In this document: positions 1 through 64,000 of the stretch, in pieces | Position numbering within the stretch: the stretch's first letter is position 1 | How the letters are laid out: every line of letters begins with the position of its first letter | DNA from: Winogradskyella marina | GTDB taxonomy: Bacteria; Bacteroidota; Bacteroidia; Flavobacteriales; Flavobacteriaceae | Direction of reading: 5' to 3' | Assembly (NCBI RefSeq): GCF_015645385.1 | Contig: NZ_JADOET010000015.1 | Location: 1 to 64,000 of the forward strand | DNA length: 64,000 nt | Position numbers and translations under genes: made by a program | Notes under the pieces: model-generated | The model's input: the letters and a program-made list of their open reading frames with translations, nothing else | Told to the model about the DNA's origin: nothing | Databases searched by the model: none

Positions 1-1170
1 AATGATGAAAACAGTGATGGCTATGCCAACATAGGAGAAACCATTACCTACAATTTCACAGTGACCAATCAAGGACAAGCGACCATAACAGATGTGGTGC
101 TTACAGATGATATGTTAGGTGGTGAACTTACACTAGCATCAGGAGACGACAATGGAGATAACATCTTAGATGTCGATGAAGTTTGGTTGTATGCAGCAAG
201 TTATACAATAACACAAGCTGATATCGATACAGGCATGGTAAGTAACCAAGCCCTCGTTACCGGAACAAGCAGTACAGATGGATCAACCTTAGAAGATTTA
301 TCAGATGATGATACCGTGTTCGAAGATGATATAACAGATACGGAATTGCCATTAGAAGCCGGAATCGCAGTGATAAAAACAGGAGTTTTTTATGATGAAA
401 ACAGTGATGGCTATGCCAACCTAGGAGAAACCATTACCTACAATTTCACAGTGACCAATCAAGGACAAACCACTATAACATATGTGGTGCTTACAGATGA
501 TATGTTAGGTGGTGAACTTACACTAGCATCAGGAGACGACAATGGAGATAACATCTTAGATGTCGATGAAGTATGGTTGTACGCAGCAAGTTATACTATT
601 ACACAAGCCGATATTGATGCAGGTATGGTTAGTAACCAAGCCCTCGTTACCGGAACAAGCAGTTCAGATGGATCAACCTTAGAAGATTTATCAGATGATG
701 ATACGGTGTTCGAAGATGATATAACAGATACGGAATTACCATTAGAAGCAAGTATAGCAGTGATAAAGACCGCAATCTTTAATGATGAAAATAGTGATGA
801 CTGTAGTAATGTGGGAGAAACCATTACATATTCATTTACTGTTACAAATGAAGGTAATGTAAGTGTTCGCAATATCGAATTGATAGATGATATGCTTGGT
901 GGAGTTTTAAGTTTAGTTTCAGGAGACGACAATGAGGATGAGGAGTTAGATGTTAACGAAACTTGGATCTATGCTGGTGAATATACACTCACCCAAGCAG
1001 ATATTGATGCAGGCATGGTGAGTAACCAAGCTGTCCTTTCCGGAGAAAGTAGTCTAGATGGTTCTATTTTAACAGATCTATCAGATGATGATAGTGTTCT
1101 AGAAGATGATACTACAATAATGCAACTATGTAATTCCGGTTCTATATCTCTTGAAAAAGTTGGTGAGTTT
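1..1170 (+). repeat. 390-bp tandem repeats inside the adhesin gene
   Basis: Three full 390-bp units in tandem (1-390, 391-780, 781-1170), with a fourth, diverged unit from 1171. Units 1 and 2 differ by only scattered substitutions, for example around positions 466-484, while unit 3 has diverged clearly. The array continues in frame to the left edge, so the full copy number is unknown. Such near-identity implies recent duplication or gene conversion, and short-read assemblies may collapse it. Confidence 0.9.
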
Positions 1171-1857
1171 AATGATGAAAATGGAAATGGTGTTGCAGAA
1201 GCAGGAGAGACTTTATCGTATTGGTTTACTGTTTATAATACAGGTGTAACAACTTTATATAATATTAGTATAGACGATCCATTACCAGGTGTACAAATTG
1301 AAGGAGGACCAATTATTGAATTAGGACCTAATGACATAGACGATTTTACTTTTATTGCAACCTATACGTTAACAGAGGACGATGTGGCGAATGGAGAAGT
1401 TATCAATCAGGCGGTGGTTGAAGGTGAAAATGAAAATGGAATAATCTATACAGATACATCCGATGATCCTAATAATTTGGATAATATAGACTTAAACAAT
1501 GATAATGAACCAGATGATCCAACAGTTGTAATCTTACCTCAAGTATTGGGTGCTGAGTTCGAAATATTTAATGGAATTACTCCAGATGGCAATGGTGAGA
1601 ATGACTTCTTTAGAATTGTTGGTATAGAGGACTATCCAGATAACAATTTGAAAATATATAATCGTTGGGGAATTCTAATCTATGACATGGATAGTTATGG
1701 AATCAATGGTAACGAATTTAGAGGGATTTCCGAAGGTCGGAGTACTATAAATAAAGATGAGAAACTACCTACAGGAACTTATTTTTACATACTACGAAGA
1801 TTTGTTGGAGGTAAAACCTTAACAAATGAAGGATATTTATATATAAAAAATAACTAA
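1..1857 (+). CDS. T9SS type B cargo, repeat adhesin (5' end outside window)
   Basis: C-terminal 618 residues of a large cell-surface protein; the frame is open from base 1, so the real start lies upstream. Four successive units start at 1, 391, 781 and 1171 with an exact 390-bp period (130 residues). Each is an Asp-rich DUF11/DUF7507-like beta-sandwich opening with a DEN-SDG motif and GETITY. Units 1 and 2 are nearly identical, units 3 and 4 diverged. The last about 105 residues (FEIFNGITPDGNGENDFF, then YNRWG and PTGTYFY) form the gliding-motility-associated C-terminal domain, the type B sorting signal of T9SS. The PorP/SprF and OmpA genes follow directly, the usual arrangement for type B cargo. 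Probable role: surface adhesin or gliding-related filament (inference). Confidence 0.9.
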   Translation, partial: NDENSDGYANIGETITYNFTVTNQGQATITDVVLTDDMLGGELTLASGDDNGDNILDVDEVWLYAASYTITQADIDTGMVSNQALVTGTSSTDGSTLEDLSDDDTVFEDDITDTELPLEAGIAVIKTGVFYDENSDGYANLGETITYNFTVTNQGQTTITYVVLTDDMLGGELTLASGDDNGDNILDVDEVWLYAASYTITQADIDAGMVSNQALVTGTSSSDGSTLEDLSDDDTVFEDDITDTELPLEASIAVIKTAIFNDENSDDCSNVGETITYSFTVTNEGNVSVRNIELIDDMLGGVLSLVSGDDNEDEELDVNETWIYAGEYTLTQADIDAGMVSNQAVLSGESSLDGSILTDLSDDDSVLEDDTTIMQLCNSGSISLEKVGEFNDENGNGVAEAGETLSYWFTVYNTGVTTLYNISIDDPLPGVQIEGGPIIELGPNDIDDFTFIATYTLTEDDVANGEVINQAVVEGENENGIIYTDTSDDPNNLDNIDLNNDNEPDDPTVVILPQVLGAEFEIFNGITPDGNGENDFFRIVGIEDYPDNNLKIYNRWGILIYDMDSYGINGNEFRGISEGRSTINKDEKLPTGTYFYILRRFVGGKTLTNEGYLYIKNN

Positions 1858-1870
1858 ACCCTAAAATCTT

Positions 1871-2806
1871 ATGAAATATTATTTTTTATTACTGCTAGTG
1901 TTTATTAGTGTGAATTTGAGCTTTGCTCAACAAGACGCACAGTACACTCAATATATGTATAACACTCAAGTTATAAACCCTGGATATATAGGGTCAAAAG
2001 ATGTACTTAACTTTGGTTTGCTATATAGATCTCAATGGGTAGGATTTGAAGGAGCCCCAAAAACAGGAACAATTTCAGTTAGTTCACCAATCGGTGAGCT
2101 TAAAAAAATGGGATTAGGGCTGTCTATAGTGAATGATCAAATTGGTCCCGCTATAGAAACTAATATAGTTGCTGATTATTCCTATTCATTAGAGTTTTCT
2201 GAAGTTTCAAGATTATCATTTGGCTTAAAAGCGGGAGTGAATTTCTTAGATGTAGATTATACCAAACTCAATATTTATGATACTAATGATGCGCAATTTG
2301 ATGAAAACATAAATAATAAACTCTATCCTCAAATAGGAGCGGGAATATATTATAATACAGATAAAATGTATGTAGGATTATCCGTGCCTAACTTTCTTAA
2401 TTCAAAACACTATAATTCAGATAATGTGAATAATATAAATAGCGATGCAATTGCGGTAGAGCGTTTACATTATTTTTTAATTGCTGGATATGTATTTGAG
2501 CTTAACGAGAACTTAAAATTTAAACCAGCAACAATGGCTAAGTTAGTTAAGGGGTCACCGCTTCAAGTGGATCTCTCGGCGAATTTCTTAATTCATGATA
2601 AACTTACATTAGGTGCAGCATATCGCTTTGATGCGGCAGTTACTGCGATGGCAGGATTCCAAATTTCCAACAGAATATTTATTGGGATGGGGTATGATTA
2701 TCAAACAACTGATATCGAAACGTATAGTCATGGTTCTTATGAGGTATTTTTTAAGTTCGATGTTTTTAAAAATACTGAACGTATACTAACTCCAAGATTT
2801 TTCTAA
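1871..2806 (+). CDS. PorP/SprF family type IX secretion membrane protein
   Basis: 311-residue outer-membrane beta-barrel of the PorP/SprF family. A signal peptide covers about residues 1-19 (cleavage after SFA). The family start QDAQYTQYMYN and the N-P-GY-GS motif follow, then alternating beta strands up to a terminal Phe. In Flavobacterium, SprF-like proteins are needed for export or attachment of specific type B cargo such as SprB, and each paralogue usually sits next to its cargo gene. Here it starts 13 bp after the adhesin and 12 bp before the OmpA-like gene, so the three are probably co-transcribed. The cargo pairing is inferred from this position. Confidence 0.92.
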   Translation: MKYYFLLLLVFISVNLSFAQQDAQYTQYMYNTQVINPGYIGSKDVLNFGLLYRSQWVGFEGAPKTGTISVSSPIGELKKMGLGLSIVNDQIGPAIETNIVADYSYSLEFSEVSRLSFGLKAGVNFLDVDYTKLNIYDTNDAQFDENINNKLYPQIGAGIYYNTDKMYVGLSVPNFLNSKHYNSDNVNNINSDAIAVERLHYFLIAGYVFELNENLKFKPATMAKLVKGSPLQVDLSANFLIHDKLTLGAAYRFDAAVTAMAGFQISNRIFIGMGYDYQTTDIETYSHGSYEVFFKFDVFKNTERILTPRFF

Positions 2807-2818
2807 ACTAAAACGATT

Positions 2819-4774
2819 ATGAATACACTTATATATAAAAGAATATTATGTTTTTTATCAATCATTTTCTTTGCTACGTCTTTTGCTCAAACAGGAAAAA
2901 TAGAAAAAGCGAATAGTAAATACGATAAATACCACTTTATCGATGCGCGAGAAATTTATTTAAGCGTTGTAGAAAGTGGATACCGATCTGCCGAAATTTA
3001 CAGAAAATTAAGTGAGACTTACTACTTTAATAGCGAATATGAAGGAGCATCCAAATGGTATTACAAACTAATAAATGAGTTTCCTAATGATTTAGTCGTT
3101 ACTGATTATTTTAGGGCGGCACAATGTTTAAAAAGTTCAGGTGAACCCAATGGGGCTGAAAGGTTAATGAAGATTTATAAAGAAAATGGCGGAACGGCAT
3201 TAACTATAGATTCCTATAAAAATGTTGCGGATACGCTTTTTGAAAAGGGAGTGAGTGATAAATTATTTGAAATAGATAAAATATCGGTAAATACTGAGTT
3301 TTCAGATTTTGGCCCAGCATTTTACGGTAATAAAATTGTTTTTGCTTCAAGCGATAATTCTGAAAATGAGTTTGAAGATAAATCTGTAGATCTTGCAGGC
3401 TGGGATAAACAACCCTTTTTAGACCTATATCAGGTTGCTGTAGATGACGAGATGAACTTAAAGGAAGCTGAACTTATTAAAGGTGATGTTAATACTAAAT
3501 ACCATGAGTCAACAGCTGTGTTTTCAAACGATGGTAATACCATGTATTTTACAAGAAATAATTTCTTGGATGGAAAGAAAAAAAGAGATAAGGATTTTGT
3601 GATTAGGCTTAAAATATACAAGGCTACAAAATCTGGTGATACATGGGGAAATATCAAAGAGCTTCCTTTTAATAGTGATAATTATTCCGTGGGTCATCCT
3701 GCTTTAAGTGCTAATGAAGATAGGCTTTATTTTGCTTCCGATATGCCAGGGACTGTTGGGATGTCTGATATTTGGTATGTGGATATTTTAGGAGAAGAAA
3801 GCTACTCAAAACCAGTTAATATGGGTAATGTGATTAATACGGTAGCAAGAGAAACATTTCCTTTTGTAAGTACTGAAGATAACCTATACTTTTCTAGTGA
3901 TGGTCATTTAGGACTTGGCGGATTAGATATTTTTGTGACTAAATTAATCGAAAACAGCCATGGAGAGATAGCGACGTTTGGAGAGCCTATTAATAGTGTA
4001 AAGGACGATTTTAGTTTTATAATTAAAGAAGGTCGAATAGGGTACTTTACCTCAAACAGAGATGGTGAAGAAGGTAGTAAAGGTGATGATATTTATCAAA
4101 TATGGGAGCGTTGCGAAATTACAATTCAAGGACCAGTGAAAGATGAAGATACCGGTGAAATAATTCCCAATGCGGAAGTAAAGCTATTAGATAGTAGTAA
4201 TAATGAAATTCAAAGACTTATAACAGGTGATGATGGTCTGTTTACTTTTACTTTAGATTGTAATGAACAATATGTTATAAGAGCAATAAAAGAAGGTTAT
4301 AATCCTAAGGAGGAAATCTTTGAAACACCAAAGAACCCTAGAGTAATTGAAATGCCGATTGTACTAAATATGCCATTACTCCTTAAAGTTGCTGATCCTT
4401 GTCCTCCTAATGATTTAGGTTGTAAATTGACTTTACAGCCTATTTATTTTGATTATGATCAATCTAATATTAGGTTAGATGCAGAAATCGAATTGGCTAA
4501 AATTTTGGCGGCATTAAACAAATACCCAGAATTAAAAATTAATATAGAATCGCATACAGATTCTAGAGGTAGAGATTCATATAATTTAAAATTATCACAA
4601 CGTAGAGCTAAATCTACATTACAATGGTTGTTAGATAAAGGGATTGCTAAAAATAGATTAACGGCAAAGGGTTATGGTGAATCTCAATTAATAAATGAAT
4701 GTTCTAATGGTGCAGACTGTAGTGAAGAGCAACATCAATTAAACCGTAGGTCAATGTTTATTATTAAAGAATAA
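2819..4774 (+). CDS. OmpA-family protein with TPR, PD40 propeller and peptidoglycan-binding domain
   Basis: 651 residues. Signal peptide about 1-23, then TPR-like helices (about 25-150), beta-propeller/PD40 strands (about 165-430, repeated 'YFASD' and 'YFSSD' motifs), a carboxypeptidase-regulatory-like domain (about 435-515, start IQGPVKDEDTGE), and a C-terminal OmpA domain (about 540-651, with YFDYDQSNIR and the peptidoglycan-binding NIESHTDSRG). The layout matches PorE-type T9SS proteins, which link outer-membrane PorP/SprF proteins to peptidoglycan. It is last in the adhesin-PorP-OmpA trio. Whether it serves the core machine or only this cargo cannot be told from sequence. Confidence 0.9.
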   Translation: MNTLIYKRILCFLSIIFFATSFAQTGKIEKANSKYDKYHFIDAREIYLSVVESGYRSAEIYRKLSETYYFNSEYEGASKWYYKLINEFPNDLVVTDYFRAAQCLKSSGEPNGAERLMKIYKENGGTALTIDSYKNVADTLFEKGVSDKLFEIDKISVNTEFSDFGPAFYGNKIVFASSDNSENEFEDKSVDLAGWDKQPFLDLYQVAVDDEMNLKEAELIKGDVNTKYHESTAVFSNDGNTMYFTRNNFLDGKKKRDKDFVIRLKIYKATKSGDTWGNIKELPFNSDNYSVGHPALSANEDRLYFASDMPGTVGMSDIWYVDILGEESYSKPVNMGNVINTVARETFPFVSTEDNLYFSSDGHLGLGGLDIFVTKLIENSHGEIATFGEPINSVKDDFSFIIKEGRIGYFTSNRDGEEGSKGDDIYQIWERCEITIQGPVKDEDTGEIIPNAEVKLLDSSNNEIQRLITGDDGLFTFTLDCNEQYVIRAIKEGYNPKEEIFETPKNPRVIEMPIVLNMPLLLKVADPCPPNDLGCKLTLQPIYFDYDQSNIRLDAEIELAKILAALNKYPELKINIESHTDSRGRDSYNLKLSQRRAKSTLQWLLDKGIAKNRLTAKGYGESQLINECSNGADCSEEQHQLNRRSMFIIKE

Positions 4775-4797
4775 TTATTGAATAGTTTTCCGATAAG

Positions 4798-4836
4798 AAA
4801 CACCTTGTTTATTTCTGTATATGCAAGGTGTTTTTA
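4798..4836 (+). terminator. Rho-independent terminator after the OmpA gene
   Basis: Stem AACACCTTG paired with CAAGGTGTT, followed by a T run, 24 bp after the OmpA stop. It closes the adhesin-PorP-OmpA unit. Confidence 0.8.
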
Positions 4837-4902
4837 GTTTTGTCTATACCTTTTATGAAAACATTAATGTATTTTTAAAGTTTTACTTGGTATTTTTACG
4901 GC

Positions 4903-5430
4903 ATGAGAGAAGAGCAAGTCATCTTAGTCGATGAAAATGATAATAAAATTGGGTTAATGCCAAAAATGGAAGCGCATGAAAAGGCACTTTTGCATCGTGC
5001 ATTTTCCGTATTTGTGTTTAATGATAAGAATGAACTAATGCTTCAGCAACGGGCTTTGCACAAGTATCATACTCCTGGTTTGTGGACGAATACTTGTTGT
5101 AGTCATCAACGCGATGGTGAAAGCAATTTAGAAGCTGGTAAGCGACGCTTACAAGAAGAAATGGGCTTTGTTACAGACTTAGAAGAAAAGACCTCGTTTG
5201 TTTATAAAGCACCTTTTGATAATGGATTAACAGAGCATGAGTACGATCATATTATGGTTGGGTATTACAATGCTGCACCTAATATTAATCCAGACGAAGT
5301 AGCAAGTTGGAAGTGGATGTCATTAGAAGCTGTAAAAACAGATATTGCAGAAAATCCTCAGATTTATACCGCTTGGTTCAAAATTATTTTTGAAAAATTT
5401 TATGAATTCATAAATGTGAATAATCAATAA
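4903..5430 (+). CDS. idi: Isopentenyl-diphosphate delta-isomerase, type I
   Basis: 175-residue Nudix-fold enzyme that interconverts isopentenyl and dimethylallyl diphosphate for isoprenoid synthesis in the cytosol. Signatures seen: VDENDNKIG at the N-terminus, TNTCCSHQ carrying the catalytic Cys, the Nudix-type segment AGKRRLQEEMGF, and EHEYDHIMVG with the metal-binding Glu pair. The length fits type I IDI. The ATG overlaps nothing upstream; a -7-like TATTTTTA lies at 4891-4898, only 4 bp before it, so the transcript may be nearly leaderless. Its stop shares one base with the following QueD-like start (TAATG), indicating translational coupling. Confidence 0.95.
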   Translation: MREEQVILVDENDNKIGLMPKMEAHEKALLHRAFSVFVFNDKNELMLQQRALHKYHTPGLWTNTCCSHQRDGESNLEAGKRRLQEEMGFVTDLEEKTSFVYKAPFDNGLTEHEYDHIMVGYYNAAPNINPDEVASWKWMSLEAVKTDIAENPQIYTAWFKIIFEKFYEFINVNNQ

Positions 5431-5840
5431 TGAAAGTTACAGTACATAGAAAAGCACATTTTAATGCAGCGCACAGGCTTTATAGAAAGGACTGGAGTTT
5501 TGAAAAGAATGAAGCCGTTTTTGGTCTATGTAACAATCCTAATTTTCATGGTCATAATTATGAATTAATAGCAAGTGTTACAGGTGAGATTGACCCTGAA
5601 ACAGGTTATGTTATTGATGTGAAAATTTTGAAAGATATAATTAAAACTGAAGTCGAGGATGCTTTTGATCATAAGAACCTAAATGTTGAAGTTCCTGAAT
5701 TTAAAGATTTAAATCCTACTGCAGAAAATATTGCTGTAGTCATTTACAATAAGATTAAACCAAAACTGAACCCGAAGTTTCAATTGGAAATTACTCTATA
5801 CGAAACACCTCGTAATTTTGTAACCTATTCTGGAAATTAA
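5430..5840 (+). CDS. queD: 6-carboxytetrahydropterin synthase / 6-pyruvoyl-tetrahydropterin synthase family
   Basis: 136 residues, the complete length of a PTPS/QueD protein. Zn-binding histidines appear in HFNAAHRL and in HGHNYEL; the catalytic Cys and substrate loop appear as FGLCNNPNFHGHN; DHKNLN carries the conserved Asp-His. In bacteria this fold usually makes 6-carboxytetrahydropterin for queuosine (from 7,8-dihydroneopterin triphosphate), although some members serve pterin synthesis. The gene overlaps idi by one base and precedes the isomerase by 9 bp, so it belongs to an operon without a shared pathway. QueD is preferred; a biopterin role cannot be excluded. Confidence 0.85.
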   Translation: MKVTVHRKAHFNAAHRLYRKDWSFEKNEAVFGLCNNPNFHGHNYELIASVTGEIDPETGYVIDVKILKDIIKTEVEDAFDHKNLNVEVPEFKDLNPTAENIAVVIYNKIKPKLNPKFQLEITLYETPRNFVTYSGN

Positions 5841-5849
5841 GATAAAAAC

Positions 5850-6827
5850 ATGCTATATCCTTTAAAATTTCAACCTATTCTAAAAGACAAAATTTGGGGC
5901 GGAGAAAAGTTAAATCAACACTTTAATAAAAACTCTAATTCTAAAAACTCTAATTCTAAAAACTTAGGAGAAAGTTGGGAGATAAGTACCGTTCCAAATG
6001 ATATATCTGTTGTTTCAAACGGGGAATTAAAAGGAGAATCACTTCAGGATTTAGTAAATAATTACAAATCTGCTTTTTTAGGTGAAAAAAACTGGGATCG
6101 GTTTGGTAATGAATTTCCATTGCTTATAAAATTTATTGATGCTAAAGAAGATTTGAGTATTCAGTTACATCCTAATGATGAGTTGGCAAAAAAACGACAC
6201 AATTCATTTGGTAAAACTGAGATGTGGTATGTGATGCAAGCTGATAAAAATGCAAATCTCATTGTAGGTTTTAAAGGTGAGGTTGATAAAGCGACTTATT
6301 TGGAGCATTTAGAAAATAATACACTTACTGAAATCTTAAATTTTGATACGGTAAAAGAAGGGGATACCTATTTTATTGAAGCAGGAAGAGTTCACGCTAT
6401 TGGCGCAGGTGTTTTATTAGCAGAGATTCAACAAACTAGTGATGTGACGTATCGTGTTTACGATTGGGACCGCGTTGATGATGAGGGAAATGGACGTGAG
6501 TTACATAACGATATTGCCATAGATGCTTTTGATTTTGAAATGGAAAATGATTTTAGAGTCGACTATCAAAAAGAAAAGAATGTCTCTAATGATATGGTAA
6601 GTTGCCCGTTCTTTACAACAAATTTTATGGAGTTAACGTCTGATTTAGATATAGAAAACACGCACGATTCTTTTATGATTTACATGTGTGTAGATGGAGA
6701 CGTTGAAGTTTCTGTTGCGGGCTCAAGTGAGCGAATTTCTAAAGGTGAAACAATTTTGATTCCGGCAAAAATTAGAAATTTTAAATTAAAATCTAGTTAC
6801 GGAAAACTTCTAGAAGTGTACGTTTAA
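5850..6827 (+). CDS. manA: Mannose-6-phosphate isomerase, class I (short form)
   Basis: 325 residues, the Bacillus-like short type I enzyme that interconverts mannose-6-phosphate and fructose-6-phosphate. Zn ligands are visible in SIQLHPND, in KTEMWYV and in AGRVHAIGAG; the active-site TYRVYDWDR follows. The N-terminal LKFQPILKDKIWGG is typical. An odd Asn/Ser/Lys insert near residues 27-37 is encoded by two exact 15-bp units (5928-5957), which could vary in copy number by slippage. Last gene of the idi-queD-manA cluster. Confidence 0.93.
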   Translation: MLYPLKFQPILKDKIWGGEKLNQHFNKNSNSKNSNSKNLGESWEISTVPNDISVVSNGELKGESLQDLVNNYKSAFLGEKNWDRFGNEFPLLIKFIDAKEDLSIQLHPNDELAKKRHNSFGKTEMWYVMQADKNANLIVGFKGEVDKATYLEHLENNTLTEILNFDTVKEGDTYFIEAGRVHAIGAGVLLAEIQQTSDVTYRVYDWDRVDDEGNGRELHNDIAIDAFDFEMENDFRVDYQKEKNVSNDMVSCPFFTTNFMELTSDLDIENTHDSFMIYMCVDGDVEVSVAGSSERISKGETILIPAKIRNFKLKSSYGKLLEVYV

Positions 6828-6877
6828 AACTTTAGATAAAAAGTAAAATTGCCAATCGAATAACTAAAAGGATTTAG

Positions 6878-6885
6878 TATTTTTG
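6878..6885 (+). promoter_or_regulatory. Bacteroidota -7 element (TATTTTTG)
   Basis: Exact match to TAnnTTTG, 24 bp before the ATG at 6910. The nearest upstream TTG (6849-6851) is 26 bp away, slightly long, so the -33 half is weak. It supports the start at 6910 rather than an earlier one. Confidence 0.5.
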
Positions 6886-6909
6886 CGGTTATTATTAAAA
6901 ATAATTATC

Positions 6910-7179
6910 ATGTCGAATAAAAGAGATTTAAAAAAAGATATCAACTACGTTTTAGGAGATATTATTGAAGCGGTTTACGTTTGGGAATTAACAAATACAG
7001 AAAAAGCTACAAAAGAAAGCGAAGCTATTATAGATGAAGCTATAGGAACGTTTGATTCGTTAATTGCACGTGTTAACGATAGAAGTGTTGAAAATAAGAA
7101 AGCACACTTTAAAGCGATTAACAATGATCTTGAAACTAAAGGAAGAGATCTTATCGAAAAAATCAACAAATTAAAATAA
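6910..7179 (+). CDS. Small conserved charged helical protein of unknown function
   Basis: 89 residues from the ATG at 6910 (MSNKRDLKKDI). An alternative codon at 6883 overlaps the -7 element and is rejected. The protein has no signal peptide and no membrane segment; it looks all-helical with alternating Lys/Glu and ends in DLIEKINKLK. I recognise it as a typical short flavobacterial conserved hypothetical but can assign no function. It has its own likely promoter and precedes the tRNA-Thr promoter. Confidence 0.75.
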   Translation: MSNKRDLKKDINYVLGDIIEAVYVWELTNTEKATKESEAIIDEAIGTFDSLIARVNDRSVENKKAHFKAINNDLETKGRDLIEKINKLK

Positions 7180-7184
7180 ATTGA

Positions 7185-7215
7185 TTTGCAAATTTGAAAA
7201 TCTATTTTAAATTTG
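7185..7215 (+). promoter_or_regulatory. Consensus promoter of tRNA-Thr
   Basis: TTTG at 7185-7188, a 19-bp spacer, and TAAATTTG at 7208-7215: a full match to the Bacteroidota sigma-ABfr-type promoter. The predicted start near 7221 leaves a 30-nt leader holding the stem AGCTTACC / GGTGAGCT just before the tRNA. Confidence 0.8.
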
Positions 7216-7251
7216 CGCCAGCTTACCAAAAATAGGTGAGCTAATGTTTTT

Positions 7252-7325
7252 GCCGATGTAGCTCAGCTGGCTAGAGCAGCTGATTTGTAATCAGCAGGTC
7301 GTGGGTTCGAGTCCCTCCATCGGCT
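7252..7325 (+). tRNA. tRNA-Thr (anticodon TGT)
   Basis: 74 nt folding as a cloverleaf: acceptor GCCGATG (7252-7258) pairs with CATCGGC (7318-7324), discriminator T. The anticodon stem GCTGA/TCAGC encloses loop TTTGTAA with anticodon TGT (7286-7288), reading ACA. The T arm contains GGTTCGAGTCC. CCA is not encoded. A terminator follows at once. Confidence 0.96.
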
Positions 7326-7333
7326 CTTAATTG

Positions 7334-7369
7334 AAACTCTAACTATCATAAAGTAGTTAGAGTTTTTTT
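7334..7369 (+). terminator. Terminator of tRNA-Thr
   Basis: Perfect stem AAACTCTAACTA / TAGTTAGAGTTT with a T7 tail, 9 bp after the tRNA. Confidence 0.85.
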
Positions 7370-7421
7370 ATTTGATAAAATTACATAGGGCGAGAAGTTT
7401 ATGCTGAGCGCAGTCGAAGTA

Positions 7422-7439
7422 AGTCCCTCCATCGGCTCT
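7422..7439 (+). repeat. 18-bp duplicate of the tRNA-Thr 3' end
   Basis: AGTCCCTCCATCGGCTCT at 7422-7439 is identical to 7310-7327, the T-arm/acceptor end of tRNA-Thr. It looks like an attachment-site (att) half or a residue of an excised tRNA-targeting element; no integrase gene is present in the window. Confidence 0.7.
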
Positions 7440-7442
7440 AAA

Positions 7443-7582
7443 AAAAAGAGGCTGTCTATAAAGTTCAAAAATTACTTTTTGTCACATTGAGCGCAGTCGA
7501 AATGTCTTTAAATCTAGTATATTAGATTTTTCGACTGCGCTCAAAATGACAATATAGTTAACTTTTTAGTGAGTCTCTTTTT
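7443..7582. mobile_element. 140-bp palindromic MITE/REP-like element
   Basis: Outer arms 7443-7465 and 7560-7582 match as inverted repeats at 19 of 23 positions. Inner arms TTGAGCGCAGTCGAAA (7487-7502) and its exact complement (7528-7543) are perfect. There is no coding potential. A partial copy of the inner motif lies at 7404-7419 and a degenerate one near 24757. The GCGCAGTCGAAA motif is, from memory, a common dispersed repeat in flavobacterial genomes. Together with 7328-7442 it fills the gap between the tRNA and the lipoprotein gene. Confidence 0.7.
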
Positions 7583-7635
7583 GTTTTAAAGTCTAGCATG
7601 CAAAATTAAATTCCGCAGGCGTTTGTTTTACTATG

Positions 7636-8346
7636 CTAATTATCAGAATTTCTATTCGAAATAAATTCATTCAATTTTTTACCGTAAAACGAATTTTTAA
7701 CCTCATTGGTTAGATTGTTATAAATAGAATCGATATAAATCGGATTAGCGTTTTGTACTTCGTAAAGTGCTAAATAAGGTGCTATTTCACTATCCCTATT
7801 ATTTATAGCATACTGTATGGTATAAGCATATTTACGCTTCATAATTTGGTCTGCTACTTTGTTCAACGAATCTAATTTAATACTATCTTTCTGCTCATGC
7901 GCATAAAATTTTTCTTCTATAATATCTAAATTTTTATCATTGTATTTAGACAAAACATCTAAATATTCTTCTAAAAGGGCTTGCTGTTTAGAGCCTTTAA
8001 TTTCAGAATCATAATTAAACGTCTTTAAGGTTGTGGTAATTTCCGTAACACCTTTATCCGCAAAGAATGGAATGTAATGCTCTTCTCCATCATTTTTAAA
8101 AAGTTTTAAATAGAGTAGAAGTGGTTCATTTAAATTGGTGTGTAAGGTGAATTCTGGTTGTCCTGTAATAACCATTGAGTCTAAGTCTACAATGCTTGAA
8201 TCTCCATCTTTTTGAAGATAAACAACTCCTTTTTTTAAGTCTTTAATATGGCCCTTTAGGGTAAAGTTAGCGTTGTTATTTTTGCTACAAGAAACGGCTA
8301 ATGCTACTACAGCTAAGAGGCTTAGTGTTTTATATAATTTTGTCAT
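7636..8346 (-). CDS. DUF4369-domain lipoprotein
   Basis: 236 residues with a lipoprotein signal peptide (lipobox ending in Cys at about residue 20, AVSC). Residues about 27-120 (FTLKGHIKDLKKGVVYLQK) match DUF4369, which normally precedes a thioredoxin-like domain in Bacteroidota thiol:disulfide lipoproteins. Here the thioredoxin part is absent: the rest is helical and no CxxC is seen, so it is a stand-alone form. Probably anchored at the periplasmic face of a membrane; function unknown. Confidence 0.8.
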   Translation of the reverse strand: MTKLYKTLSLLAVVALAVSCSKNNNANFTLKGHIKDLKKGVVYLQKDGDSSIVDLDSMVITGQPEFTLHTNLNEPLLLYLKLFKNDGEEHYIPFFADKGVTEITTTLKTFNYDSEIKGSKQQALLEEYLDVLSKYNDKNLDIIEEKFYAHEQKDSIKLDSLNKVADQIMKRKYAYTIQYAINNRDSEIAPYLALYEVQNANPIYIDSIYNNLTNEVKNSFYGKKLNEFISNRNSDN

Positions 8347-8452
8347 GTTTTGCTAAATAATTAGGTGCGCAAATATCTTATAATAGTTTTAATATCGAAC
8401 TGATCTTGACATTTTATTTTTTGGTGATAGAAAACCATATGAAGAGTTAAAG

Positions 8453-9763
8453 CTAACTTACAGCTGCTAATTCCATTAATATTGTACAGCCAATAGCCGC
8501 AATGGTTCCTACAGCATAGCCAAATACAGCAAGTAAAACTCCAACTGTAGCTAAAGACGGATGGAAAGCTGAGGCAACAATAGGAGCAGAGGCTGCGCCA
8601 CCAACGTTAGCTTGGCTTCCTACAGCTAAAAAGAAATACGGAGCTTTGATAAGTTTAGCAATTAGAATTAATAATAATGCATGAATAGACATCCAAATAA
8701 CGCCAATTGCAATAAGGCCTAAATTATCGAAAATCATGGTTAAATCCATTTTCATACCAATACTAGCTACAAGGATGTATATAAAAACACTACCAAATTT
8801 ACTTGCACCAGCTCCTTCATAATTTTTTGCTTTTGTATTTGATAAAAGAACAGCAATTATAGTAGCGATACTTATCATCCAAAAGAATTTTGAACCTAAA
8901 AAGGTAAATATATTTCGTGTTGTAGGAGAGTCTATTCCTGCTACCATATCTGCAAAAAGAGGTGCTAAATAATTAGCGCTTAAATGCGCAACACTAACGG
9001 TTCCGAAAGCAATAGCAGCAATAATCATTATGTCGGTTAAAGATGGATTTCGCTTTACTTTTTCTGAAAAAGAAGACACTTTCTCTTTTAGTTCTTCAAT
9101 TGAAGACGTATCTGCTTTTAACCATTTATTAATTCGATTTCTTTTTCCGATACCAACAAGTATGATAGCCATCCAAATATTGGCAACCACAATATCTACA
9201 AAGACCATCCCACCATATTTAGCTTGGTTGTATCCATAAATCTCTAACATAGCTGTTTGGTTAGCGCCTCCACCAATCCAACTCCCTGCTAAAGTAGAAA
9301 GTCCTCTCCATACTGCATCTGGACCAACACCTCCAACAGTTTCTGGCGAAACACTAGCTATTAATAAAATAGCAATAGGTCCCCCGATTATAATTCCAAT
9401 AGTCCCTGTGAAAAACATAACCAAAGCTTTCCAACCTAAATTAAAGACTGCTTTTAAGTCAATACTCAATGTCATTAAAACTAAAGCGGCAGGCAATAAA
9501 TACCTACTGGCAACATAATATAGATTTGTGCTATGTTCCGTTATAACACCAGTTTCTGAAACGGTTGTCCATTCTGGTGAAATTAATCCAGTGGTTGTTA
9601 AAACCGCAGGAACCATATAAGCCATAAATAATCCAGGTACTATTTTATAGAACTTTGACCAAAATCCTGTTTTTATAGATTCTGTTACAAAGACAAAACC
9701 TAAGGCTAGCATTAAGAGTCCAAATACAATAGTATCATCAGTAAAAATCGGAGTATTATCCAT
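8453..9763 (-). CDS. DUF819 family integral membrane protein
   Basis: 436 residues with roughly 11-12 hydrophobic segments and no signal peptide. The two Gly-rich half-repeats, GSWIGGGANQTAM (first half) and GSQANVGGAASAPI (second half), characterise DUF819, a family of predicted transporters of unknown substrate. The gene stands alone on the minus strand between the lipoprotein and a terminator that closes the SPFH operon. Substrate not predictable. Confidence 0.85.
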   Translation of the reverse strand: MDNTPIFTDDTIVFGLLMLALGFVFVTESIKTGFWSKFYKIVPGLFMAYMVPAVLTTTGLISPEWTTVSETGVITEHSTNLYYVASRYLLPAALVLMTLSIDLKAVFNLGWKALVMFFTGTIGIIIGGPIAILLIASVSPETVGGVGPDAVWRGLSTLAGSWIGGGANQTAMLEIYGYNQAKYGGMVFVDIVVANIWMAIILVGIGKRNRINKWLKADTSSIEELKEKVSSFSEKVKRNPSLTDIMIIAAIAFGTVSVAHLSANYLAPLFADMVAGIDSPTTRNIFTFLGSKFFWMISIATIIAVLLSNTKAKNYEGAGASKFGSVFIYILVASIGMKMDLTMIFDNLGLIAIGVIWMSIHALLLILIAKLIKAPYFFLAVGSQANVGGAASAPIVASAFHPSLATVGVLLAVFGYAVGTIAAIGCTILMELAAVS

Positions 9764-9807
9764 AGTATAGTTTATTTAGGACTTGCAAAATACAAAAAAT
9801 TAAAACT

Positions 9808-9838
9808 AAAAAAGTGACCGTTTCCGATCACTTTTTGT
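9808..9838 (-). terminator. Terminator of the SPFH operon
   Basis: Read on the minus strand: AAAAAGTGA, a short loop, TCACTTTTTT. The hairpin overlaps the last codons of the ribbon-helix-helix gene (stop at 9828-9830) and separates it from the DUF819 gene. Confidence 0.7.
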
Positions 9839-10007
9839 CTTTAGAATTATCTTTTTTCTTGGGTTGCCTATTATGTTCTTTGAGATACTGCATTAACATC
9901 CATTCTATCTGACCATTAGTGCTACGAAATTCATCTGAAGCCCATTTTTCAATGGCTTTCAGCATATCTTCATTCATTCGTAGTGCAAAAGCTTTCTTTT
10001 TAGACAT
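9828..10007 (-). CDS. Arc-type ribbon-helix-helix protein (59 aa)
   Basis: 59 residues from the ATG at 10005-10007 to the TGA at 9828-9830. The beta strand KKAFALRM is followed by two helices (MLKAIEKWASDEF and NGQIEWMLMQYLKEH) and a Lys-rich tail; FRSTNGQIEWML is the classic Arc/MetJ-family signature. It is a predicted DNA-binding protein, last of four genes with SPFH, DUF4177 and a membrane protein, 10 bp after the third. From memory, Arc-domain genes often sit beside this SPFH family. It could autoregulate the operon or act in a membrane-linked complex; neither is shown. Confidence 0.88.
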   Translation of the reverse strand: MSKKKAFALRMNEDMLKAIEKWASDEFRSTNGQIEWMLMQYLKEHNRQPKKKDNSKDKK

Positions 10008-10017
10008 TATAGTTTAC

Positions 10018-10518
10018 TTAATTAAATTTTGTTTTATAGGTGGTTAATATGCGTTCTGCTTCGTTTCGTTTTTGTGTACCAATTAAAAGTTTTTTACCAT
10101 TTTTTAATTCGAGTTGAATTCCTATATCACCAGAAACGTTTATAGCTTTACCTTTAGATGTATTCCAAAGTATACCTCCTTTTATGCCCCAACCACCATA
10201 TTCTGATATAGGAGAATAAGTTCTAACATAAGCTTTTTCTATGTCGTTCCATGTTACCACTTTAAAACTCCAATGGAAAGGAAAGAACTTATAATGAATT
10301 CCTTTTTCATCAATTCGTGTTTCTAATTTGAACAAAAATATAATTCCTGCCGCTAAAATTATAAAACCAATGCTTGAAGTTAATTCTAAATTAGTATAGC
10401 TGCTTGGATCTTCAAAGTAAGATTGTAAGATCACACCAACAGGTACCAATAAACTTACAAGTATCAGTACAATTAACCATAGCTGAGTAAAGCGTTGTTC
10501 TTCTTTAAATATTTTCAT
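10018..10518 (-). CDS. Two-TM membrane protein with PH-like C-terminal domain
   Basis: 166 residues. Two hydrophobic helices (about 13-33 and 47-65) are followed by a soluble beta-rich domain with a bacterial PH-like pattern (TRIDEKGIHYKFFPFHW, then WNDIEKAYVRTY, then LELKNGKKLLIGTQ). There is no catalytic motif. The start overlaps the stop of the DUF4177 gene by one base (TAATG), so translation is coupled. It probably sits in the inner membrane with the SPFH protein of the same operon; no function known. Confidence 0.75.
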   Translation of the reverse strand: MKIFKEEQRFTQLWLIVLILVSLLVPVGVILQSYFEDPSSYTNLELTSSIGFIILAAGIIFLFKLETRIDEKGIHYKFFPFHWSFKVVTWNDIEKAYVRTYSPISEYGGWGIKGGILWNTSKGKAINVSGDIGIQLELKNGKKLLIGTQKRNEAERILTTYKTKFN

Positions 10519-10676
10519 TATCTGTTCTTGTCGCGTTCAAAAACTACAGTTGCCCAATTCACCGCAATTTGATTTACAACCCAACCTTCACGTGCGTGTT
10601 GATTCAGGAAATCTTCAAAATTTTGAACGCGGTTTCTAAAACCTAATTTTGGGATAACTACTTTGTATTCTTTCAT
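10518..10676 (-). CDS. DUF4177-like protein (52 aa)
   Basis: 52 residues from the ATG at 10674-10676 to the TAA at 10518-10520. The pattern MKEYKVVIP, then FEDFLNQHAREGWVVNQI, then ATVVFERDK is the compact beta-alpha-beta fold of DUF4177. It lies 3 bp after the SPFH gene and overlaps the next gene by one base, so it is tightly placed in the operon. Function unknown. Confidence 0.85.
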   Translation of the reverse strand: MKEYKVVIPKLGFRNRVQNFEDFLNQHAREGWVVNQIAVNWATVVFERDKNR

Positions 10677-10679
10677 GTT

Positions 10680-11540
10680 TTAATGGTTTAAAGTTCCGGT
10701 GTTTAAAACTGGAGAGGCATCTTTATCTCCACAAAGTACGACCATGAGATTACTCACCATAGCAGCTTTGCGCTCTTCATCTAATTCTACCACTTGCTTT
10801 TTATTAAGTTCGTCAATTGCCATTTCTACCATACTCACAGCGCCTTCAACAATTTTATGTCTAGCAGCAACAATCGCTGTAGCTTGTTGGCGTTTTAACA
10901 TGGCATTTGCTATTTCATTGGCATAAGCTAGGTAGCCAATTCTTGCTTCTAAAACTTCAATACCAGCAATGGTTAAGCGTTCGTCTATTTCTTTTTCTAA
11001 CGCATTACTAACTTCATTAACACTAGAACGTAAGGTAATATCTTCGTCAACACCTTCATCTGCAAAATTATCATAAGGATACATACTCGCTAATTTACGA
11101 ACAGCGGCATCGGTTTGTACACGTACAAAATTTTCATAATTATCGACATCAAATGCGGCTTTGTAGGTGTTATGAACACGCCAAACTAAGATGGTACTGA
11201 TCATAATTGGGTTTCCTAATTTATCATTCACTTTTAAGCGTTCGCTATCAAAATTGCTTGCTCTTAGTGAGATTTTTCGTTTAGTGTAAAACGGATTCAC
11301 CCAGTAAAAGCCATTCTTTTTAACGGTTCCAACATATTTACCAAATAATAGTAAAACTCTTGAGCCATTAGGTTGTACCATTAAAAACCCAAAGGCTAAA
11401 ATTAATGCTGCTACAATACCAAATATTGACCAACCTGTTTCTGTAATTGGAATTAATGCAATACTGCCAAAGAACAATATTAAAAATAAAAATAGCATTA
11501 GATAGCCATTTGCTGGGACGATGATTTTCTCTTCTTTCAT
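10680..11540 (-). CDS. SPFH/Band 7 domain membrane protein
   Basis: 286 residues. Two N-terminal membrane helices (about 13-32 and 36-55) are followed by a full SPFH domain: GTVKKNGFYWVNPFY, then NPIMISTILVWRV, then the coiled-coil part LEKEIDERLTIAGIEVLEARI. It ends with the subfamily tail SNLMVVLCGDKDASPV. Stomatin/prohibitin-like proteins form membrane-associated oligomeric rings or microdomains. First gene of a four-gene operon (SPFH, DUF4177, PH-like, RHH). No clear -7 box was found upstream. Its partner set differs from the NfeD-linked SPFH proteins. Confidence 0.93.
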   Translation of the reverse strand: MKEEKIIVPANGYLMLFLFLILFFGSIALIPITETGWSIFGIVAALILAFGFLMVQPNGSRVLLLFGKYVGTVKKNGFYWVNPFYTKRKISLRASNFDSERLKVNDKLGNPIMISTILVWRVHNTYKAAFDVDNYENFVRVQTDAAVRKLASMYPYDNFADEGVDEDITLRSSVNEVSNALEKEIDERLTIAGIEVLEARIGYLAYANEIANAMLKRQQATAIVAARHKIVEGAVSMVEMAIDELNKKQVVELDEERKAAMVSNLMVVLCGDKDASPVLNTGTLNH

Positions 11541-11683
11541 GATTTAAAAAATTTAATTGGTTAATTATCGTTTCAAATCAATATGATATTAAAATGATAT
11601 CATAAAGATGTGATTTAATTTATTAGTATGCAAATAGAATTTTTTGTTACAGTATTAATAAAAGAAATAAAAAAAACAAAGTT

Positions 11684-11699
11684 TGGCACAGGGTTTGCT
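11684..11699 (+). promoter_or_regulatory. Sigma-54 (RpoN) promoter candidate
   Basis: TGGCACAGGGTTTGCT matches the -24/-12 consensus TGGCACG-N4-TTGCW at all but one position and has the diagnostic GG-N10-GC spacing. The predicted transcription start is about 11710, exactly where a perfect hairpin begins. A 10-bp palindrome ATGATATCAT at 11594-11603, about 90 bp upstream, could be an enhancer site for an RpoN activator (inference). Confidence 0.65.
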
Positions 11700-11709
11700 T
11701 AATATTAAT

Positions 11710-11815
11710 TGTAATGATTATTACAACTGTTACATTCTAGTAACAGAACTACAAAGTCGTAACATTACATTGGTTGGTTAGTTAGAAAAAGCATCTCGTG
11801 GTTGGGATGCTTTTC
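11710..11815 (+). ncRNA. Candidate sigma-54-driven small RNA
   Basis: Predicted 105-nt transcript from the sigma-54 promoter to the first terminator. It begins with two consecutive perfect stem-loops: TTGTAAT-GATT-ATTACAA (11709-11726) and CTGTTAC-ATTCTA-GTAACAG (11727-11746). A 38-nt unpaired stretch follows (11747-11784), then the terminator. No ORF longer than a few codons is present. It lies between two minus-strand genes, so it is not the leader of a downstream gene. If the first terminator leaks, the RNA would extend to about 11884. Confidence 0.55.
11785..11815 (+). terminator. Terminator 1 of the candidate sRNA
   Basis: AAAAAGCATC, a short loop, GGATGCTTTT. It shares its upstream arm (AAAAAGCATCTC) with the next terminator, so the two look like a duplication. 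Confidence 0.75.
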
Positions 11816-11838
11816 ATTAGTGTTTAGTTAGTTAAGTG

Positions 11839-11884
11839 AAAAAAGCATCTCATTCCTATACATTTTAGGCGAGATGCTTTTTTA
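11839..11884. terminator. Bidirectional terminator
   Basis: AAAAAAGCATCTC pairs with GAGATGCTTTTTT across a 19-nt loop, symmetrical for both strands. It ends the hydrolase transcript (minus strand, stop at 11908) and backs up the sRNA terminator on the plus strand. Confidence 0.85.
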
Positions 11885-11907
11885 TTTGATGAATTTTAAA
11901 GAATGGG

Positions 11908-12834
11908 TTAAGACGCTATAAACTTCGTTATTCCTGTTATAAGTTCTGGTGAAATAGATCTAAACGATTCGTTATATGATTTTGAATTTTCTAAATCATC
12001 ACCTTCAATTTCAAAAAGGACGTGATTCATATTTTCTATAAGTAGTAATTCCGCTGTTTTATTAGCGTCTTTTAGTACTTCAGCTTCACTAACTGAAACT
12101 TGAAGGTCTTTTGTGCCATTAATAATAAGAATTGGCATGTTTAATTCTTTTATAATTTCAGAGGGATTATGAGACATCCAATTGATCATAAATGGTTGCA
12201 AATCGGCATTAAACATGGATGCTAAGGCAACTGGGAAATCAGTTGTAGTTTTACCTTCTTTTAGACTATTAACAACACGTTTGGTTTCTTCATTAAACAT
12301 TGGTGCCGTTTTAGCCACTTGTTCTATAATAACATCTCCTATGTTATTACCAGCTCCAGCGAGCGAAATAAAACCGTCTGCCTTGTCTTTTGCGGAGAGC
12401 ATTCCGACTAAACTGCCTTGACTGTGCCCAATAATATATATCTTATTATAAGTGCCTTTTACTTTAAAGTAATCTAATACATCTGAGGCATCACTCACAA
12501 AATCATCGAACATAATATCTTTATCTACGTTGTTTTGATGAATTTGTTTTACTATTCGTTTGTCAAACCTAAAGGTAGCAATACCATTGTGTGTAAGTCC
12601 TTCTGCTAACTTTTTTAAGGAATTATTTTTCAGGAAATTTTGATTACCATTTCTATTTGTTGGACCAGAGCCTGCTATAATAATGGCTAAATTAGGTTGG
12701 TCATTGTCTTGAGGTGCAAGCAATGTGCCATCTATCCATTTAGAAATAGATATATCTTCTTCGGTATATGTTTTTTCTTGGCTAAGTCCAAGACTGCTAA
12801 CTAATGATAAAGCGAGAATTAAAAAGAATTTCAT
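11908..12834 (-). CDS. Secreted alpha/beta hydrolase (S33-type)
   Basis: 308 residues from the ATG at 12834, chosen because it opens with a signal peptide (about 1-18, cleavage after LGLS); an upstream in-frame ATG would add 21 unlikely residues. The fold is alpha/beta hydrolase: oxyanion segment AIIIAGSGPTNRNG, nucleophile elbow GHSQGS, acid in NGTKDLQVS, and catalytic His in MNHVLFE. It resembles serine-aminopeptidase/acylglycerol-lipase-like esterases of unknown substrate. Single gene followed by a strong terminator. Confidence 0.87.
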   Translation of the reverse strand: MKFFLILALSLVSSLGLSQEKTYTEEDISISKWIDGTLLAPQDNDQPNLAIIIAGSGPTNRNGNQNFLKNNSLKKLAEGLTHNGIATFRFDKRIVKQIHQNNVDKDIMFDDFVSDASDVLDYFKVKGTYNKIYIIGHSQGSLVGMLSAKDKADGFISLAGAGNNIGDVIIEQVAKTAPMFNEETKRVVNSLKEGKTTTDFPVALASMFNADLQPFMINWMSHNPSEIIKELNMPILIINGTKDLQVSVSEAEVLKDANKTAELLLIENMNHVLFEIEGDDLENSKSYNESFRSISPELITGITKFIAS

Positions 12835-12932
12835 ATTTAAATATTTTAAGACGTATAAAGTTAATTCATATTGAGCTGAATGCACTAGTTGTTTCAAAAT
12901 TTATACCAATTTTTAGTGTTAATTACGGAAAT

Positions 12933-13022
12933 ATACACATTTACAAATGTGTATTTCATCGGTAAAATACATAATTTTGTCGTTAAATGTTAAAATAAAG
13001 TGCATTTCATCGATTAAATGTG
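12933..13022. promoter_or_regulatory. Operator array: palindrome and repeated ATTT-CATCG-AAAT sites
   Basis: A perfect 10-bp-arm palindrome ATACACATTT-AC-AAATGTGTAT (12933-12954) overlaps a 20-bp site GTATTTCATCGGTAAAATAC (12951-12970). A second site of the same form, GCATTTCATCGATTAAATGT, lies at 13002-13021, and a degenerate copy (TTTTGTCGTTAAA) at 12975. The first and third TTTnnTCG cores are 21 bp apart, two helical turns, as for LytTR-type regulators. Between them is a perfect -7 box TAATTTTG (12972-12979). The bound regulator is unknown. Confidence 0.55.
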
Positions 13023-13032
13023 TTTTTAAGCG

Positions 13033-13060
13033 TTGCAATTCAAAATGAATTATATATTTG
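13033..13060 (+). promoter_or_regulatory. Consensus promoter reading to the short ORF
   Basis: TTG at 13033-13035, a 17-bp spacer and TATATTTG at 13053-13060. The predicted start is near 13066. It lies just downstream of the repeated operator sites. Confidence 0.6.
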
Positions 13061-13116
13061 ACTCGTACTGAAATTTAGTTTTTAGTTCAATGGATTAATT
13101 AATTAATATTTGCCTT

Positions 13117-13185
13117 ATGTTGAGTTGGCTTAGAGACCCTGAATCTACCAACATAGAAAAGCAAATAAACGAAAACCGAGATTGA
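13117..13185 (+). CDS. Possible 22-codon leader ORF overlapping a terminator
   Basis: ATG at 13117, stop TGA at 13183-13185, encoding MLSWLRDPESTNIEKQINEN plus two residues. The last codons form the left arm of the terminator and the stop lies in its loop. The same RNA can also pair TATGTTG (13116-13122) with CAACATA (13149-13155). A ribosome reaching the stop would disrupt the terminator, so it could act as an attenuator for the downstream dipeptidase gene; equally it may be an untranslated small RNA. No homologue is recognised. Confidence 0.35.
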   Translation: MLSWLRDPESTNIEKQINENRD

Positions 13186-13202
13186 GGGATCTCGGTTTTT
13201 TG
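13172..13202 (+). terminator. Terminator or attenuator before the dipeptidase gene
   Basis: Stem CCGAGAT / ATCTCGG with loop TGAGGG and a T6 tail. It lies 175 bp before the next gene on the same strand, which makes it either the end of a short transcript or an attenuator. Confidence 0.85.
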
Positions 13203-13377
13203 TTTTTATAACATCCAATATGTTTTGTGTTAAACGTCGATTTGGGTTTAATTATTATGTTTTGCTCTCTTTTTGTCTTCATAAAATGTAAGTATCTATT
13301 GTGAACATCTAAAGCTGAGAATGATGTTTCGCAATTCTAAATTTATACTCTTTTTTTTATTAATTTAGTACTTTATT

Positions 13378-14058
13378 ATGAATTACAAAGCACTACTATA
13401 CATAGGAAGTTTAATCCTTCTAACGTTAGGGTTTCAACAACAGCAAACATTGCCAGAAGGTTTTGTTTATGCTAAATCTGTGATTCCAGATTTAGATGTA
13501 GAATTACGTTATTTTTCTGAAAATAATTTTGTTGGAGACACCATTAACGGTTATAAAGCCAATCGTTTAATCGTTACAAAAGGGACTGCTGAGAAACTAA
13601 AACTAGTTCAAGAAGAATTACAACAACAAAACCTTTGTCTTAAAGTGTATGATGGTTACCGCCCACAACGTGCTGTAAATCATTTTATAGAATGGGCTCG
13701 TGAGTTGAATGATACGGTTAATAAATCTTTATTTTATCCAGAAGTTGAAAAGAAAAACCTATTTAAAGCAGGTTATATTGCATCGCGATCTGGTCACAGT
13801 AGAGGAAGTACAGTAGACTTAACCATTACAAATGGCGAAACAGGTGAACCTTTAGACATGGGAAGTCCTTATGATTTCTTCGGAAAAGCATCTTGGATTG
13901 CTCATGATGATTTAACCGACGAGCAAAAACAAAACCGTCAGTTATTACAAACTGTTATGTTAAAGCATAATTTTAGAAATTACTCTAAAGAGTGGTGGCA
14001 TTTTACATTACGTTGGGAACCTTTTCCTAAGACGTATTTTGATTTTGAAGTGGAGTAA
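13378..14058 (+). CDS. D-alanyl-D-alanine dipeptidase, VanX type (peptidase M15D)
   Basis: 226 residues with an N-terminal signal-like helix (about 5-19). The Zn motif SGHSRGSTVDLT supplies His and Asp ligands and KEWWHF supplies the catalytic Glu and third His; VYDGYRPQRAV is the conserved substrate-side Arg segment. It hydrolyses D-Ala-D-Ala, here probably in the periplasm for peptidoglycan turnover rather than glycopeptide resistance, since no VanH/VanA partners are present. A terminator/attenuator lies upstream. Confidence 0.92.
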   Translation: MNYKALLYIGSLILLTLGFQQQQTLPEGFVYAKSVIPDLDVELRYFSENNFVGDTINGYKANRLIVTKGTAEKLKLVQEELQQQNLCLKVYDGYRPQRAVNHFIEWARELNDTVNKSLFYPEVEKKNLFKAGYIASRSGHSRGSTVDLTITNGETGEPLDMGSPYDFFGKASWIAHDDLTDEQKQNRQLLQTVMLKHNFRNYSKEWWHFTLRWEPFPKTYFDFEVE

Positions 14059-14061
14059 TTT

Positions 14062-14415
14062 TTAGACATACATCCAAGCCCAATACATTAATCCAAATTG
14101 AAGCGGTATTCGTAAGATTAAAATCCATTTCGGAATTCCGGCAGCTGCTTTTTTGCCAGAAAGCATATAAAAATGTACTAACAGAAAAACGGCTAACATG
14201 GCAATAATGCCATAAATAGCAATGGTTTTTAATGCAGGAATGCATAAACCAATACCTAATAAGATTTCGGCTAAGCCACTTAAATAAACCAAAGCTTTGT
14301 GACTAGGTAAATATCTGGGCATAATACGTATATACATTTTGGGTTTTACAAAATGCATCACACCGGCAACAATATACATGGCAGCCATGACGTATAGCCC
14401 AGTTGGTTCACTCAT
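14062..14415 (-). CDS. DoxX family membrane protein
   Basis: 117 residues with four hydrophobic helices; the pattern YIVAGVMHFVKPKMY, then SGLAEILLGIGLCIP is typical of DoxX-like proteins. The family is associated with redox or membrane functions but this member has no assigned role. It overlaps the upstream gene by 8 bp, so they are coupled. It converges with the dipeptidase gene, 3 bp away. Confidence 0.85.
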   Translation of the reverse strand: MSEPTGLYVMAAMYIVAGVMHFVKPKMYIRIMPRYLPSHKALVYLSGLAEILLGIGLCIPALKTIAIYGIIAMLAVFLLVHFYMLSGKKAAAGIPKWILILRIPLQFGLMYWAWMYV

Positions 14416-15385
14416 CTTTAAAAGTTTTGTAAGTTAACCCAATACCGTAATTAAAAAGATTTTTGTCTAATAAACTCGATTTAAACTGATTGCCTTTATC
14501 AAATTTCACCCAATTATTTCCACTAATAAACACGCGTTTTATAAAGGTGTTTTTGGATGCAATGTCATCAGTAAATGGTAACAAAGGTCTAAAGTTAGTT
14601 GGGATTTTTACGACGCTTCCACCTCTAGATTCAATTTCTTTATACTTTTTATTGGGCAATAATTTTCCTTCTTTATTAGTATAACCTAAAACTTGAAGAG
14701 ACACAAAGAAGCCATTGTCTGGAATATAAATGTTATGGTCATCTACATTTAATTCATAAGCATCACCATCTTTTTCAGTAGCTCTAAACACAATGGTTTC
14801 GTTGGTTAAAACGTTACCAGGTACTCCGTTATTGTTACTGTAAAACTTTACTTTAAATAACGTTGAAAATTTCTTCTTTTCACTATTTCTACGGTTTCGT
14901 TTTTCCCAATCTTTAGATTCTAAAGCAATAGGAAAAACAACTTCTTTAAGCTGTTGATCTTTGGTTGTTGTTTTAGGAAAATAGACAGCAATTTCAGATT
15001 CTATAGTTGGTAACCAGCAATTGTAATAATCATCGTCTAAAGAAGGTTTTAATTCTTCTTCTTTAAATTTACGATCTAATGTAGTGCCAATAAATACTTC
15101 ATCTAATTCTGAAGCTTCTGGTTGCAATAATAAGTGATTGGGTAAATTATGAGTGGCAACATTTAAATCTTTAAAACCTAAAGCTGAAATAAATAACGAA
15201 TCTATATCTGGATATAATTTTTTAGTAAAAACAAACTGACCTTCATCATCAGCAAAAAGACCATTGCCATTTCCAAACGAGACTGTTGCATAGCTCACAG
15301 GATATGTTGAAATGCTATCTTTAATAGTAATTTGAGCAAATGCGATTTGCCCAATGAATAAGAAAATAAATAAAATTTTATACAT
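14408..15385 (-). CDS. Secreted protein with carboxypeptidase-regulatory-like domain
   Basis: 325 residues from the ATG at 15385, which opens a clean signal peptide (about 1-17, cleavage after AFA); an upstream in-frame ATG is rejected. Residues about 20-100 resemble the CarboxypepD_reg-like beta-sandwich common in Bacteroidota envelope proteins (SYATVSFGNGNGLFADDEGQ). The remainder has beta-rich segments but no recognised catalytic motif. Probably periplasmic or outer-membrane associated. Operon with the DoxX gene. Confidence 0.75.
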   Translation of the reverse strand: MYKILFIFLFIGQIAFAQITIKDSISTYPVSYATVSFGNGNGLFADDEGQFVFTKKLYPDIDSLFISALGFKDLNVATHNLPNHLLLQPEASELDEVFIGTTLDRKFKEEELKPSLDDDYYNCWLPTIESEIAVYFPKTTTKDQQLKEVVFPIALESKDWEKRNRRNSEKKKFSTLFKVKFYSNNNGVPGNVLTNETIVFRATEKDGDAYELNVDDHNIYIPDNGFFVSLQVLGYTNKEGKLLPNKKYKEIESRGGSVVKIPTNFRPLLPFTDDIASKNTFIKRVFISGNNWVKFDKGNQFKSSLLDKNLFNYGIGLTYKTFKDE

Positions 15386-15534
15386 GGTTAAGTTTATAGA
15401 TTCTAAAGATACATTAATTAAGCGCATTAAAAAATGAATAACGATAGGACGCTCTTATAATGTATGGATTAAAAATCAAGGAAATACTAGTGATTCGAAT
15501 GATTTATTTTAGAAATCCCAACTAACAATCAAAA

Positions 15535-16770
15535 TCAATACCAACGCTTTTTCTTCTTCTTAGAAGCTTCGCTTTTACGACCTTTCTTATACTTGCTGCC
15601 TTTCTTTTTATGAACAATAGGTTTTGCTTTTGGGTCTAAGGGATAAGGGTGTTCCGTCTCAACAGGTATCTGAATGTTTATAGCATTCTGAATGGTTTTT
15701 ACATAACTTTTTTCATCTGCAGAACACATAGAATAAGCTTTTCCAATATGTCCAGCACGACCTGTTCTTCCAATTCTATGTACATAGGTTTCTGGTACGT
15801 TTGGCATATCAAAATTTAGCACATTGTCTAACTCATTTATGTCAATACCACGAGCAGCAACATCAGTGGCAATCAGAACTTTAACGTAACCATTTTTAAA
15901 TTTATTAAGCGCAGTTTGTCTGTCGCTTTGGTTTTTGTCACCATGAATACTATTTACAGCATATCCATTTTTTAATAAGGTTTGTTCCAATTTATTTACG
16001 CCAAATTTGGTACGTCTAAAAATAAGAACATTTCCTTCAATGGTATTTCGCATTAAATGCAAACACAATTCCATTTTGTTACGTTTTGGAACATAATACA
16101 ACGCTTGACTAACGTCTTTAGTAACAGATTTTGTTGGTGTAACATCAATACGTTCTGGATCTTTGAGAATAGTATTGGCTAAGTGTTCAATTTTATTAGG
16201 AATTGTTGCCGAGAATAATAAGGTTTGTTTGTCTTCTGGGCAAAGTCGTTCAATCTTTTTTATGTCATCGATAAAACCCATATCTAGCATTAAATCGGCT
16301 TCATCTAAAACAAAAGTTTCAATAAAATCTAAGTTAATGTAATCTTGTTTATGCAAATCGAGTAAGCGACCAGGAGTGGCCACTAAAATATCAATGCCTT
16401 TTTTTAATACCTCAATTTGAGGTTCTATTGATGCTCCACCAAAAACAACTAAAGAGGTTAAATTTGTAAACTCAGCATAAGTTTTAAAATTCTGTTGAAT
16501 TTGTAATGCCAATTCTCGTGTAGGACTTACAATTAACGCTCTAATTTTTTTACCTTTTTTGGGAGCGTCTTGCTTATCAAAAAGCTGTTGTAAAATTGGT
16601 AAAGCAAAAGCTGCTGTTTTCCCTGTTCCTGTTTGTGCTGAGACAATAACATCTGTACCCTCCAAAATTGGTGGAATAGAACGTTGTTGTACCAAAGTAG
16701 GTTCTACATAACCAGAAGCTGCAACAGCTTTCTGTATGGGTTTTATAAGATGTAAGTCTTTAAATGACAT
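15535..16770 (-). CDS. DEAD-box RNA helicase (RhlE-like)
   Basis: 411 residues with all core motifs in order: Q motif (PTLVQQRSIP), AQTGTGKT, PTRELALQ, GG, TPGRLLD, DEAD, SAT, then the C-terminal RecA domain with LIFRRTK, ATDVAARGIDI and HRIGRTGRAG. It ends in a Lys-rich tail that probably binds RNA. Closest in layout to RhlE-type helicases involved in ribosome assembly or cold growth. A -7 box (TACCTTTG, minus strand, 16787-16794) lies 17 bp upstream of the ATG. Confidence 0.94.
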   Translation of the reverse strand: MSFKDLHLIKPIQKAVAASGYVEPTLVQQRSIPPILEGTDVIVSAQTGTGKTAAFALPILQQLFDKQDAPKKGKKIRALIVSPTRELALQIQQNFKTYAEFTNLTSLVVFGGASIEPQIEVLKKGIDILVATPGRLLDLHKQDYINLDFIETFVLDEADLMLDMGFIDDIKKIERLCPEDKQTLLFSATIPNKIEHLANTILKDPERIDVTPTKSVTKDVSQALYYVPKRNKMELCLHLMRNTIEGNVLIFRRTKFGVNKLEQTLLKNGYAVNSIHGDKNQSDRQTALNKFKNGYVKVLIATDVAARGIDINELDNVLNFDMPNVPETYVHRIGRTGRAGHIGKAYSMCSADEKSYVKTIQNAINIQIPVETEHPYPLDPKAKPIVHKKKGSKYKKGRKSEASKKKKKRWY

Positions 16771-16786
16771 ATGATTTTGTTTGTTG

Positions 16787-16794
16787 CAAAGGTA
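16787..16794 (-). promoter_or_regulatory. -7 element of the DEAD helicase gene
   Basis: TACCTTTG on the minus strand, an exact TAnnTTTG match, 17 bp before the ATG. No TTG is seen at the expected distance. Confidence 0.5.
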
Positions 16795-16846
16795 GAATAT
16801 TTGTTAATTTAAATTTTAATATAAAAATTTTAAAATTACAAATCAC

Positions 16847-16953
16847 GTCAGTTCGAGTGATTTGTGAAGTATGAGCAAATAGTATCGAGAACCATTTTGT
16901 TTCTATTGCTTCTCGATACATTCCGATAAAAATATCGGAACACTCGAAGTGAC
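16847..16953. repeat. 107-bp multi-hairpin intergenic repeat (REP-like)
   Basis: Outer arms GTCAGTTCGAGTG and CACTCGAAGTGAC pair at 12 of 13 positions. Inside are two more stems: TATCGAGAA with TTCTCGATA, and TTCCGATA with TATCGGAA. It ends 9 bp before the rlmF stop. The form is that of dispersed extragenic palindromes in flavobacteria; only this full copy is in the window. Confidence 0.7.
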
Positions 16954-16961
16954 TAAATGTT

Positions 16962-17918
16962 TTACCAACGCTCAGATACCCAATCCTTTTGTTCTTGTTC
17001 TGTTAAAAACGTCCATGCAATAAATCGACTGATTTTATGGCCTTGACCCATTTCAATAGTTTTTACAGCTGTAGCATTTACTTTTTCTAAAATCTTATAG
17101 GTTGGTTTTAATGTCGCTTCCTTCGAAATTAAACTTGTAAACCAGAAACACTGTTTGCCAAAATGTTTGCTTTCGTAAATCATGTCTTTTACAAAACGGG
17201 CTTCACCACCTTTGGTCCAGAGTTCGTTATGCTGACCACCAAAATTTAAAAGCGCTTTATTAGGTCGTTTGCCTTTTAAGTTCTTTTGCTTTTTTAAACT
17301 TGCTTTTTGAGCGTCTTCTGCTGACGCATGAAACGGAGGGTTACAAATCGTGAAATCTACTTTTTCTTCAGGTTTTAAAATATCGTAGAAAAAGTTATTC
17401 GATTTTTCTTGCTTTCTAATTTCTAAAGTAGATCTTAATTTGTAATTCTTTTGCTCAATATCTTTAGCCGAGATAATTGCAGTTTCATCAGTGTCACTTC
17501 CTATAAATGACCAGCCGTATTCATGCTGACCAATAATGGGGTAAATACAATTAGCACCAACACCAATATCTAAACCTTTAATTTGATTTCCTTTAGGAAT
17601 CGTAGTGCCTTCGCCTTTTAAAAGATCGGCAATATTATGAATGTAATCAGCTCTTCCTGGAATTGGAGGACACAAATAATGCTTCGGAATATCCCAATAC
17701 TCTAATCCGTAATGGTGAATTAACAACGCTTTGTTTAATGCTTTTACAGCTGCTGGATTAAAAAAATCTACAGAATCGTCGCCATATTTATTAGGTGCCA
17801 CATAAGTAGCTAATTCTGGTGAGCTTTTAATTAGCGCATCAAAATCATAGCGTTTTCTATGTTGACTTCTAGGATGAAGTTCTGATTTTATTTTGGGATG
17901 TGATTTTTTCTTTTCCAA
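16962..17918 (-). CDS. rlmF: 23S rRNA (adenine(1618)-N6)-methyltransferase
   Basis: 318 residues, the usual RlmF length. RlmF methylates A1618 of 23S rRNA using SAM. Visible motifs: N-terminal HPRSQHRKRYDFDALI, the SAM-binding GLDIGVGANCIYPI, the N6-adenine catalytic NPPFHAS, and the basic KNLKGKRPNKALLNFGGQ loop. A -7 box (TACCTTTG, minus strand, 17939-17946) lies just upstream. Single gene. Confidence 0.95.
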   Translation of the reverse strand: MEKKKSHPKIKSELHPRSQHRKRYDFDALIKSSPELATYVAPNKYGDDSVDFFNPAAVKALNKALLIHHYGLEYWDIPKHYLCPPIPGRADYIHNIADLLKGEGTTIPKGNQIKGLDIGVGANCIYPIIGQHEYGWSFIGSDTDETAIISAKDIEQKNYKLRSTLEIRKQEKSNNFFYDILKPEEKVDFTICNPPFHASAEDAQKASLKKQKNLKGKRPNKALLNFGGQHNELWTKGGEARFVKDMIYESKHFGKQCFWFTSLISKEATLKPTYKILEKVNATAVKTIEMGQGHKISRFIAWTFLTEQEQKDWVSERW

Positions 17919-17938
17919 GGCTTTATAATTTATGGTGG

Positions 17939-17946
17939 CAAAGGTA
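17939..17946 (-). promoter_or_regulatory. -7 element of rlmF
   Basis: TACCTTTG on the minus strand, 20 bp before the rlmF ATG; exact TAnnTTTG match. Confidence 0.5.
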
Positions 17947-18017
17947 ATGGAAAAGAAATTGGGTTATTAAAACCTTAGTCTAAATAACCCAATATTTTAA
18001 ATGAATGTGACATCTAA

Positions 18018-18698
18018 TTAATCTACCTTCTTAAAACGTAGCACTTCGTCACCAGATTCATTATAAAAAGATAAAGTTAACCCTTCTTTCTTATACGTTG
18101 AAATTGTATTGAATGCCTTGTCAAAACTATCTGGAATAGCCATATCCATACACATTTTTCGGGTGGAAGCAATGGCACCAAATTCAATTGTTGAAGCGTT
18201 TATATTTTTAATTTCACCAGTATAATTATTACAACCATTTGTTCCGGAAGCACGCATTTCAGTGGTGTTTATTTCTAACGTTGGTACATTATTAGTGCTT
18301 TCAATTTGTTCGCCATTAATATGTGTGGTTGCCCAAATATCGTGAATGGCCAATTTTGGATCTTGTTTTTTCTCTAAAACTTTAATTAAATCATATTTTA
18401 TTGAAGATGCATCCGCTGGAACATTTTCAGAATCTAAAGTGGTTTCTGTAACCTCAATTTTCTGTAAGTAACCAGGTTCAAAATTAAAGCCATTTATAGT
18501 GGAGTAGAAAAGGGACCATTCTGCATTTTCGTAATCGTCACTTTTTGTAACTTGAAGACAGGTTGCTTGTCCTGCACCAGCATCACAATCTACTTTAGCG
18601 CTATTTACCCAATAGGTTGAGGTTACTTGTTTTGTAGAACCACAAGACGATAGTACTGTAGCTAATATTATAATTGGTAGGTTTTGTAAGAATTTCAT
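18018..18698 (-). CDS. Lipoprotein with DUF4377 and META (HslJ-like) domains
   Basis: 226 residues. Lipoprotein signal with Cys near residue 19 (SSCGS). Residues about 25-110 (YWVNSAKVDCDAG ... LQVTKSDDYENAEWSLFY) match DUF4377, and about 115-220 the META domain (ASGTNGCNNYTG, then STRKMCMD) found in HslJ. Both domains occur in Gram-negative envelope lipoproteins linked to stress, without known biochemistry. Single gene on the minus strand. Confidence 0.85.
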   Translation of the reverse strand: MKFLQNLPIIILATVLSSCGSTKQVTSTYWVNSAKVDCDAGAGQATCLQVTKSDDYENAEWSLFYSTINGFNFEPGYLQKIEVTETTLDSENVPADASSIKYDLIKVLEKKQDPKLAIHDIWATTHINGEQIESTNNVPTLEINTTEMRASGTNGCNNYTGEIKNINASTIEFGAIASTRKMCMDMAIPDSFDKAFNTISTYKKEGLTLSFYNESGDEVLRFKKVD

Positions 18699-18792
18699 TT
18701 TTATATTTTGTTTTAGTTGTTTACATCTATAATTTCAAAAGCCTTGCCATTAAGTCTTGGCAAACGTTAAAAATATGTTAGAAAAATTACGT

Positions 18793-19575
18793 TTAGTTTT
18801 CACCAATGATATAAAGATAATCTCCTGAATTAGTTTTATAAGTGTTTATAATGTCATTTATTTTTCCGCTATCAATATCTTTTCTTAAGCTTGCTAAGCC
18901 ACGTTCTACGTCTTCAAGATTAGCCAATCCACTAAATGAGGAGATGCCATGTCGTATACTTTCATCAAAATATAATTCAGGGTTGTGTTTGCCACAATAC
19001 AAGAATTGATCTTTTAAATTTGGATGAATGTCATAGGTTTCAGTTTTTGTGATTTTAATGCCTGAAAAATTCATAGCATTTTCAATACTCTTTAAAGTTG
19101 GCATTTGCGCAATTGAAGCTTCCATCATTTTTGGAAAGTAATGATTTAGCCAGTAGCCTTTCATTTGTTGTGGAGTAGACGTGAAAATCACGATTTTACT
19201 ATTCGGTTTTAGTATATATGCTAATTCCGAAAATGCTCTCATAAGATTAGACCAATGATGAATAGTTAACGTCGCTATAATGCCATCAACACTATTTTTT
19301 GCTAAATCTGTTTTTTCGGCACTGCCTATTTTCCATGCGATATTTTGGTTTTTAGACTGGGCTATTGTCAACATTTCAATAGATGGATCTATTCCAATAC
19401 ACTGATATCCCTTTTCTTCAAGCGCACTGGAATAATTTCCTGTGCCACAACCAACATCTAAATACACTCCGTTTTTATTAGGATCCAAGTGTTTTAATAA
19501 CTGTTCCGTTAAGTATGGATCGGCTTTACGCGTTTGATTATAATTAACTCCAATAGTATTGTATTTGGTTGTCAT
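18793..19575 (-). CDS. Class I SAM-dependent methyltransferase
   Basis: 260 residues. The SAM-binding motif LDVGCGTGNYSSAL (about 40-52) is followed by the acidic post-I residue (GIDPS) and a motif IV-like region (ATLTIHHWSNL). The sequence is a UbiE/Methyltransf_11-like small-molecule methyltransferase. The substrate is not predictable. It follows the pyruvate carboxylase gene by about 58 bp on the same strand and may share its transcript. Confidence 0.88.
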   Translation of the reverse strand: MTTKYNTIGVNYNQTRKADPYLTEQLLKHLDPNKNGVYLDVGCGTGNYSSALEEKGYQCIGIDPSIEMLTIAQSKNQNIAWKIGSAEKTDLAKNSVDGIIATLTIHHWSNLMRAFSELAYILKPNSKIVIFTSTPQQMKGYWLNHYFPKMMEASIAQMPTLKSIENAMNFSGIKITKTETYDIHPNLKDQFLYCGKHNPELYFDESIRHGISSFSGLANLEDVERGLASLRKDIDSGKINDIINTYKTNSGDYLYIIGEN

Positions 19576-19633
19576 AAATTCTATTTCATTGCAATTTTAT
19601 AAAGTTCAAATGTAATACTGTTCTTAACACGGT

Positions 19634-22600
19634 TTACTCAAAAGTAACAATCAAATCGTCTTGTTTTACCATGCTACCTTTAGATAAACTTACCGATTTT
19701 ATTTTTCCAGACTTGTGAGCGGTGACAGTTGTTTCCATTTTCATAGCTTCAATTATAAACAACGGATCGTTTTCCTTTACGGTTGTACCTTTTTTTACTA
19801 ACACTTTGTACAACGACCCTTGTAAAGGTGCTCCAATTTGGTTGGCATCATCTGGATCTATTTTTGTGTTTTCGACCTTAGAAATATTTAATGATGTATC
19901 AAAAATTTCAACAAATCGATTTTCTCCATTCACTTTAAAGAACACTGTTCTTACACCTTCATCGTTTGGAATACTAACAGAAAGTAATTTTACAATAATG
20001 GTTTTTCCAGGTTCTAAAGTGATAAAAGTTTCCTCTTGAAGCTTCATGCCAAAAAAGAAATCTTTGGTTGGGATGAGAGAAATGTTGCCGTACTTTTTAT
20101 AGTTTTCATGTGCTTTTTCAAACACCTTCGGATATAGCATATACGATAAAAAGTCTTCTATTTCAATAGGTCTGGTAAAGCCTTGTTGGAATTTCTTTTT
20201 AAAGGCAGCAAATTCTTTAGTGAAATCTACAGGCTCTAAATGTGAATTTGGTCGATCTGTATAGGCGTCTTTGTTTCGTAATATAATTTTTTGAAGTTCC
20301 TTTGGAAACCCTCCAACAGGTTGTCCTAAATCTCCTTTAAAGAAGTTAATTACCGATTCTGGAAACGATATTGTTTCTCCACGTTCCATCACATCTTCTG
20401 GTGTTAAATTATTGGTGACCATAAAAATGGCCATATCTCCAACCACTTTAGAACTTGGTGTTACTTTTATTAAGTTACCAAACATGGCGTTGACTTTTGC
20501 ATACATGTTCTTTACTTCATTAAAGCGATCTCCTAAACCTAAAGCAATTGCTTGAGGTCTTAAATTTGAATATTGACCACCAGGAATTTCGTGCTGATAC
20601 ACTTCTGCTGTTCCTGCTTTTAATCCAGATTCAAAAGGGTAGTACATTTCGCGTGTATCTTCCCAATAATTAGAAAATAGATTTAAGGTATTCATATCGA
20701 AATCATGAGCGCGTTTTTGTCCCTTCATCATTTCTATAATCGCATTAAAATTTGGCTGAGATGTTAATCCTGAAAGTCCACCTAAAGCAACATCAACCAC
20801 ATCAACTCCTGCTTCAATAGCTTTTAAATACGTCGCCGATTGTACCGAAGACGTATCGTGTGTGTGCAATTGAACAGGAATGTTAACGGTGTCTTTTAGC
20901 GCACCAACCAATTCTGTCGCAGCATAAGGTTTTAATAAGCCTGCCATATCTTTTATAGCAACCATATGTGCACCTGCATTTTCTAAATCTTTAGCGAGTT
21001 GTGTATAATATTTTAGGTTGTATTTGGTCTGTTTTGGGTCGAGGATATCACCTGTGTAACTGATAGCAGCTTGTGCAATTCCTCCGGTTCTATTTCGAAC
21101 ATAATTCATACTTGGCTCCATGGCTTTAACCCAATTTAACGAGTCGAAAATTCTAAAAATATCGACACCATTTTCCCAAGATTTTTCAACAAATTTTTCA
21201 ATTAAATTATCCGGATAGGCTTTATAACCCACGGCATTAGAACCACGCAACAACATTTGGAACAAAATATTAGGAACCGCTTTACGTAATTCTCGTAGGC
21301 GTGTCCAAGGACTTTCGTGTAAAAAACGATAACACACATCAAAGGTAGCACCTCCCCAAACCTCCATACTAAAGGTGTTGGGATGATTTTTTGCGAAGCT
21401 TTCTGCCACTTTAAGCATATCATAACTTCGCATGCGTGTTGCTAAAAGTGATTGATGTGCATCTCGCATTGTGGTGTCTGTATAATGGATTTTGTTATCC
21501 TCTTTTAACCACTGACAAAAGGCTTCTGGGCCAAGTTCGGTTAATAAATCTTTTGTGCCCTTTGGAAATGCTTCAGAACGATTATATTTTGGAACTTTAG
21601 CAGTTCTGAACACTTTGGTTTTATCAATGTTTTTAACATCTGAATTACCATTAACAATAACTTCTGCTAAGAAATTTACGGCCTTAGTAGCGCGATCTTG
21701 AGGTAATTTTATTTGGAATAATGTCGGTGTATTCTGAATGAAATTTACAGTGACTTTTCCGTCTTTAAAAGTTTCATGCTGAATCACATTTTGAAGAAAA
21801 TGAATGTTAGTTTTTACACCCCTAATTCTAAATTCCTTTAAAGCACGTACCATTTTTCTAACCGCTCCATCCAGTGTTCTACTATGAGCAGACACTTTAA
21901 CCAACATAGAATCGAAAAATGGACTTACATTATAACCTTGATAGATACTTCCTGCATCTAAGCGGATGCCCATTCCTGAGGCACTTCTGTAGGTTGTAAT
22001 ATTGCCGTAATCTGGTGTGAAATTATTCTCAGGATCTTCGGTTGTTAACCTACACTGTAAGGCAAAACCATAGGTTGCTAAGGATTCTTGATCATATATT
22101 TTTATCTGTTGGTCTGATAACTTATAACCTCCTGCAATAAATATTTGAGTTTTTACCAAATCGATTCCTGTTACCATTTCGGTAACGGTGTGTTCTACTT
22201 GAATTCTTGGGTTGACTTCAATAAAATAGATGTTGTCTTGCTCGTCCACTAAAAATTCTACTGTACCAATATTGTTGTAGTTAACTTCAGATGCAATGGA
22301 AACTGCATATTTATATAAAGCATCTTTTACGTTTTGAGAAACGTTATGGGAAGGAGCGACTTCTACAACTTTTTGATGGCGTCGTTGTACAGAGCAATCG
22401 CGTTCAAATAAATGTCGGATATTTCCGTGTCTATCAGCTACAATTTGGACTTCAATATGTTTAGGGTTTTCAACATATTTTTCTAAAAACATGGTGTCGT
22501 CACCAAAAGCATTTAGTGCTTCGTTTTTTGCAGAATCAAAGTGTTGTTCAACGTCTTTGTCATTTCTAACAACACGCATACCACGTCCTCCACCACCTGA

Positions 22601-23086
22601 AGCAGCTTTAAGCATTAATGGGTAGCCAATAGAATTCGCTTCAGAAATTGCGATTTTTAATGAGCTTAAGTTTTTTTTGTTGCTTTCAATAATAGGCACA
22701 TTACATTTAACAGCAATTTTCTTAGCTGTAATTTTATCACCTAAAGCATCCATAACTTCAGGATCTGGTCCTATAAAGATTAAATCATTTTCTGCACAAC
22801 GTCTTGCAAATTCTGAATTCTCGGATAAGAAACCATAACCAGGATGAATAGCATCTACATCCTTTTCTTTTGCCAATGCAACGATTTCTTCAATATCTAA
22901 ATACGGTTTTAAGGGTTCATCGTTTTCACCAATTTGGTACGATTCGTCTGCTTTATTTCTGTGTTGTGAGTAACGATCTTCATACGTGTAAATAGCGACC
23001 GTTTTAATATTAAGTTCTGTACAAGCTCGTAAAATTCGGATGGCAATTTCACTTCGGTTTGCAACTAATATTTTTTTGATTTTCAT
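19634..23086 (-). CDS. pyc: Pyruvate carboxylase
   Basis: 1150 residues, single-chain form. Biotin carboxylase domain about 1-450 (KILVANRSEIAIRI; ATP-grasp loop KAASGGGGRGMRVV; EVNPRIQVEHTVTE). Carboxyltransferase domain about 530-810 (DTTMRDAHQS; later HTHDTSS with metal-binding His). C-terminal biotinyl domain with EAMKMETTV, biotinylated Lys at about 1116. It makes oxaloacetate from pyruvate and bicarbonate, replenishing the TCA cycle and starting gluconeogenesis. Large for the window but intact, no frameshift. Confidence 0.97.
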   Translation of the reverse strand: MKIKKILVANRSEIAIRILRACTELNIKTVAIYTYEDRYSQHRNKADESYQIGENDEPLKPYLDIEEIVALAKEKDVDAIHPGYGFLSENSEFARRCAENDLIFIGPDPEVMDALGDKITAKKIAVKCNVPIIESNKKNLSSLKIAISEANSIGYPLMLKAASGGGGRGMRVVRNDKDVEQHFDSAKNEALNAFGDDTMFLEKYVENPKHIEVQIVADRHGNIRHLFERDCSVQRRHQKVVEVAPSHNVSQNVKDALYKYAVSIASEVNYNNIGTVEFLVDEQDNIYFIEVNPRIQVEHTVTEMVTGIDLVKTQIFIAGGYKLSDQQIKIYDQESLATYGFALQCRLTTEDPENNFTPDYGNITTYRSASGMGIRLDAGSIYQGYNVSPFFDSMLVKVSAHSRTLDGAVRKMVRALKEFRIRGVKTNIHFLQNVIQHETFKDGKVTVNFIQNTPTLFQIKLPQDRATKAVNFLAEVIVNGNSDVKNIDKTKVFRTAKVPKYNRSEAFPKGTKDLLTELGPEAFCQWLKEDNKIHYTDTTMRDAHQSLLATRMRSYDMLKVAESFAKNHPNTFSMEVWGGATFDVCYRFLHESPWTRLRELRKAVPNILFQMLLRGSNAVGYKAYPDNLIEKFVEKSWENGVDIFRIFDSLNWVKAMEPSMNYVRNRTGGIAQAAISYTGDILDPKQTKYNLKYYTQLAKDLENAGAHMVAIKDMAGLLKPYAATELVGALKDTVNIPVQLHTHDTSSVQSATYLKAIEAGVDVVDVALGGLSGLTSQPNFNAIIEMMKGQKRAHDFDMNTLNLFSNYWEDTREMYYPFESGLKAGTAEVYQHEIPGGQYSNLRPQAIALGLGDRFNEVKNMYAKVNAMFGNLIKVTPSSKVVGDMAIFMVTNNLTPEDVMERGETISFPESVINFFKGDLGQPVGGFPKELQKIILRNKDAYTDRPNSHLEPVDFTKEFAAFKKKFQQGFTRPIEIEDFLSYMLYPKVFEKAHENYKKYGNISLIPTKDFFFGMKLQEETFITLEPGKTIIVKLLSVSIPNDEGVRTVFFKVNGENRFVEIFDTSLNISKVENTKIDPDDANQIGAPLQGSLYKVLVKKGTTVKENDPLFIIEAMKMETTVTAHKSGKIKSVSLSKGSMVKQDDLIVTFE

Positions 23087-23249
23087 AACAATAGTTTTGT
23101 GTTGAATATGTGGTTAAACGCTGAGGTTAATTACTGTTTTGAAGCCATTCAAATTATAGAATTAACTTAAGAATTAGCGTTTTCGTGAAAGTTACATAAA
23201 TTATTAACCAACTGCTATTAAAAAAATGTTATGTATTGTACGTGCGGTT

Positions 23250-23795
23250 CTACTTAGTAGGCTTCCAAAATGGCAAGATGCTCCTTTGTAGTTTTTGGTA
23301 GTCTTCTGGTAAATCTGTTAACGGTTCTTCTGTAAAAGTGAAGGGCTTATTCGCATCAAAATTCCAATAAGGTTCTTTTAAAATGCCATCAGTAGATGCT
23401 ATGTGAGATTTCGGAAAGTTAGTCATAGAAAACGGTCCATCATTGTTTTTATCGATACCAAATACTTTTAAATCTTTATCTGATGTGTAGGTAAGTGTTA
23501 GTTTTAAATTAAGCGCATTTTTGTCTTCAGACTTAAAGAATTCCTTTTCTTTTTTAGGGTAATTTTCGAGTTCTGAACTCCATGGACAATTAGATTGAGT
23601 AATTTTTGATAATTCATTCTGAACTTTTAAACTATCACTTTCATTTTGAATAAAGGTTACCAAATTCTCTTGTAAAATGACTATGGTCTTTTCGTTAGGA
23701 TTAATAGTGACCGTTGTTTTTTCTGCTATGAGACTACTTTGGTTGAAACCAAAAAATGTACCTACAATAAAGAATAATATATTAATAGCTTCCAT
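23250..23795 (-). CDS. Hypothetical secreted protein
   Basis: 181 residues, not recognised. An N-terminal hydrophobic stretch (about 5-20) suggests a signal peptide. The rest is acidic and beta-prone, with a single Cys (SNCPWSSEL) and a C-terminal segment rich in Pro and aromatic residues. The regular N-terminal pattern TVTINPNEKTIVILQENLVT resembles other flavobacterial periplasmic hypotheticals. Neighbours (pyruvate carboxylase, a Crp/Fnr regulator) suggest no role. Confidence 0.65.
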   Translation of the reverse strand: MEAINILFFIVGTFFGFNQSSLIAEKTTVTINPNEKTIVILQENLVTFIQNESDSLKVQNELSKITQSNCPWSSELENYPKKEKEFFKSEDKNALNLKLTLTYTSDKDLKVFGIDKNNDGPFSMTNFPKSHIASTDGILKEPYWNFDANKPFTFTEEPLTDLPEDYQKLQRSILPFWKPTK

Positions 23796-23865
23796 GGGTT
23801 TTTTTATAAAAAATAATTCAGAAATTTTAGAGAATTAATAGTAATATAAGGCTAAATATAGTCAT

Positions 23866-23900
23866 AAAAAAAGCGCGAGTTTTACAACTTGCGCTTCTTT
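23866..23900 (-). terminator. Terminator of the Crp/Fnr gene
   Basis: Stem AAGCGCAAGTT / AACTCGCGCTT (one mismatch) with a T tail on the minus strand, about 115 bp after the stop of the regulator gene. Confidence 0.8.
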
Positions 23901-24015
23901 AGCTATTAATCCATTAGGGAAAATGTAGTACAAATTAATTAGGGTTTTGTACTGCAACAAAATTATAAGGTTTAGTACTTATAAAAATTGATGTATGTTA
24001 AGAAATGGAAAAAGG

Positions 24016-24600
24016 CTAAGAATTATATAATTCTTTTCTAATACGGCTTAAACTTTCGGTAGTGATGCCTAAATACGATGCAATATGATAATTCTTCAAT
24101 TTTTTCTCAATTTCGCTATGAGTATCGAGAAAGGTAAGATACCTATCCTTAGCAGATTGCGACAAATTAACGATAATTCTTTTTTGAAAAGCAGCATAAG
24201 CGGCTTCTAATTTACGAATAATGAAGCTTTGTACTTTTGAGATTTCGGTATAGAATAATTCTTTGTCTGCTTTAGTAAGGCTATAAACCGTAGTGTCTTC
24301 TAGAGCCTCAAGCGTCATATAGGCTTTAGTATTAGTAAAATAAGAAATATAATCAGTAATCCACCAGTCTTTTATGGCAAATTGAATAGTGTGTTCTTTG
24401 CCCGAATCATCCAAGTGAACCGTTCTTAAGCAGCCTTCGTAAATGTAGAGCATCTCATCAGCCACATCGTTTTGCTCAAAAATAATTGTTCCTTTTTTAT
24501 AATGTTTTTTCTTGAAAACTTTAGAAATATACTTCAGTTCCTCGTTTGAAAATGAGACACCAACAAAAATTTCTTGAAATATGGAATGATTAGATTGCAC
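24016..24600 (-). CDS. Crp/Fnr family transcriptional regulator
   Basis: 194 residues. N-terminal cyclic-nucleotide-binding fold about 20-115 (KKGTIIFEQNDVADEMLYIYEGCLR); C-terminal HTH about 145-190 with IASYLGITTESLSRIRKEL, the Crp-type recognition helix. There are no Fnr-type Fe-S cysteines. This is the short Bacteroidota subfamily whose ligand is generally unknown. No target gene is obvious in the neighbourhood. Confidence 0.92.
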   Translation of the reverse strand: MQSNHSIFQEIFVGVSFSNEELKYISKVFKKKHYKKGTIIFEQNDVADEMLYIYEGCLRTVHLDDSGKEHTIQFAIKDWWITDYISYFTNTKAYMTLEALEDTTVYSLTKADKELFYTEISKVQSFIIRKLEAAYAAFQKRIIVNLSQSAKDRYLTFLDTHSEIEKKLKNYHIASYLGITTESLSRIRKELYNS

Positions 24601-24703
24601 TGAAATACTAAAATTAAACAGTTAAGGTATAAAATTGTTTTTTAACATGTGGTAATTTTTTTTAGTTTTTGATTTCGAATTATAATTCGGAATTTAGTTT
24701 AAG

Positions 24704-24738
24704 AAAAAAAACCACTTTGAATTAACAAAGTGGTTTAA
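24704..24738 (-). terminator. Terminator of htpG
   Basis: Perfect stem AAACCACTTTG / CAAAGTGGTTT with an 8-T tail on the minus strand, downstream of htpG. A degenerate CGACTTCGCTCAGC repeat fragment (24759-24772) sits between the stop and the terminator. Confidence 0.8.
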
Positions 24739-24788
24739 AGTAAAGAGATTGCCATATTTCGACTTCGCTCAGCACTGGCTATCCAATA

Positions 24789-26702
24789 TTATTTAATCAT
24801 CTCGTAGCTACGCTTAATAAAATTCGTTAACTCTTCTCCTTTTAAAAGGCCTTGAGATAAACGTGCTAAATCTAAACTTTGTGTAATTAAACGTTCTTGT
24901 TTTTTCTTGGTTTTAGTTTCTAAAATCTCACCAACCAATTTAGAGTTTGTGTTTACAATAAGGTTATACATTTCTGGCATATTACCCATTCCAAACATTC
25001 CTCCACCGCCACCAGTTTGCTGCATTTCTTTCATTCTGCGCATAAATTCTGGTTGTGTAATAATAAATGGAGAGGCATCACTATCCATAGCTTCTAACTG
25101 CACCATAAACTTTTCAGATGGTACAATTTCTTTTAAAATCGTGTCTAATTCTGTCTGTTGGTCTTCCGTTAATTTAGAAATTGCATTTTCCTCTTTCTTA
25201 ATTAAGTTATCAATATGATCACCATCTACACGAGCAAAAGAAATATTTTCCTTTGTAGTTTCTAATTTCTGAATTAAATGCGGTACAATAGGAGAATCCA
25301 ATAATAAGACTTCGTATCCTTTAGCTTTAGCAGATTCAATGTAAGAATGTTGCTCATCTTTATTAGAAGCGTAAAGAATGACTAATTTACCATCTTTATC
25401 CGTTTGATTTGCTTTTGTTTTGTTGAACAGCTCTTCGTAAGTATAAAACTTACCGTCAACCGTTGGGTATAAAGCGAAAGCATCTGCTTTTTCGAAGAAT
25501 TTTTCTTCAGACAGCATTCCGTATTCAATTACGATTTTAATATCGTCCCATTTCTTTTCAAAATCTTCTCTGTTAGAGTTGAATAATGATTTCAACTTAT
25601 CAGCAACTTTACGCGTGATGTAAGATGAAATTTTCTTCACCGCTCCATCAGCTTGTAAGTACGAACGCGATACATTTAATGGAATATCTGGCGAATCAAT
25701 AACACCACGAAGCATGGTTAAAAACTCAGGTACAATACCTTCTACATTATCCGTAACAAAGACTTGATTTTGGAATAATTGTATTTTATCCTTTTGAATG
25801 TTCATATCATTCGTCATCTTAGGGAAATACAAGATTCCTGTTAAGTTAAACGGATAATCAACATTTAAATGAATATGGAAAAGCGGCTCTTCAAACTGCA
25901 TTGGATACAATTCTCTGTAGAAGCCTTTATAATCCTCATCTTCTAATTCCGTTGGTTGTTTTGTCCAAGCCGGATTAGGGTTGTTAATGATATTATCTAC
26001 CGTAATTTGTTTATGAGGCTCAGTCGTTTCTTTACCTTCAGCATCTGTAGTTGTTTCAGGTGTAAAATCTGGGTCGTTTACTTCCTTAGTTCCAAATTTA
26101 ATTGGAATAGGCATAAACTTATTATACTTATTAAGTAATTCTGTTATTCTACCTTCTTCTAAAAATTCAGTTGAATCTTCTGCAATATGAAGGATGATTT
26201 CCGTTCCTCTATCTGATTTGTCAGAAGGCTCTAAAGTAAATTCAGGAGACCCATCACAGGTCCAATGTGCAGCATCAGCACCAGTATGAGATTTAGTGAT
26301 AATTTCAACTTTTTCTGCAACCATAAAAGCAGAATAGAATCCAAGACCAAAGTGTCCAATAATTCCCGAGTCTTTTGCAGTATCTTTATACTTATCTAAG
26401 AATTCTTCAGCACCAGAAAAAGCCACTTGGTTAATGTATTTTTCAACTTCTTCGGCTGTCATCCCTAAACCTTGATCAATGATGTGAAGTTTTTTACCTT
26501 CTTTATCAATCTTTACTTCAATTTGTGGAGTACCGTATTCAGATTTAGACTCCCCAATATTGGCTAAGTGCTTAAATTTAAGTGTCGCATCTGTTGCATT
26601 ACTGATTAGCTCACGTAAAAAGATTTCGTGATCAGAGTATAAGAACTTTTTAATTAACGGAAAGATATTCTCTACCGATACATTAATACTTCCTTTTGTC
26701 AT
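24789..26702 (-). CDS. htpG: Molecular chaperone HtpG (Hsp90)
   Basis: 637 residues. N-terminal GHKL ATPase domain about 1-240 (SDHEIFLRELISNATDA with the Mg-binding Asn; IDQGLGM; GHFGLGFYSAFMV), middle domain with NVSRSYLQ carrying the catalytic Arg, and C-terminal dimerisation domain. ATP-dependent cytosolic chaperone. A short Gly-rich run (about 565-575, GGGGGMFGMGN) in the C-terminal part is unusual but in frame. The gene is divergent from an LRR protein gene; a partly palindromic site lies between them. Confidence 0.97.
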   Translation of the reverse strand: MTKGSINVSVENIFPLIKKFLYSDHEIFLRELISNATDATLKFKHLANIGESKSEYGTPQIEVKIDKEGKKLHIIDQGLGMTAEEVEKYINQVAFSGAEEFLDKYKDTAKDSGIIGHFGLGFYSAFMVAEKVEIITKSHTGADAAHWTCDGSPEFTLEPSDKSDRGTEIILHIAEDSTEFLEEGRITELLNKYNKFMPIPIKFGTKEVNDPDFTPETTTDAEGKETTEPHKQITVDNIINNPNPAWTKQPTELEDEDYKGFYRELYPMQFEEPLFHIHLNVDYPFNLTGILYFPKMTNDMNIQKDKIQLFQNQVFVTDNVEGIVPEFLTMLRGVIDSPDIPLNVSRSYLQADGAVKKISSYITRKVADKLKSLFNSNREDFEKKWDDIKIVIEYGMLSEEKFFEKADAFALYPTVDGKFYTYEELFNKTKANQTDKDGKLVILYASNKDEQHSYIESAKAKGYEVLLLDSPIVPHLIQKLETTKENISFARVDGDHIDNLIKKEENAISKLTEDQQTELDTILKEIVPSEKFMVQLEAMDSDASPFIITQPEFMRRMKEMQQTGGGGGMFGMGNMPEMYNLIVNTNSKLVGEILETKTKKKQERLITQSLDLARLSQGLLKGEELTNFIKRSYEMIK

Positions 26703-26767
26703 GATATATAAGTTTTTGTATTATTAATTTGAATGTTTAGCTATAGTCAAATAAAATACCAAGATTT

Positions 26768-26810
26768 AGAATGTGACAAAGTGACATTCTTAAAAAAAAG
26801 TTTAAGTTTG
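26768..26810 (+). promoter_or_regulatory. Promoter of the LRR gene with overlapping palindrome
   Basis: TAAGTTTG (26803-26810) is an exact -7 box 26 bp before the ATG. Where a -33 box would lie there is instead an inverted repeat AGAATGT / ACATTCT (26768-26774, 26784-26790) enclosing the direct repeat GTGAC-AAA-GTGAC. This suggests factor-dependent control, possibly of both divergent genes. Confidence 0.45.
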
Positions 26811-26835
26811 TCTAAACAAGCCAAACTACATAACT

Positions 26836-29265
26836 ATGAAAAAAATCTACGTATTACTCTTTATGCTTTTTTATTTTGCCTTTAGTCAGGCTCAAATTGT
26901 AGATATTCCTGATGCCAATTTTAAGAGTGCGTTGGTTAATGATATAATTGCAGATTTTGATGGAGATGGCGTTCCAGATGGAGATGTAGATACTAATGAT
27001 GATGGTGAAATTCAAGTTAGCGAAGCTGAGGCTGTTATATCATTAGAAGTGTCTCAAACTTATTCTACTTCATTAGAAGGCTTAAATAGTTTTGTTAATT
27101 TAAAAACATTCTATATGAATTCAGCGTATAATATTTCTAGTATTGAAATAAACGCATTGTCACAACTTGAGAATCTTATAATTACTGGTACAGATTTAAT
27201 TTCAACTTTAGATTTAAGTGGGAACCCAATGTTAAAAGAATTAAAACTAGCAGGAATTGGTTTAACGAGTTTAGATGTTAGCCAAAATCCAAACTTAGTT
27301 TGGTTTGATGCAAGTTCAAATGATTTAAGTGAAATTGATGTATCTAATAATTTATTACTTGAATACCTAGACGTAAGCCTTAATTTAATTGAGAACCTCA
27401 ATGTGAGCTCGTTAGCTAATTTAGAATCTTTAGGGTGTAATAATAATACTATTTCATCGCTAAATATATTAGGTTGTACTAGTTTAAATCGGTTGGCATG
27501 TTTTACAAATCAATTAACAGAATTAGATATTAGTGAAAATCCGAACTTACAGTATTTAACTTGTTATAATAATCAGATAGGGAGTTTAGATTTTTCTTTA
27601 AACCCAGAATTGATTGAATTAAAGGCTTCAACAAATCAATTAACTACCTTGGATTTTAGTCAAAACCCAAATTTATCTAAATTAATTGTTGATCATAACA
27701 ACCTTACTTCTATAAATATAAAAAATGGAGATGCTTTTGATTACCACTGGTCAGAAGCATGGAATACGTTAGTTTTTAGCTCGAATCCAAATTTAGAATA
27801 CATATGTGCTGATGAAAGTGAAATCTCTAAAATAGTAGCGAGGTTAGATAGTTCTAACATGAATAATTGTACAGTAAGTTCATACTGTACGTTTGTGCCT
27901 GGTGGAGAATATTATAGTATAAGTGGAAATAATACCTTAGATCTTGAAAACGACGGTTGCGATATTCTTGATACTTTTTATCCAAATTTAAAATTTGAAG
28001 TTTCGAATGATATTAGTATTCATTCGTTAATTAGTGGTAATGATGGTAGTTATTTTTTGCCAGTTTTGGCTGGAAACCATACTATAACACCACAATTTAA
28101 TGGGTCAAGTTATTTTTCGGTAAGTCCATCTAGTTTAGTTGTAGATTTCCCTTCAGATACAAGTCCAGTTATTCAAGATTTTTGTATTGCACCCAATGGT
28201 GATTATAGTGATCTAGAGGTTTATGTTACACCGTTAACTGAGGCTCGTCCAGGATTTGATGCTAATTATAAAATTACATATAAAAATGTAGGAAGTGTTG
28301 TGTTGTCTGGTGATGTCACCATGGCTTTTAATGATGATTTAATGGACTTGCTAAGTTCTAACCCTGCACCAGATTCTCAAACTACAGGTCAATTGTTGTG
28401 GAATTATACAGACTTACTGCCTTTTGAAAGTAGAAGTGTTTTTTTTAAAATGAATTTAAATACACCAACTGATTCCGAGTTTCCTTTATTTGGTGATGAT
28501 ATTTTAAATTTTGCTGCAGTAATTTCACCAGTAATAGGTGATGAAACGGAAGGTGATAATTCTTTTCAATTGAATCAAGCCATTGTAAATTCTTATGACC
28601 CTAATGATATTACTTGCCTTGAAGGTGCTACCATTGAACTAGAGGAAGTTGGAGATTTTCTTCATTACATTATACGTTTTGAAAATACAGGTTCGGCAAG
28701 TGCAGTAAATGTTGTAGTTAAAAATAAGTTGAATAGTTTTAAATTAGATGTTGATTCTATGATTCCTCTAGAAGGAAGTCATTCTTTTTATACACGTAGA
28801 ACAGGTTATGAAACAGTAGAATTTGTTTTTGAAAATATTAATTTACCTTTTGATGATGATAATAATGACGGCTATGTTGTTTTTAAAATTAAAACTTTGA
28901 CAAACCTGCAATTGGGTGACTATATTTCAAACAGAGCAGAGATTTATTTCGATTTTAATGCGCCTATTATTACGAATACAGCCATAACCACAGTTGAGGA
29001 AAATTTATCTATAGATGAGAATGATTTTAAATCTAAAATTAAATTGTACCCAAATCCAGTCAATGATAATTTATTTGTTGAAAGTAAAAACGGAATTGAA
29101 TCGATAGCGTTTTATGACATTAATGGAAGATTACTTCAAAATACAGTTTTGATACAGAACAAATTTGAAACGGAATTAAGTTTAGTAAAATTAAATTCAG
29201 GTGTTTACTTTGTTGAAATTGTTTCAAAAAAAGGAAAAATCGTTAAGAAAATAATAAAGGAGTAA
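26836..29265 (+). CDS. Leucine-rich-repeat protein with T9SS type A sorting domain
   Basis: 809 residues. Signal peptide about 1-19. A calcium-type acidic loop (DFDGDGVPDGDVDTNDDGEI, about 41-60) precedes LRR-like repeats about 75-320 of the form NPNLxxLxxxxNxLxxLDxS. A Cys-containing junction and beta-sandwich DUF11/DUF7619-like domains follow (about 460-720). The last 75 residues (KIKLYPNPVNDNLFVE, GVYFVEIVS, KIVKKIIKE) are a type A T9SS sorting signal. Probably secreted and surface anchored; role unknown. It has its own promoter. Confidence 0.9.
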   Translation: MKKIYVLLFMLFYFAFSQAQIVDIPDANFKSALVNDIIADFDGDGVPDGDVDTNDDGEIQVSEAEAVISLEVSQTYSTSLEGLNSFVNLKTFYMNSAYNISSIEINALSQLENLIITGTDLISTLDLSGNPMLKELKLAGIGLTSLDVSQNPNLVWFDASSNDLSEIDVSNNLLLEYLDVSLNLIENLNVSSLANLESLGCNNNTISSLNILGCTSLNRLACFTNQLTELDISENPNLQYLTCYNNQIGSLDFSLNPELIELKASTNQLTTLDFSQNPNLSKLIVDHNNLTSINIKNGDAFDYHWSEAWNTLVFSSNPNLEYICADESEISKIVARLDSSNMNNCTVSSYCTFVPGGEYYSISGNNTLDLENDGCDILDTFYPNLKFEVSNDISIHSLISGNDGSYFLPVLAGNHTITPQFNGSSYFSVSPSSLVVDFPSDTSPVIQDFCIAPNGDYSDLEVYVTPLTEARPGFDANYKITYKNVGSVVLSGDVTMAFNDDLMDLLSSNPAPDSQTTGQLLWNYTDLLPFESRSVFFKMNLNTPTDSEFPLFGDDILNFAAVISPVIGDETEGDNSFQLNQAIVNSYDPNDITCLEGATIELEEVGDFLHYIIRFENTGSASAVNVVVKNKLNSFKLDVDSMIPLEGSHSFYTRRTGYETVEFVFENINLPFDDDNNDGYVVFKIKTLTNLQLGDYISNRAEIYFDFNAPIITNTAITTVEENLSIDENDFKSKIKLYPNPVNDNLFVESKNGIESIAFYDINGRLLQNTVLIQNKFETELSLVKLNSGVYFVEIVSKKGKIVKKIIKE

Positions 29266-29318
29266 AAGTGAAGTCTTAGAAGATTAAAAGTATGTGGCAG
29301 TAAGATAGTTGTAAAAAG

Positions 29319-29353
29319 TAAAAGAGCCATTCAAATTCTGAATGACTCTTTTA
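29319..29353. terminator. Bidirectional terminator between convergent genes
   Basis: AAAAGAGCCATTCA pairs with TGAATGACTCTTTT (one mismatch) with A and T runs on both sides, between the LRR gene (plus) and the S9 peptidase gene (minus). Confidence 0.8.
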
Positions 29354-29373
29354 ACCTTTTTAAAAAAGGCTGT

Positions 29374-31818
29374 TTAATCCTTTATTTTTTCTTGGTTTTC
29401 TATCGGTTCTGTGTTTTCAACCTTATTCTTCACATGTTTTTCTAACCACTGATCTTGTTCCCATAGCATGTGCATTATAGATTCTTTTGCTCTATACCCA
29501 TGACTTTCTTTAGGTAGCATTACTAATCTTACAGGTGCACCTAAGCCTTTTAAGGCATTAAAATAACGTTCACTTTGTAAAGGATACGTACCTGAATTGT
29601 TATCTGCAACTCCATGTATTAATAATAAAGGAGTTTTCATTTTATCAGCATGCATAAACGGTGACATGTTGTAATATACTTCTGGAGCGTCCCAATAACT
29701 GCGTTCTTCACTTTGAAATCCAAAAGGAGTCAATGTTCTGTTGTAAGCTCCACTTCTTGCAATTCCTGCAGCATAAAGGTCTGAGTGCGATAATAAGTTG
29801 GCTGTCATAAACGCGCCATAGCTATGGCCACCTACAGCTACTTTCTTCCTGTCAATATAACCAAGATTGTCAACAGCATCAATTGCTGCTTTTCCATTAG
29901 CAACTAATTGTGTTCTAAACGAATCGTTTGGCTCATCTTCTCCCTCTCCAACAATAGGGAATGCTGCATCATCTAAAACGACATAGCCTTTAGTAATCCA
30001 ATAAATTGGTGAGCCCCAATATGGATACACAAATTCGTTTGGGTTTGATGTGCTTTGTGCGGCACTTGCTTTGTCTTTGTATTCACGAGGATAAGCCCAT
30101 AAAATCATTGGGTATTTTTTTCCCTCTTCGTAATTTAAAGGTAAATAAAGTGTGCCATCTAAATCTAAACCGTCATCTCGTTTATAGTTTATGATGCGTT
30201 TATTAACGGATTCTAAACTTTTAAATGGATTTTCAAAAGTGGTAATAGCTGTTAAATCATTTTTCTTATTAATATTTCGAACATAGTAATTTGGATATTC
30301 TGTTTTAGATTCAATTCTTACCAAAATCTCACCTTTTTTCATGTCAATGGCGTCATATAAATTTTCGAGCTTGTCTGTATACGGAGATTGATATAAACGT
30401 TTGGTTTTGTTGGTTTTTATATTGTAAGCATCTATAAACGGAAATTGTCCTTCTTTAGAATAACCATCTCCCATAAGGTAAAGTTGGTTGCCATTCATCG
30501 TTAAGGTATATTCTCCAAATTCATTTTTAGAACTTACAAAATTTCCAGGATCGCTGTAAACGTCTTGGTAGCTACGATCTGTTATAATTTCAGATGTTGC
30601 AGTTGAAGGATTAAATAGGTAAGTTTTTGTGTTTCTAGTGTTCCACCAATAATCGTAAGCAATAGCTGTGTTTTCATTTCCCCAACTTATACCAGAAAAA
30701 CGTTGTTTTGTTTTTAGTATCAGTTTTGGTTCTCCATCAAATGGAGCTTTAACTTGGTAAACAGCATCTCTGTAATCCACTTCAACTTCAGGATCTCCTT
30801 TATCTTGTGCTTCTGCCCAAACTAGAGTAGATGGTTGGTCCGCTCTCCAGTTTAGGTTTCGTTTTCCTGTTCTGGTAGCCATAAACCCTTTAGGTCTTAC
30901 TTCATCTAACGGAACTTCGTTAACTGTTTTTACTTTATTTCCTGTTGAAGAATAGATTGTGTTTTCGCTAGGAAACCTCGAGTAGGTTACTAAGTATGAA
31001 AACGGTCTTTTTATGGTGGTCACCATAATATATTCGCCATTAGGAGAAAAGTTAACACCACGATACATATCTGCAGCTAAAAAGTTTTCAACGTTTCCAT
31101 TTATAGATACTTTTTTGATTTCGGATCTGGCAAGTTGTTCAAAATTAAATTCATCGTTTGGTGTTTTTAATAAATCTTGATAGGTTCTATTTTGAGCTTT
31201 GGCACCATCACTAACAGAAATAGTTGGGCCAGTTGGCACTGCAATATCTGTATCAATTAATGGTTTTCTATCGCTTGGTAACATTTTTACTAATAAATGC
31301 TCATTGTCGTTAAACCAACTTATGGTACTTCCCATATTAGCATTTACATTAGCACCTGTAAGTTTTGTTGCTTTGGCTTCTTTGATGTTTAAAACCCATA
31401 CTTCAACACCTGTTTTAGTCGTGTTTAGACATGCTATCATAGATTCATCTGGCGACCAACGAAAACTAGATAGTCTAGCGTCTTCTGGTAATCCTGAAAC
31501 TTGTTTGGCATCTTTATCTGATGTTTTTTTTACTTTAAGGTTGGTGTAGTATCTTGTTCTACTTCCAATGTTGGTGACAGGGTTTATACGAAGACCAGCT
31601 AATCGTAATTCTGTTTCTGATAACTCAGCGATGGATTTGTACTGATTTCGGTAAAGTAATATCATGTTCTCCCCTTTACTGTCAATTTGTACTCCAGGAG
31701 CTAAATCTACATCTGCTAATTCTAATATTTCATCAGGTGGTACTTGGTAAGTTAAATTTTGTTGTGCATAGCTATTGGTAAGAAATAGACATACGAAAAG
31801 TTGGATTAAAGTTTTCAT
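29374..31818 (-). CDS. S9 family serine peptidase (secreted)
   Basis: 814 residues with a signal peptide (about 1-18). An N-terminal beta-propeller (about 60-500, e.g. RLSSFRWSPDESMIACL) precedes an alpha/beta hydrolase domain with nucleophile GGHSYGAFMTANLL, acid in HGVADNNSG and His in KESHGYR. The form is that of Bacteroidota periplasmic prolyl-oligopeptidase/glutamyl-endopeptidase-like S9 enzymes (compare S9C). It probably trims oligopeptides in the periplasm. Single gene. Confidence 0.92.
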   Translation of the reverse strand: MKTLIQLFVCLFLTNSYAQQNLTYQVPPDEILELADVDLAPGVQIDSKGENMILLYRNQYKSIAELSETELRLAGLRINPVTNIGSRTRYYTNLKVKKTSDKDAKQVSGLPEDARLSSFRWSPDESMIACLNTTKTGVEVWVLNIKEAKATKLTGANVNANMGSTISWFNDNEHLLVKMLPSDRKPLIDTDIAVPTGPTISVSDGAKAQNRTYQDLLKTPNDEFNFEQLARSEIKKVSINGNVENFLAADMYRGVNFSPNGEYIMVTTIKRPFSYLVTYSRFPSENTIYSSTGNKVKTVNEVPLDEVRPKGFMATRTGKRNLNWRADQPSTLVWAEAQDKGDPEVEVDYRDAVYQVKAPFDGEPKLILKTKQRFSGISWGNENTAIAYDYWWNTRNTKTYLFNPSTATSEIITDRSYQDVYSDPGNFVSSKNEFGEYTLTMNGNQLYLMGDGYSKEGQFPFIDAYNIKTNKTKRLYQSPYTDKLENLYDAIDMKKGEILVRIESKTEYPNYYVRNINKKNDLTAITTFENPFKSLESVNKRIINYKRDDGLDLDGTLYLPLNYEEGKKYPMILWAYPREYKDKASAAQSTSNPNEFVYPYWGSPIYWITKGYVVLDDAAFPIVGEGEDEPNDSFRTQLVANGKAAIDAVDNLGYIDRKKVAVGGHSYGAFMTANLLSHSDLYAAGIARSGAYNRTLTPFGFQSEERSYWDAPEVYYNMSPFMHADKMKTPLLLIHGVADNNSGTYPLQSERYFNALKGLGAPVRLVMLPKESHGYRAKESIMHMLWEQDQWLEKHVKNKVENTEPIENQEKIKD

Positions 31819-31921
31819 GTTTTGATTAGATTGATTAAAAAATTCGTAGGTCTCAAGTTAATTAAAAAATAGATTTGAAAATGTGATAAAGATGTTAAAA
31901 TTAGAAGTTTATATGGATAGA

Positions 31922-31951
31922 TTGAGTTACAGTTTAAAAATCATAAATTTG
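31922..31951 (+). promoter_or_regulatory. Consensus promoter of fabH
   Basis: TTG (31922-31924), 19-bp spacer, TAAATTTG (31944-31951): a full Bacteroidota promoter, 58 bp before the fabH ATG. Confidence 0.75.
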
Positions 31952-32008
31952 TGTATATTTAAAACTCTAATTAGGTAACTAAGATTATAGTAAAAAAATA
32001 AACTTTAG

Positions 32009-33019
32009 ATGTACAATTCAAAAATAATAGGCTTAGGCAAATACGTGCCAGATAATGTTGTAACCAACGATGATTTATCCAAAATTATGGATACTAATGA
32101 CGAGTGGATACAAGAACGTACAGGCATAAAAGAACGTCGTTGGGTAGAAAAGGGTAGTGGTGATACAACGGCAACGATGGGCGTAAAAGCCGCTAAAGTT
32201 GCCATTGAACGTTCTGGATTAGATAAAGATGATATCGATTTTATCATTTTCGCCACCTTAAGTCCAGATATGTATTTTCCTGGTCCGGGAGTTCAAGTTC
32301 AACATGCTTTAGATATAAAGACGGTTGGTGCACTTGATGTTCGTAACCAATGTTCTGGATTTGTCTATGCGATGTCTGTTGCTGATAACTTTATTAAAAC
32401 AGGGATGTATAAAAATATCTTAGTCATCGGAAGTGAATTACATTCTTTTGGTTTAGATAAAACGACGAGAGGTCGTGGAGTATCTGTAATATTTGGTGAT
32501 GGTGCAGGAGCTGCAGTTTTAACTAGAGAAGAAGATAATAGTAAAGGTATTTTATCCACACATTTACATTCGCAAGGAGAACACGCTGAAGAATTGGTGT
32601 TGGTAGCTCCGGGAATGGGAAAGCGTTGGGTTGATGATATTTTGGCCGATAATGACCCTAATGACGAAAGTTATTTTCCACATATGAATGGTCAGTTTGT
32701 ATTTAAAAATGCGGTGGTTCGTTTTAGTGAAGTAATTATGGAAGGCCTTATGAAAAACAAATTAGCTGTCGATGATATTGACATGTTAATTCCACACCAG
32801 GCAAACTTACGTATTGCACAGTTTGTACAAAAGAAGTTTAAGTTGAGTAATGACCAAGTATTTAATAATATTCAGAAATACGGAAATACAACTGCAGCTT
32901 CTATTCCAATTGCATTAACTGAAGCTTGGGAAGAAGGAAAAATAAAAGAGGGAGATACGGTTGTATTGGCTGCTTTTGGTAGTGGGTTTACTTGGGGAAG
33001 TGTGATTATGAAATGGTAA
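32009..33019 (+). CDS. fabH: 3-oxoacyl-ACP synthase III
   Basis: 336 residues, the FabH length. It condenses acetyl-CoA with malonyl-ACP to start fatty-acid synthesis. Catalytic triad motifs: Cys115 in NQCSGF, His in IPHQANLRI and Asn in YGNTTAAS. The C-terminal GFTWGSVIMKW is typical. The rpmF-plsX neighbours common in other bacteria are absent, which suggests an additional FabH paralogue, not necessarily the essential copy. A consensus promoter lies upstream and an amidohydrolase gene follows 38 bp downstream. Confidence 0.93.
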   Translation: MYNSKIIGLGKYVPDNVVTNDDLSKIMDTNDEWIQERTGIKERRWVEKGSGDTTATMGVKAAKVAIERSGLDKDDIDFIIFATLSPDMYFPGPGVQVQHALDIKTVGALDVRNQCSGFVYAMSVADNFIKTGMYKNILVIGSELHSFGLDKTTRGRGVSVIFGDGAGAAVLTREEDNSKGILSTHLHSQGEHAEELVLVAPGMGKRWVDDILADNDPNDESYFPHMNGQFVFKNAVVRFSEVIMEGLMKNKLAVDDIDMLIPHQANLRIAQFVQKKFKLSNDQVFNNIQKYGNTTAASIPIALTEAWEEGKIKEGDTVVLAAFGSGFTWGSVIMKW

Positions 33020-33057
33020 ACAAATCCCTTTGAAAAAAGAGATCTTATATATTTAGC

Positions 33058-34347
33058 ATGTACAAATTATTCGCTTTATTACTCGTATTCATTTGTTCGC
33101 AATCAAGTACATTCGCGCAACAAAATGATATCTACATTAAAGCTGGACTTTTATACGACAGCGAACAAAATGTATTAATAAAGAATAGAGTCATTCATGT
33201 TAAAGGCAATACCATACAATCGGTTGGAGCTTTTAATTCTATACCAGAAAATGCTGATATTATAGATTTAACGGAATATACAGTTCTTCCAGGACTAATT
33301 GATGCGCATACACATGTGCTTTTTTCGCAAGATGCCACGGAAGATTTTTCCGAACATAGTATTCATTCTCTAACTATGGAAAGTGATGCCTTAAGAACAC
33401 TACGAGGCGCAAAAAGAGCAAAATCATATTTAGATGTTGGTATTACTAGTGTAAAGGATCTTGGTAATTCAGGGTTGTTCTTAGATGTTGCCTTGCGAGA
33501 TGCAATAAACGAAGGCACTATTGAAGGCCCTCGCATTTTCGCTTCAGGACCTATTTTGGCTGCAACTGGCGGACAAATTTATGGAGTATCTCCAAAACAT
33601 CAAGACCTTATAGATTTAGAATACCGAATTATCAATGGAGTAGAAGATGCTAAACTAGCAGTTAGAGAGCACAAGAATCAAAATGTAGATCTTATTAAAA
33701 TTTGTGCAGACAATATTCCGAATAATACACATCTATCCATAGCTGAAATGAAAGCTATTGTAGAAACAGCAAATTCTTATGATCTTAGTGTGGTAGCACA
33801 TTCTATTACTAATCAATCGGCGTGGAATGCTGTACAAGCAGGTGTCAATGGTATTGAACATGGTTTTAGATTAGCCGATTCAACTTTAACTTTAATGGCT
33901 GAAAAAAAGGTCTTTTTGGTGCCTACTGAAAATAGTAGAACCTATATGAACATCTACGGTAAGCTTGCTGGTTATGAGGAAGAGGATTTAGATTGGGTTG
34001 ATAATTATATGCAAATGATGAAGAGCAGACTTACTAGAGCAATACAAAAAGGAGTGACTATAGTCGCAGGTTCTGATAACTATACAGCTATTGGTGGAAC
34101 TCGAGGTGAATCGTCGCGAGATATGTTTCGTGCATATTTTGAAGCTGGTATGTCTCCTTTAGATATTTTACAATCCGCTACGTACATCTCAGCCCTTAAT
34201 TTAAATATGGCGAACGATATTGGTGTTATTAAATCGAATGCAAAAGCAGATATTATTGCCGTTAAAGGGTCTATAGAAACTGATTTCATTAATACAGTTG
34301 AACACGTTGAATTTGTAATGAAAGATGGACAGGTCTATACTGATTGA
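33058..34347 (+). CDS. Secreted amidohydrolase (imidazolonepropionase-like)
   Basis: 429 residues with a signal peptide (about 1-20, cleavage after TFA). Metal-dependent hydrolase fold: N-terminal composite beta-sandwich, then LPGLIDAHTHV (first two His ligands), DLGNSG, VVAHSITNQ, NGIEHGFR and VAGSDNYTA with the catalytic Asp. This is the Xaa-Pro-dipeptidase/imidazolonepropionase-like amidohydrolase subgroup. The substrate is unknown, often a peptide or lactam. Likely co-transcribed with fabH. Confidence 0.88.
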   Translation: MYKLFALLLVFICSQSSTFAQQNDIYIKAGLLYDSEQNVLIKNRVIHVKGNTIQSVGAFNSIPENADIIDLTEYTVLPGLIDAHTHVLFSQDATEDFSEHSIHSLTMESDALRTLRGAKRAKSYLDVGITSVKDLGNSGLFLDVALRDAINEGTIEGPRIFASGPILAATGGQIYGVSPKHQDLIDLEYRIINGVEDAKLAVREHKNQNVDLIKICADNIPNNTHLSIAEMKAIVETANSYDLSVVAHSITNQSAWNAVQAGVNGIEHGFRLADSTLTLMAEKKVFLVPTENSRTYMNIYGKLAGYEEEDLDWVDNYMQMMKSRLTRAIQKGVTIVAGSDNYTAIGGTRGESSRDMFRAYFEAGMSPLDILQSATYISALNLNMANDIGVIKSNAKADIIAVKGSIETDFINTVEHVEFVMKDGQVYTD

Positions 34348-34384
34348 CTAAAATAAGTTACATTTTTCAATCTTCTAATCAAAT

Positions 34385-34420
34385 AAAAAAAGCCCAAACA
34401 ATTAATCGTTTGGGCTTTTC
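34385..34420. terminator. Terminator after the amidohydrolase
   Basis: AAAAAAGCCCAAAC pairs with GTTTGGGCTTTT, strong GC-rich stem with A and T runs. Confidence 0.88.
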
Positions 34421-34554
34421 AGCTATTAACCAACTTAACTAACACTAATGTAAAAATTAATTTACAATAAATATTACTTAAAACTTATTATACCTATAGA
34501 CGTAAGAAGTTCTATTTTATTTCATGAGATGTTATATTTAACGTGTATTTAACA

Positions 34555-34586
34555 GAAAACCCGAAACGTAAATTTCGGGTTTTCTT
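34555..34586. terminator. Second terminator, facing the TonB receptor gene
   Basis: AAAACCCGAAA pairs with TTTCGGGTTTT. The 34348-34729 gap holds these two hairpins and otherwise only AT-rich DNA without a recognisable gene or promoter. Confidence 0.8.
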
Positions 34587-34729
34587 GATATTACGGTTTG
34601 TTATTTTTTATAACTATCAGCAAGTTATGTTGGATATTGTTTGTTTATAAATCGTTTTAAGATTTGTAGACTAATTAATATTCAGTCTTGTTTCTTGGAT
34701 CTTAAAGCGAAGCGGTCTATAATCTAAAC

Positions 34730-37177
34730 TTAAAACATCCCTCCACCTTCTTTTACGTCATTATCACGTTGCTTACGAGACTTAGCTCTATATTTTCCAC
34801 CTCCAAAACGATACGATAAATTTGCTGATATTTGTTGACTTTCCCAGTTAAAACGTCCGAATTGTGCATAAGGTCTTTCGCTTTCAAACTGTGCGTACAT
34901 CGTATTGAATATATCGTTATAACTTAAGCTAAAGCTTGCTCTATTATCTTCAAGAAAACTGTAACGCATGCCTAAGTTGACCATGAGCATATCTTTCATT
35001 TCAAATTGAATGTTTTTATTTTTTCCTCGATACATTCCAAAGGCAGAAAAACTTAAACTCTTACTGACTTTAAAGTTGTTGAAAGCTCGTGCACTCCATG
35101 CAACGTTATCGACTTCAACAGTATTTAAAACAATGTCTTGATTGCTGTCAAATGATTCTGCGAGACTTTTTTGAGTTTGTGAAAACAAATCGAAACTCGC
35201 ATTAACACTCCACCATTTTGTTGGACGGTAACTTGAAGAGACTTCCACACCATAAGAGGTGCTGTTGTCAAAATTCATATTCGTCATAATTAAACGATTA
35301 ATGTCTGTACGATCTATGAGAATAGCTTGTTGTATTTCGTCTTCAATTAGTCTATAAAATACACCAGCTGTCACGCTTCCCTTTTCAAATTGTCTGGTAT
35401 AATTAGTTTCAATAGAATTAGTGAATTGAGGTCGTAATTCTTGGTTTCCAAACTGAGAAATTAAAGGAGTACTCCATTCTGGTAATGGGTTGACTTGTCC
35501 AATTCCAGGGCGATCTATTCGTCTGCTATAACTAAATTGATACGAGTTTTTTTCCGAAGGAGTATAGGTTAAAAAGGCAGAAGGATATAATTGAAAATAA
35601 TCATTTTCAAACGGAATATTTAAGTCTTCATTTGATTCCAAATCTTGCTTAAAAGCATCAGAATTTACTTTTACTGTTTCGGCTCTAACACCAACTTGGT
35701 AACTCCATTTTTCTATTTTATTGCCATACGTTGCATACGCAGAATAAATATCTCTTGCATAATCAAACTGTGTGGTTGTTGGAATATAATCACCAAATTG
35801 ATTTTGTTCGCGACGATCTGATTCATAAAATATGCTAGTATCAAATAAACGGGCTTCTAAACCTAATTCTAATTTGGTGGTTTCGGTTAATGGATTTACA
35901 TAATCTAAGTTGATAGTCGTACTATTTCTATCTGTATCAGTATCTTCAATAAAATTTGGACGTTGAGAACTGTAAAAAATATTGTTGGTGTCACTAATCC
36001 CTTCATACGTATTATAGTCAACTTCGAGTTCTATATTATGACCTTCTTCATTAAAATCGTGTTTGTAATTAAAATTGTACTGTTGAGAATCATTCTCTGA
36101 TTCTCCTGTCATAAATTGCGACTCATTTAGGCTTGGATTGTCTAGATATAAGATTTCAGAATTTACAATAGGCTTACCAGTAAACGTGTTAAGATTGGTG
36201 AAAACGGATATGGTGTTTTTATCATCTAAGTAATAGTCTAAACCAACTTTAAATAAGTGCGATTTGTTATTGTTTAAAATGTCGAAATTTTGTTGAATTT
36301 GTTGGTCAACTCTAGTGAAGCCACCATCATTTGCATTTTTTCGAATGTTATTGCCGTAAGAACCGTAAAAATTAAGCTTTCCGTTTCTATAATTGGCATC
36401 GATAGAGCTATTGAATTTAGGTTCAATATCATACGCTAATCCAACATTAATGTTTCCATTAAAGCCTAATTGCGTGTTTTTGTGAAGTACAATATTTATG
36501 ATGCCACTCATGCCTTCAGGATTATATTTCGCTGAAGGATTGGTAATTAACTCAATACTTTTTATAGAGGTTGAAGGAATCTGTTTTAGCAATTGCTCTG
36601 CCGGAATATTAGATATTTTACCATCTACCATTACACGAACATTCTGGTTGCCACGTAAACTAATAGATCCAGATTGTTGATCTACACTCACCGACGGTAA
36701 GTTATTCATAATCTCGCTTGCGGTTGCTCCAGCGGTTTGTAAATCTTTACCAATGGTAATTACTTTTCTATCGACGCGTTGCTGAATGGTAGAAACATCT
36801 GCAACTACAGTTACTTCATCTAAGCCTGTAGATTCTTCTTCGAGATTTATATCTCCAAGGTTTGGATTGTAGTTGCCTTTGCCAATAGTGACGTTTTTAT
36901 CTACCGTTTTAAAACCGACGAATTGGATTGAAACGATAACTTTTCCTTCAGGAATATTTTGAATTTCAAAGGTGCCGTCATCATTCGTAATACCTCCTGT
37001 AATTATTTTATTCGCCATATCTTTAATGACGATATTTACGTAAGGTAATGGCTCGTTTAACTGAGCATCAATAACACGTCCTGAGACAGAACCGTTTTTA
37101 ATATCAGAATTGGAGTTGGGTTGCGCACTTATTATGGTTGATGAGACCATAAGAAGTAGTAATAAGAATTGTTTCAT
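34730..37177 (-). CDS. TonB-dependent-receptor-type outer-membrane beta-barrel protein
   Basis: 815 residues from the ATG at 37177, where a signal peptide starts (about 1-18); an earlier in-frame codon would add 31 non-signal residues. A carboxypeptidase-regulatory-like domain (about 28-115, GSVSGRVIDAQLNEPLPYVN) leads to a plug (TAGATASEIMNNLPSVSVD, then SISLRGNQNVRVMVDG) and an OMP_b-brl_3 barrel to the C-terminus. This family is distributed in Bacteroidota; the substrate is unknown. Its C-terminal tail is Gly-rich and not a canonical Phe terminus. Single gene. Confidence 0.88.
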   Translation of the reverse strand: MKQFLLLLLMVSSTIISAQPNSNSDIKNGSVSGRVIDAQLNEPLPYVNIVIKDMANKIITGGITNDDGTFEIQNIPEGKVIVSIQFVGFKTVDKNVTIGKGNYNPNLGDINLEEESTGLDEVTVVADVSTIQQRVDRKVITIGKDLQTAGATASEIMNNLPSVSVDQQSGSISLRGNQNVRVMVDGKISNIPAEQLLKQIPSTSIKSIELITNPSAKYNPEGMSGIINIVLHKNTQLGFNGNINVGLAYDIEPKFNSSIDANYRNGKLNFYGSYGNNIRKNANDGGFTRVDQQIQQNFDILNNNKSHLFKVGLDYYLDDKNTISVFTNLNTFTGKPIVNSEILYLDNPSLNESQFMTGESENDSQQYNFNYKHDFNEEGHNIELEVDYNTYEGISDTNNIFYSSQRPNFIEDTDTDRNSTTINLDYVNPLTETTKLELGLEARLFDTSIFYESDRREQNQFGDYIPTTTQFDYARDIYSAYATYGNKIEKWSYQVGVRAETVKVNSDAFKQDLESNEDLNIPFENDYFQLYPSAFLTYTPSEKNSYQFSYSRRIDRPGIGQVNPLPEWSTPLISQFGNQELRPQFTNSIETNYTRQFEKGSVTAGVFYRLIEDEIQQAILIDRTDINRLIMTNMNFDNSTSYGVEVSSSYRPTKWWSVNASFDLFSQTQKSLAESFDSNQDIVLNTVEVDNVAWSARAFNNFKVSKSLSFSAFGMYRGKNKNIQFEMKDMLMVNLGMRYSFLEDNRASFSLSYNDIFNTMYAQFESERPYAQFGRFNWESQQISANLSYRFGGGKYRAKSRKQRDNDVKEGGGMF

Positions 37178-37282
37178 TTTTAATTGGTTTGTTTTTGATT
37201 GATTTAACAGTTTGTTATATAGTAGACGACTATATTTATAGTATGTTACTGTTAATATTTTACTTAACACTATTTTAACATT

Positions 37283-37645
37283 ATGAATAAAACAACATTA
37301 GTTATCGGAGCATCGTTAAAACCTGAACGTTATTCTAACATTGCTATAAAACGATTACGTAGTTACAATCACCAAGTGAAAGCTATTGGTTTAAAAACAG
37401 GAAAAGTTGAAGATGTCACTATAGACACAGAATTAATGCCGTATAAAGGAATAGACACTGTAACATTGTATCTTAATCCGCAACGTCAAAAACCGTATTA
37501 TGATTATATCATTGGTTTAAATCCTAAGCGTATTATTTTTAATCCTGGTACGGAAAATCCAGAATTTTATAATGTTTTAGCACAGCAAAATATTGATTAT
37601 GAAGTGGCTTGCACTTTAGTGTTATTAAGCACAGGTCAATATTGA
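37283..37645 (+). CDS. CoA-binding domain protein (YccU-like)
   Basis: 120 residues with the Rossmann CoA-binding pattern: KTTLVIGASLKPERYSNIA, then YNHQVKAIGLKTG, then KRIIFNPGTEN, and a conserved late Cys (YEVACTLVLLSTG). The small stand-alone CoA-binding proteins lack a catalytic domain and their role is unknown. Divergent from the TonB-type gene, convergent with the symporter, whose end is 4 bp away. Confidence 0.85.
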   Translation: MNKTTLVIGASLKPERYSNIAIKRLRSYNHQVKAIGLKTGKVEDVTIDTELMPYKGIDTVTLYLNPQRQKPYYDYIIGLNPKRIIFNPGTENPEFYNVLAQQNIDYEVACTLVLLSTGQY

Positions 37646-37649
37646 AATA

Positions 37650-39095
37650 CTAAGCTTTCTTCTTTATAAAAAGCAAACCTAAAAACATTAAGAGGCCATT
37701 ATAAATTAGTATTTCGAATCCTATTTCGTGACCGTTAAATAATTCTTTTGAATATAAATTTAAAGTATAGGATACCAATGGAGCAGCAATGGCAATTATC
37801 CATACCAATTTATCTTTAATTTGAAACTTTGTCATTAAGCCAAAGGCAAACAATCCTAATAATGGACCATACGTATAACCTGCAGCTTTAAAGAGTTCCC
37901 AAATTACAGAGACATCTGTAAATATGATATCGAACAATAAGATAACCAAAACGAGTACCACACTAAATCCTATATGTACACGTTTTCTTAAGCTTTTTCT
38001 TTTAATTTCTGGTTTGTTTTCAATATCCATAATATCGAAACAGAACGATGTGGTTAAGGACGTTAAAGCAGAATCTGCACTAGAATAAGCGGCAGCAATA
38101 AGACCTAGTAAAAAGAATGCTGAGGTAATAATGCCAATTTCTGGAAGCATGGCAATGGTTGGGAATAAATCATCTTTAGTCGCTGTAATGCCATTTGCAG
38201 CAGCATATTGTGTTAGCATTAATCCAAGAACTAAGAACAGTATGTTTACAAAAATTAAAACAATACTAAACGTTACCATGTTCTTCTGAGCGTCTTTTAA
38301 ATTGCGACAGGTTAGGTTTTTTTGCATCATGTCTTGGTCTAAACCGGTCATGGTAATAGTGATGAAAATTCCAGATAAAAAGCTTTTCCAGAAATACTGA
38401 GAATCATTCCCATCATCAAAAAAGAAAACTTTACTTAGGTGGCTTTCCTTTGTGTAGGTTATAATGTCTCCTATGCTATTTAAATCTAAAGCTGATGCTA
38501 AAAACACAATGGTTACAACCACAGAAATTAACATAAATAAAGTCTGAAGTGTATCTGTAAAAATAATGGTTTTAATACCGCCTTTAAAGGTATATAGCCA
38601 AATTAAGGCAATGGTAATTATTACGGTTATGGCAAATGGAATATCAAAGAGGTCAAAAACTAAAAGTTGTAATACTTTAGCAACTAAAAACAATCTAAAT
38701 GCTGCACCAACAGTTCTAGAAATAAGAAAAGCGACAGAACCAGTTTTATAACTAATAATTCCAAAGCGATCACGCAAATACGTGTAAATTGAGGTTAGGT
38801 TTAATCTATAATACAGTGGTAATAATACATAGGCGATAATCAAATACCCAAAAAAGTATCCAAAAACCACTTGTAAATACCCAAACTGTTTAGCTTCAAT
38901 AGCACCAGGAACTGATATAAAAGTAACTCCAGATAGCGACGCTCCAATCATTCCGAAAGCCACTAAATACCAAGGCGCCGATTTATTCGCTTTAAAAAAA
39001 GCAGCATTAGAATCTTCTTTTCCAGTGAAATAGGAGATTAGAATAAGCAATCCGAAGTAACATACAATTAATAATAGTATTGCCGTTGGCGACAT
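37650..39095 (-). CDS. Sodium:solute symporter (SSS family)
   Basis: 481 residues with about 13 membrane helices and an SSS-type core (FGMIGASLSGVTFISVPGA, then GLDQDMMQKNLTCRNLKDAQ, then YSSADSALTSLTTSFCFD with the Na-site Ser/Thr). These carriers move sugars, amino acids, vitamins or anions with Na+. The substrate cannot be inferred from the neighbours. Single gene. Confidence 0.9.
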   Translation of the reverse strand: MSPTAILLLIVCYFGLLILISYFTGKEDSNAAFFKANKSAPWYLVAFGMIGASLSGVTFISVPGAIEAKQFGYLQVVFGYFFGYLIIAYVLLPLYYRLNLTSIYTYLRDRFGIISYKTGSVAFLISRTVGAAFRLFLVAKVLQLLVFDLFDIPFAITVIITIALIWLYTFKGGIKTIIFTDTLQTLFMLISVVVTIVFLASALDLNSIGDIITYTKESHLSKVFFFDDGNDSQYFWKSFLSGIFITITMTGLDQDMMQKNLTCRNLKDAQKNMVTFSIVLIFVNILFLVLGLMLTQYAAANGITATKDDLFPTIAMLPEIGIITSAFFLLGLIAAAYSSADSALTSLTTSFCFDIMDIENKPEIKRKSLRKRVHIGFSVVLVLVILLFDIIFTDVSVIWELFKAAGYTYGPLLGLFAFGLMTKFQIKDKLVWIIAIAAPLVSYTLNLYSKELFNGHEIGFEILIYNGLLMFLGLLFIKKKA

Positions 39096-39251
39096 GATAT
39101 TTTTGTTTTAGAAATATTATCGAAAAATAGTGTATTTGAAAAAAAGGAGAGGCTTAAAGTCAAAATAATTATGAAAAACTTATTTAATTCCTTTAAAGTT
39201 AAACGTCAAATAGACTTTAAAAACATCTATCTTTTTGTCTTTAAAAATCTT

Positions 39252-39259
39252 TACCTTCG
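39252..39259 (+). promoter_or_regulatory. -7-like element of recR
   Basis: TACCTTCG, a one-base variant of TAnnTTTG, ends 5 bp before the recR ATG, implying a near-leaderless mRNA. Confidence 0.4.
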
Positions 39260-39264
39260 CACAC

Positions 39265-39882
39265 ATGGAATTTTCATCAAAACTATTAGAGAACGCAGTC
39301 AATGAGATGTCGCAATTACCAGGTATTGGTAAGCGTACAGCATTGCGATTGGTGTTACATATGTTGCGACAACCAGAAAATCAAACGTTTCAATTAGCTG
39401 AAGCTTTGTCTAAGGTGCGACGCGATATTAATTTTTGTAAATCGTGCCATAATATTAGTGATACTGTTTTGTGTGAAATATGTTCAAACCCAAATCGTAA
39501 CAGTGAATTAATCTGTGTCGTTGAAGATATCAGAGACGTTATGGCTGTAGAAAACACCAGTTCCTTTAAAGGCTTATATCATGTTTTAGGTGGAAAAATA
39601 TCTCCAATGGATGGTATAGGTCCTCAAGATTTGAATATTTCTTCATTAATCGAAAAAGTAAAATCAGGCGACGTAAAAGAGTTAATTTTTGCTATGAGTC
39701 CGACAATGGAAGGTGATACAACAAATTTTTATATCTTCAGGCAAATACAAGATTATAACGTTGCAACATCTACCATTGCAAGAGGAGTTGCAGCTGGTAA
39801 CGAATTAGAATATACAGACGAAATTACCTTAGGCCGTAGTATTTTAGATCGTGTACCTTTTGAAGCCTCTTTAAAATCTTAG
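39265..39882 (+). CDS. recR: Recombination protein RecR
   Basis: 205 residues from the ATG at 39265; an upstream non-ATG codon at 39235 is rejected. Helix-hairpin-helix [12 protein letters not shown], four-Cys zinc finger [16 protein letters not shown], Toprim domain starting [14 protein letters not shown], and the C-terminal ATPase-like [13 protein letters not shown]. RecR with RecO (and RecF) loads RecA at gaps. The next gene, a glycosyltransferase, starts at the base after the stop, so they are an operon. Confidence 0.96.
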
Positions 39883-40977
39883 ATGAAATTATCCGTCATC
39901 ATACTCAATTATAATGTGCGTTACTTTTTAGAGTTATGTCTAAAAAGCGTTGAAGCTGCCATTGCTAATATTGATGCTGAAATTATTGTCATAGATAATA
40001 ATTCACCAGATGATAGTTGCGATATGGTAAAGCAATTATTTCCTGCTGTAAAATTGATAGAAAACAAAGAGAATTTAGGCTTTTCAAAAGGAAATAATAT
40101 TGGTGTGGCTAAAGCTAAAGGAGACTATTTGTGTATCCTAAATCCAGATACGGTAGTGGCCGAAGATACATTTACCAAACTAATTAAATTTACAGATTCT
40201 AAAGAAAATTTGGGTATTGTAGGTTGTCAACTTATCGATGGAAAAGGCAAATTTTTGCCAGAAAGCAAACGCAACATTCCAACACCAAAAGTATCTCTAA
40301 AAAAAGTACTTGGTAGCACAAATGATTATTATGCCAATCATCTCAGTTCTGAAGACACCGGAAAAGTAGATGTTTTGGTTGGTGCTTTTATGTGGCTAAA
40401 AAAGGAAGTTTACGAAGCTGTTGGCGGCTTCGATGAAGACTATTTTATGTATGGAGAAGATATTGATTTGTCTTATAAAATTGTAAAAGCAGGTTATTAT
40501 AACTTCTATTTTGGAAACACCACAGTGATTCATTATAAGGGTGAAAGCACTTTAAAAGATTCTAAATACGCGAAGCGCTTTTATGGAGCCATGCAGATAT
40601 TTTATAAAAAACATTTTAAACAGAATCTAATATTTAATGCTGTAGTTTGGATAGGAATTAAAATAGCACAGTTTATGCGAAAGAATCCTGAAGACGAAGA
40701 TGTAACCTTGAATAAGTGTTATTTGTATTCAAACGATTTTGATACAGTGGAACAATTGCCAAAACCTTTGCAAAGTGAAGCTACAATACAAGGTAATGTT
40801 GAATCTAATAGTATGATTGTGTACGATTTTGAACTGCTAAAAGCGTCGATTGTAATGGCAGATATGAAACAAAAATCGAAGCAAGAAAATATTGTCTTTA
40901 GATTTCTTTTAAAAAACAGTAAATTTATCATCGGAAGTGATAGTGCTACCAATAGAGGCGAAGTGCTTCATTTTTAG
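39883..40977 (+). CDS. Family 2 glycosyltransferase
   Basis: 364 residues. GT-A fold signatures: SVIILNYNVRYFLELCLKS, IVIDNNSPDDS, the DXD-like ILNPDTVV, and GGFDEDYFMYGEDIDLSYKI, as in rhamnosyl/GlcNAc-type GT2 enzymes. One hydrophobic segment near 250 (IFNAVVWIGIKIAQFM) may anchor it. The last about 90 residues are extra to the catalytic domain and unrecognised. Acceptor probably a cell-surface glycan. Directly after recR (0 bp). Confidence 0.92.
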   Translation: MKLSVIILNYNVRYFLELCLKSVEAAIANIDAEIIVIDNNSPDDSCDMVKQLFPAVKLIENKENLGFSKGNNIGVAKAKGDYLCILNPDTVVAEDTFTKLIKFTDSKENLGIVGCQLIDGKGKFLPESKRNIPTPKVSLKKVLGSTNDYYANHLSSEDTGKVDVLVGAFMWLKKEVYEAVGGFDEDYFMYGEDIDLSYKIVKAGYYNFYFGNTTVIHYKGESTLKDSKYAKRFYGAMQIFYKKHFKQNLIFNAVVWIGIKIAQFMRKNPEDEDVTLNKCYLYSNDFDTVEQLPKPLQSEATIQGNVESNSMIVYDFELLKASIVMADMKQKSKQENIVFRFLLKNSKFIIGSDSATNRGEVLHF

Positions 40978-41022
40978 TATGTATTTATTGAATAAAAATC
41001 AGTAAAACAGCGATTTTTTTAG

Positions 41023-41030
41023 TAATTTTG
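41023..41030 (+). promoter_or_regulatory. -7 element of the E2 gene
   Basis: TAATTTTG, exact match. A transcript starting around 41035 would begin after the in-frame ATG at 41032, so that ATG cannot be the start and the ATG at 41068 is used. Confidence 0.6.
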
Positions 41031-41067
41031 CATGCGATTAGCAAATAACGACCTACAAATTATAGAT

Positions 41068-42477
41068 ATGGCAAAGTTTGAACTTAAGTTACCTAAGATG
41101 GGAGAGAGTGTTGCGGAAGCAACCATAACCTCATGGCTTAAAGATGTTGGAGATACTATTGAAGCAGATGAAGCTGTTTTAGAAATAGCGACGGATAAAG
41201 TAGATAGTGAAGTGCCGAGTGAAGTCGATGGTGTTTTAGTTGAAAAACTATTCGAAGTTGATGATGTTGTGCAAGTCGGACAAACAATAGCAGTAATAGA
41301 AACAGAAGGTGGTGAAACCGTTGAGGTAAAAGCACCTGCTGCAGAAGCAGAGCCTGTTGCTGAGCCTGCGGCTCCAAAAGTAGTAGCAGAAGTTGCGCAA
41401 ACTGTTGTGGCAGCAAAAGAATCTGTTGAGCCTGTAGTGTCTACAGAAGATCGATTTTATTCTCCATTAGTAAAAAATATAGCGAAACAAGAAGGAATAT
41501 CTCAAGCAGATTTAGATAGCATTTCAGGAACAGGTAAAGACAACCGCGTTACTAAAAATGATATCAAAGCGTATTTAGAATCGCGTAGTTCTGCACCAAG
41601 TCCTGCTCAAAAATCAGAACCTGTTTCAGCTACAAAATCTGAAGACACTAAAACATTAGATACTGAGCGCCGTGAAAACTCAATAGAAGCACCGAAAGCG
41701 GTTGTTGCTCCAGCAAAAGACAAGCCTAAAGAAGATAAGTCTGCTGCAAAGTCAATTGAAGTTTCGGGAGGAGATGAGATTATAGAAATGACCAGAATGG
41801 GGAAACTCATTTCAAAATATATGGTCGATTCTGTTCAGACTTCTGCACACGTTCAATCGTTTATAGAAGCTGATGTAACGAATATCTGGAATTGGAGAAA
41901 GAAAGTGAAAAACGACTTTATTAAACGAGAAGGTGAAAACTTAACCTTCACTCCAATTTTTATGGAAGCTGTAACTAAGGCTTTAAAAGAGTTTCCAATG
42001 ATGAATATTTCCGTTCAAGGAGATAAAATCATTAAAAAGAAAGCGATTAACGTTGGTATGGCGGCAGCTTTACCAGATGGAAATTTAATTGTTCCTGTGA
42101 TTAAAAATGCAGATCAGTTAAATTTATACGGAATGGTAAAACGTGTAAACGATTTAGCTGGAAGAGCAAGAGAAAATAAATTAAGTCCAGATGATATACA
42201 AGGTGGAACATATACCGTAACTAACGTTGGTACCTTTGGTAGCATTATGGGTACACCAATTATAAATCAACCACAAGTTGGTATTTTAGCCTTAGGTGCA
42301 ATCAGAAAAACACCTGCAGTTATTGAAGGGCCAGAAGGAGATTATATTGGTATTCGTTTTAAAATGTACTTATCGCACTCGTACGATCATAGAGTCGTTA
42401 ACGGAGCACTTGGTGGACAGTTTGTAAAAGCGGTTAAAGATTATTTAGAAGGTTGGGACATGGATAGAGAAATATAA
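41068..42477 (+). CDS. 2-oxo acid dehydrogenase E2 (dihydrolipoamide acyltransferase)
   Basis: 469 residues from the ATG at 41068 (MAKFELKLPKMGESV). Lipoyl domain about 1-77 with lipoylated Lys44 (ATDKVDSEV), an Ala/Val/Pro/Glu-rich linker, an E1/E3-binding domain about 125-165 (SPLVKNIAKQEGISQADLD), a second linker, and the catalytic acyltransferase with SYDHRVVNGALGGQF near the C-terminus. The acid specificity (branched-chain or 2-oxoglutarate) cannot be settled here; no E1 or E3 genes are in the window. A 51-aa membrane protein gene overlaps its stop. Confidence 0.93.
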   Translation: MAKFELKLPKMGESVAEATITSWLKDVGDTIEADEAVLEIATDKVDSEVPSEVDGVLVEKLFEVDDVVQVGQTIAVIETEGGETVEVKAPAAEAEPVAEPAAPKVVAEVAQTVVAAKESVEPVVSTEDRFYSPLVKNIAKQEGISQADLDSISGTGKDNRVTKNDIKAYLESRSSAPSPAQKSEPVSATKSEDTKTLDTERRENSIEAPKAVVAPAKDKPKEDKSAAKSIEVSGGDEIIEMTRMGKLISKYMVDSVQTSAHVQSFIEADVTNIWNWRKKVKNDFIKREGENLTFTPIFMEAVTKALKEFPMMNISVQGDKIIKKKAINVGMAAALPDGNLIVPVIKNADQLNLYGMVKRVNDLAGRARENKLSPDDIQGGTYTVTNVGTFGSIMGTPIINQPQVGILALGAIRKTPAVIEGPEGDYIGIRFKMYLSHSYDHRVVNGALGGQFVKAVKDYLEGWDMDREI

Positions 42478-42632
42478 TGACACCAAAAACGCCAATTACT
42501 AATAAAACGAAATCCAAACTTATTAAAGCAGGAGAAGTTGTATTGTATTGGGTCGGTGGAATTATTCTTATTTCAATTGTTTCTCTTGTAATTTACTATC
42601 TCGTAAAACTTGTTTTGTACGTTATAACGTAG
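42477..42632 (+). CDS. Small single-TM protein (51 aa)
   Basis: 51 residues, ATG at 42477 overlapping the E2 stop by one base (TAATG), stop TAG at 42630-42632. A Lys-rich cytosolic start (TNKTKSKLIKAGE) is followed by one long hydrophobic segment (about 21-50). There is no known function; the tight coupling to the E2 gene and the terminator 23 bp downstream support that it is real. Confidence 0.72.
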   Translation: MTPKTPITNKTKSKLIKAGEVVLYWVGGIILISIVSLVIYYLVKLVLYVIT

Positions 42633-42654
42633 AAACTATAATATAGAAAAAATG

Positions 42655-42686
42655 AAAAGCACCGTTTTAAAACGGTGCTTTTTTTG
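42655..42686. terminator. Terminator after the E2 operon
   Basis: AAAAGCACCGTTTT / AAAACGGTGCTTTT, a perfect stem with T7; it also serves the convergent flavin reductase gene. Confidence 0.9.
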
Positions 42687-42710
42687 TGTCTATAAGGAAT
42701 ATATGGCTGT

Positions 42711-43799
42711 TTATAGTTCTCGTGTTTCAACAAAGCCATCCCAACGTCGCATATAATCAATAAACTTAGTGCTCAAACCTTCGGCTCTCAAATAACTTTC
42801 ACTAACAGGTGTTTTAATGGGAATAAAATTAGGATTCTCAATAACCTGTTTTGGAAAATCATGATGCAAAATACCAGAACGTCCAACCGTAACAAAATCA
42901 ACTCCTGAGTCTAATACCTTTTTTACGTCGGTACCTGTGCTTATTTTACCGGCAACTGTGAGTTTTACATTTTTATAATCGAGCTCTAATATATGTTCTA
43001 ATAAATTCTTTTGACTTTCTGGGTATTCTTCTGGTGTTTTAAAACAATCCCAAAGTGATAGATCTAAAAAATCAATTACGTAGCTGTCAATCAGTTGTTG
43101 AGAAATCAATTTTATTTCAGATAATTTCATACCAAACCTTTCGGGTGATAACCTAACTCCCAATAAAAACGCTGGGCCACACTGGTTTCTGATTTCAGTT
43201 ACAATTTCGAATAATAGTCTTGAGCGATTTTCAAGGGATCCACCATAATCGTCGTTTCGTTTATTTATGTCTGAGCTTAAAAATTGCGTTAAAATATAAC
43301 CATGAGCGCCATGAACTTCAACACCATCATAACCACAACGTTTTGCTCTTAAAGCAGCGTTTATGAAGTCGTCCTTAAGTTGAATTATTTCTTCTAAAGT
43401 TAAAGCTCTAGCATTGTGCTTTTTGCTATCCGAAGGACAGACGGCTTTTTGCATTATAACGTCTTTTGGAGAACGCATGCCTGCATGATGCAATTGAATA
43501 ACAGCTAAACTGCCTTCAGCTTTTATGGCATTAGCGAGTTTGGTATGGCCTTCAATTAAATCATCCGAAAATATACCTAACTGTCCTGAAAATCCTTTTC
43601 CAATTTCTTGCACATGCGAAGCACAAGTCATTACTAATCCAAACTGACCTTTGGCACGCATGGTAAGCCAATGAAATTCGTCGTCAGAAAGTTGCCCATC
43701 ATCATGACTTTGCTCATTGGTCAATGGAGCTAACATAAAACGGTTTTTTAGTGTTGCTCCAGAAGAAAAAGCAATGCTGTCTTTAGGGTTTTTAGTCAT
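42711..43799 (-). CDS. NADH:flavin oxidoreductase (old yellow enzyme family)
   Basis: 362 residues with a TIM-barrel FMN fold: KNRFMLAPLTNEQS, IQLHHAGMRSP (substrate His), YDGVEVHGAHGYILTQFLS with the His/Gly/Tyr set, NKRNDDYGGSLENRSR, and GVDFVTVGRSGI phosphate-binding loop. OYE-like enzymes reduce activated alkenes using NAD(P)H; the physiological substrate is unknown. No 4Fe-4S domain, so it is the short type. Divergent from the exonuclease gene. Confidence 0.92.
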   Translation of the reverse strand: MTKNPKDSIAFSSGATLKNRFMLAPLTNEQSHDDGQLSDDEFHWLTMRAKGQFGLVMTCASHVQEIGKGFSGQLGIFSDDLIEGHTKLANAIKAEGSLAVIQLHHAGMRSPKDVIMQKAVCPSDSKKHNARALTLEEIIQLKDDFINAALRAKRCGYDGVEVHGAHGYILTQFLSSDINKRNDDYGGSLENRSRLLFEIVTEIRNQCGPAFLLGVRLSPERFGMKLSEIKLISQQLIDSYVIDFLDLSLWDCFKTPEEYPESQKNLLEHILELDYKNVKLTVAGKISTGTDVKKVLDSGVDFVTVGRSGILHHDFPKQVIENPNFIPIKTPVSESYLRAEGLSTKFIDYMRRWDGFVETREL

Positions 43800-43916
43800 G
43801 ATTAAAATTTGATATTCATGCGAATTTCGGTTAATAATTTAAGATTATAAAATTATAAGTCAAATAGCTCTGCAAAGGTTTCTTATGCCTAGCAGGTCAG
43901 TTTAAAAGAATCTAAT

Positions 43917-43924
43917 TACCTTTG
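43917..43924 (+). promoter_or_regulatory. -7 element of the exonuclease gene
   Basis: TACCTTTG, exact match, 16 bp before the ATG at 43941; no clear -33 box. Confidence 0.5.
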
Positions 43925-43940
43925 TAAAAAACAATTATTC

Positions 43941-44717
43941 ATGCAACTCAATCTCAGTAAACCTATCTGTTTTTTCGATTTAGAAACCACAGGAATCAAT
44001 ATCTCTAAAGATAGAATCGTGGAAATTTCCATTCTTAAAGTGTTTCCAGATGGAAAGGAAGTTGCTAAAACATGGGTTGTAAATCCTGAAATGCCAATAC
44101 CTGCTGAAGTCACAGCTATTCATGGCATTTCAGATGCTGATGTTGCAGACAAACCAACATTTAAGGAATTGTCTAAGGAAATTTATAACCTTATTAAAGA
44201 TTCAGATTTAGGTGGATTTAATTCTAATCGTTTCGATATTCCGTTATTAGCTGAGGAATTGTTAAGAGCAGAAGTTGATTTTGATATGAAGAATACGCAA
44301 TCTGTCGATGTGCAAACTATTTTTCATAAAATGGAACAACGTACATTGGTTGCGGCATACAAATTCTACTGTAATAAAAACTTGGAGGATGCACATAGTG
44401 CGGAAGCGGATACAAAAGCTACTTACGAAGTTTTAAAAGCACAATTAGATCGTTACGAGAATTTAGAAAACGATACTAAGTTTTTAGCAGAGTTTAGCTC
44501 ACGTAAAAAGTTTGCTGATTTTGCTGGCTTCTTAGTTTTTAATAAAGAAGGGGAAGAGTGTTTTTCATTCGGAAAGCATAAAGGAAAACGTGTACTAGAT
44601 GTTTTAGAAAAAGAACCTGGTTATTTTGGTTGGTTGTTAAATGCTGATTTTCCACTTTACACCAAGAAAGTTTTGACAGCGATTAAGTTGCGTCAGTTTA
44701 ATAATAAGCTTGATTAA
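43941..44717 (+). CDS. 3'-5' exonuclease (DnaQ/epsilon-like) with DUF3820-like tail
   Basis: 258 residues. DEDDh motifs: FFDLETTGINI (Exo I), GGFNSNRFDIPLL (Exo II), and DAHSAEADTKATYEVL (Exo III with the catalytic His). A C-terminal region from about 215 (CFSFGKHKGKRVLDVLEKEPGYFGWLL) matches the DUF3820-like domain. It could be a proofreading subunit or an RNase T-like repair exonuclease; the dnaE context is absent. Own promoter. Confidence 0.92.
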   Translation: MQLNLSKPICFFDLETTGINISKDRIVEISILKVFPDGKEVAKTWVVNPEMPIPAEVTAIHGISDADVADKPTFKELSKEIYNLIKDSDLGGFNSNRFDIPLLAEELLRAEVDFDMKNTQSVDVQTIFHKMEQRTLVAAYKFYCNKNLEDAHSAEADTKATYEVLKAQLDRYENLENDTKFLAEFSSRKKFADFAGFLVFNKEGEECFSFGKHKGKRVLDVLEKEPGYFGWLLNADFPLYTKKVLTAIKLRQFNNKLD

Positions 44718-44730
44718 TAATTAATGCCGC

Positions 44731-44762
44731 GCAAAGTCGCAAAGTCGCAGAGTCGCAAAGTT
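44731..44762. repeat. 8-bp tandem repeat
   Basis: Four units of GCAAAGTC with small variations (third unit GCAGAGTC). The 44718-44982 gap holds no gene; it consists of this array, an AT-rich stretch, a minus-strand block CTCTTTCTCTGTGCATC (44856-44872) with GTGAACTCAGTGAATCTC, and the hairpin listed next. Confidence 0.75.
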
Positions 44763-44953
44763 TCGAGGAATTAATTAATACACTAATTTCCTGTAGAGTA
44801 GGTTTTGCGCTGTTGTGAGAGAAAAAAAAGAAAAACAAAATATGAAATTTCCACCTCTTTCTCTGTGCATCTTCGTGTGAACTCAGTGAATCTCAGTGGA
44901 ACAGTTCTCAAGAGAGAAGTTAAAATAAGAAAAATAGAGTTAAAATTAATAAG

Positions 44954-44973
44954 ATTCCTGCCTTCGCAGGAAT
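44954..44973. repeat. 20-bp extragenic palindrome
   Basis: ATTCCTGCCTTCGCAGGAAT, nearly perfectly palindromic (CCTGC-CTTC-GCAGG core), 10 bp before the FAH gene. The motif is a known dispersed flavobacterial extragenic repeat, from memory. Confidence 0.65.
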
Positions 44974-44982
44974 GACAGAAAT

Positions 44983-45594
44983 ATGAAACTAATCTGCATA
45001 GGTCGCAATTACACCGACCACATAAAAGAACTCGAAAACGAAAAACCAACAGATCCTGTCGTGTTTTTAAAACCAGATACGTCAATTTTGTTGAAGAAAC
45101 AGCCGTTTTTTATTCCAGATTTTTCTGATGATGTCCATTACGAAGTTGAGGTTTTGGTAAAAATCAATAAAGTTGGAAAATATATAGACAGAAAGTTTGC
45201 ACATAAATATTATGATGAAATAGGACTCGGTATCGATTTTACAGCACGAGACCTTCAGGCGCAATTAAAAGCAAAAGGCTTACCTTGGGAAAAAGCCAAA
45301 GCCTTTGATGGTGCTGCTGTCGTTGGGAAGTGGTTGCCAAAAACAAGATTTCAAAGTATAGACAATATTAACTTCAGTTTAAAGAAAAATGATGCGATTG
45401 TTCAAAACGGAAATACAGAGTTAATGCTCTGGAAAATCGATGAGATCATAGAATATGTGTCTAAATATTTTACTTTAAAAATTGGAGATATTATATTTAC
45501 AGGCACTCCAGCAGGAGTAGGGAAAGTTTTTGCTGAAGATCAATTAAAAGGTTATCTTGAAAACGAAGAAATGTTTTCAATAAAAATTAAGTAA
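44983..45594 (+). CDS. Fumarylacetoacetate hydrolase family protein
   Basis: 203 residues with the FAH fold: ICIGRNYTDHIKEL at the N-terminus, YEVEVLVKINK (metal-site Glu pair), GLGIDFTARDLQ, GLPWEKAKAFDGAA, and FTGTPAGVGKV at the C-terminus. Members include acylpyruvases and oxaloacetate decarboxylases; the precise substrate is not resolved. The start ATG follows a repeat-rich gap; the HPt gene begins right after its stop. Confidence 0.93.
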   Translation: MKLICIGRNYTDHIKELENEKPTDPVVFLKPDTSILLKKQPFFIPDFSDDVHYEVEVLVKINKVGKYIDRKFAHKYYDEIGLGIDFTARDLQAQLKAKGLPWEKAKAFDGAAVVGKWLPKTRFQSIDNINFSLKKNDAIVQNGNTELMLWKIDEIIEYVSKYFTLKIGDIIFTGTPAGVGKVFAEDQLKGYLENEEMFSIKIK

Positions 45595-45936
45595 ATGTCA
45601 CAACATTATAAATTACACCGTGTACGAGAAATGGCTGATAACGACGAAGATTTCGTTGCAGCATTAGCAGCCGCCTTTTTAGAAGAAGTGCCAGAGGATG
45701 CTGAGCGTCTTAGAACAGCAGTACCAGCTAAAAACTATAAAGAAGTTTACCAAGCCGCACATAAAATGAAACCCACTGTGGATTTATTTGAACTCGGTGT
45801 ACTAGATACATTAATTGAAGTACAAGATTGGGGAAAGTTTGAACAAACAGACAAAAACGTAGACGAACAATTGACAACAGTGTTAACTGCAGTTGATAAC
45901 GCTGTAGCTGAAATTAAAGCCGATTTCGGACTTTAA
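45595..45936 (+). CDS. HPt (histidine phosphotransfer) domain protein
   Basis: 113 residues, all-helical; phospho-acceptor His in YQAAHKMKPTVDLF followed by the conserved hydrophobic turn. It would relay phosphate in a multi-step His-Asp system, but no kinase or response regulator is nearby. The ATG directly abuts the FAH stop (TAAATG) and cinA starts 11 bp after, so it lies in the middle of an operon. Confidence 0.85.
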   Translation: MSQHYKLHRVREMADNDEDFVAALAAAFLEEVPEDAERLRTAVPAKNYKEVYQAAHKMKPTVDLFELGVLDTLIEVQDWGKFEQTDKNVDEQLTTVLTAVDNAVAEIKADFGL

Positions 45937-45947
45937 ACAATTTAGAA

Positions 45948-47195
45948 ATGCAAGCTGAAATTATAACTATCGGAGATGAGATTCTCATTGGGCAGATTGT
46001 AGATACAAATTCTGCTTTTCTTGGTAAGGAACTTAATAAGTATGGCATTTCAATCTATCAGATTACCTCTGTACAAGATGAAAAATCGCATATTCTTAAA
46101 GCTTTAAAAGAAGCCGAAGAAAATGCAGATATCATTATTATTACTGGAGGATTAGGGCCAACTAAAGACGATATTACCAAACATACTATTTGCGAATATT
46201 TCAATGATACTTTAGTAGAAGATAAATCTGTTTTGGCGAATGTAGAGCAGATATTTTCAAAATATAGTTCATCACCACTATTAGAAGTAAATAAACAACA
46301 AGCCTTAGTACCATCTAAAGCCCAAGTGCTAATGAACCATAACGGAACAGCACCAGGCATGTGGATGGAAAAAAATGGAAAAGTGTTTGTGTCGCTTCCA
46401 GGCGTTCCTTATGAGATGAAAGCTTTAATAACCGAGCAAGTACTTCCTAAGTTAAGGGAACAATTCAAATTTCCATATATAATGCACAAAACAATCTTAA
46501 CCTATGGTTTAGGAGAAAGTGCATTAGCAGAACGTATAGAAAAGTGGGAAGATCACTTACCTGTTTTTATAAAGTTGGCTTATTTGCCAAGTTTGGGGCG
46601 CGTACGATTGCGATTATCGGGTAAAGCAGCAGAAAAATTTATCTTAGCGACAGAAATCCAAAATCAAATAAATTTATTGTTACCACAGATTGAAGATATT
46701 TTTGTGGGCTACGAGGAGGACGAATCAATTGAAGCTGTCATTGGTAGACAGCTAACAGAAGCAGGACAAACTATAGCCATTGCGGAAAGTTGCACAGGCG
46801 GAAGAATCGCAGAAGCTTTAACGGCAAATGCTGGAGCTTCAGCTTTCTTTAAAGGTAGCGTTGTAACTTATGCAACAGCAACTAAAGTGAAAATTTTAAA
46901 TGTTTCTGAAGCGGATATCAATACGCATTCTGTCGTTAGTAAGCAGGTCGCAGAAGCGATGGCAAAAAATGTAAGAACACTTTTCGATACAGATTATGCC
47001 ATAAGTACAACAGGTAATGCAGGACCAGCAAAAGGTGATTCAGATGCAGAAGTGGGAACCGTTTGGATTGCCATAGCCACAAAAGACCGTGTGTATTCTG
47101 AAGTTTTTAACTTTGGGAATCATCGCGAAAAAGTCATTGGTAGGGCTACAAATAAGGCTTTTGAAATGTTAAAGAAATATTTTTTGAAAAAGTAG
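45948..47195 (+). CDS. cinA: CinA family protein (nicotinamide-nucleotide amidase / ADP-ribose pyrophosphatase)
   Basis: 415 residues, two domains. N-terminal molybdopterin-binding-like COG1058 domain (IITIGDEILIGQIVDTNSAF, then IIITGGLGPTKDD) and C-terminal CinA/NMN-deamidase domain (IAIAESCTGGRIAEAL, then YATATKVKILN, then STTGNAGPAKGD). The C-terminal part converts NMN to nicotinate mononucleotide for NAD recycling. Full-length. Follows the HPt gene. Confidence 0.95.
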   Translation: MQAEIITIGDEILIGQIVDTNSAFLGKELNKYGISIYQITSVQDEKSHILKALKEAEENADIIIITGGLGPTKDDITKHTICEYFNDTLVEDKSVLANVEQIFSKYSSSPLLEVNKQQALVPSKAQVLMNHNGTAPGMWMEKNGKVFVSLPGVPYEMKALITEQVLPKLREQFKFPYIMHKTILTYGLGESALAERIEKWEDHLPVFIKLAYLPSLGRVRLRLSGKAAEKFILATEIQNQINLLLPQIEDIFVGYEEDESIEAVIGRQLTEAGQTIAIAESCTGGRIAEALTANAGASAFFKGSVVTYATATKVKILNVSEADINTHSVVSKQVAEAMAKNVRTLFDTDYAISTTGNAGPAKGDSDAEVGTVWIAIATKDRVYSEVFNFGNHREKVIGRATNKAFEMLKKYFLKK

Positions 47196-47204
47196 ACTTT
47201 TATA

Positions 47205-47235
47205 TTTGCTGAAATGTAAAGTTTTATTAAATTTG
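47205..47235 (+). promoter_or_regulatory. Consensus promoter of the rpmB operon
   Basis: TTTG (47205-47208), 19-bp spacer, TAAATTTG (47228-47235). Its upstream half overlaps the perfect -7 lookalike TATATTTG (47201-47208). The predicted start is near 47241. Confidence 0.82.
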
Positions 47236-47247
47236 CACCCTGTTTAA

Positions 47248-47304
47248 AATATCCATGTTCGGATATTCAATTTTTATTGTGATGTAATTAAGGGAATTCC
47301 TTAA
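47248..47304 (+). promoter_or_regulatory. Structured 5' leader of the rpmB operon
   Basis: In the 120-nt leader, perfect stem AATATCC-ATGTTC-GGATATT (47248-47267) is followed by CAATTTTTATT, and a second stem TTAAGG-GAATT-CCTTAA (47288-47304) by an A run. This could be an autoregulatory ribosomal-protein leader or an attenuator. No Rfam family is recognised. Confidence 0.45.
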
Positions 47305-47360
47305 AAAAAGAACAAGAAAAATTAGCAGAGAATTAATTATAGACCTAAAGAAAGAAAACA

Positions 47361-47597
47361 ATGTCAAGAGTTTGTGAACTTACTGGGAAAAAAGCGATGG
47401 TTGGAAACAATGTTTCTCACGCTATGAATAAAACGAAACGCAAGTTTGATGCAAACTTGATTAAAAAGCGTTTTTACATTCCTTCAGAAGATAAGTGGGT
47501 AACATTAAAAGTTTCTGCATCTGCATTAAAGACTATCAATAAAATTGGTATCGATGCAATGTTAAAAGAAGCTAAAGCAAAAGGATTTTACAAATAA
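47361..47597 (+). CDS. rpmB: 50S ribosomal protein bL28
   Basis: 78 residues, MSRVCELTGKKAMVGNNVSH with the typical KRKFDANL and WVTLKVSASALKTINKIG segments. First gene of a ribosomal triplet with rpmG and the DUF4295 gene, preceded by a consensus promoter and structured leader. Confidence 0.97.
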   Translation: MSRVCELTGKKAMVGNNVSHAMNKTKRKFDANLIKKRFYIPSEDKWVTLKVSASALKTINKIGIDAMLKEAKAKGFYK

Positions 47598-47624
47598 TAG
47601 CGTTAACGCTTAAGTCAATTTACA

Positions 47625-47807
47625 ATGGCAAAAAGAGGAAATAGAATACAAGTTATCTTAGAGTGCACAGAGCACAAGACTTCTGGTAAACCAGGAACTT
47701 CAAGATATATTACAACGAAGAATAAGAAGAATACACCTGAGCGTATGGAGATTAAGAAATTTAATCCTATCCTTAAGCGTATGACAGTTCATAAAGAAAT
47801 TAAATAA
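47625..47807 (+). CDS. rpmG: 50S ribosomal protein bL33
   Basis: 60 residues, [18 protein letters not shown], then [20 protein letters not shown]. It keeps a single Cys (LECTEH), so the Zn-binding four-Cys set of some bL33 is absent (C-minus form). Second gene of the ribosomal triplet, 27 bp after bL28. Confidence 0.96.
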
Positions 47808-47816
47808 TTAGGAAAC

Positions 47817-47969
47817 ATGGCAAAGAAATCAGTAGCGTCTTTACAGACAGGATCAAAGCGTTTGACAAAAGCGATTAAAATGGTGAAATCACCAAAAACT
47901 GGAGCTTACATGTTCGTAGAATCAGTAATGGCACCAGAATTTGTCAATGACTTTTTTAATAAGAAATAA
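47817..47969 (+). CDS. DUF4295 small protein, Bacteroidota-specific ribosomal protein candidate
   Basis: 50 residues, ATG at 47817, TAA at 47967-47969, too short for most gene finders. Basic sequence KSVASLQTGSKRLTKAIKMV, then SPKTGAYMFVESVMAPEF, then FFNKK. DUF4295 regularly follows rpmG in Bacteroidota; I recall it being identified as the ribosomal protein bL38 in the Flavobacterium johnsoniae ribosome structure, which I could not verify here. Third gene of the operon, 9 bp after bL33, before the terminator. Confidence 0.9.
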   Translation: MAKKSVASLQTGSKRLTKAIKMVKSPKTGAYMFVESVMAPEFVNDFFNKK

Positions 47970-47995
47970 GCTGAAATTATTTTACAGCTATAACT

Positions 47996-48027
47996 AAACT
48001 GCTTTCATATGAAAGCAGTTTTTTTTT
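47996..48027 (+). terminator. Terminator of the rpmB-rpmG-DUF4295 operon
   Basis: AAACTGCTTTC / GAAAGCAGTTT with a T9 tail, a perfect stem 27 bp after the DUF4295 stop. Confidence 0.9.
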
Positions 48028-48132
48028 GGAATACTTTGATTTAAAAGTCACAGCGTAACTGAATTAAATCAGTTAGTAGAACAAAACTGGCGGTTATTGC
48101 AGGAACTTAATTATAGTAAACAAAAATTCAAT

Positions 48133-48192
48133 TATATTTGACAATACATGACAACTTAGCATTAAGTTGTTAAAGGCAAGATTGTTGTATTG
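48133..48192 (+). promoter_or_regulatory. ftsY promoter -7 element and leader hairpin
   Basis: TATATTTG (48133-48140) is an exact -7 box. Just inside the transcript, ACAACTTA-GCAT-TAAGTTGT (48151-48170) forms a perfect 8-bp stem, enclosed by CAATAC (48142-48147) pairing with GTATTG (48187-48192). The leader is about 150 nt. The 47970-48296 gap otherwise holds only the operon terminator and AT-rich DNA. Confidence 0.5.
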
Positions 48193-48296
48193 AGTTTGTA
48201 ATAGACTTATAATTTCTACAAAGGTTTTGAAAACTTGAAGAATATAAATAAGTATAAACGACTTAATGCCTAAACGATAAACAACCAAAGATCAAA

Positions 48297-49271
48297 ATGA
48301 GTTTTTTTAAAAAAATATTCTCTTCTGAAAAGAAAGAAACCTTAGACAAGGGATTAGAAAAATCCAAAACGTCTTTTTTTACAAAACTAAATAAAGCCGT
48401 TGCCGGAAAATCTAAAGTAGATGATGACGTTCTAGATAATCTTGAAGAAATATTGGTCACTAGCGATGTTGGTGTCAATACCACTTTAAAAGTTATAGAA
48501 CGCATTGAAGAACGCGTTGCTAAAGATAAATATTTAGGAACATCTGAACTTAATCAAATATTAAGAGAAGAAATTGCCGCCTTATTGTCAGAAACTAAAT
48601 CTGGCGAAGAAACCGAATACACCATTCCAGAATTACCAAAACAAGCTGATGGGTCTAAAACACCTTATGTACTTATGGTAGTTGGTGTTAATGGTGTCGG
48701 TAAAACAACAACAATTGGTAAACTGGCTTACCAGTTTAAAAAGAAAGGTTTAAACGTGGTTCTTGGGGCTGCAGATACTTTTAGAGCTGCGGCTATAGAT
48801 CAATTACAAGTTTGGGCAGATCGTGTAGAAATTCCAATGATTAAACAAAAAATGGGATCAGATCCGGCGTCTGTGGCTTTTGATGCTGTAAAATCTGGAG
48901 TCAACCAAGATGCAGATGTCATTATTATAGATACAGCTGGTCGTTTGCATAATAAAGTCAACTTAATGAACGAGCTGACAAAAGTAAAACGTGTGATGCA
49001 AAAAGTTATTGGAGATGCACCTCACGATGTTTTATTGGTTTTAGATGGCTCAACAGGTCAGAATGCGTTTGAACAAGCCAAGCAATTTACTGCAGCTACC
49101 GAAGTGACCTCATTAGCCGTAACCAAATTAGATGGTACAGCAAAAGGTGGAGTTGTGATTGGTATTAGCGATCAATTCCAAATTCCTGTAAAATATATTG
49201 GTGTAGGTGAAGGTATTGAAGATCTTCAGGTATTCAATAAATATGAGTTTGTGGATTCTTTTTTTAAATAG
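48297..49271 (+). CDS. ftsY: Signal recognition particle receptor FtsY
   Basis: 324 residues, SRP receptor GTPase at the inner membrane that docks ribosome-SRP complexes. The short N-terminal region lacks the acidic A domain of E. coli FtsY. NG domain motifs: GVNGVGKTTTIGKLA, AADTFRAAAIDQL, DTAGRLHNK, TKLDGTAKGG and GVGEGIEDLQVF. Its length is the compact Bacteroidota form. Confidence 0.96.
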   Translation: MSFFKKIFSSEKKETLDKGLEKSKTSFFTKLNKAVAGKSKVDDDVLDNLEEILVTSDVGVNTTLKVIERIEERVAKDKYLGTSELNQILREEIAALLSETKSGEETEYTIPELPKQADGSKTPYVLMVVGVNGVGKTTTIGKLAYQFKKKGLNVVLGAADTFRAAAIDQLQVWADRVEIPMIKQKMGSDPASVAFDAVKSGVNQDADVIIIDTAGRLHNKVNLMNELTKVKRVMQKVIGDAPHDVLLVLDGSTGQNAFEQAKQFTAATEVTSLAVTKLDGTAKGGVVIGISDQFQIPVKYIGVGEGIEDLQVFNKYEFVDSFFK

Positions 49272-49366
49272 TCAGTTTTTACAAAAAAAATAGAAACTCT
49301 AATTTATATTTTTATACAGGTGATATTTCTTCTAGGAAGCTCACATACCAATTTTCCGTTATTAGC

Positions 49367-49398
49367 TTGACCACTTGATGAAATTGTAAATATCTTTG
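49367..49398 (+). promoter_or_regulatory. Promoter of the amidase gene
   Basis: TTG (49367-49369), 21-bp spacer, TATCTTTG (49391-49398), 50 bp before the ATG. Confidence 0.65.
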
Positions 49399-49448
49399 TA
49401 AAATTCATTGTCTTTGTTTTTTTGGTATTTTTATAAAAAACACTACCC

Positions 49449-51125
49449 ATGCGAAATAGCTTTTATTTTTTAATTTTCTGTTTAATTGTTTCATGTAAAT
49501 ATTCAAAATCTTCCAATTCGCAAACAGCGACAGAAGCTTCAAAAATAAAAACTGATACTTTAGAGTTTGAAAAATCATCTGAATTGAGCGCTATTTCCAC
49601 AGAAGATTTTAGAGATTTTAAAGTATTAGATTCAAAATATTTAAGTAAGGCAACAATTTGGAGTTCTATAAATCAGCAAATGGAAGACTTTACTGAAGAA
49701 GACTACAATCGATTAAAGCCTCTTATTCTAGAAAAATCCATCACCGAGCTTCAAGTAAGTAGAACTAGAAATCTATTTTCTTATGAAGAATTAACTAAAT
49801 TTTATTTATATCGAATCAGGAAATTTGATAGAGAAAATCCATTAGCCTTAAATTCTGTTATTGCCATTAATCCACATGTAATAGCACAATCACAGTTGAA
49901 AGATAAAGCATTTTTAGATACAAGATCTAAGCATCCCATATTTGGAATGCCAATTTTATTAAAAGACAATATTAATGCTTCTCATATGGCAACTACAGCA
50001 GGAGCTGTGGCTTTAAAGGATAATTTTACTGGGGATGCTTTCATCGTAAAACAATTAAAATCAAAGGACGCCTTAATTTTAGGTAAAGCTAATCTTAGCG
50101 AGTGGGCCTATTACTTCTGTGGAGATTGTCCAAGTGGGTATTCTGCAATAGGAGGACAGACTTTAAATCCCTATGGAAGGCGTATTATAGATACTGGTGG
50201 TTCTAGTTCTGGAAGTGGTGTCTCAGTGGCTGCTAATTTTTGTGCAGCTGCTATTGGAAGCGAAACCGCAGGTTCTATCTTATCTCCTGCCAGTCAAAAT
50301 TCAGTTGTAGGTTTAAAACCAACTGTAGGATTGGTAAGTCGTACTGGTATTGTTCCAATTTCATCTACTTTAGATACCGCAGGACCAATCACAAAATCTG
50401 TAAGAGATGCAGGCATCGTTCTCGATGCCATAAGTAGCTTTGATACATTAGATACTAAATCTGTTGGTTTAGATAAATGGCAAGGTTACTTTACCCAACC
50501 ACCTTTGTCCGCGCTAAAAGGCAAACGTTTTGGTGCACCTATACGCTTATTAAAAGATTCATTGTACAAGCAAGCTATAAAAGTTTTAAGAGAACAAGGT
50601 GCAGAAATTGTTGAGATTGAAGAAGAGAAATTAGGACTTCCTAATTTTATAAGATTACTTAATATTGACATGAAAAAGGATCTACCTGCGTATTTAAGTA
50701 ATTACGCTGACTCCGCTATTACATTGAGAACTGTAAACGATGTTATATTGTTTAATCTTAAAGACTCTGTGAACACTATGCCTTATGGTCAGAAATTGTT
50801 TGAGGGTATTACAAATGATAAAGGAGATGACGTATTCTTGGCACGTATAAAAGACACCTTACAAACAAATGGTAAAGCGTATTTCTCGGTGCCTATGCGT
50901 ACTTTTAATTTAGATGGCTTTTTGTCAATCAATAATTACCATGCAGCTTTTGCGGCTGTAGCTGAATATCCTGCATTAACCGTTCCTATGGGATATGATG
51001 AAAGCGGTGTGCCAAAAGGATTAACTTTTATTGCAGAGCCATTTCAAGAAAAACTATTAATAGATTGTGCAATTCTATATGAAGAAGCCACAAAGGAACG
51101 AGTGGCGCCTAAAGATTATAACTAA
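49449..51125 (+). CDS. Amidase-signature lipoprotein
   Basis: 558 residues. Lipoprotein signal peptide (Cys at about 16, VSCKYS). Amidase-signature Ser-Ser-Lys triad: Lys in ILLKDNINA, the Ser pair in GGSSSGSGVSVAANF, and the downstream SETAGSI. The family hydrolyses amides and includes GatA; this exported form has an unknown substrate and resembles secreted amidases of Bacteroidota. Convergent with the serine hydrolase: the stop codons overlap by 3 bp. Confidence 0.9.
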   Translation: MRNSFYFLIFCLIVSCKYSKSSNSQTATEASKIKTDTLEFEKSSELSAISTEDFRDFKVLDSKYLSKATIWSSINQQMEDFTEEDYNRLKPLILEKSITELQVSRTRNLFSYEELTKFYLYRIRKFDRENPLALNSVIAINPHVIAQSQLKDKAFLDTRSKHPIFGMPILLKDNINASHMATTAGAVALKDNFTGDAFIVKQLKSKDALILGKANLSEWAYYFCGDCPSGYSAIGGQTLNPYGRRIIDTGGSSSGSGVSVAANFCAAAIGSETAGSILSPASQNSVVGLKPTVGLVSRTGIVPISSTLDTAGPITKSVRDAGIVLDAISSFDTLDTKSVGLDKWQGYFTQPPLSALKGKRFGAPIRLLKDSLYKQAIKVLREQGAEIVEIEEEKLGLPNFIRLLNIDMKKDLPAYLSNYADSAITLRTVNDVILFNLKDSVNTMPYGQKLFEGITNDKGDDVFLARIKDTLQTNGKAYFSVPMRTFNLDGFLSINNYHAAFAAVAEYPALTVPMGYDESGVPKGLTFIAEPFQEKLLIDCAILYEEATKERVAPKDYN

Positions 51126-52198
51126 TTAATCAATGCATTAATCTTAATCCAAAGTTCATTATCAAAGTTAGACAGTGCAAAATTATGATCGTCAGCAGCT
51201 TGTCCCATTCTAATAATTACTAATTTTTTGCTAGGCACTACGTAAATTTTCTGATCGTTTTTACCTAAAGCTGCAAACATGTCATTTGGAGCATCAGGAA
51301 TAAGAGCTCCAGGAAATTCCAGTTGACTTTGAGGTAGGTGATAAGACGGTTTGCCATTTAACCACCACATATAACCATAAGCTAAATTAACATTCTGAGA
51401 TGTGTGTGTGGCAGCAGCTATATAGTTTTCACTAACAATTTGGTCATCTTCCCATTTACCATTCGCATACGTTAATAAACCAAATCTAGCCATGCTTCTT
51501 GTATCACTAAAATAAACACTTAAGCCAGCAAGATCTATCCAACTTCCAGACATTCCTATTTTATTTCTTAGATTGGTGTTAAAGTAATCATTCCAAGTAC
51601 TATTGCTAGCCTCAGCTACAATATCTTGTAATTTTACATAGACATTGTGGTATGCCCATCGACTACCTGCATCTGCTACATACTGTAAATTACCAGATGA
51701 AACATCGTCGCCTAAGGTATCATCTAAACCAGAGGTCATAGATAATAAGTTTTTAGAAGTAATTAGGTTCTCTTTTTCTAAAGGAGCACTTGTCCAACCT
51801 GTACCCAAGTAATCTGAAACTTTATTTTCAATATCTAATAAGTCATTGTCTTCTGCAATACCAGTAACTGCGGTTGTTAAAGTTTTTCCGGCACTTGCCC
51901 AATACCAAGAGGTTGAATTTGTATGACCATTAAAATAATGTTCTTCAACAATTTTGCCATCGTGAAGTATCATAAAGCTTTTCGTGTTTTTTTCTTCAAG
52001 AAAATCTAACAAAGGTTGAAGTTGGTCTTCATTCCAATTCAAATCTGAAATTGATTTAGTTTCCCATGTGTCAGAATTTATAGGTGGAAAATAAATAGTT
52101 TCTGGTTCTGGGTCATTAGGAGTTGTGTCATCTTCGGTAGAACAAGAAAAGCTAAACACAAGACCTAAAATTAAAAGGTAGAAATAGGTAGGCTTCAT
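51122..52198 (-). CDS. Class C beta-lactamase-like serine hydrolase (lipoprotein)
   Basis: 358 residues from the ATG at 52198, which opens a lipoprotein signal with Cys19 (SFSCSTED); an upstream in-frame codon adds 19 residues without a signal. Penicillin-binding fold: SxxK motif SAGK (Ser102, Lys105), YxN-type YHN (in SRWAYHNVY), and a weakly preserved third box near the C-terminus. The family includes esterases, DD-peptidases and beta-lactamases; no evidence favours resistance. Confidence 0.85.
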   Translation of the reverse strand: MKPTYFYLLILGLVFSFSCSTEDDTTPNDPEPETIYFPPINSDTWETKSISDLNWNEDQLQPLLDFLEEKNTKSFMILHDGKIVEEHYFNGHTNSTSWYWASAGKTLTTAVTGIAEDNDLLDIENKVSDYLGTGWTSAPLEKENLITSKNLLSMTSGLDDTLGDDVSSGNLQYVADAGSRWAYHNVYVKLQDIVAEASNSTWNDYFNTNLRNKIGMSGSWIDLAGLSVYFSDTRSMARFGLLTYANGKWEDDQIVSENYIAAATHTSQNVNLAYGYMWWLNGKPSYHLPQSQLEFPGALIPDAPNDMFAALGKNDQKIYVVPSKKLVIIRMGQAADDHNFALSNFDNELWIKINALIN

Positions 52199-52280
52199 GA
52201 TTTGGTTTTTTAATAAGACTATAAAAATAGTAAAAAGTTTAATCTCAGGACTCAAAAATCAATAATCACAAATCATTCCG

Positions 52281-52288
52281 TATCTTTG
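52281..52288 (+). promoter_or_regulatory. -7 element of rimO
   Basis: TATCTTTG, exact TAnnTTTG match, 20 bp before the ATG at 52309; no TTG is seen at the usual -33 distance. Confidence 0.5.
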
Positions 52289-52308
52289 CAAACTGATTTA
52301 CAAAAAGC

Positions 52309-53622
52309 ATGAGAACCAAGACAATAAAAAAGAATAAAATTAACGTCATTACTTTAGGCTGTAGTAAAAATGTTTACGATAGTGAAGTCCTAATGGGACA
52401 GTTGAAAGCTAGTGGCAAAGACGTCGTTCACGAGCAAGAAGGTAATGTCGTGGTGATTAATACATGTGGTTTTATCAATAATGCCAAAGAAGAAAGTGTG
52501 AATACCATTTTGGAATTCATGAAGAAAAAGGAAGAAGGTGAAGTTGATAAGGTTTTTGTAACGGGCTGTTTAAGTGAACGCTATAAACCAGACTTGCAAA
52601 AGGAAATACCAAATGTAGATCAGTATTTTGGGACTACAGAATTACCAGGTTTATTAAAAGCTTTAGGGGCAGATTATAAGCACGAACTTATTGGAGAGCG
52701 TTTAACAACGACTCCGAAAAATTATGCTTATCTTAAAATTGCTGAAGGTTGCGATCGTCCGTGTAGTTTTTGTGCTATTCCTTTAATGCGAGGCAAACAT
52801 AAAAGTACTCCAATTGAAGAATTAGTGACTGAAGCTGAAAAATTGGCGGCCAATGGTGTTAAAGAATTAATTTTAATTGCTCAAGATTTAACCTATTACG
52901 GTTTAGATATTTACAAAAAACGAAACCTTGCTGAATTGTTAGAAAACTTAGTTAAGGTGGAAGGCATTGAATGGATTCGTTTACACTATGCGTTTCCGAC
53001 CGGATTTCCGATGGATGTGCTAGACATTATGAAACGCGAACCTAAAATATGTAATTATTTAGATATTCCATTACAACATATTTCAGATTCAATTTTGAAA
53101 AGTATGCGTCGCGGAACTACGGAAGCAAAAACAACGAAATTGCTTAAAGATTTCAGAGAAAAAGTTCCTGAAATGGCCATTAGAACAACACTTATTGCTG
53201 GTTATCCTGGTGAAACGCAAGAAGATTTTGAATTGCTTAGAGATTGGGTAAAAGAAATGCGTTTTGAGCGTTTAGGTTGTTTTACCTATTCGCATGAAGA
53301 AAATACACATGCTTATAACCTAGAAGACGATGTTCCTGAAGACGTAAAAATGGAACGTGTTAATGAGATTATGGAAATTCAATCTCAGATTTCTTGGGAA
53401 TTAAATCAAGCTAAAATAGGACAGGAGTTTAGAGTTGTTATCGACAGAAAAGAAGGTAATTATTTTGTTGGAAGAACCGAATTTGATTCACCTGATGTTG
53501 ATAATGAAGTTTTAATTGATGCGACTAGTACTTATTTAAAAACAGGTGAATTTGCAACTATTAAAGTGATTGAAGCAGAGGATTTTGACCTTTATGGTGA
53601 AGTAGTTCCAACTACAATTTAA
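52309..53622 (+). CDS. rimO: Ribosomal protein uS12 methylthiotransferase
   Basis: 437 residues. N-terminal methylthiotransferase domain with Cys18 (LGCSKN), Cys53 (NTCGF) and Cys87 (TGCLSE) for the auxiliary cluster; radical-SAM CxxxCxxC as Cys148, Cys152, Cys155 (EGCDRPCSFC); C-terminal TRAM domain from about 370 (GQEFRVVIDRKEGNYFVGR). It methylthiolates an Asp of uS12. The GCDRPCSFC context favours RimO over MiaB. Confidence 0.96.
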   Translation: MRTKTIKKNKINVITLGCSKNVYDSEVLMGQLKASGKDVVHEQEGNVVVINTCGFINNAKEESVNTILEFMKKKEEGEVDKVFVTGCLSERYKPDLQKEIPNVDQYFGTTELPGLLKALGADYKHELIGERLTTTPKNYAYLKIAEGCDRPCSFCAIPLMRGKHKSTPIEELVTEAEKLAANGVKELILIAQDLTYYGLDIYKKRNLAELLENLVKVEGIEWIRLHYAFPTGFPMDVLDIMKREPKICNYLDIPLQHISDSILKSMRRGTTEAKTTKLLKDFREKVPEMAIRTTLIAGYPGETQEDFELLRDWVKEMRFERLGCFTYSHEENTHAYNLEDDVPEDVKMERVNEIMEIQSQISWELNQAKIGQEFRVVIDRKEGNYFVGRTEFDSPDVDNEVLIDATSTYLKTGEFATIKVIEAEDFDLYGEVVPTTI

Positions 53623-53670
53623 GTCATAGACTTTAAAAGAAAATTAGGCCTTAAAGGCTTGTAAATATAA

Positions 53671-53710
53671 TAAGCCATTGATATACTTAAGTGTATCAAT
53701 GGCTTTTTTA
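53671..53710. terminator. Bidirectional terminator between rimO and the aldo/keto reductase
   Basis: AAGCCATTGATA pairs with TGTATCAATGGCTT (one bulge), with T6 on the plus side. Confidence 0.85.
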
Positions 53711-53712
53711 TT

Positions 53713-54558
53713 TTAAATAACGTTGTCAGGCCAATGCAGTGGATGTTCGCCGCTAAATCCTAATTTAGGTAATTCATTTATTTGACTCATTTCTGCACTC
53801 GTCAGCTCAAAATCAAATAATTTTATATTGTCTTCAATCCGTTCATTGGTTGTTGATTTCGGAATCACAATTACGTCATGCTGAATGATCCATCGCAGAC
53901 AAACCTTGGCTACAGATGTGTTGTGTGTATTAGCGATTTTCTTTAAGGTTTCGTTTTCAAAAACCTTGCCTCTTGCTAATGGAGACCACGATTCAACTAC
54001 AATGTTTTGCTTTTTGCAATAATCAACTAAGTCCTGTTGCCAATAGCCAGGATGAAACTCAATTTGATTTACGGCTGGTTTCACGTTAGAAGTTTTAGAT
54101 AAAGCTTCGAGATGTTCTTCAAAAAAATTGCTGACACCTATGGATTTTATTTTTCCTTCCGCTTGTAATTCTTCCATGGCTTTCCAAGCGTCAGCATTTG
54201 CTTTTTGCCAATTGTCATAATTTTTAGCGTTAGCTGGCCAATGGATGAGATAAAGATCTATATAATCTAAATCCAATCTGTTTAGGGAGTTTTCAAATTC
54301 CTGTTTAGCCTCGTCATAACTTAAGTGTTCACGCCATAATTTCGTGGTAACAAAAATCTCATCTCGTGCAATACCACTTGCTTTTATGCCTTTGCCAACG
54401 GCTACTTCATTGCCATAAATAGCCGCAGTATCTATTGATCTATAGCCTTTTAATAGGGCGTGTTTCACTGCGTCAATACCTTCTTGTTCTGTGGCTTTAA
54501 AAGTTCCAAAACCTACTAGAGGCATATTATTACCATCATTTAATTTAAGATATTTCAT
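53713..54558 (-). CDS. Aldo/keto reductase (AKR)
   Basis: 281 residues, TIM-barrel NADPH enzyme: GFGTFKATEQEG, SIDTAAIYGNE (catalytic Asp and Tyr), the active-site Lys in VTTKLWREHL, DLYLIHWPAN (substrate His), and IPKSTTNERIEDN (NADPH adenine/phosphate site). It resembles 2,5-diketo-gluconate-type/AKR5 reductases; substrate probably carbonyl detoxification (inference). First gene of the right-hand accessory block. Confidence 0.93.
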   Translation of the reverse strand: MKYLKLNDGNNMPLVGFGTFKATEQEGIDAVKHALLKGYRSIDTAAIYGNEVAVGKGIKASGIARDEIFVTTKLWREHLSYDEAKQEFENSLNRLDLDYIDLYLIHWPANAKNYDNWQKANADAWKAMEELQAEGKIKSIGVSNFFEEHLEALSKTSNVKPAVNQIEFHPGYWQQDLVDYCKKQNIVVESWSPLARGKVFENETLKKIANTHNTSVAKVCLRWIIQHDVIVIPKSTTNERIEDNIKLFDFELTSAEMSQINELPKLGFSGEHPLHWPDNVI

Positions 54559-54613
54559 AATATAAGCTTTAGTGTTTTTATCTATCGTTCCGTAATGTTA
54601 TATGATACCAAAT

Positions 54614-56905
54614 CTAAATCGAATATGCAATCTTAAAACCACTAAACCAATTTCGTGGCATGCCAGGATAATAATATCGCGGTTCAGAATTGCCAAATCC
54701 AATAGCATTTATAAGTACAGACGATGCGTAATGTTCATCCGTGAAATTATTAATTCCGGTGTTGATTTCAATAGAAAAATGATCCGAAAGTTTACTTCTA
54801 TAGGATAATTTTGTGTTGAACACCGTATAGTCATCAGAGTACAAGGTGTTGGCATCGTTGAGCGGCATGTCCCCAACATGTAGAAAATTAGTGTTTAAAA
54901 CAAAATTTTTATAACCAAAATGAACACCGCCATTCACTTTGGTATCAGGAACTCCAGTTAAGGTATTGCCAGAATAATCGGTTTGGTCATCTACAAAATC
55001 GATAAATCGGTTGTCGGTTATTTCGGCATTTAGATAAGGTGCGAGCGTGAAACTGTTTTCAAATATTTGAGTATAAGAAACAGAAAGCTCAATCCCTTTA
55101 TGTTCGGTCTGTCCGGCATTCCGCCCAATGTACTGGTCATCGCCTATACGGTCTGCTACCAATAAATTTTGAATGTCTAATAAGTAAGCTGAAAGTTCAA
55201 ATTTTAATTTTCGATCTAATAAAAATACTTCGGTACCTAGTTCATAATTAATACCTGTTTCTGGACCTAAGTCAGGATTTATGACACCTTCTGGCGTAAG
55301 CGTTTCTTCAATGGATGGATAATTAAAACCACGACTTACATTAGCATAAGCGTTTACATTCGGTGTAAATTGATATAAAAGATTCAAATTTGGTGCGATT
55401 ATAGGATCAAAATCACGATCGGCATTTAGATTGTTTACGCCAACATTAAAGTCGTCCTTAAACTTGTACTTCGTCGTGTTAAAATTTACACCGAATTGTG
55501 CTTTTAATTTTTCGGAAAATGGAAGCGTTACCGTGGCAAACGCATTGAGGTTATTTCGATTTTCTACATTATCACTCAGTAATTGCCCTTCTAAACTTCC
55601 GTTGCCGTTATTGTCTTCGTAACGATTTTCAATAGTTTTCCAATTGTATTCGTCGGTATATATTTCAGCTCCAAAACTGAGATCTCCATTATTATTTAGA
55701 AACTTAAAATCTTTTGCGAAAAGCGTTCGGGCACCATAACCATTAGTGTATTCATCTAAAATATTAAAAGGTCGTGGTTCATAATGATCTAAATAGGTGT
55801 AGAATAAGGAAGTGGTATTACTGAAATTATCAGAAAAACGGTGTGTATAATTCAGTCCGGCCAGGACCTGTTGATTATTCTCATAACCTTGAGCTGCATT
55901 CCATGTAAAAGCAGCTTGGGATGGATCTTCTTCAAAGGCAGTTTTACTAATGGAACTTGGGATTTGCGCAAAATAATCCGTGTAATTTAATAAAACACCG
56001 ATGTCATTTTTTTCATCTATTTTATAATTGGCCGTTAACAATATGGCATGGCGATCATAATTGTTGTTATCACGGAATCCATCAGTTTCTAAATGATCAT
56101 AATTAAGATTTATTGCTAATTTTTTATTTGCCGTAGCGAAAGACATATTGTTTTTTATTAGTCCATAACTTCCAAGGGTTAGATTGGTTTTAAAATAGGT
56201 TTCCCCTTTTACTGCTTGTTTTGAGTTGAGTAAAAGTGTGCCTCCTAAATTGGTGCCATATGGTGTAACTTTTGGTCCTTTTACTATTTCCAAGTTTTCA
56301 ATATCCTCAGGATCAAAAGCATCAATTGCTGTGTCACCTGTACCATTTGTAATAGGTATACCATTGAAATAAGCGCGAATTTTATTGGTACCGTAAAGTG
56401 TACGCGAGCCAACACCACGAATCACAATTCTATTAGTATTCAGTGCTCCACTTTGAATATAAACGCCTGGTGTTTCATTAATTGCTGATACCAAATCTAC
56501 TGGACTATATGCTTCAATTTTTTGTACGGAAATCTTTTCTGTTGGAATAATAACACGACTTTCCTTTTGATAGGTTGATGAGATGATGACTTCTTCAAGA
56601 TTTAAGGATTGATCTAAAAGGGACAGCTTGAAAACCGAGTTACTTTCTGATAACCTTACTGTTTTGAGATAATAATTAACATGCTTTAAGTTAATTTCTA
56701 ATGGTAGTCGATAGGTTTCAGCTAACGTAAAAACACCTTCGGAATTGGTTTTAGAAATTACTTCATTATTTAAAAGAATGTGAACGTCAGATATGCCTGC
56801 ATTTGAATCGTTAATGACACGACCAGTGATATTTTGAGAATGTAATATATTATTTACGGCAATTAAGATTACAATCGCTAATATTTTAACTGTCATAAAT
56901 TTCAT
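54614..56905 (-). CDS. TonB-dependent receptor
   Basis: 763 residues. Signal peptide about 1-22; carboxypeptidase-regulatory-like domain about 25-105 (TGRVINDSNAGISDVHILLN); plug from about 110 (VISATP-like EVIISSTYQK, VDLVSAINETPGVYIQSG, GVGSRTLYGTNKIRAYFNG); 22-strand barrel ending in an aromatic terminus. FecA-like metallophore or iron/zinc-type receptors share this layout, but no ligand is shown. Lies in the block with MerC and the Fur-family regulator; no copy of the TGCAACT palindrome was seen upstream. Confidence 0.9.
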   Translation of the reverse strand: MKFMTVKILAIVILIAVNNILHSQNITGRVINDSNAGISDVHILLNNEVISKTNSEGVFTLAETYRLPLEINLKHVNYYLKTVRLSESNSVFKLSLLDQSLNLEEVIISSTYQKESRVIIPTEKISVQKIEAYSPVDLVSAINETPGVYIQSGALNTNRIVIRGVGSRTLYGTNKIRAYFNGIPITNGTGDTAIDAFDPEDIENLEIVKGPKVTPYGTNLGGTLLLNSKQAVKGETYFKTNLTLGSYGLIKNNMSFATANKKLAINLNYDHLETDGFRDNNNYDRHAILLTANYKIDEKNDIGVLLNYTDYFAQIPSSISKTAFEEDPSQAAFTWNAAQGYENNQQVLAGLNYTHRFSDNFSNTTSLFYTYLDHYEPRPFNILDEYTNGYGARTLFAKDFKFLNNNGDLSFGAEIYTDEYNWKTIENRYEDNNGNGSLEGQLLSDNVENRNNLNAFATVTLPFSEKLKAQFGVNFNTTKYKFKDDFNVGVNNLNADRDFDPIIAPNLNLLYQFTPNVNAYANVSRGFNYPSIEETLTPEGVINPDLGPETGINYELGTEVFLLDRKLKFELSAYLLDIQNLLVADRIGDDQYIGRNAGQTEHKGIELSVSYTQIFENSFTLAPYLNAEITDNRFIDFVDDQTDYSGNTLTGVPDTKVNGGVHFGYKNFVLNTNFLHVGDMPLNDANTLYSDDYTVFNTKLSYRSKLSDHFSIEINTGINNFTDEHYASSVLINAIGFGNSEPRYYYPGMPRNWFSGFKIAYSI

Positions 56906-57088
56906 GAAATAGAAAATGAAAATTTTTCTAAAAATAAAGATTTAGAAAAGGCTTTTATAACTGAAATGGATTCTTATTATAATCTTAACATCTATATGCA
57001 GATTTATTCGTGAAAAATCTTTTTTAGAGTGAATGATGGCTTGAAAAGTTTTGAACTTGAATCTTTGGTGAAAGACGTTCAGTAATAA

Positions 57089-57631
57089 TTATTCAGCTAG
57101 CTTATAAGCTTCTTTCATCCATCCAATCAATTCCGCATCAACCGCTTCAATAGAAGTAATTTGAACGCGATGTGTACACATCGTCCCAAAAGGACCTGAA
57201 TTACCAAGTCTTTCTGTTGTAGGTTTGTTAGGTAATTTTAGTCCTAAATCAATTCGGGTTTTTGTAGCTGGTTTTATGAGTGTAAATTGTCGTTTTCTAA
57301 TGACGCTTACACTTGTTTTCTTTGGTGTGATAGTTACATCGTTGCCAAAGGTTTTTACTACCGAAATCAATTTTTCGTAAATAGGAAATAGTAGGTCTTT
57401 GCCCTTATATTGGTTAGCAACTAAATCGGCTTCGGAGTTGTTTTCTTCCTTAGTCAGCGTTACTATAGTATTAGCAAAACCATGAGTGACACCATGTTCT
57501 TTTTTTAGGAAATTGACACCTTCAGAATGTTTTGCAAAGGCTTTTACTTTTAAGATTTTCTTCCATTGTTCCAAAGACTTGCCTGTTTTCTCTGGCATAT
57601 TATTAATCATGGTTTGTAGAGCCTTTTCCAT
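57089..57631 (-). CDS. DUF4287/DUF5655 domain protein
   Basis: 180 residues. The N-terminal half (KSLEQWKKILK, then KEHGVTHGFANTIV) matches DUF4287, the C-terminal half (YEKLISVVKTFGNDVTITPKKTSVSVIR, then FTLIKPATKTRIDLGLKL) DUF5655, a common fusion in soil and marine bacteria. Cytosolic, no catalytic motif; function unknown. Ends 11 bp before the VOC gene on the same strand. Confidence 0.85.
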   Translation of the reverse strand: MEKALQTMINNMPEKTGKSLEQWKKILKVKAFAKHSEGVNFLKKEHGVTHGFANTIVTLTKEENNSEADLVANQYKGKDLLFPIYEKLISVVKTFGNDVTITPKKTSVSVIRKRQFTLIKPATKTRIDLGLKLPNKPTTERLGNSGPFGTMCTHRVQITSIEAVDAELIGWMKEAYKLAE

Positions 57632-57641
57632 AGTACAGAAT

Positions 57642-58013
57642 TTAAATATGTTGATCTATTAGTATGGCATTTCCATCGGGATCTAAAACCACAAAACTTG
57701 CTGGTCCATAAGTCGTGGCATCGGCTTCGTGCTCTAGTTTTATATTTTTACTTTTTAGATGTTCTTGAATAGTCCTTACATCATCAAAATTTTCAAGGGT
57801 ATTGGCATTTTGATCCCAACCAGGATTGAACGTCAAAATATTATTTTCAAACATCCCTTGGAAAAGGCCTACGAGTGATTCTTCATTTTTCATTATGAGG
57901 TAATTTTTTTCCAAATCACCTGCAAAAACAGAAAATCCTAAGGTTTCATAAAAAGCTTTTGAAGCTTTAATATCTTTTACGGCAAGACTAATTGAGAAGG
58001 CGCCTAATTTCAT
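57642..58013 (-). CDS. VOC (glyoxalase/bleomycin-resistance-like) family protein
   Basis: 123 residues, two beta-alpha-beta-beta-beta modules: FSISLAVKDIKASKAFYETLGF, then GPASFVVLDPDGNAILIDQ. VOC members bind metal or small ligands and include lyases and dioxygenases; specificity is not visible here. Same strand as, and just upstream of, the DUF4287/DUF5655 gene. Confidence 0.88.
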   Translation of the reverse strand: MKLGAFSISLAVKDIKASKAFYETLGFSVFAGDLEKNYLIMKNEESLVGLFQGMFENNILTFNPGWDQNANTLENFDDVRTIQEHLKSKNIKLEHEADATTYGPASFVVLDPDGNAILIDQHI

Positions 58014-58064
58014 AGTAGTTAGCTTTAAATGTTGATTAAAGATAACTAAAGTTTTATTATTAAC

Positions 58065-59078
58065 TTAAAATTCAGCTTCAATCATTTCTTTGTTTGCCAT
58101 GGCGCCAGCAACAGTTCCTGCAGCAACGGCGTGTGAAACGGCACGAAAAGGACTTGCATTGTCGCCACAAGCAAAACTATTTTCTGCCGTCGTTTTTTGA
58201 AACATATCTACTTTTATATGGCCTTGTTCTGTGAACTCACAGCCCAATTGCTCTGGGATGTTAGAATGTTGTTTAAACGCTGGTCTTGCATAAATGACTT
58301 TAAGTTGAAAGGTGGATTGGTCGGTAAAAACGATGTCTTTAAGATGACCATTCTTGTGATGTAAAGCACTAATTTCTTTTTCTATAATTTGAATATTATG
58401 TGTCTTAATTTTCTCGGTTTGTTGTGGTGTTAAAGTTGATTTTCCATTAGTAAATATGGTAAGCTTTTTGGTCCAATTTATAATGAGTTGCGCATAGTGA
58501 AAAGCAATATCACCATTGGCTAGAATGCCTGTTTGCTCATGCTTAACTTCATAACCATGACAGTAGGGGCAATGTATAACTGAAATGCCCCAACATTCAG
58601 AAAATCCTTTTATGTTTGGCATTATATCTCTTACACCAGTAGCAAAAATGAGTTTTTTTGCTGTAAATTTATCATTATTCTGCGTTGTGATTTCAAATCC
58701 TTCAGGTGTTTTTGTAGCACTTGTAGCAAATGCATTATGGAATTTAACCGTAGCGTATTGCTCTACTTGTAGTTTGGCACTTGTGGCAATTTCGTTTGGC
58801 GTTTTACCGTCTTGTGTTATAAAATTATGCGAATGGGGTGTCTGACTATTGCAGGGGTTGCCGCTATCTATTATTAATACTTCTCTTAAGGCTCTACCTA
58901 AAGTCATTGCTGCTGAAAGCCCCGAATAGCTTCCTCCAATAATAATTATGTCATATGTGTTTTTAGTTGTCATAGGGTCTAATTTTGAAAATTTAAGTAA
59001 AGGAAAAGGTAAAGCTAAAGCCGTCAATGTAAAACTGCTTTGTTTTATAAATGTTCGCCGTGTAAAGTTTCTTTTCAT
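58065..59078 (-). CDS. Thioredoxin-reductase-like flavoprotein with Tat signal
   Basis: 337 residues. FAD-binding GGSYSG (48-53), redox-active CPYC (Cys170, Cys173, HCPYCHGYE), NAD(P)-binding region, and C-terminal CGDNASPFRAVSHAVAAGT. The catalytic core begins at about Met36 (MTTKNTYDIII), but the frame carries a 35-residue N-terminal extension with a twin-arginine motif (TRRTFIK, Arg7-Arg8) and hydrophobic core (about 14-28), i.e. a Tat signal. Export of such a cytosolic-type reductase would be unusual; the start choice is open between 59078 and Met36 (58973). Confidence 0.85.
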   Translation of the reverse strand: MKRNFTRRTFIKQSSFTLTALALPFPLLKFSKLDPMTTKNTYDIIIIGGSYSGLSAAMTLGRALREVLIIDSGNPCNSQTPHSHNFITQDGKTPNEIATSAKLQVEQYATVKFHNAFATSATKTPEGFEITTQNNDKFTAKKLIFATGVRDIMPNIKGFSECWGISVIHCPYCHGYEVKHEQTGILANGDIAFHYAQLIINWTKKLTIFTNGKSTLTPQQTEKIKTHNIQIIEKEISALHHKNGHLKDIVFTDQSTFQLKVIYARPAFKQHSNIPEQLGCEFTEQGHIKVDMFQKTTAENSFACGDNASPFRAVSHAVAAGTVAGAMANKEMIEAEF

Positions 59079-59084
59079 TTTTGT

Positions 59085-59336
59085 TTATTGAGTGATTAGG
59101 TTTAAAAACTCATTCCGGATTGTAGGTTCTGAAAAGCGGCCACCATACTCATAAGTTGTTGTGAAACTACTTTGGTCTTTTATACCTCTTGAAGATTCAC
59201 AACGATGTTTTACAATTTTGGAAACAATAACATCTTAAGCATCTACATGCAATGGCGTTTTTATACTTGCAGCAAAATGATTATCCCCTTCAATTTCAAT
59301 TTGATTTTTAGTCTTCATACGTCTAGCATTTTCCAT
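59085..59336 (-). pseudogene. folE: Remnant of GTP cyclohydrolase I (folE), middle deleted
   Basis: An in-frame relic of 84 codons with one internal TAA. The first 33 residues (IEIEGDNHFAASIKTPLHVDA) resemble the N-terminal leader of flavobacterial FolE. After the stop, 49 residues (KHRCESSRGIKDQSSFTTT, then EYGGRF, then NEFLNLI) match the FolE C-terminus, including the Zn-ligand Cys of the KH-x-C motif. About 130-140 central residues, with the catalytic His/Cys and GTP-binding site, are missing. It lies next to merC, 10 bp away, in the Fur-regulator/ABC cluster; folE paralogues are known from Zur regulons, which fits the context. Confidence 0.82.
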
Positions 59337-59346
59337 ATTTTTCTTA

Positions 59347-59697
59347 TTATTTAGAACAATATTTCATATTATATAAATGCCCAAGAATAATTAACCCTGA
59401 AGAAAGAAACATGGTGTATTCAAAAACTTCAGCTTGGTCTTCTAATAGCATTGAAATAACAAAGCCAGTAAATGCTAACCATAAAAAGATGCTAACGGGT
59501 TTTAAAAAACGTCCATTTGTGGCTTTATAAATTGAGAAAAAGGCAATAAAGATAAATAGATACGCGATGATTGGATTGCTGATAAAACCCATACCCATAG
59601 TCAGTAATGCTGGTACGGCTAAACAATGTACAATGCATAGTAATGCACTAAAAGCGCCTAATTTGTCTGCCCAGTTTATTTGTTTTGTTTGAATCAT
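59347..59697 (-). CDS. merC: MerC-type membrane protein
   Basis: 116 residues, four hydrophobic helices, and the MerC-type metal motif CIVHC (Cys21, Cys25) in the first helix. MerC transports mercuric ion in mer operons, but flavobacterial MerC-domain proteins are often found beside Zur-type regulators without other mer genes, as here; there is no MerA or MerR in the window. A role in handling zinc or a related metal is inference. It sits intact between two pseudogene remnants. Confidence 0.85.
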   Translation of the reverse strand: MIQTKQINWADKLGAFSALLCIVHCLAVPALLTMGMGFISNPIIAYLFIFIAFFSIYKATNGRFLKPVSIFLWLAFTGFVISMLLEDQAEVFEYTMFLSSGLIILGHLYNMKYCSK

Positions 59698-59715
59698 TTT
59701 AGTTTAAATTTGGTG

Positions 59716-59907
59716 TCATAATATTTCTGAAATTTTAATTGTTTTATACTCATAAGTAACTAAAGGATTGGTTGTTTCAACAAGCTAAGTATCTTGAAAT
59801 AGATTTATATTGTTAATCCAATAGACATCGCTATTGAGCTCGCCCATATCGTTCACACTTCCTGTATCAAAAAAAATGCTTATTAGGATTAAAGGAAGTT
59901 GTTTATG
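59716..59907 (-). pseudogene. Remnant of an unidentified secreted-protein gene
   Basis: A 64-codon in-frame relic after the ABC permease stop, with one internal TAG. Its first residues KQLPLILISIFF look like a signal peptide whose ATG has lost its G (ATAAACAAC would be ATGAAACAAC with one base deleted). After 30 further residues the frame hits TAG and continues VETTNPLVTYEYKTIKISEI to a stop. The ancestral protein is not recognised. Decay resembles that of the folE remnant on the other side of merC. Confidence 0.5.
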
Positions 59908-61227
59908 TTAGTTACTATTAGATAGTGTAGCATTATATTCTAAGTATTTTTCTTTATCGACTTTAATGTCATTCCAAATCTCAAAAACCTTGAGTTCATT
60001 GCGTTTATCTACGCTTTCCTGAATGTTATTTCGGTAGGTTTCATAATCATTGTAATGCGTGTTGCTGAGTTGATTTAGTTTATTTTGAAAATAGCTTATC
60101 GGATTAAACCAGTAGGTTTTAGAAATTAATTTGTTTTTGGATTTGTTTTCTTCTTCGATACTTTTGGTTGCCTTTTTCATTTCAACATTAATTAAAGCAC
60201 TTGTAGATAAACGTCTTAATCGACTAACCGTAATATTTTCTTGAGCCACTTTGGTGTCTTTTAAATTTGGATATAATTGGAAAAGTTGTTCATCAATTTT
60301 GTCAATCGATTGTACATTTATCTCACTTTTTGTGTCTCTACTCACATCAATAAGGTCTACCATTAAATTGGTTGGTTTCTCAATAGTAATCCATTGTTGT
60401 ACGGTCGCTGGAATAATAAAAGCAAAGAGCAACCAAACGCCAATCATTTGTAAGGTGTTTGAAACGGTGTTTTTACCGTATTTCAGAATTAAAAAGTAAA
60501 TAATTACCCAAAAGAAAAGATATAGTGTTACCCACAGAAAGATGTTGCCAAATATATTTTCTGAGTTAAAAACATTGGTAAGCGTGGCACCATAAAGCAT
60601 TACACCAAACAAAACCAATAAAAGTAATACTGTGTAAAACGCGGTTCTAGATAGTAGCCACCAATTTTTTGAGCCGGTTTGTACAAAGACTAGTGGTAAA
60701 AATCCGTGCTCTGCTTCTTGACCTTTAATATTGTAAAGTAATACGAGCAATAAAAGTGGTAAAAGAAATAAGATGACAAATGAAAAATCTAAAGTACCGG
60801 ACTGAATACGTTCTGGATTCGAAATTTCGTTGGTCATATCGGCATCATAAGGACTACTTGAAGTACGTATAGCTTTATAAAAACCATACTGTTCGGTTTG
60901 CCCAATATTGTAAACTAAGGCTGGCGATGGTTTTTTAAAATGATAGGTCGGTGTATGCCAAAGCGCCCAAAATGGTGATGTAACATCAATCCATGGTCGG
61001 TTTTCTGGTCCTTTTTGATTGTTTTCAAAATATGATAACGTAGTTGCTTTTTGGATTTCTGCTTCTTTGTTTATCCTTTCGATTTCTGAATTTTGCTTTT
61101 CATATAAATCCGCACCATTCTGTAAACCATAGATACTTGCTATAATAAAAAGTAACACGGCCACAATTTTAAAAGGGCTACCTACAAAATGTTTCCATTC
61201 GTATAAAAATATAGTTAAGTTTCTCAT
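59908..61227 (-). CDS. ABC-2 type permease, DUF3526 family (second subunit)
   Basis: 439 residues, six to seven membrane helices with a large periplasmic loop between the first two (about 30-150), the layout of the DUF3526/ABC-2 export permeases. The ATG overlaps the stop of the first permease by 4 bp (ATGA), so they are coupled and probably form a heterodimer. Third gene of the ABC operon. Likely exporter, substrate unknown; no periplasmic binding protein is present. Confidence 0.85.
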   Translation of the reverse strand: MRNLTIFLYEWKHFVGSPFKIVAVLLFIIASIYGLQNGADLYEKQNSEIERINKEAEIQKATTLSYFENNQKGPENRPWIDVTSPFWALWHTPTYHFKKPSPALVYNIGQTEQYGFYKAIRTSSSPYDADMTNEISNPERIQSGTLDFSFVILFLLPLLLLVLLYNIKGQEAEHGFLPLVFVQTGSKNWWLLSRTAFYTVLLLLVLFGVMLYGATLTNVFNSENIFGNIFLWVTLYLFFWVIIYFLILKYGKNTVSNTLQMIGVWLLFAFIIPATVQQWITIEKPTNLMVDLIDVSRDTKSEINVQSIDKIDEQLFQLYPNLKDTKVAQENITVSRLRRLSTSALINVEMKKATKSIEEENKSKNKLISKTYWFNPISYFQNKLNQLSNTHYNDYETYRNNIQESVDKRNELKVFEIWNDIKVDKEKYLEYNATLSNSN

Positions 61228-62633
61228 ACCATTTTTATTTTTTTAGTTCCGAAAACAATCATAGTTAGGACTAAAATTGTCCATAAAATCATTAATGCAA
61301 CATCCAAAATATAATTGGATAGCACTGCGGAAATTTGTGTGGGTTTATAATCAAAATCAGGAATAGATTTAAAAAAAGCATTATCCTCTTTCCAGCTCCA
61401 ATCACCAGTTTTTGAGCCACCAAAAGTTTGTTTGTCGTTCAACATTTTAATAAAATCCCTTCGGTAATTTTCTACTTGTAATAAAAACTCTTGATGGTGT
61501 AAATTGTCGCTTGCCATAAAACCCATACTCGTATTTTGTAGCGAAATAAATGGATTTACAATACCACCTAATTGAAAACTTTGTTTCTGTTTTTGCAATA
61601 CGGAACGGTTATTTCCAAAATGTTTGTCCCATACACTGTTACCATAATCTTCGTCGGCTTGCATTCGCATACCATCAAAGTTTATAGGTAATTGGGATAG
61701 GCTATCTACACCGTATTTCTTAAGTACTTTTTCTTTTAAAGCTAAACTTCTTTTATCGCTAGGGTTGTGGCCATCGAGACCTTTTGAACGGTCTTCTTTC
61801 ATAGCGGTTTGAAATTCATTTCTACTAGGAAGTTCGTGCCATTTCTCTACTGAACTCATTAAAATGTTAGGTAAAAATATGGTCCAGATAATCCAAATAC
61901 CGAGCATAGAGGTTAAGGCAAGCGTTGCATTTTGCCAACGTGCAGAGAAAAACACGGTGAGGCCGCTAATAATAAAATAGTATAGACCATAGGATAGAAA
62001 GAATAAACCTGTTCTGGCTAAAATATCAGCGGTTAAGCTTTGTGAGTTTAATATACCATAAACAATGAGTATAAAAATTAGTAGAAGTACACCATAGAGC
62101 CATACAGAAAATGTTTTGGCTAAAATAATTTGTAACGGTTTAGCTCCTTGTAGTACGAGTAATTTAAGTCTTCCACTTTGTTTTTCATTGCTAACCGAAT
62201 TAAAGGCTAAAAAAACTAATAATAGAGGAACGATATATTGCAGTAATAGTGCGGGTTTTAATTTTCCGAATCGAGATACGGCTTGCATTTGGGAAGCTTC
62301 AGAATGTGTAATTTCATTTTGAACATGGCCTTCAACTCTAAGTACATTTCCGGTAACACTGTTAACGCCTTCATCGAGACTGCTTAGTAAATTAGAGGGT
62401 TTAAATATAAAGGTACCATAATGTGCTGCGCTATGTGGATTCATTTCGTCAATACTCACCCATTGTTGACGTACGTGATCTGTAGCATTTTGATGCGTTT
62501 GTTCTTGTTTCTGAGTTTGGTAATTCCCTAGAAAAACAGAGAGTAACAGAATTGCAATAAAAGCAATACTTATTCCTAAAAAGATACGACTACGGACTAA
62601 GAATCGCCATTCGTTTTTTATAATTTGAAACAT
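61224..62633 (-). CDS. ABC-2 type permease, DUF3526 family (first subunit)
   Basis: 469 residues with an N-terminal helix (about 16-36), a long periplasmic loop (about 37-150) and a five-helix C-terminal bundle (start LLLQYIVPLLLVFLAFNSVSN), characteristic of DUF3526 permeases. It starts 10 bp after the ATPase gene. Pairs with the next permease and the ATPase as an exporter. Confidence 0.85.
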   Translation of the reverse strand: MFQIIKNEWRFLVRSRIFLGISIAFIAILLLSVFLGNYQTQKQEQTHQNATDHVRQQWVSIDEMNPHSAAHYGTFIFKPSNLLSSLDEGVNSVTGNVLRVEGHVQNEITHSEASQMQAVSRFGKLKPALLLQYIVPLLLVFLAFNSVSNEKQSGRLKLLVLQGAKPLQIILAKTFSVWLYGVLLLIFILIVYGILNSQSLTADILARTGLFFLSYGLYYFIISGLTVFFSARWQNATLALTSMLGIWIIWTIFLPNILMSSVEKWHELPSRNEFQTAMKEDRSKGLDGHNPSDKRSLALKEKVLKKYGVDSLSQLPINFDGMRMQADEDYGNSVWDKHFGNNRSVLQKQKQSFQLGGIVNPFISLQNTSMGFMASDNLHHQEFLLQVENYRRDFIKMLNDKQTFGGSKTGDWSWKEDNAFFKSIPDFDYKPTQISAVLSNYILDVALMILWTILVLTMIVFGTKKIKMV

Positions 62634-62643
62634 ACGATTATAA

Positions 62644-63345
62644 TTAGTTTTGCATAAATTTTAAGTATAGTGTCTCTAGTTCATTAGCACTTACATCTTT
62701 ACTGTTGAGCTCTTTTACTAGAATTCCTTTTTTTAAGATACCAATACGGTTACAGACTTCGCGTACTCTAAAAATATCGTGAGAAGCCATGATAATAGTC
62801 GCACCTTCAGAAGCGAGTTTTTGCAGTAACAAAGAAAGTTCGTTACTCGCTAAAGGGTCTAAGCCACTCGCAGGTTCATCTAGTAAATACACTTTAGCTT
62901 TTTTTGCATAGGCAATAGCAATGCCTACTTTTTGTCGCATACCTTTAGAATAACCGCTCACCTTTTTAAGATGGGCATCACTTGCTAAACCACATGAGGT
63001 TAAATAATCTTCGAGTTCGGTTTTAGAATAGTTTAATCCTGCGAGTTTACAGAAGTAATCTAAATTTTCTAAGCCCGATAAATAAGGATAGAGATTGACA
63101 TTCTCGGGAATATAGCCAATAAGCTTTCTCGTTTCTTGGGCATTTTGACTCGTGTCTATAGCGTTTATAGATACTTTTCCTGAATCGGGATTAAGAAACC
63201 CTAAGAGCATATTAATAGTCGTAGATTTCCCGGCGCCATTAGCACCTAAGAGACCTAAAATCTCTCCTTTTTTAACCTCTAAGTTTAAATTTTGAACGGC
63301 AAAATCACCTTTAAAGGATTTACTAACATCTTGTATTTGTATCAT
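62644..63345 (-). CDS. ABC transporter ATPase (NosF/CcmA-like)
   Basis: 233 residues from the ATG at 63345 (MIQIQDVSKSFKGDFAV); an upstream frame extension of 23 residues runs through the promoter and is rejected. Walker A GANGAGKS, Q-loop GYIPENVNLY, signature VSGYSKGMRQKVG, Walker B AKVYLLDEPASGLD and the H-loop MASHD. Drives the two DUF3526 permeases. The -7 box on the minus strand (63373-63380) and a palindromic operator lie upstream, shared with the divergent Fur-family gene. Confidence 0.93.
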   Translation of the reverse strand: MIQIQDVSKSFKGDFAVQNLNLEVKKGEILGLLGANGAGKSTTINMLLGFLNPDSGKVSINAIDTSQNAQETRKLIGYIPENVNLYPYLSGLENLDYFCKLAGLNYSKTELEDYLTSCGLASDAHLKKVSGYSKGMRQKVGIAIAYAKKAKVYLLDEPASGLDPLASNELSLLLQKLASEGATIIMASHDIFRVREVCNRIGILKKGILVKELNSKDVSANELETLYLKFMQN

Positions 63346-63359
63346 AAAATTATTCTTAA

Positions 63360-63413
63360 TGCAACTGAGTCGCAAAACTAGAAGATTTATTTTGTAATTG
63401 CAACTTAATTGCA
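63360..63413. promoter_or_regulatory. Two palindromic operators between divergent promoters
   Basis: Site A TGCAACTGAGTCGCA (63360-63374) and site B TGCAACTTAATTGCA (63399-63413) share TGCAACTnArTyGCA, 39 bp apart. Site A lies at the predicted start and -7 of the ABC promoter. Site B lies between the -33 and -7 elements of the regulator promoter and covers the -33 CAA of the ABC promoter. Consistent with repression of both genes by the Fur-family protein, probably Zur (inference). Confidence 0.65.
63373..63403 (-). promoter_or_regulatory. Promoter of the ABC exporter operon
   Basis: Minus strand: TTG at 63401-63403, 20-bp spacer, TAGTTTTG at 63373-63380. The predicted start near 63368 gives a 5' leader of about 23 nt. 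Confidence 0.65.
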
Positions 63414-63422
63414 TTAATTTTG
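63391..63422 (+). promoter_or_regulatory. Promoter of the Fur-family regulator gene
   Basis: TTTG (63391-63394), 20-bp spacer, TAATTTTG (63415-63422). The ATG is only 4 bp after the -7 box, so the mRNA is probably leaderless. Confidence 0.7.
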
Positions 63423-63426
63423 TTTT

Positions 63427-63807
63427 ATGGGAATTATTAGAAAAACAAAAGCTGTAACGACAGTTTTACAAATTTTTGAACAGAAAAAGGAGGCGCAATC
63501 CGTTGTTCATCTGATAGAGCTTGTAAAAGATAAGATGAATAAAACGACTGTGTATCGTATTTTAGATCGTCTTGAAGCAGATGGAATTATACACTCGTTT
63601 AATGGGAAAGATGGTTTAAAATGGTATGCGAAGTGCAACGGCTGCTCTGCTGAGCATCATACAGATAAACATCCACATTTTCAATGTACTGAATGTGACA
63701 AGGTGGAGTGTTTATCCGTAGAAATTAAAATTCCTTCCATAAAAAATCATGAAGTAGCGTCTACAGATATTTTATTAACAGGACGTTGTGAGGTTTGTAG
63801 TGTCTGA
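63427..63807 (+). CDS. Fur-family metalloregulator (Zur-like)
   Basis: 126 residues, complete family fold: winged helix with TTVYRILDRLEADGIIHS (about 40-57) and a dimerisation domain with paired Cys, C87-TEC90 and C121-EVC124, the structural zinc site, and histidines (HHTDKHPHFQ, about 77-85). The N-terminal MGIIRKTK is the usual flavobacterial start. Divergent from the ABC operon; MerC and folE-remnant neighbours point to zinc (Zur) rather than iron. Closest alternatives are Fur or PerR. Confidence 0.88.
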   Translation: MGIIRKTKAVTTVLQIFEQKKEAQSVVHLIELVKDKMNKTTVYRILDRLEADGIIHSFNGKDGLKWYAKCNGCSAEHHTDKHPHFQCTECDKVECLSVEIKIPSIKNHEVASTDILLTGRCEVCSV

Positions 63808-63873
63808 GTATGGTTGAAATACGCTTCGAAGTAAGTCTAATTGAAACTATTTTGAACTAAAAAGTATTTTAAT

Positions 63874-63899
63874 GTATTGAATGTTTTAATTTTCAATAC
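63874..63899. terminator. Weak terminator between the Fur-family and M16 genes
   Basis: Perfect stem GTATTGAA / TTCAATAC with a 10-nt loop between convergent genes; the T tract is poor. Confidence 0.45.
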
Positions 63900-63922
63900 C
63901 TTAAAATATAACTTATAAAAGT

Positions 63923-64000
63923 TTAGTTAAGTAACTCGGCATCACCAAATCCTAAAGTTTTCAATTTATCTAATTGCGTTTCGGCATCACCAACAATAAC
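63923..64000 (-). CDS. C-terminal end of a probable M16 (insulinase-like) peptidase
   Basis: Only the last 25 residues and the TAA (63923-63925) are in the window: VIVGDAETQLDKLKTLGFGD, then AELLN. This fits the typical end of Bacteroidota M16 peptidases (a VVGD beta strand and a LKxLGF helix). The bulk lies to the right of the window. Confidence in the family is modest because so little is visible. Confidence 0.55.
   Translation of the reverse strand, partial: VIVGDAETQLDKLKTLGFGDAELLN

Follow-up and report, generated by a model that had tools for sequence, protein, structure and literature searches.

The locus described here lies in the window, by which we mean the whole 64-kb stretch of Winogradskyella DNA that was analysed, and it is flanked on both sides by genes of the minus strand, as the preliminary description of this DNA had stated. 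The row of minus-strand genes to its left encodes an SPFH/Band_7 protein (PF01145 by Pfam match; 10680-11540, start at 11540), a DUF4177 protein, a protein without a Pfam match, an Arc-like DNA-binding protein (9828-10007, in the same gene row as SPFH) and a DUF819 protein, and the right neighbour is an alpha/beta hydrolase gene. Between them, on the plus strand, we predict a small RNA of ~105 nt (11709-11814), whose start is inferred from a promoter box of the sigma-54 (-24/-12) type at 11683-11698 and whose end is inferred from an intrinsic terminator. The prediction is based on conservation and covariation, with no transcript data. The predicted transcript consists, in this order, of a structured 5' domain (11711-11768), a stretch of constant sequence, TTGGTTGGTTAGTTAG (11770-11785), and a terminator hairpin with a T run (11787-11814). 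The parts of the gene named in the preliminary description are all present in the sequence, including the terminator, which is found as AAAAGCATCTCG...GGGATGCTTTT; the stretch at 11770-11785, which turned out to be the most constant part of the RNA, is absent from that description.

No open reading frame of at least 50 residues overlaps 11700-11815, in agreement with what had been claimed, and a protein-coding explanation of the locus is rejected on this ground. Identity with a known Rfam family was also rejected: at gathering thresholds the window yielded one tRNA only, a lax scan of 11600-11920 gave nothing above gathering, and 14 loci of other genera yielded four tRNAs and one Flavo-1 element ~4 kb from the RNA, the RNA itself being unmatched throughout. 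The gene has the properties of an intergenic small RNA gene in that it is stand-alone, terminated, structured, non-coding and conserved, while its transcription is itself a prediction.

A 191-base query detected the locus in 31 of 37 Winogradskyella genomes, with E-values of 2.4e-8 or lower; in 23 genomes from other families within the order, no match was better than 2.4e-4. The tallies for the genus given below rest on the 30 best of the 31 Winogradskyella matches. The promoter, the structure and the terminator are kept in these relatives, so that the locus withstands the check on conservation that had been proposed, with a correction to the architecture of the hairpins that is set out below.

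The promoter box, TTGGCACAGGGTTTGC (TTGGCAC-AGGGT-TTGC, 11683-11698), has the form GG-N10-GC and is the sole exact TTGGCAC-N5-TTGC in the 64 kb on either strand, which upholds the -24/-12 box that had been claimed. With up to one mismatch, the window has 4 matches, against 0.70 expected in shuffles. The inferred transcript start (11709-11710) lies about twelve bases past the box. All 30 Winogradskyella homologues have a TGGC-type box in the same place, 85-89 nt before the constant stretch. Their -24 element reads TTGGCAC in 27 cases, TTGGCAT in two and GTGGCAC in one, and their -12 element TTGC in nine, TTGT in 20 and TTGA in one; judged from the sequences alone, this drift of the -12 element is what most weakens the sigma-54 reading, while the spacing and the -24 element are nearly fixed. 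Outside the genus, TGGCAY-N5-TTG precedes 24 of the 27 best matches of a covariance model that starts downstream of the promoter and excludes the box. The box stands 62-96 nt ahead of the stretch in these loci, it is lacking in three (L053, L060 and L061), and shuffled upstream regions gave it in 0 of 5400 trials. The base that follows TGGCAY was left free in the query and is a purine in 81 of 81 boxes among the matches listed (G in 53, A in 28). In the classic sigma-54 consensus, too, a purine follows the TGGCAC core, with the same GG/G spacing.

The host genome (3.98 Mb) contains one rpoN gene, whose absence would have refuted the preliminary description. The sigma-54 interaction domain has seven matches in this genome. 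Two of them are strong (E 1.5e-67 and 3.3e-71), and the remaining five, at 37 bits or below, are presumed to be other AAA+ proteins. One of the two strong activators has no receiver domain and lies in an apparent miaB-activator-lptE-secG-groES-groEL neighbourhood. The other has a receiver domain and lies near grpE-dnaJ. Both (L142 and L143) are thus found near chaperone genes; the activator domains and LptE were confirmed by domain search, and the other gene names of these neighbourhoods were read by eye. As no more than a weak box (TTGGCATAATTTTCGA) is present in the leader of groES, a link of sigma-54 to chaperone genes is not shown in this genome. With a box of fixed spacing, and with rpoN and an enhancer-binding protein in the genome, the locus qualifies as a putative sigma-54 transcription unit. 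We regard sigma-54-driven transcription of the RNA as supported, and both its expression and its dependence on sigma-54 remain predictions.

The whole RNA folds better than its shuffles, with z -3.70 and one shuffle in 200 reaching the same level. Two hairpins had been proposed for its 5' part. The second, GTTAC/GTAAC at 11729-11744, is confirmed as a conserved helix, P2 (11729-11733 with 11740-11744). The first, TGTAAT/ATTACA at 11710-11725, does exist and belongs to the minimum-energy fold of this strain, but we reject it as a conserved element on pair counts: 84.4% of its cells are paired in the alignment, two of its six pairs are unpaired in 12 and 14 of the 30 homologues, and one pair is changed on both sides (48 of 500 shuffles). 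An alternative stem between columns 6-11 and 58-63 is paired in 100% of cells. The conserved 5' domain therefore comprises a long-range stem, P1 (11711-11716 with 11763-11768), which encloses the second hairpin and is supported by covariation, P1b (11723-11727 with 11756-11760) and P2. Together with the terminator, these helices have 96.4% of cells paired in the alignment of the 30 homologues (A2), and 13 of their 28 pairs are changed on both sides, a count that 0 of 500 shuffles reached. The terminator alone contributes 12 pairs, six of them changed on both sides, with 98.1% of cells paired. Without it, seven of 16 pairs are changed on both sides, a count reached by 4 of 500 shuffles, and 95.2% of cells are paired; for further pair types the alignment does not exceed its shuffles (73 of 500). 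P1b is not an independent prediction, since it was added by eye after the alignment had been seen; P1, P2 and the terminator were recovered by RNAalifold unaided. As the two-hairpin fold is still the energy minimum in this strain, the strain may use it. The constant stretch is unpaired in the conserved fold, and it is partly paired in the minimum-energy fold of this strain, with a mean unpaired probability of 0.6.

Beyond the genus, covariance model R1 matches 213 of 349 genomes of the family at E ≤0.01, in 155 of 237 genera, and, with the box found before 24 of the 27 best non-genus matches, the covariance search that had been suggested as a check comes out in favour of the RNA. The E-values of R1 are rough, and some matches are not RNA genes of the same kind; those at L053 and L060, for example, lie behind coding sequence. 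The strict pattern of box plus stretch is found in 76 of the 349 genomes and 55 of the 237 genera, and its reversed control gave no match in the same 349 genomes. Other families of the order were covered by DNA similarity only (the 23 genomes above), not by the model or the strict pattern. In named genomes at least 114 stretches were counted, and among the matches listed 76 of 80 loci come from records titled as Flavobacteriaceae or Bacteroidia. Four of 86 stretches (from Aliivibrio, Providencia, Limosilactobacillus and a Bacilli MAG) were dropped from the tallies and judged to be chance matches, as they lie outside the Bacteroidota and their sequence looks coding, with no ORF test made; stretch L363 is also coding-looking and was kept.

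The last 14 bases of the stretch, GGTTGGTTAGTTAG, are exact in 28 of the 30 genus homologues and one base off in the other two. The 5' domains vary between genera, with a loop like GTGGTTAC in 44 of 82 stretches among the matches listed (by a loose pattern), and folding of an alignment of 40 of the 82 (A3) recovered the terminator alone. The invariance of the stretch in A3 is by construction, because an exact match to the stretch, together with the loop pattern, was the criterion for including these 40. Tandem RNAs, with two to four copies per locus, occur in eight loci that were hand-picked for neighbouring matches, and 18 of their 20 copies have a box of their own.

The stretch is not confined to stand-alone RNA genes. 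Searching 41 genomes of the family, we found 77 copies of TTTGGTTGGTTAG in the 27 genomes that carry it, against 19 for the reversed control, and 63 of the 77 lie outside open reading frames of either strand. Sixteen copies have a box 50-140 nt upstream, as in the stand-alone type, and 22 lie behind a gene that is itself preceded by a box; the two classes together comprise 37 copies, and 40 copies belong to neither. As background, the box occurs in ~1% of 90-nt windows of the same DNA. An open reading frame ends less than 120 nt upstream of 41 copies, and clustering of these reading frames gave one family of 20, which encodes a secreted protein of ~400 residues (its signal peptide judged by eye) and ends 3-19 nt before the stretch. 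A box of the sigma-54 type precedes all 20 of these genes and both members of a lipoprotein-like family with the stretch, compared with three of 142 other reading frames of the same loci. None of the remaining 19 stretch-carrying reading frames has a box. The genome studied here has its own copy of the secreted-protein gene with the stretch on contig C5 (L168:750-2009; ~420 residues), with a sigma-54 box ahead; its product has no NCBIfam or Pfam match, and its homologues show the arrangement of box, gene and stretch in 19 of the 41 genomes. On contig C8, the same genome has a lipoprotein gene with a box and a variant of the stretch, TTGGTTGGTTATTTAG. Since fumarase-like (3 of 3) and ClpB-like genes (named by eye) carry the stretch without a box, it is not exclusive to sigma-54 transcripts.

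Two further occurrences were noted. An orphan copy in the genome studied here (TTTTTGGTTGGTTATT plus terminator; L154, C78 near 63088) has no visible TGGCAY box; the hairpin ahead of it has a GTGGTTA loop, like that seen in RNAs from other genera. At L262 (G083), the stretch and terminator follow immediately on the gene of a protein of 161 residues, which matches DUF4890 below threshold (27.0 bits, cut-off 29.7) and may be periplasmic and chaperone-like.

How the stretch might act is suggested by the divergent neighbour of the RNA. Among the 50 gene leaders of the window, that of SPFH forms the best duplex with the stretch UUGGUUGGUUAGUUAG, with 15 contiguous pairs, three of them G-U, and -15.2 kcal/mol. 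The predicted pairing site, UAAUUAACCAAUUAA (11553-11567, minus strand), lies 13-27 nt before the AUG, and we infer that a duplex at this position would hinder ribosome binding. For the SPFH leaders of 30 Winogradskyella genomes, the mean energy is -14.05 kcal/mol, against -7.08 (sd 1.35) for shuffled stretches, none of 300 being as low. In other genera, 22 SPFH leaders have a mean of -7.33 kcal/mol, compared with -7.16 for the shuffles, of which 117 of 300 are as low. Conserved complementarity of the stretch to an mRNA leader beyond chance is thus found in Winogradskyella only. Being related, the 30 leaders are not 30 independent cases, and seven of them depart from the pattern of the site. 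An unanchored alignment of 29 leaders (L015 was left out, its leader being unrelated) shows the site as a conserved block within a variable stretch, with some changes that break pairs. The pairing-preserving changes in a column table of 23 leaders are by construction, because the anchor pattern varies only at four C/T positions. SPFH adjoins the RNA divergently in 33 of 82 stretches among the matches listed. We would like to point out that, since no such pairing with SPFH is seen in other genera, it cannot account for a stretch that is constant throughout the family.

Candidates for a family-wide target were sought by complementarity. The 16-nt complement with up to three mismatches is not in excess genome-wide (86 sites against 94 for the reversed control). 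The complement before an ATG was found in 165 of 349 family genomes, against 69 for a shuffled control, but this search is confounded, since 15 of 30 loci have the box and are the RNA read backwards. Real ORF starts were returned at one of the 30 complement loci and at three of 20 further hand-picked sites. A family-wide target by perfect complement before an ATG is not established. Some single sites are kept as leads only: five genes of other genera have a perfect complement 6-19 nt before the ATG (L234, L239, L244, L285 and L293, of which L234 and L293 look related by eye), and CTAATCAACCAACCAA lies 3 nt before the ATG of a gene at G000:C11:482171.

We propose that the locus encodes a ~105-nt trans-acting, base-pairing small RNA of the sigma-54 regulon, a reading that we hold to be probable though far from secure, and in which expression, sigma-54 dependence and repression are predictions. 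An enhancer-binding protein that senses envelope or protein-folding stress would turn the RNA on; that this is the activator of the miaB-lptE-secG-groESL neighbourhood is a guess. The stretch would then cover the ribosome-binding region of target mRNAs and lower their translation without Hfq, both steps being inferred. Hfq (PF17209) was found in none of 40 genomes (the genome studied here, 24 of the genus and 15 of other families), compared with five of 14 in a control set. On the mRNAs of the secreted proteins, the same stretch could add the same pairing activity, either as released 3'UTR-derived RNAs or in place. The post-transcriptional control of genes in Bacteroidota has been little explored, and an RNA found throughout a family, with a fixed promoter, a fixed stretch and an adjoining candidate target, would offer a test case for a base-pairing RNA without Hfq.

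Several known systems resemble the proposed one in part. The enterobacterial envelope-stress RNAs RybB, MicA, MicL and CpxQ pair near ribosome-binding sites, CpxQ being derived from an mRNA 3' end, and they depend on Hfq and on sigma-E or Cpx. The RNA described here differs in having a sigma-54 box, no Hfq found, and a stretch that is common to RNA genes and mRNAs. In Proteobacteria, the small RNA genes Qrr, CrcZ/CrcY and GlmY/GlmZ have -24/-12 promoters and are in some cases multi-copy; their sequences are unrelated to that of our RNA, which has no Rfam family match. In Flavobacterium psychrophilum there is a putative regulatory RNA, Rfp36 (TSS 840245). It is preceded by the -24/-12 sigma-54 motif SM4, which also stands before chaperone, protease and gliding genes (PMC9723704, as far as its text was available). 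Rfp36 shares the type of promoter and the bacterial family with the RNA described here, homology is unestablished, and the available text of PMC9723704 gives no function for it. The statement in the preliminary description that no such RNA is known in flavobacteria was therefore too strong. A role in envelope or protein stress is plausible by analogy only, from the genes that SM4 precedes in F. psychrophilum. According to PMC9723704, Rfp18 is a conserved flavobacterial small RNA that is predicted to pair with mRNAs and whose deletion changed two metalloprotease mRNAs; it is not in the SM4 selection as far as this was available, and its pairing region is reported to be a third stem-loop. PMC9723704 was the only paper on flavobacterial small RNAs with sigma-54 promoters that our literature searches found, which is no proof of absence from print.

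As the chief rival reading, the stretch could instead be the site of an RNA-binding protein, with a sigma-54-controlled RNA that draws this protein off the mRNAs sharing the stretch. CsrB-type RNAs and CrcZ draw proteins away from mRNAs in this manner. The same sense sequence next to a terminator, in the RNA and in mRNAs with a sigma-54 box, is no less compatible with a protein-binding site than with a seed, and a protein sponge would also be in keeping with a stretch that is nearly invariant while the 5' domains differ, with the tandem copies and with the lack of a genome-wide excess of complements. We nevertheless consider it unlikely, though well worth keeping in mind: each RNA has a single copy of the stretch, in the window and in the relatives inspected, whereas RNAs of the CsrB/CrcZ type have several, and the complementarity of the Winogradskyella SPFH leaders, far beyond that of shuffles, tips the balance to base pairing. 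As this pairing is seen in one genus and the stretch is constant in the family, it is conceivable that base pairing and protein binding are both true.

Taking base pairing as the preferred reading, the occurrence of the stretch in the RNA and at the end of messages with a sigma-54 box, together with its complementarity to the start of the SPFH message, suggests a shared gene-silencing tag. More tentatively, and with less than even confidence, we put forward that UUGGUUGGUUAGU plus terminator is a transferable 3' tag of the sigma-54 regulon in Flavobacteriaceae, which ends both stand-alone small RNAs, whether single or tandem and with varying 5' domains, and secreted-protein mRNAs, and to which lineages recruit targets through the evolution of complementary leaders (SPFH in Winogradskyella) without Hfq. 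If true, this would be a regulon with a seed from multiple sources, the same pairing sequence being supplied by many transcripts that depend on one sigma factor. A 3' stretch common to an RNA and to mRNAs with a sigma-54 box would be an unusual means of distributing a single regulatory sequence among the members of a regulon.

That the stretch is a 3'-end element only, aiding termination or protecting the 3' end in an RNA without a regulatory partner, seems to us improbable. Its position directly before terminators in both RNA genes and mRNAs, and its presence behind genes without a sigma-54 box, such as the fumarase-like ones (3 of 3 without a box), are what such an element would show, but it would leave unexplained why the RNA has its own sigma-54 promoter and a covarying 5' domain, why the stretch goes with sigma-54 genes (20 of 20 and 2 of 2, against 3 of 142), and why SPFH leaders are complementary to it. 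We give very little credence to a real RNA that is not sigma-54-dependent, with the conserved TTTGGCAC...TTTG pair read by another sigma factor, for although the -12 GC reads GT in 20 of the 30 genus homologues, the GG/G spacing and the TGGCAC core are fixed, a purine comes next in 81 of 81 boxes among the matches listed, rpoN is present in the genome, and the TAnnTTTG box of the flavobacterial primary sigma factor, as given in the part of PMC9723704 available, is absent at the locus.

Two minor features of the surrounding DNA may be added. Between the RNA and the minus-strand hydrolase gene there is a second terminator-like hairpin (11838-11882) with nearly the same stem (AAAAAGCATCTC/GAGATGCTTTTT), which may have a role for the hydrolase gene. 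The SPFH leader contains, at 11569-11618 on the minus strand, a block TATCTTTATGATATCATTTTAATATCA with TGATATCA palindromes. This block lies upstream of the pairing site, is strongly conserved in the 29 Winogradskyella leaders, recurs in varied form in other genera, and may be the SPFH promoter or an operator.
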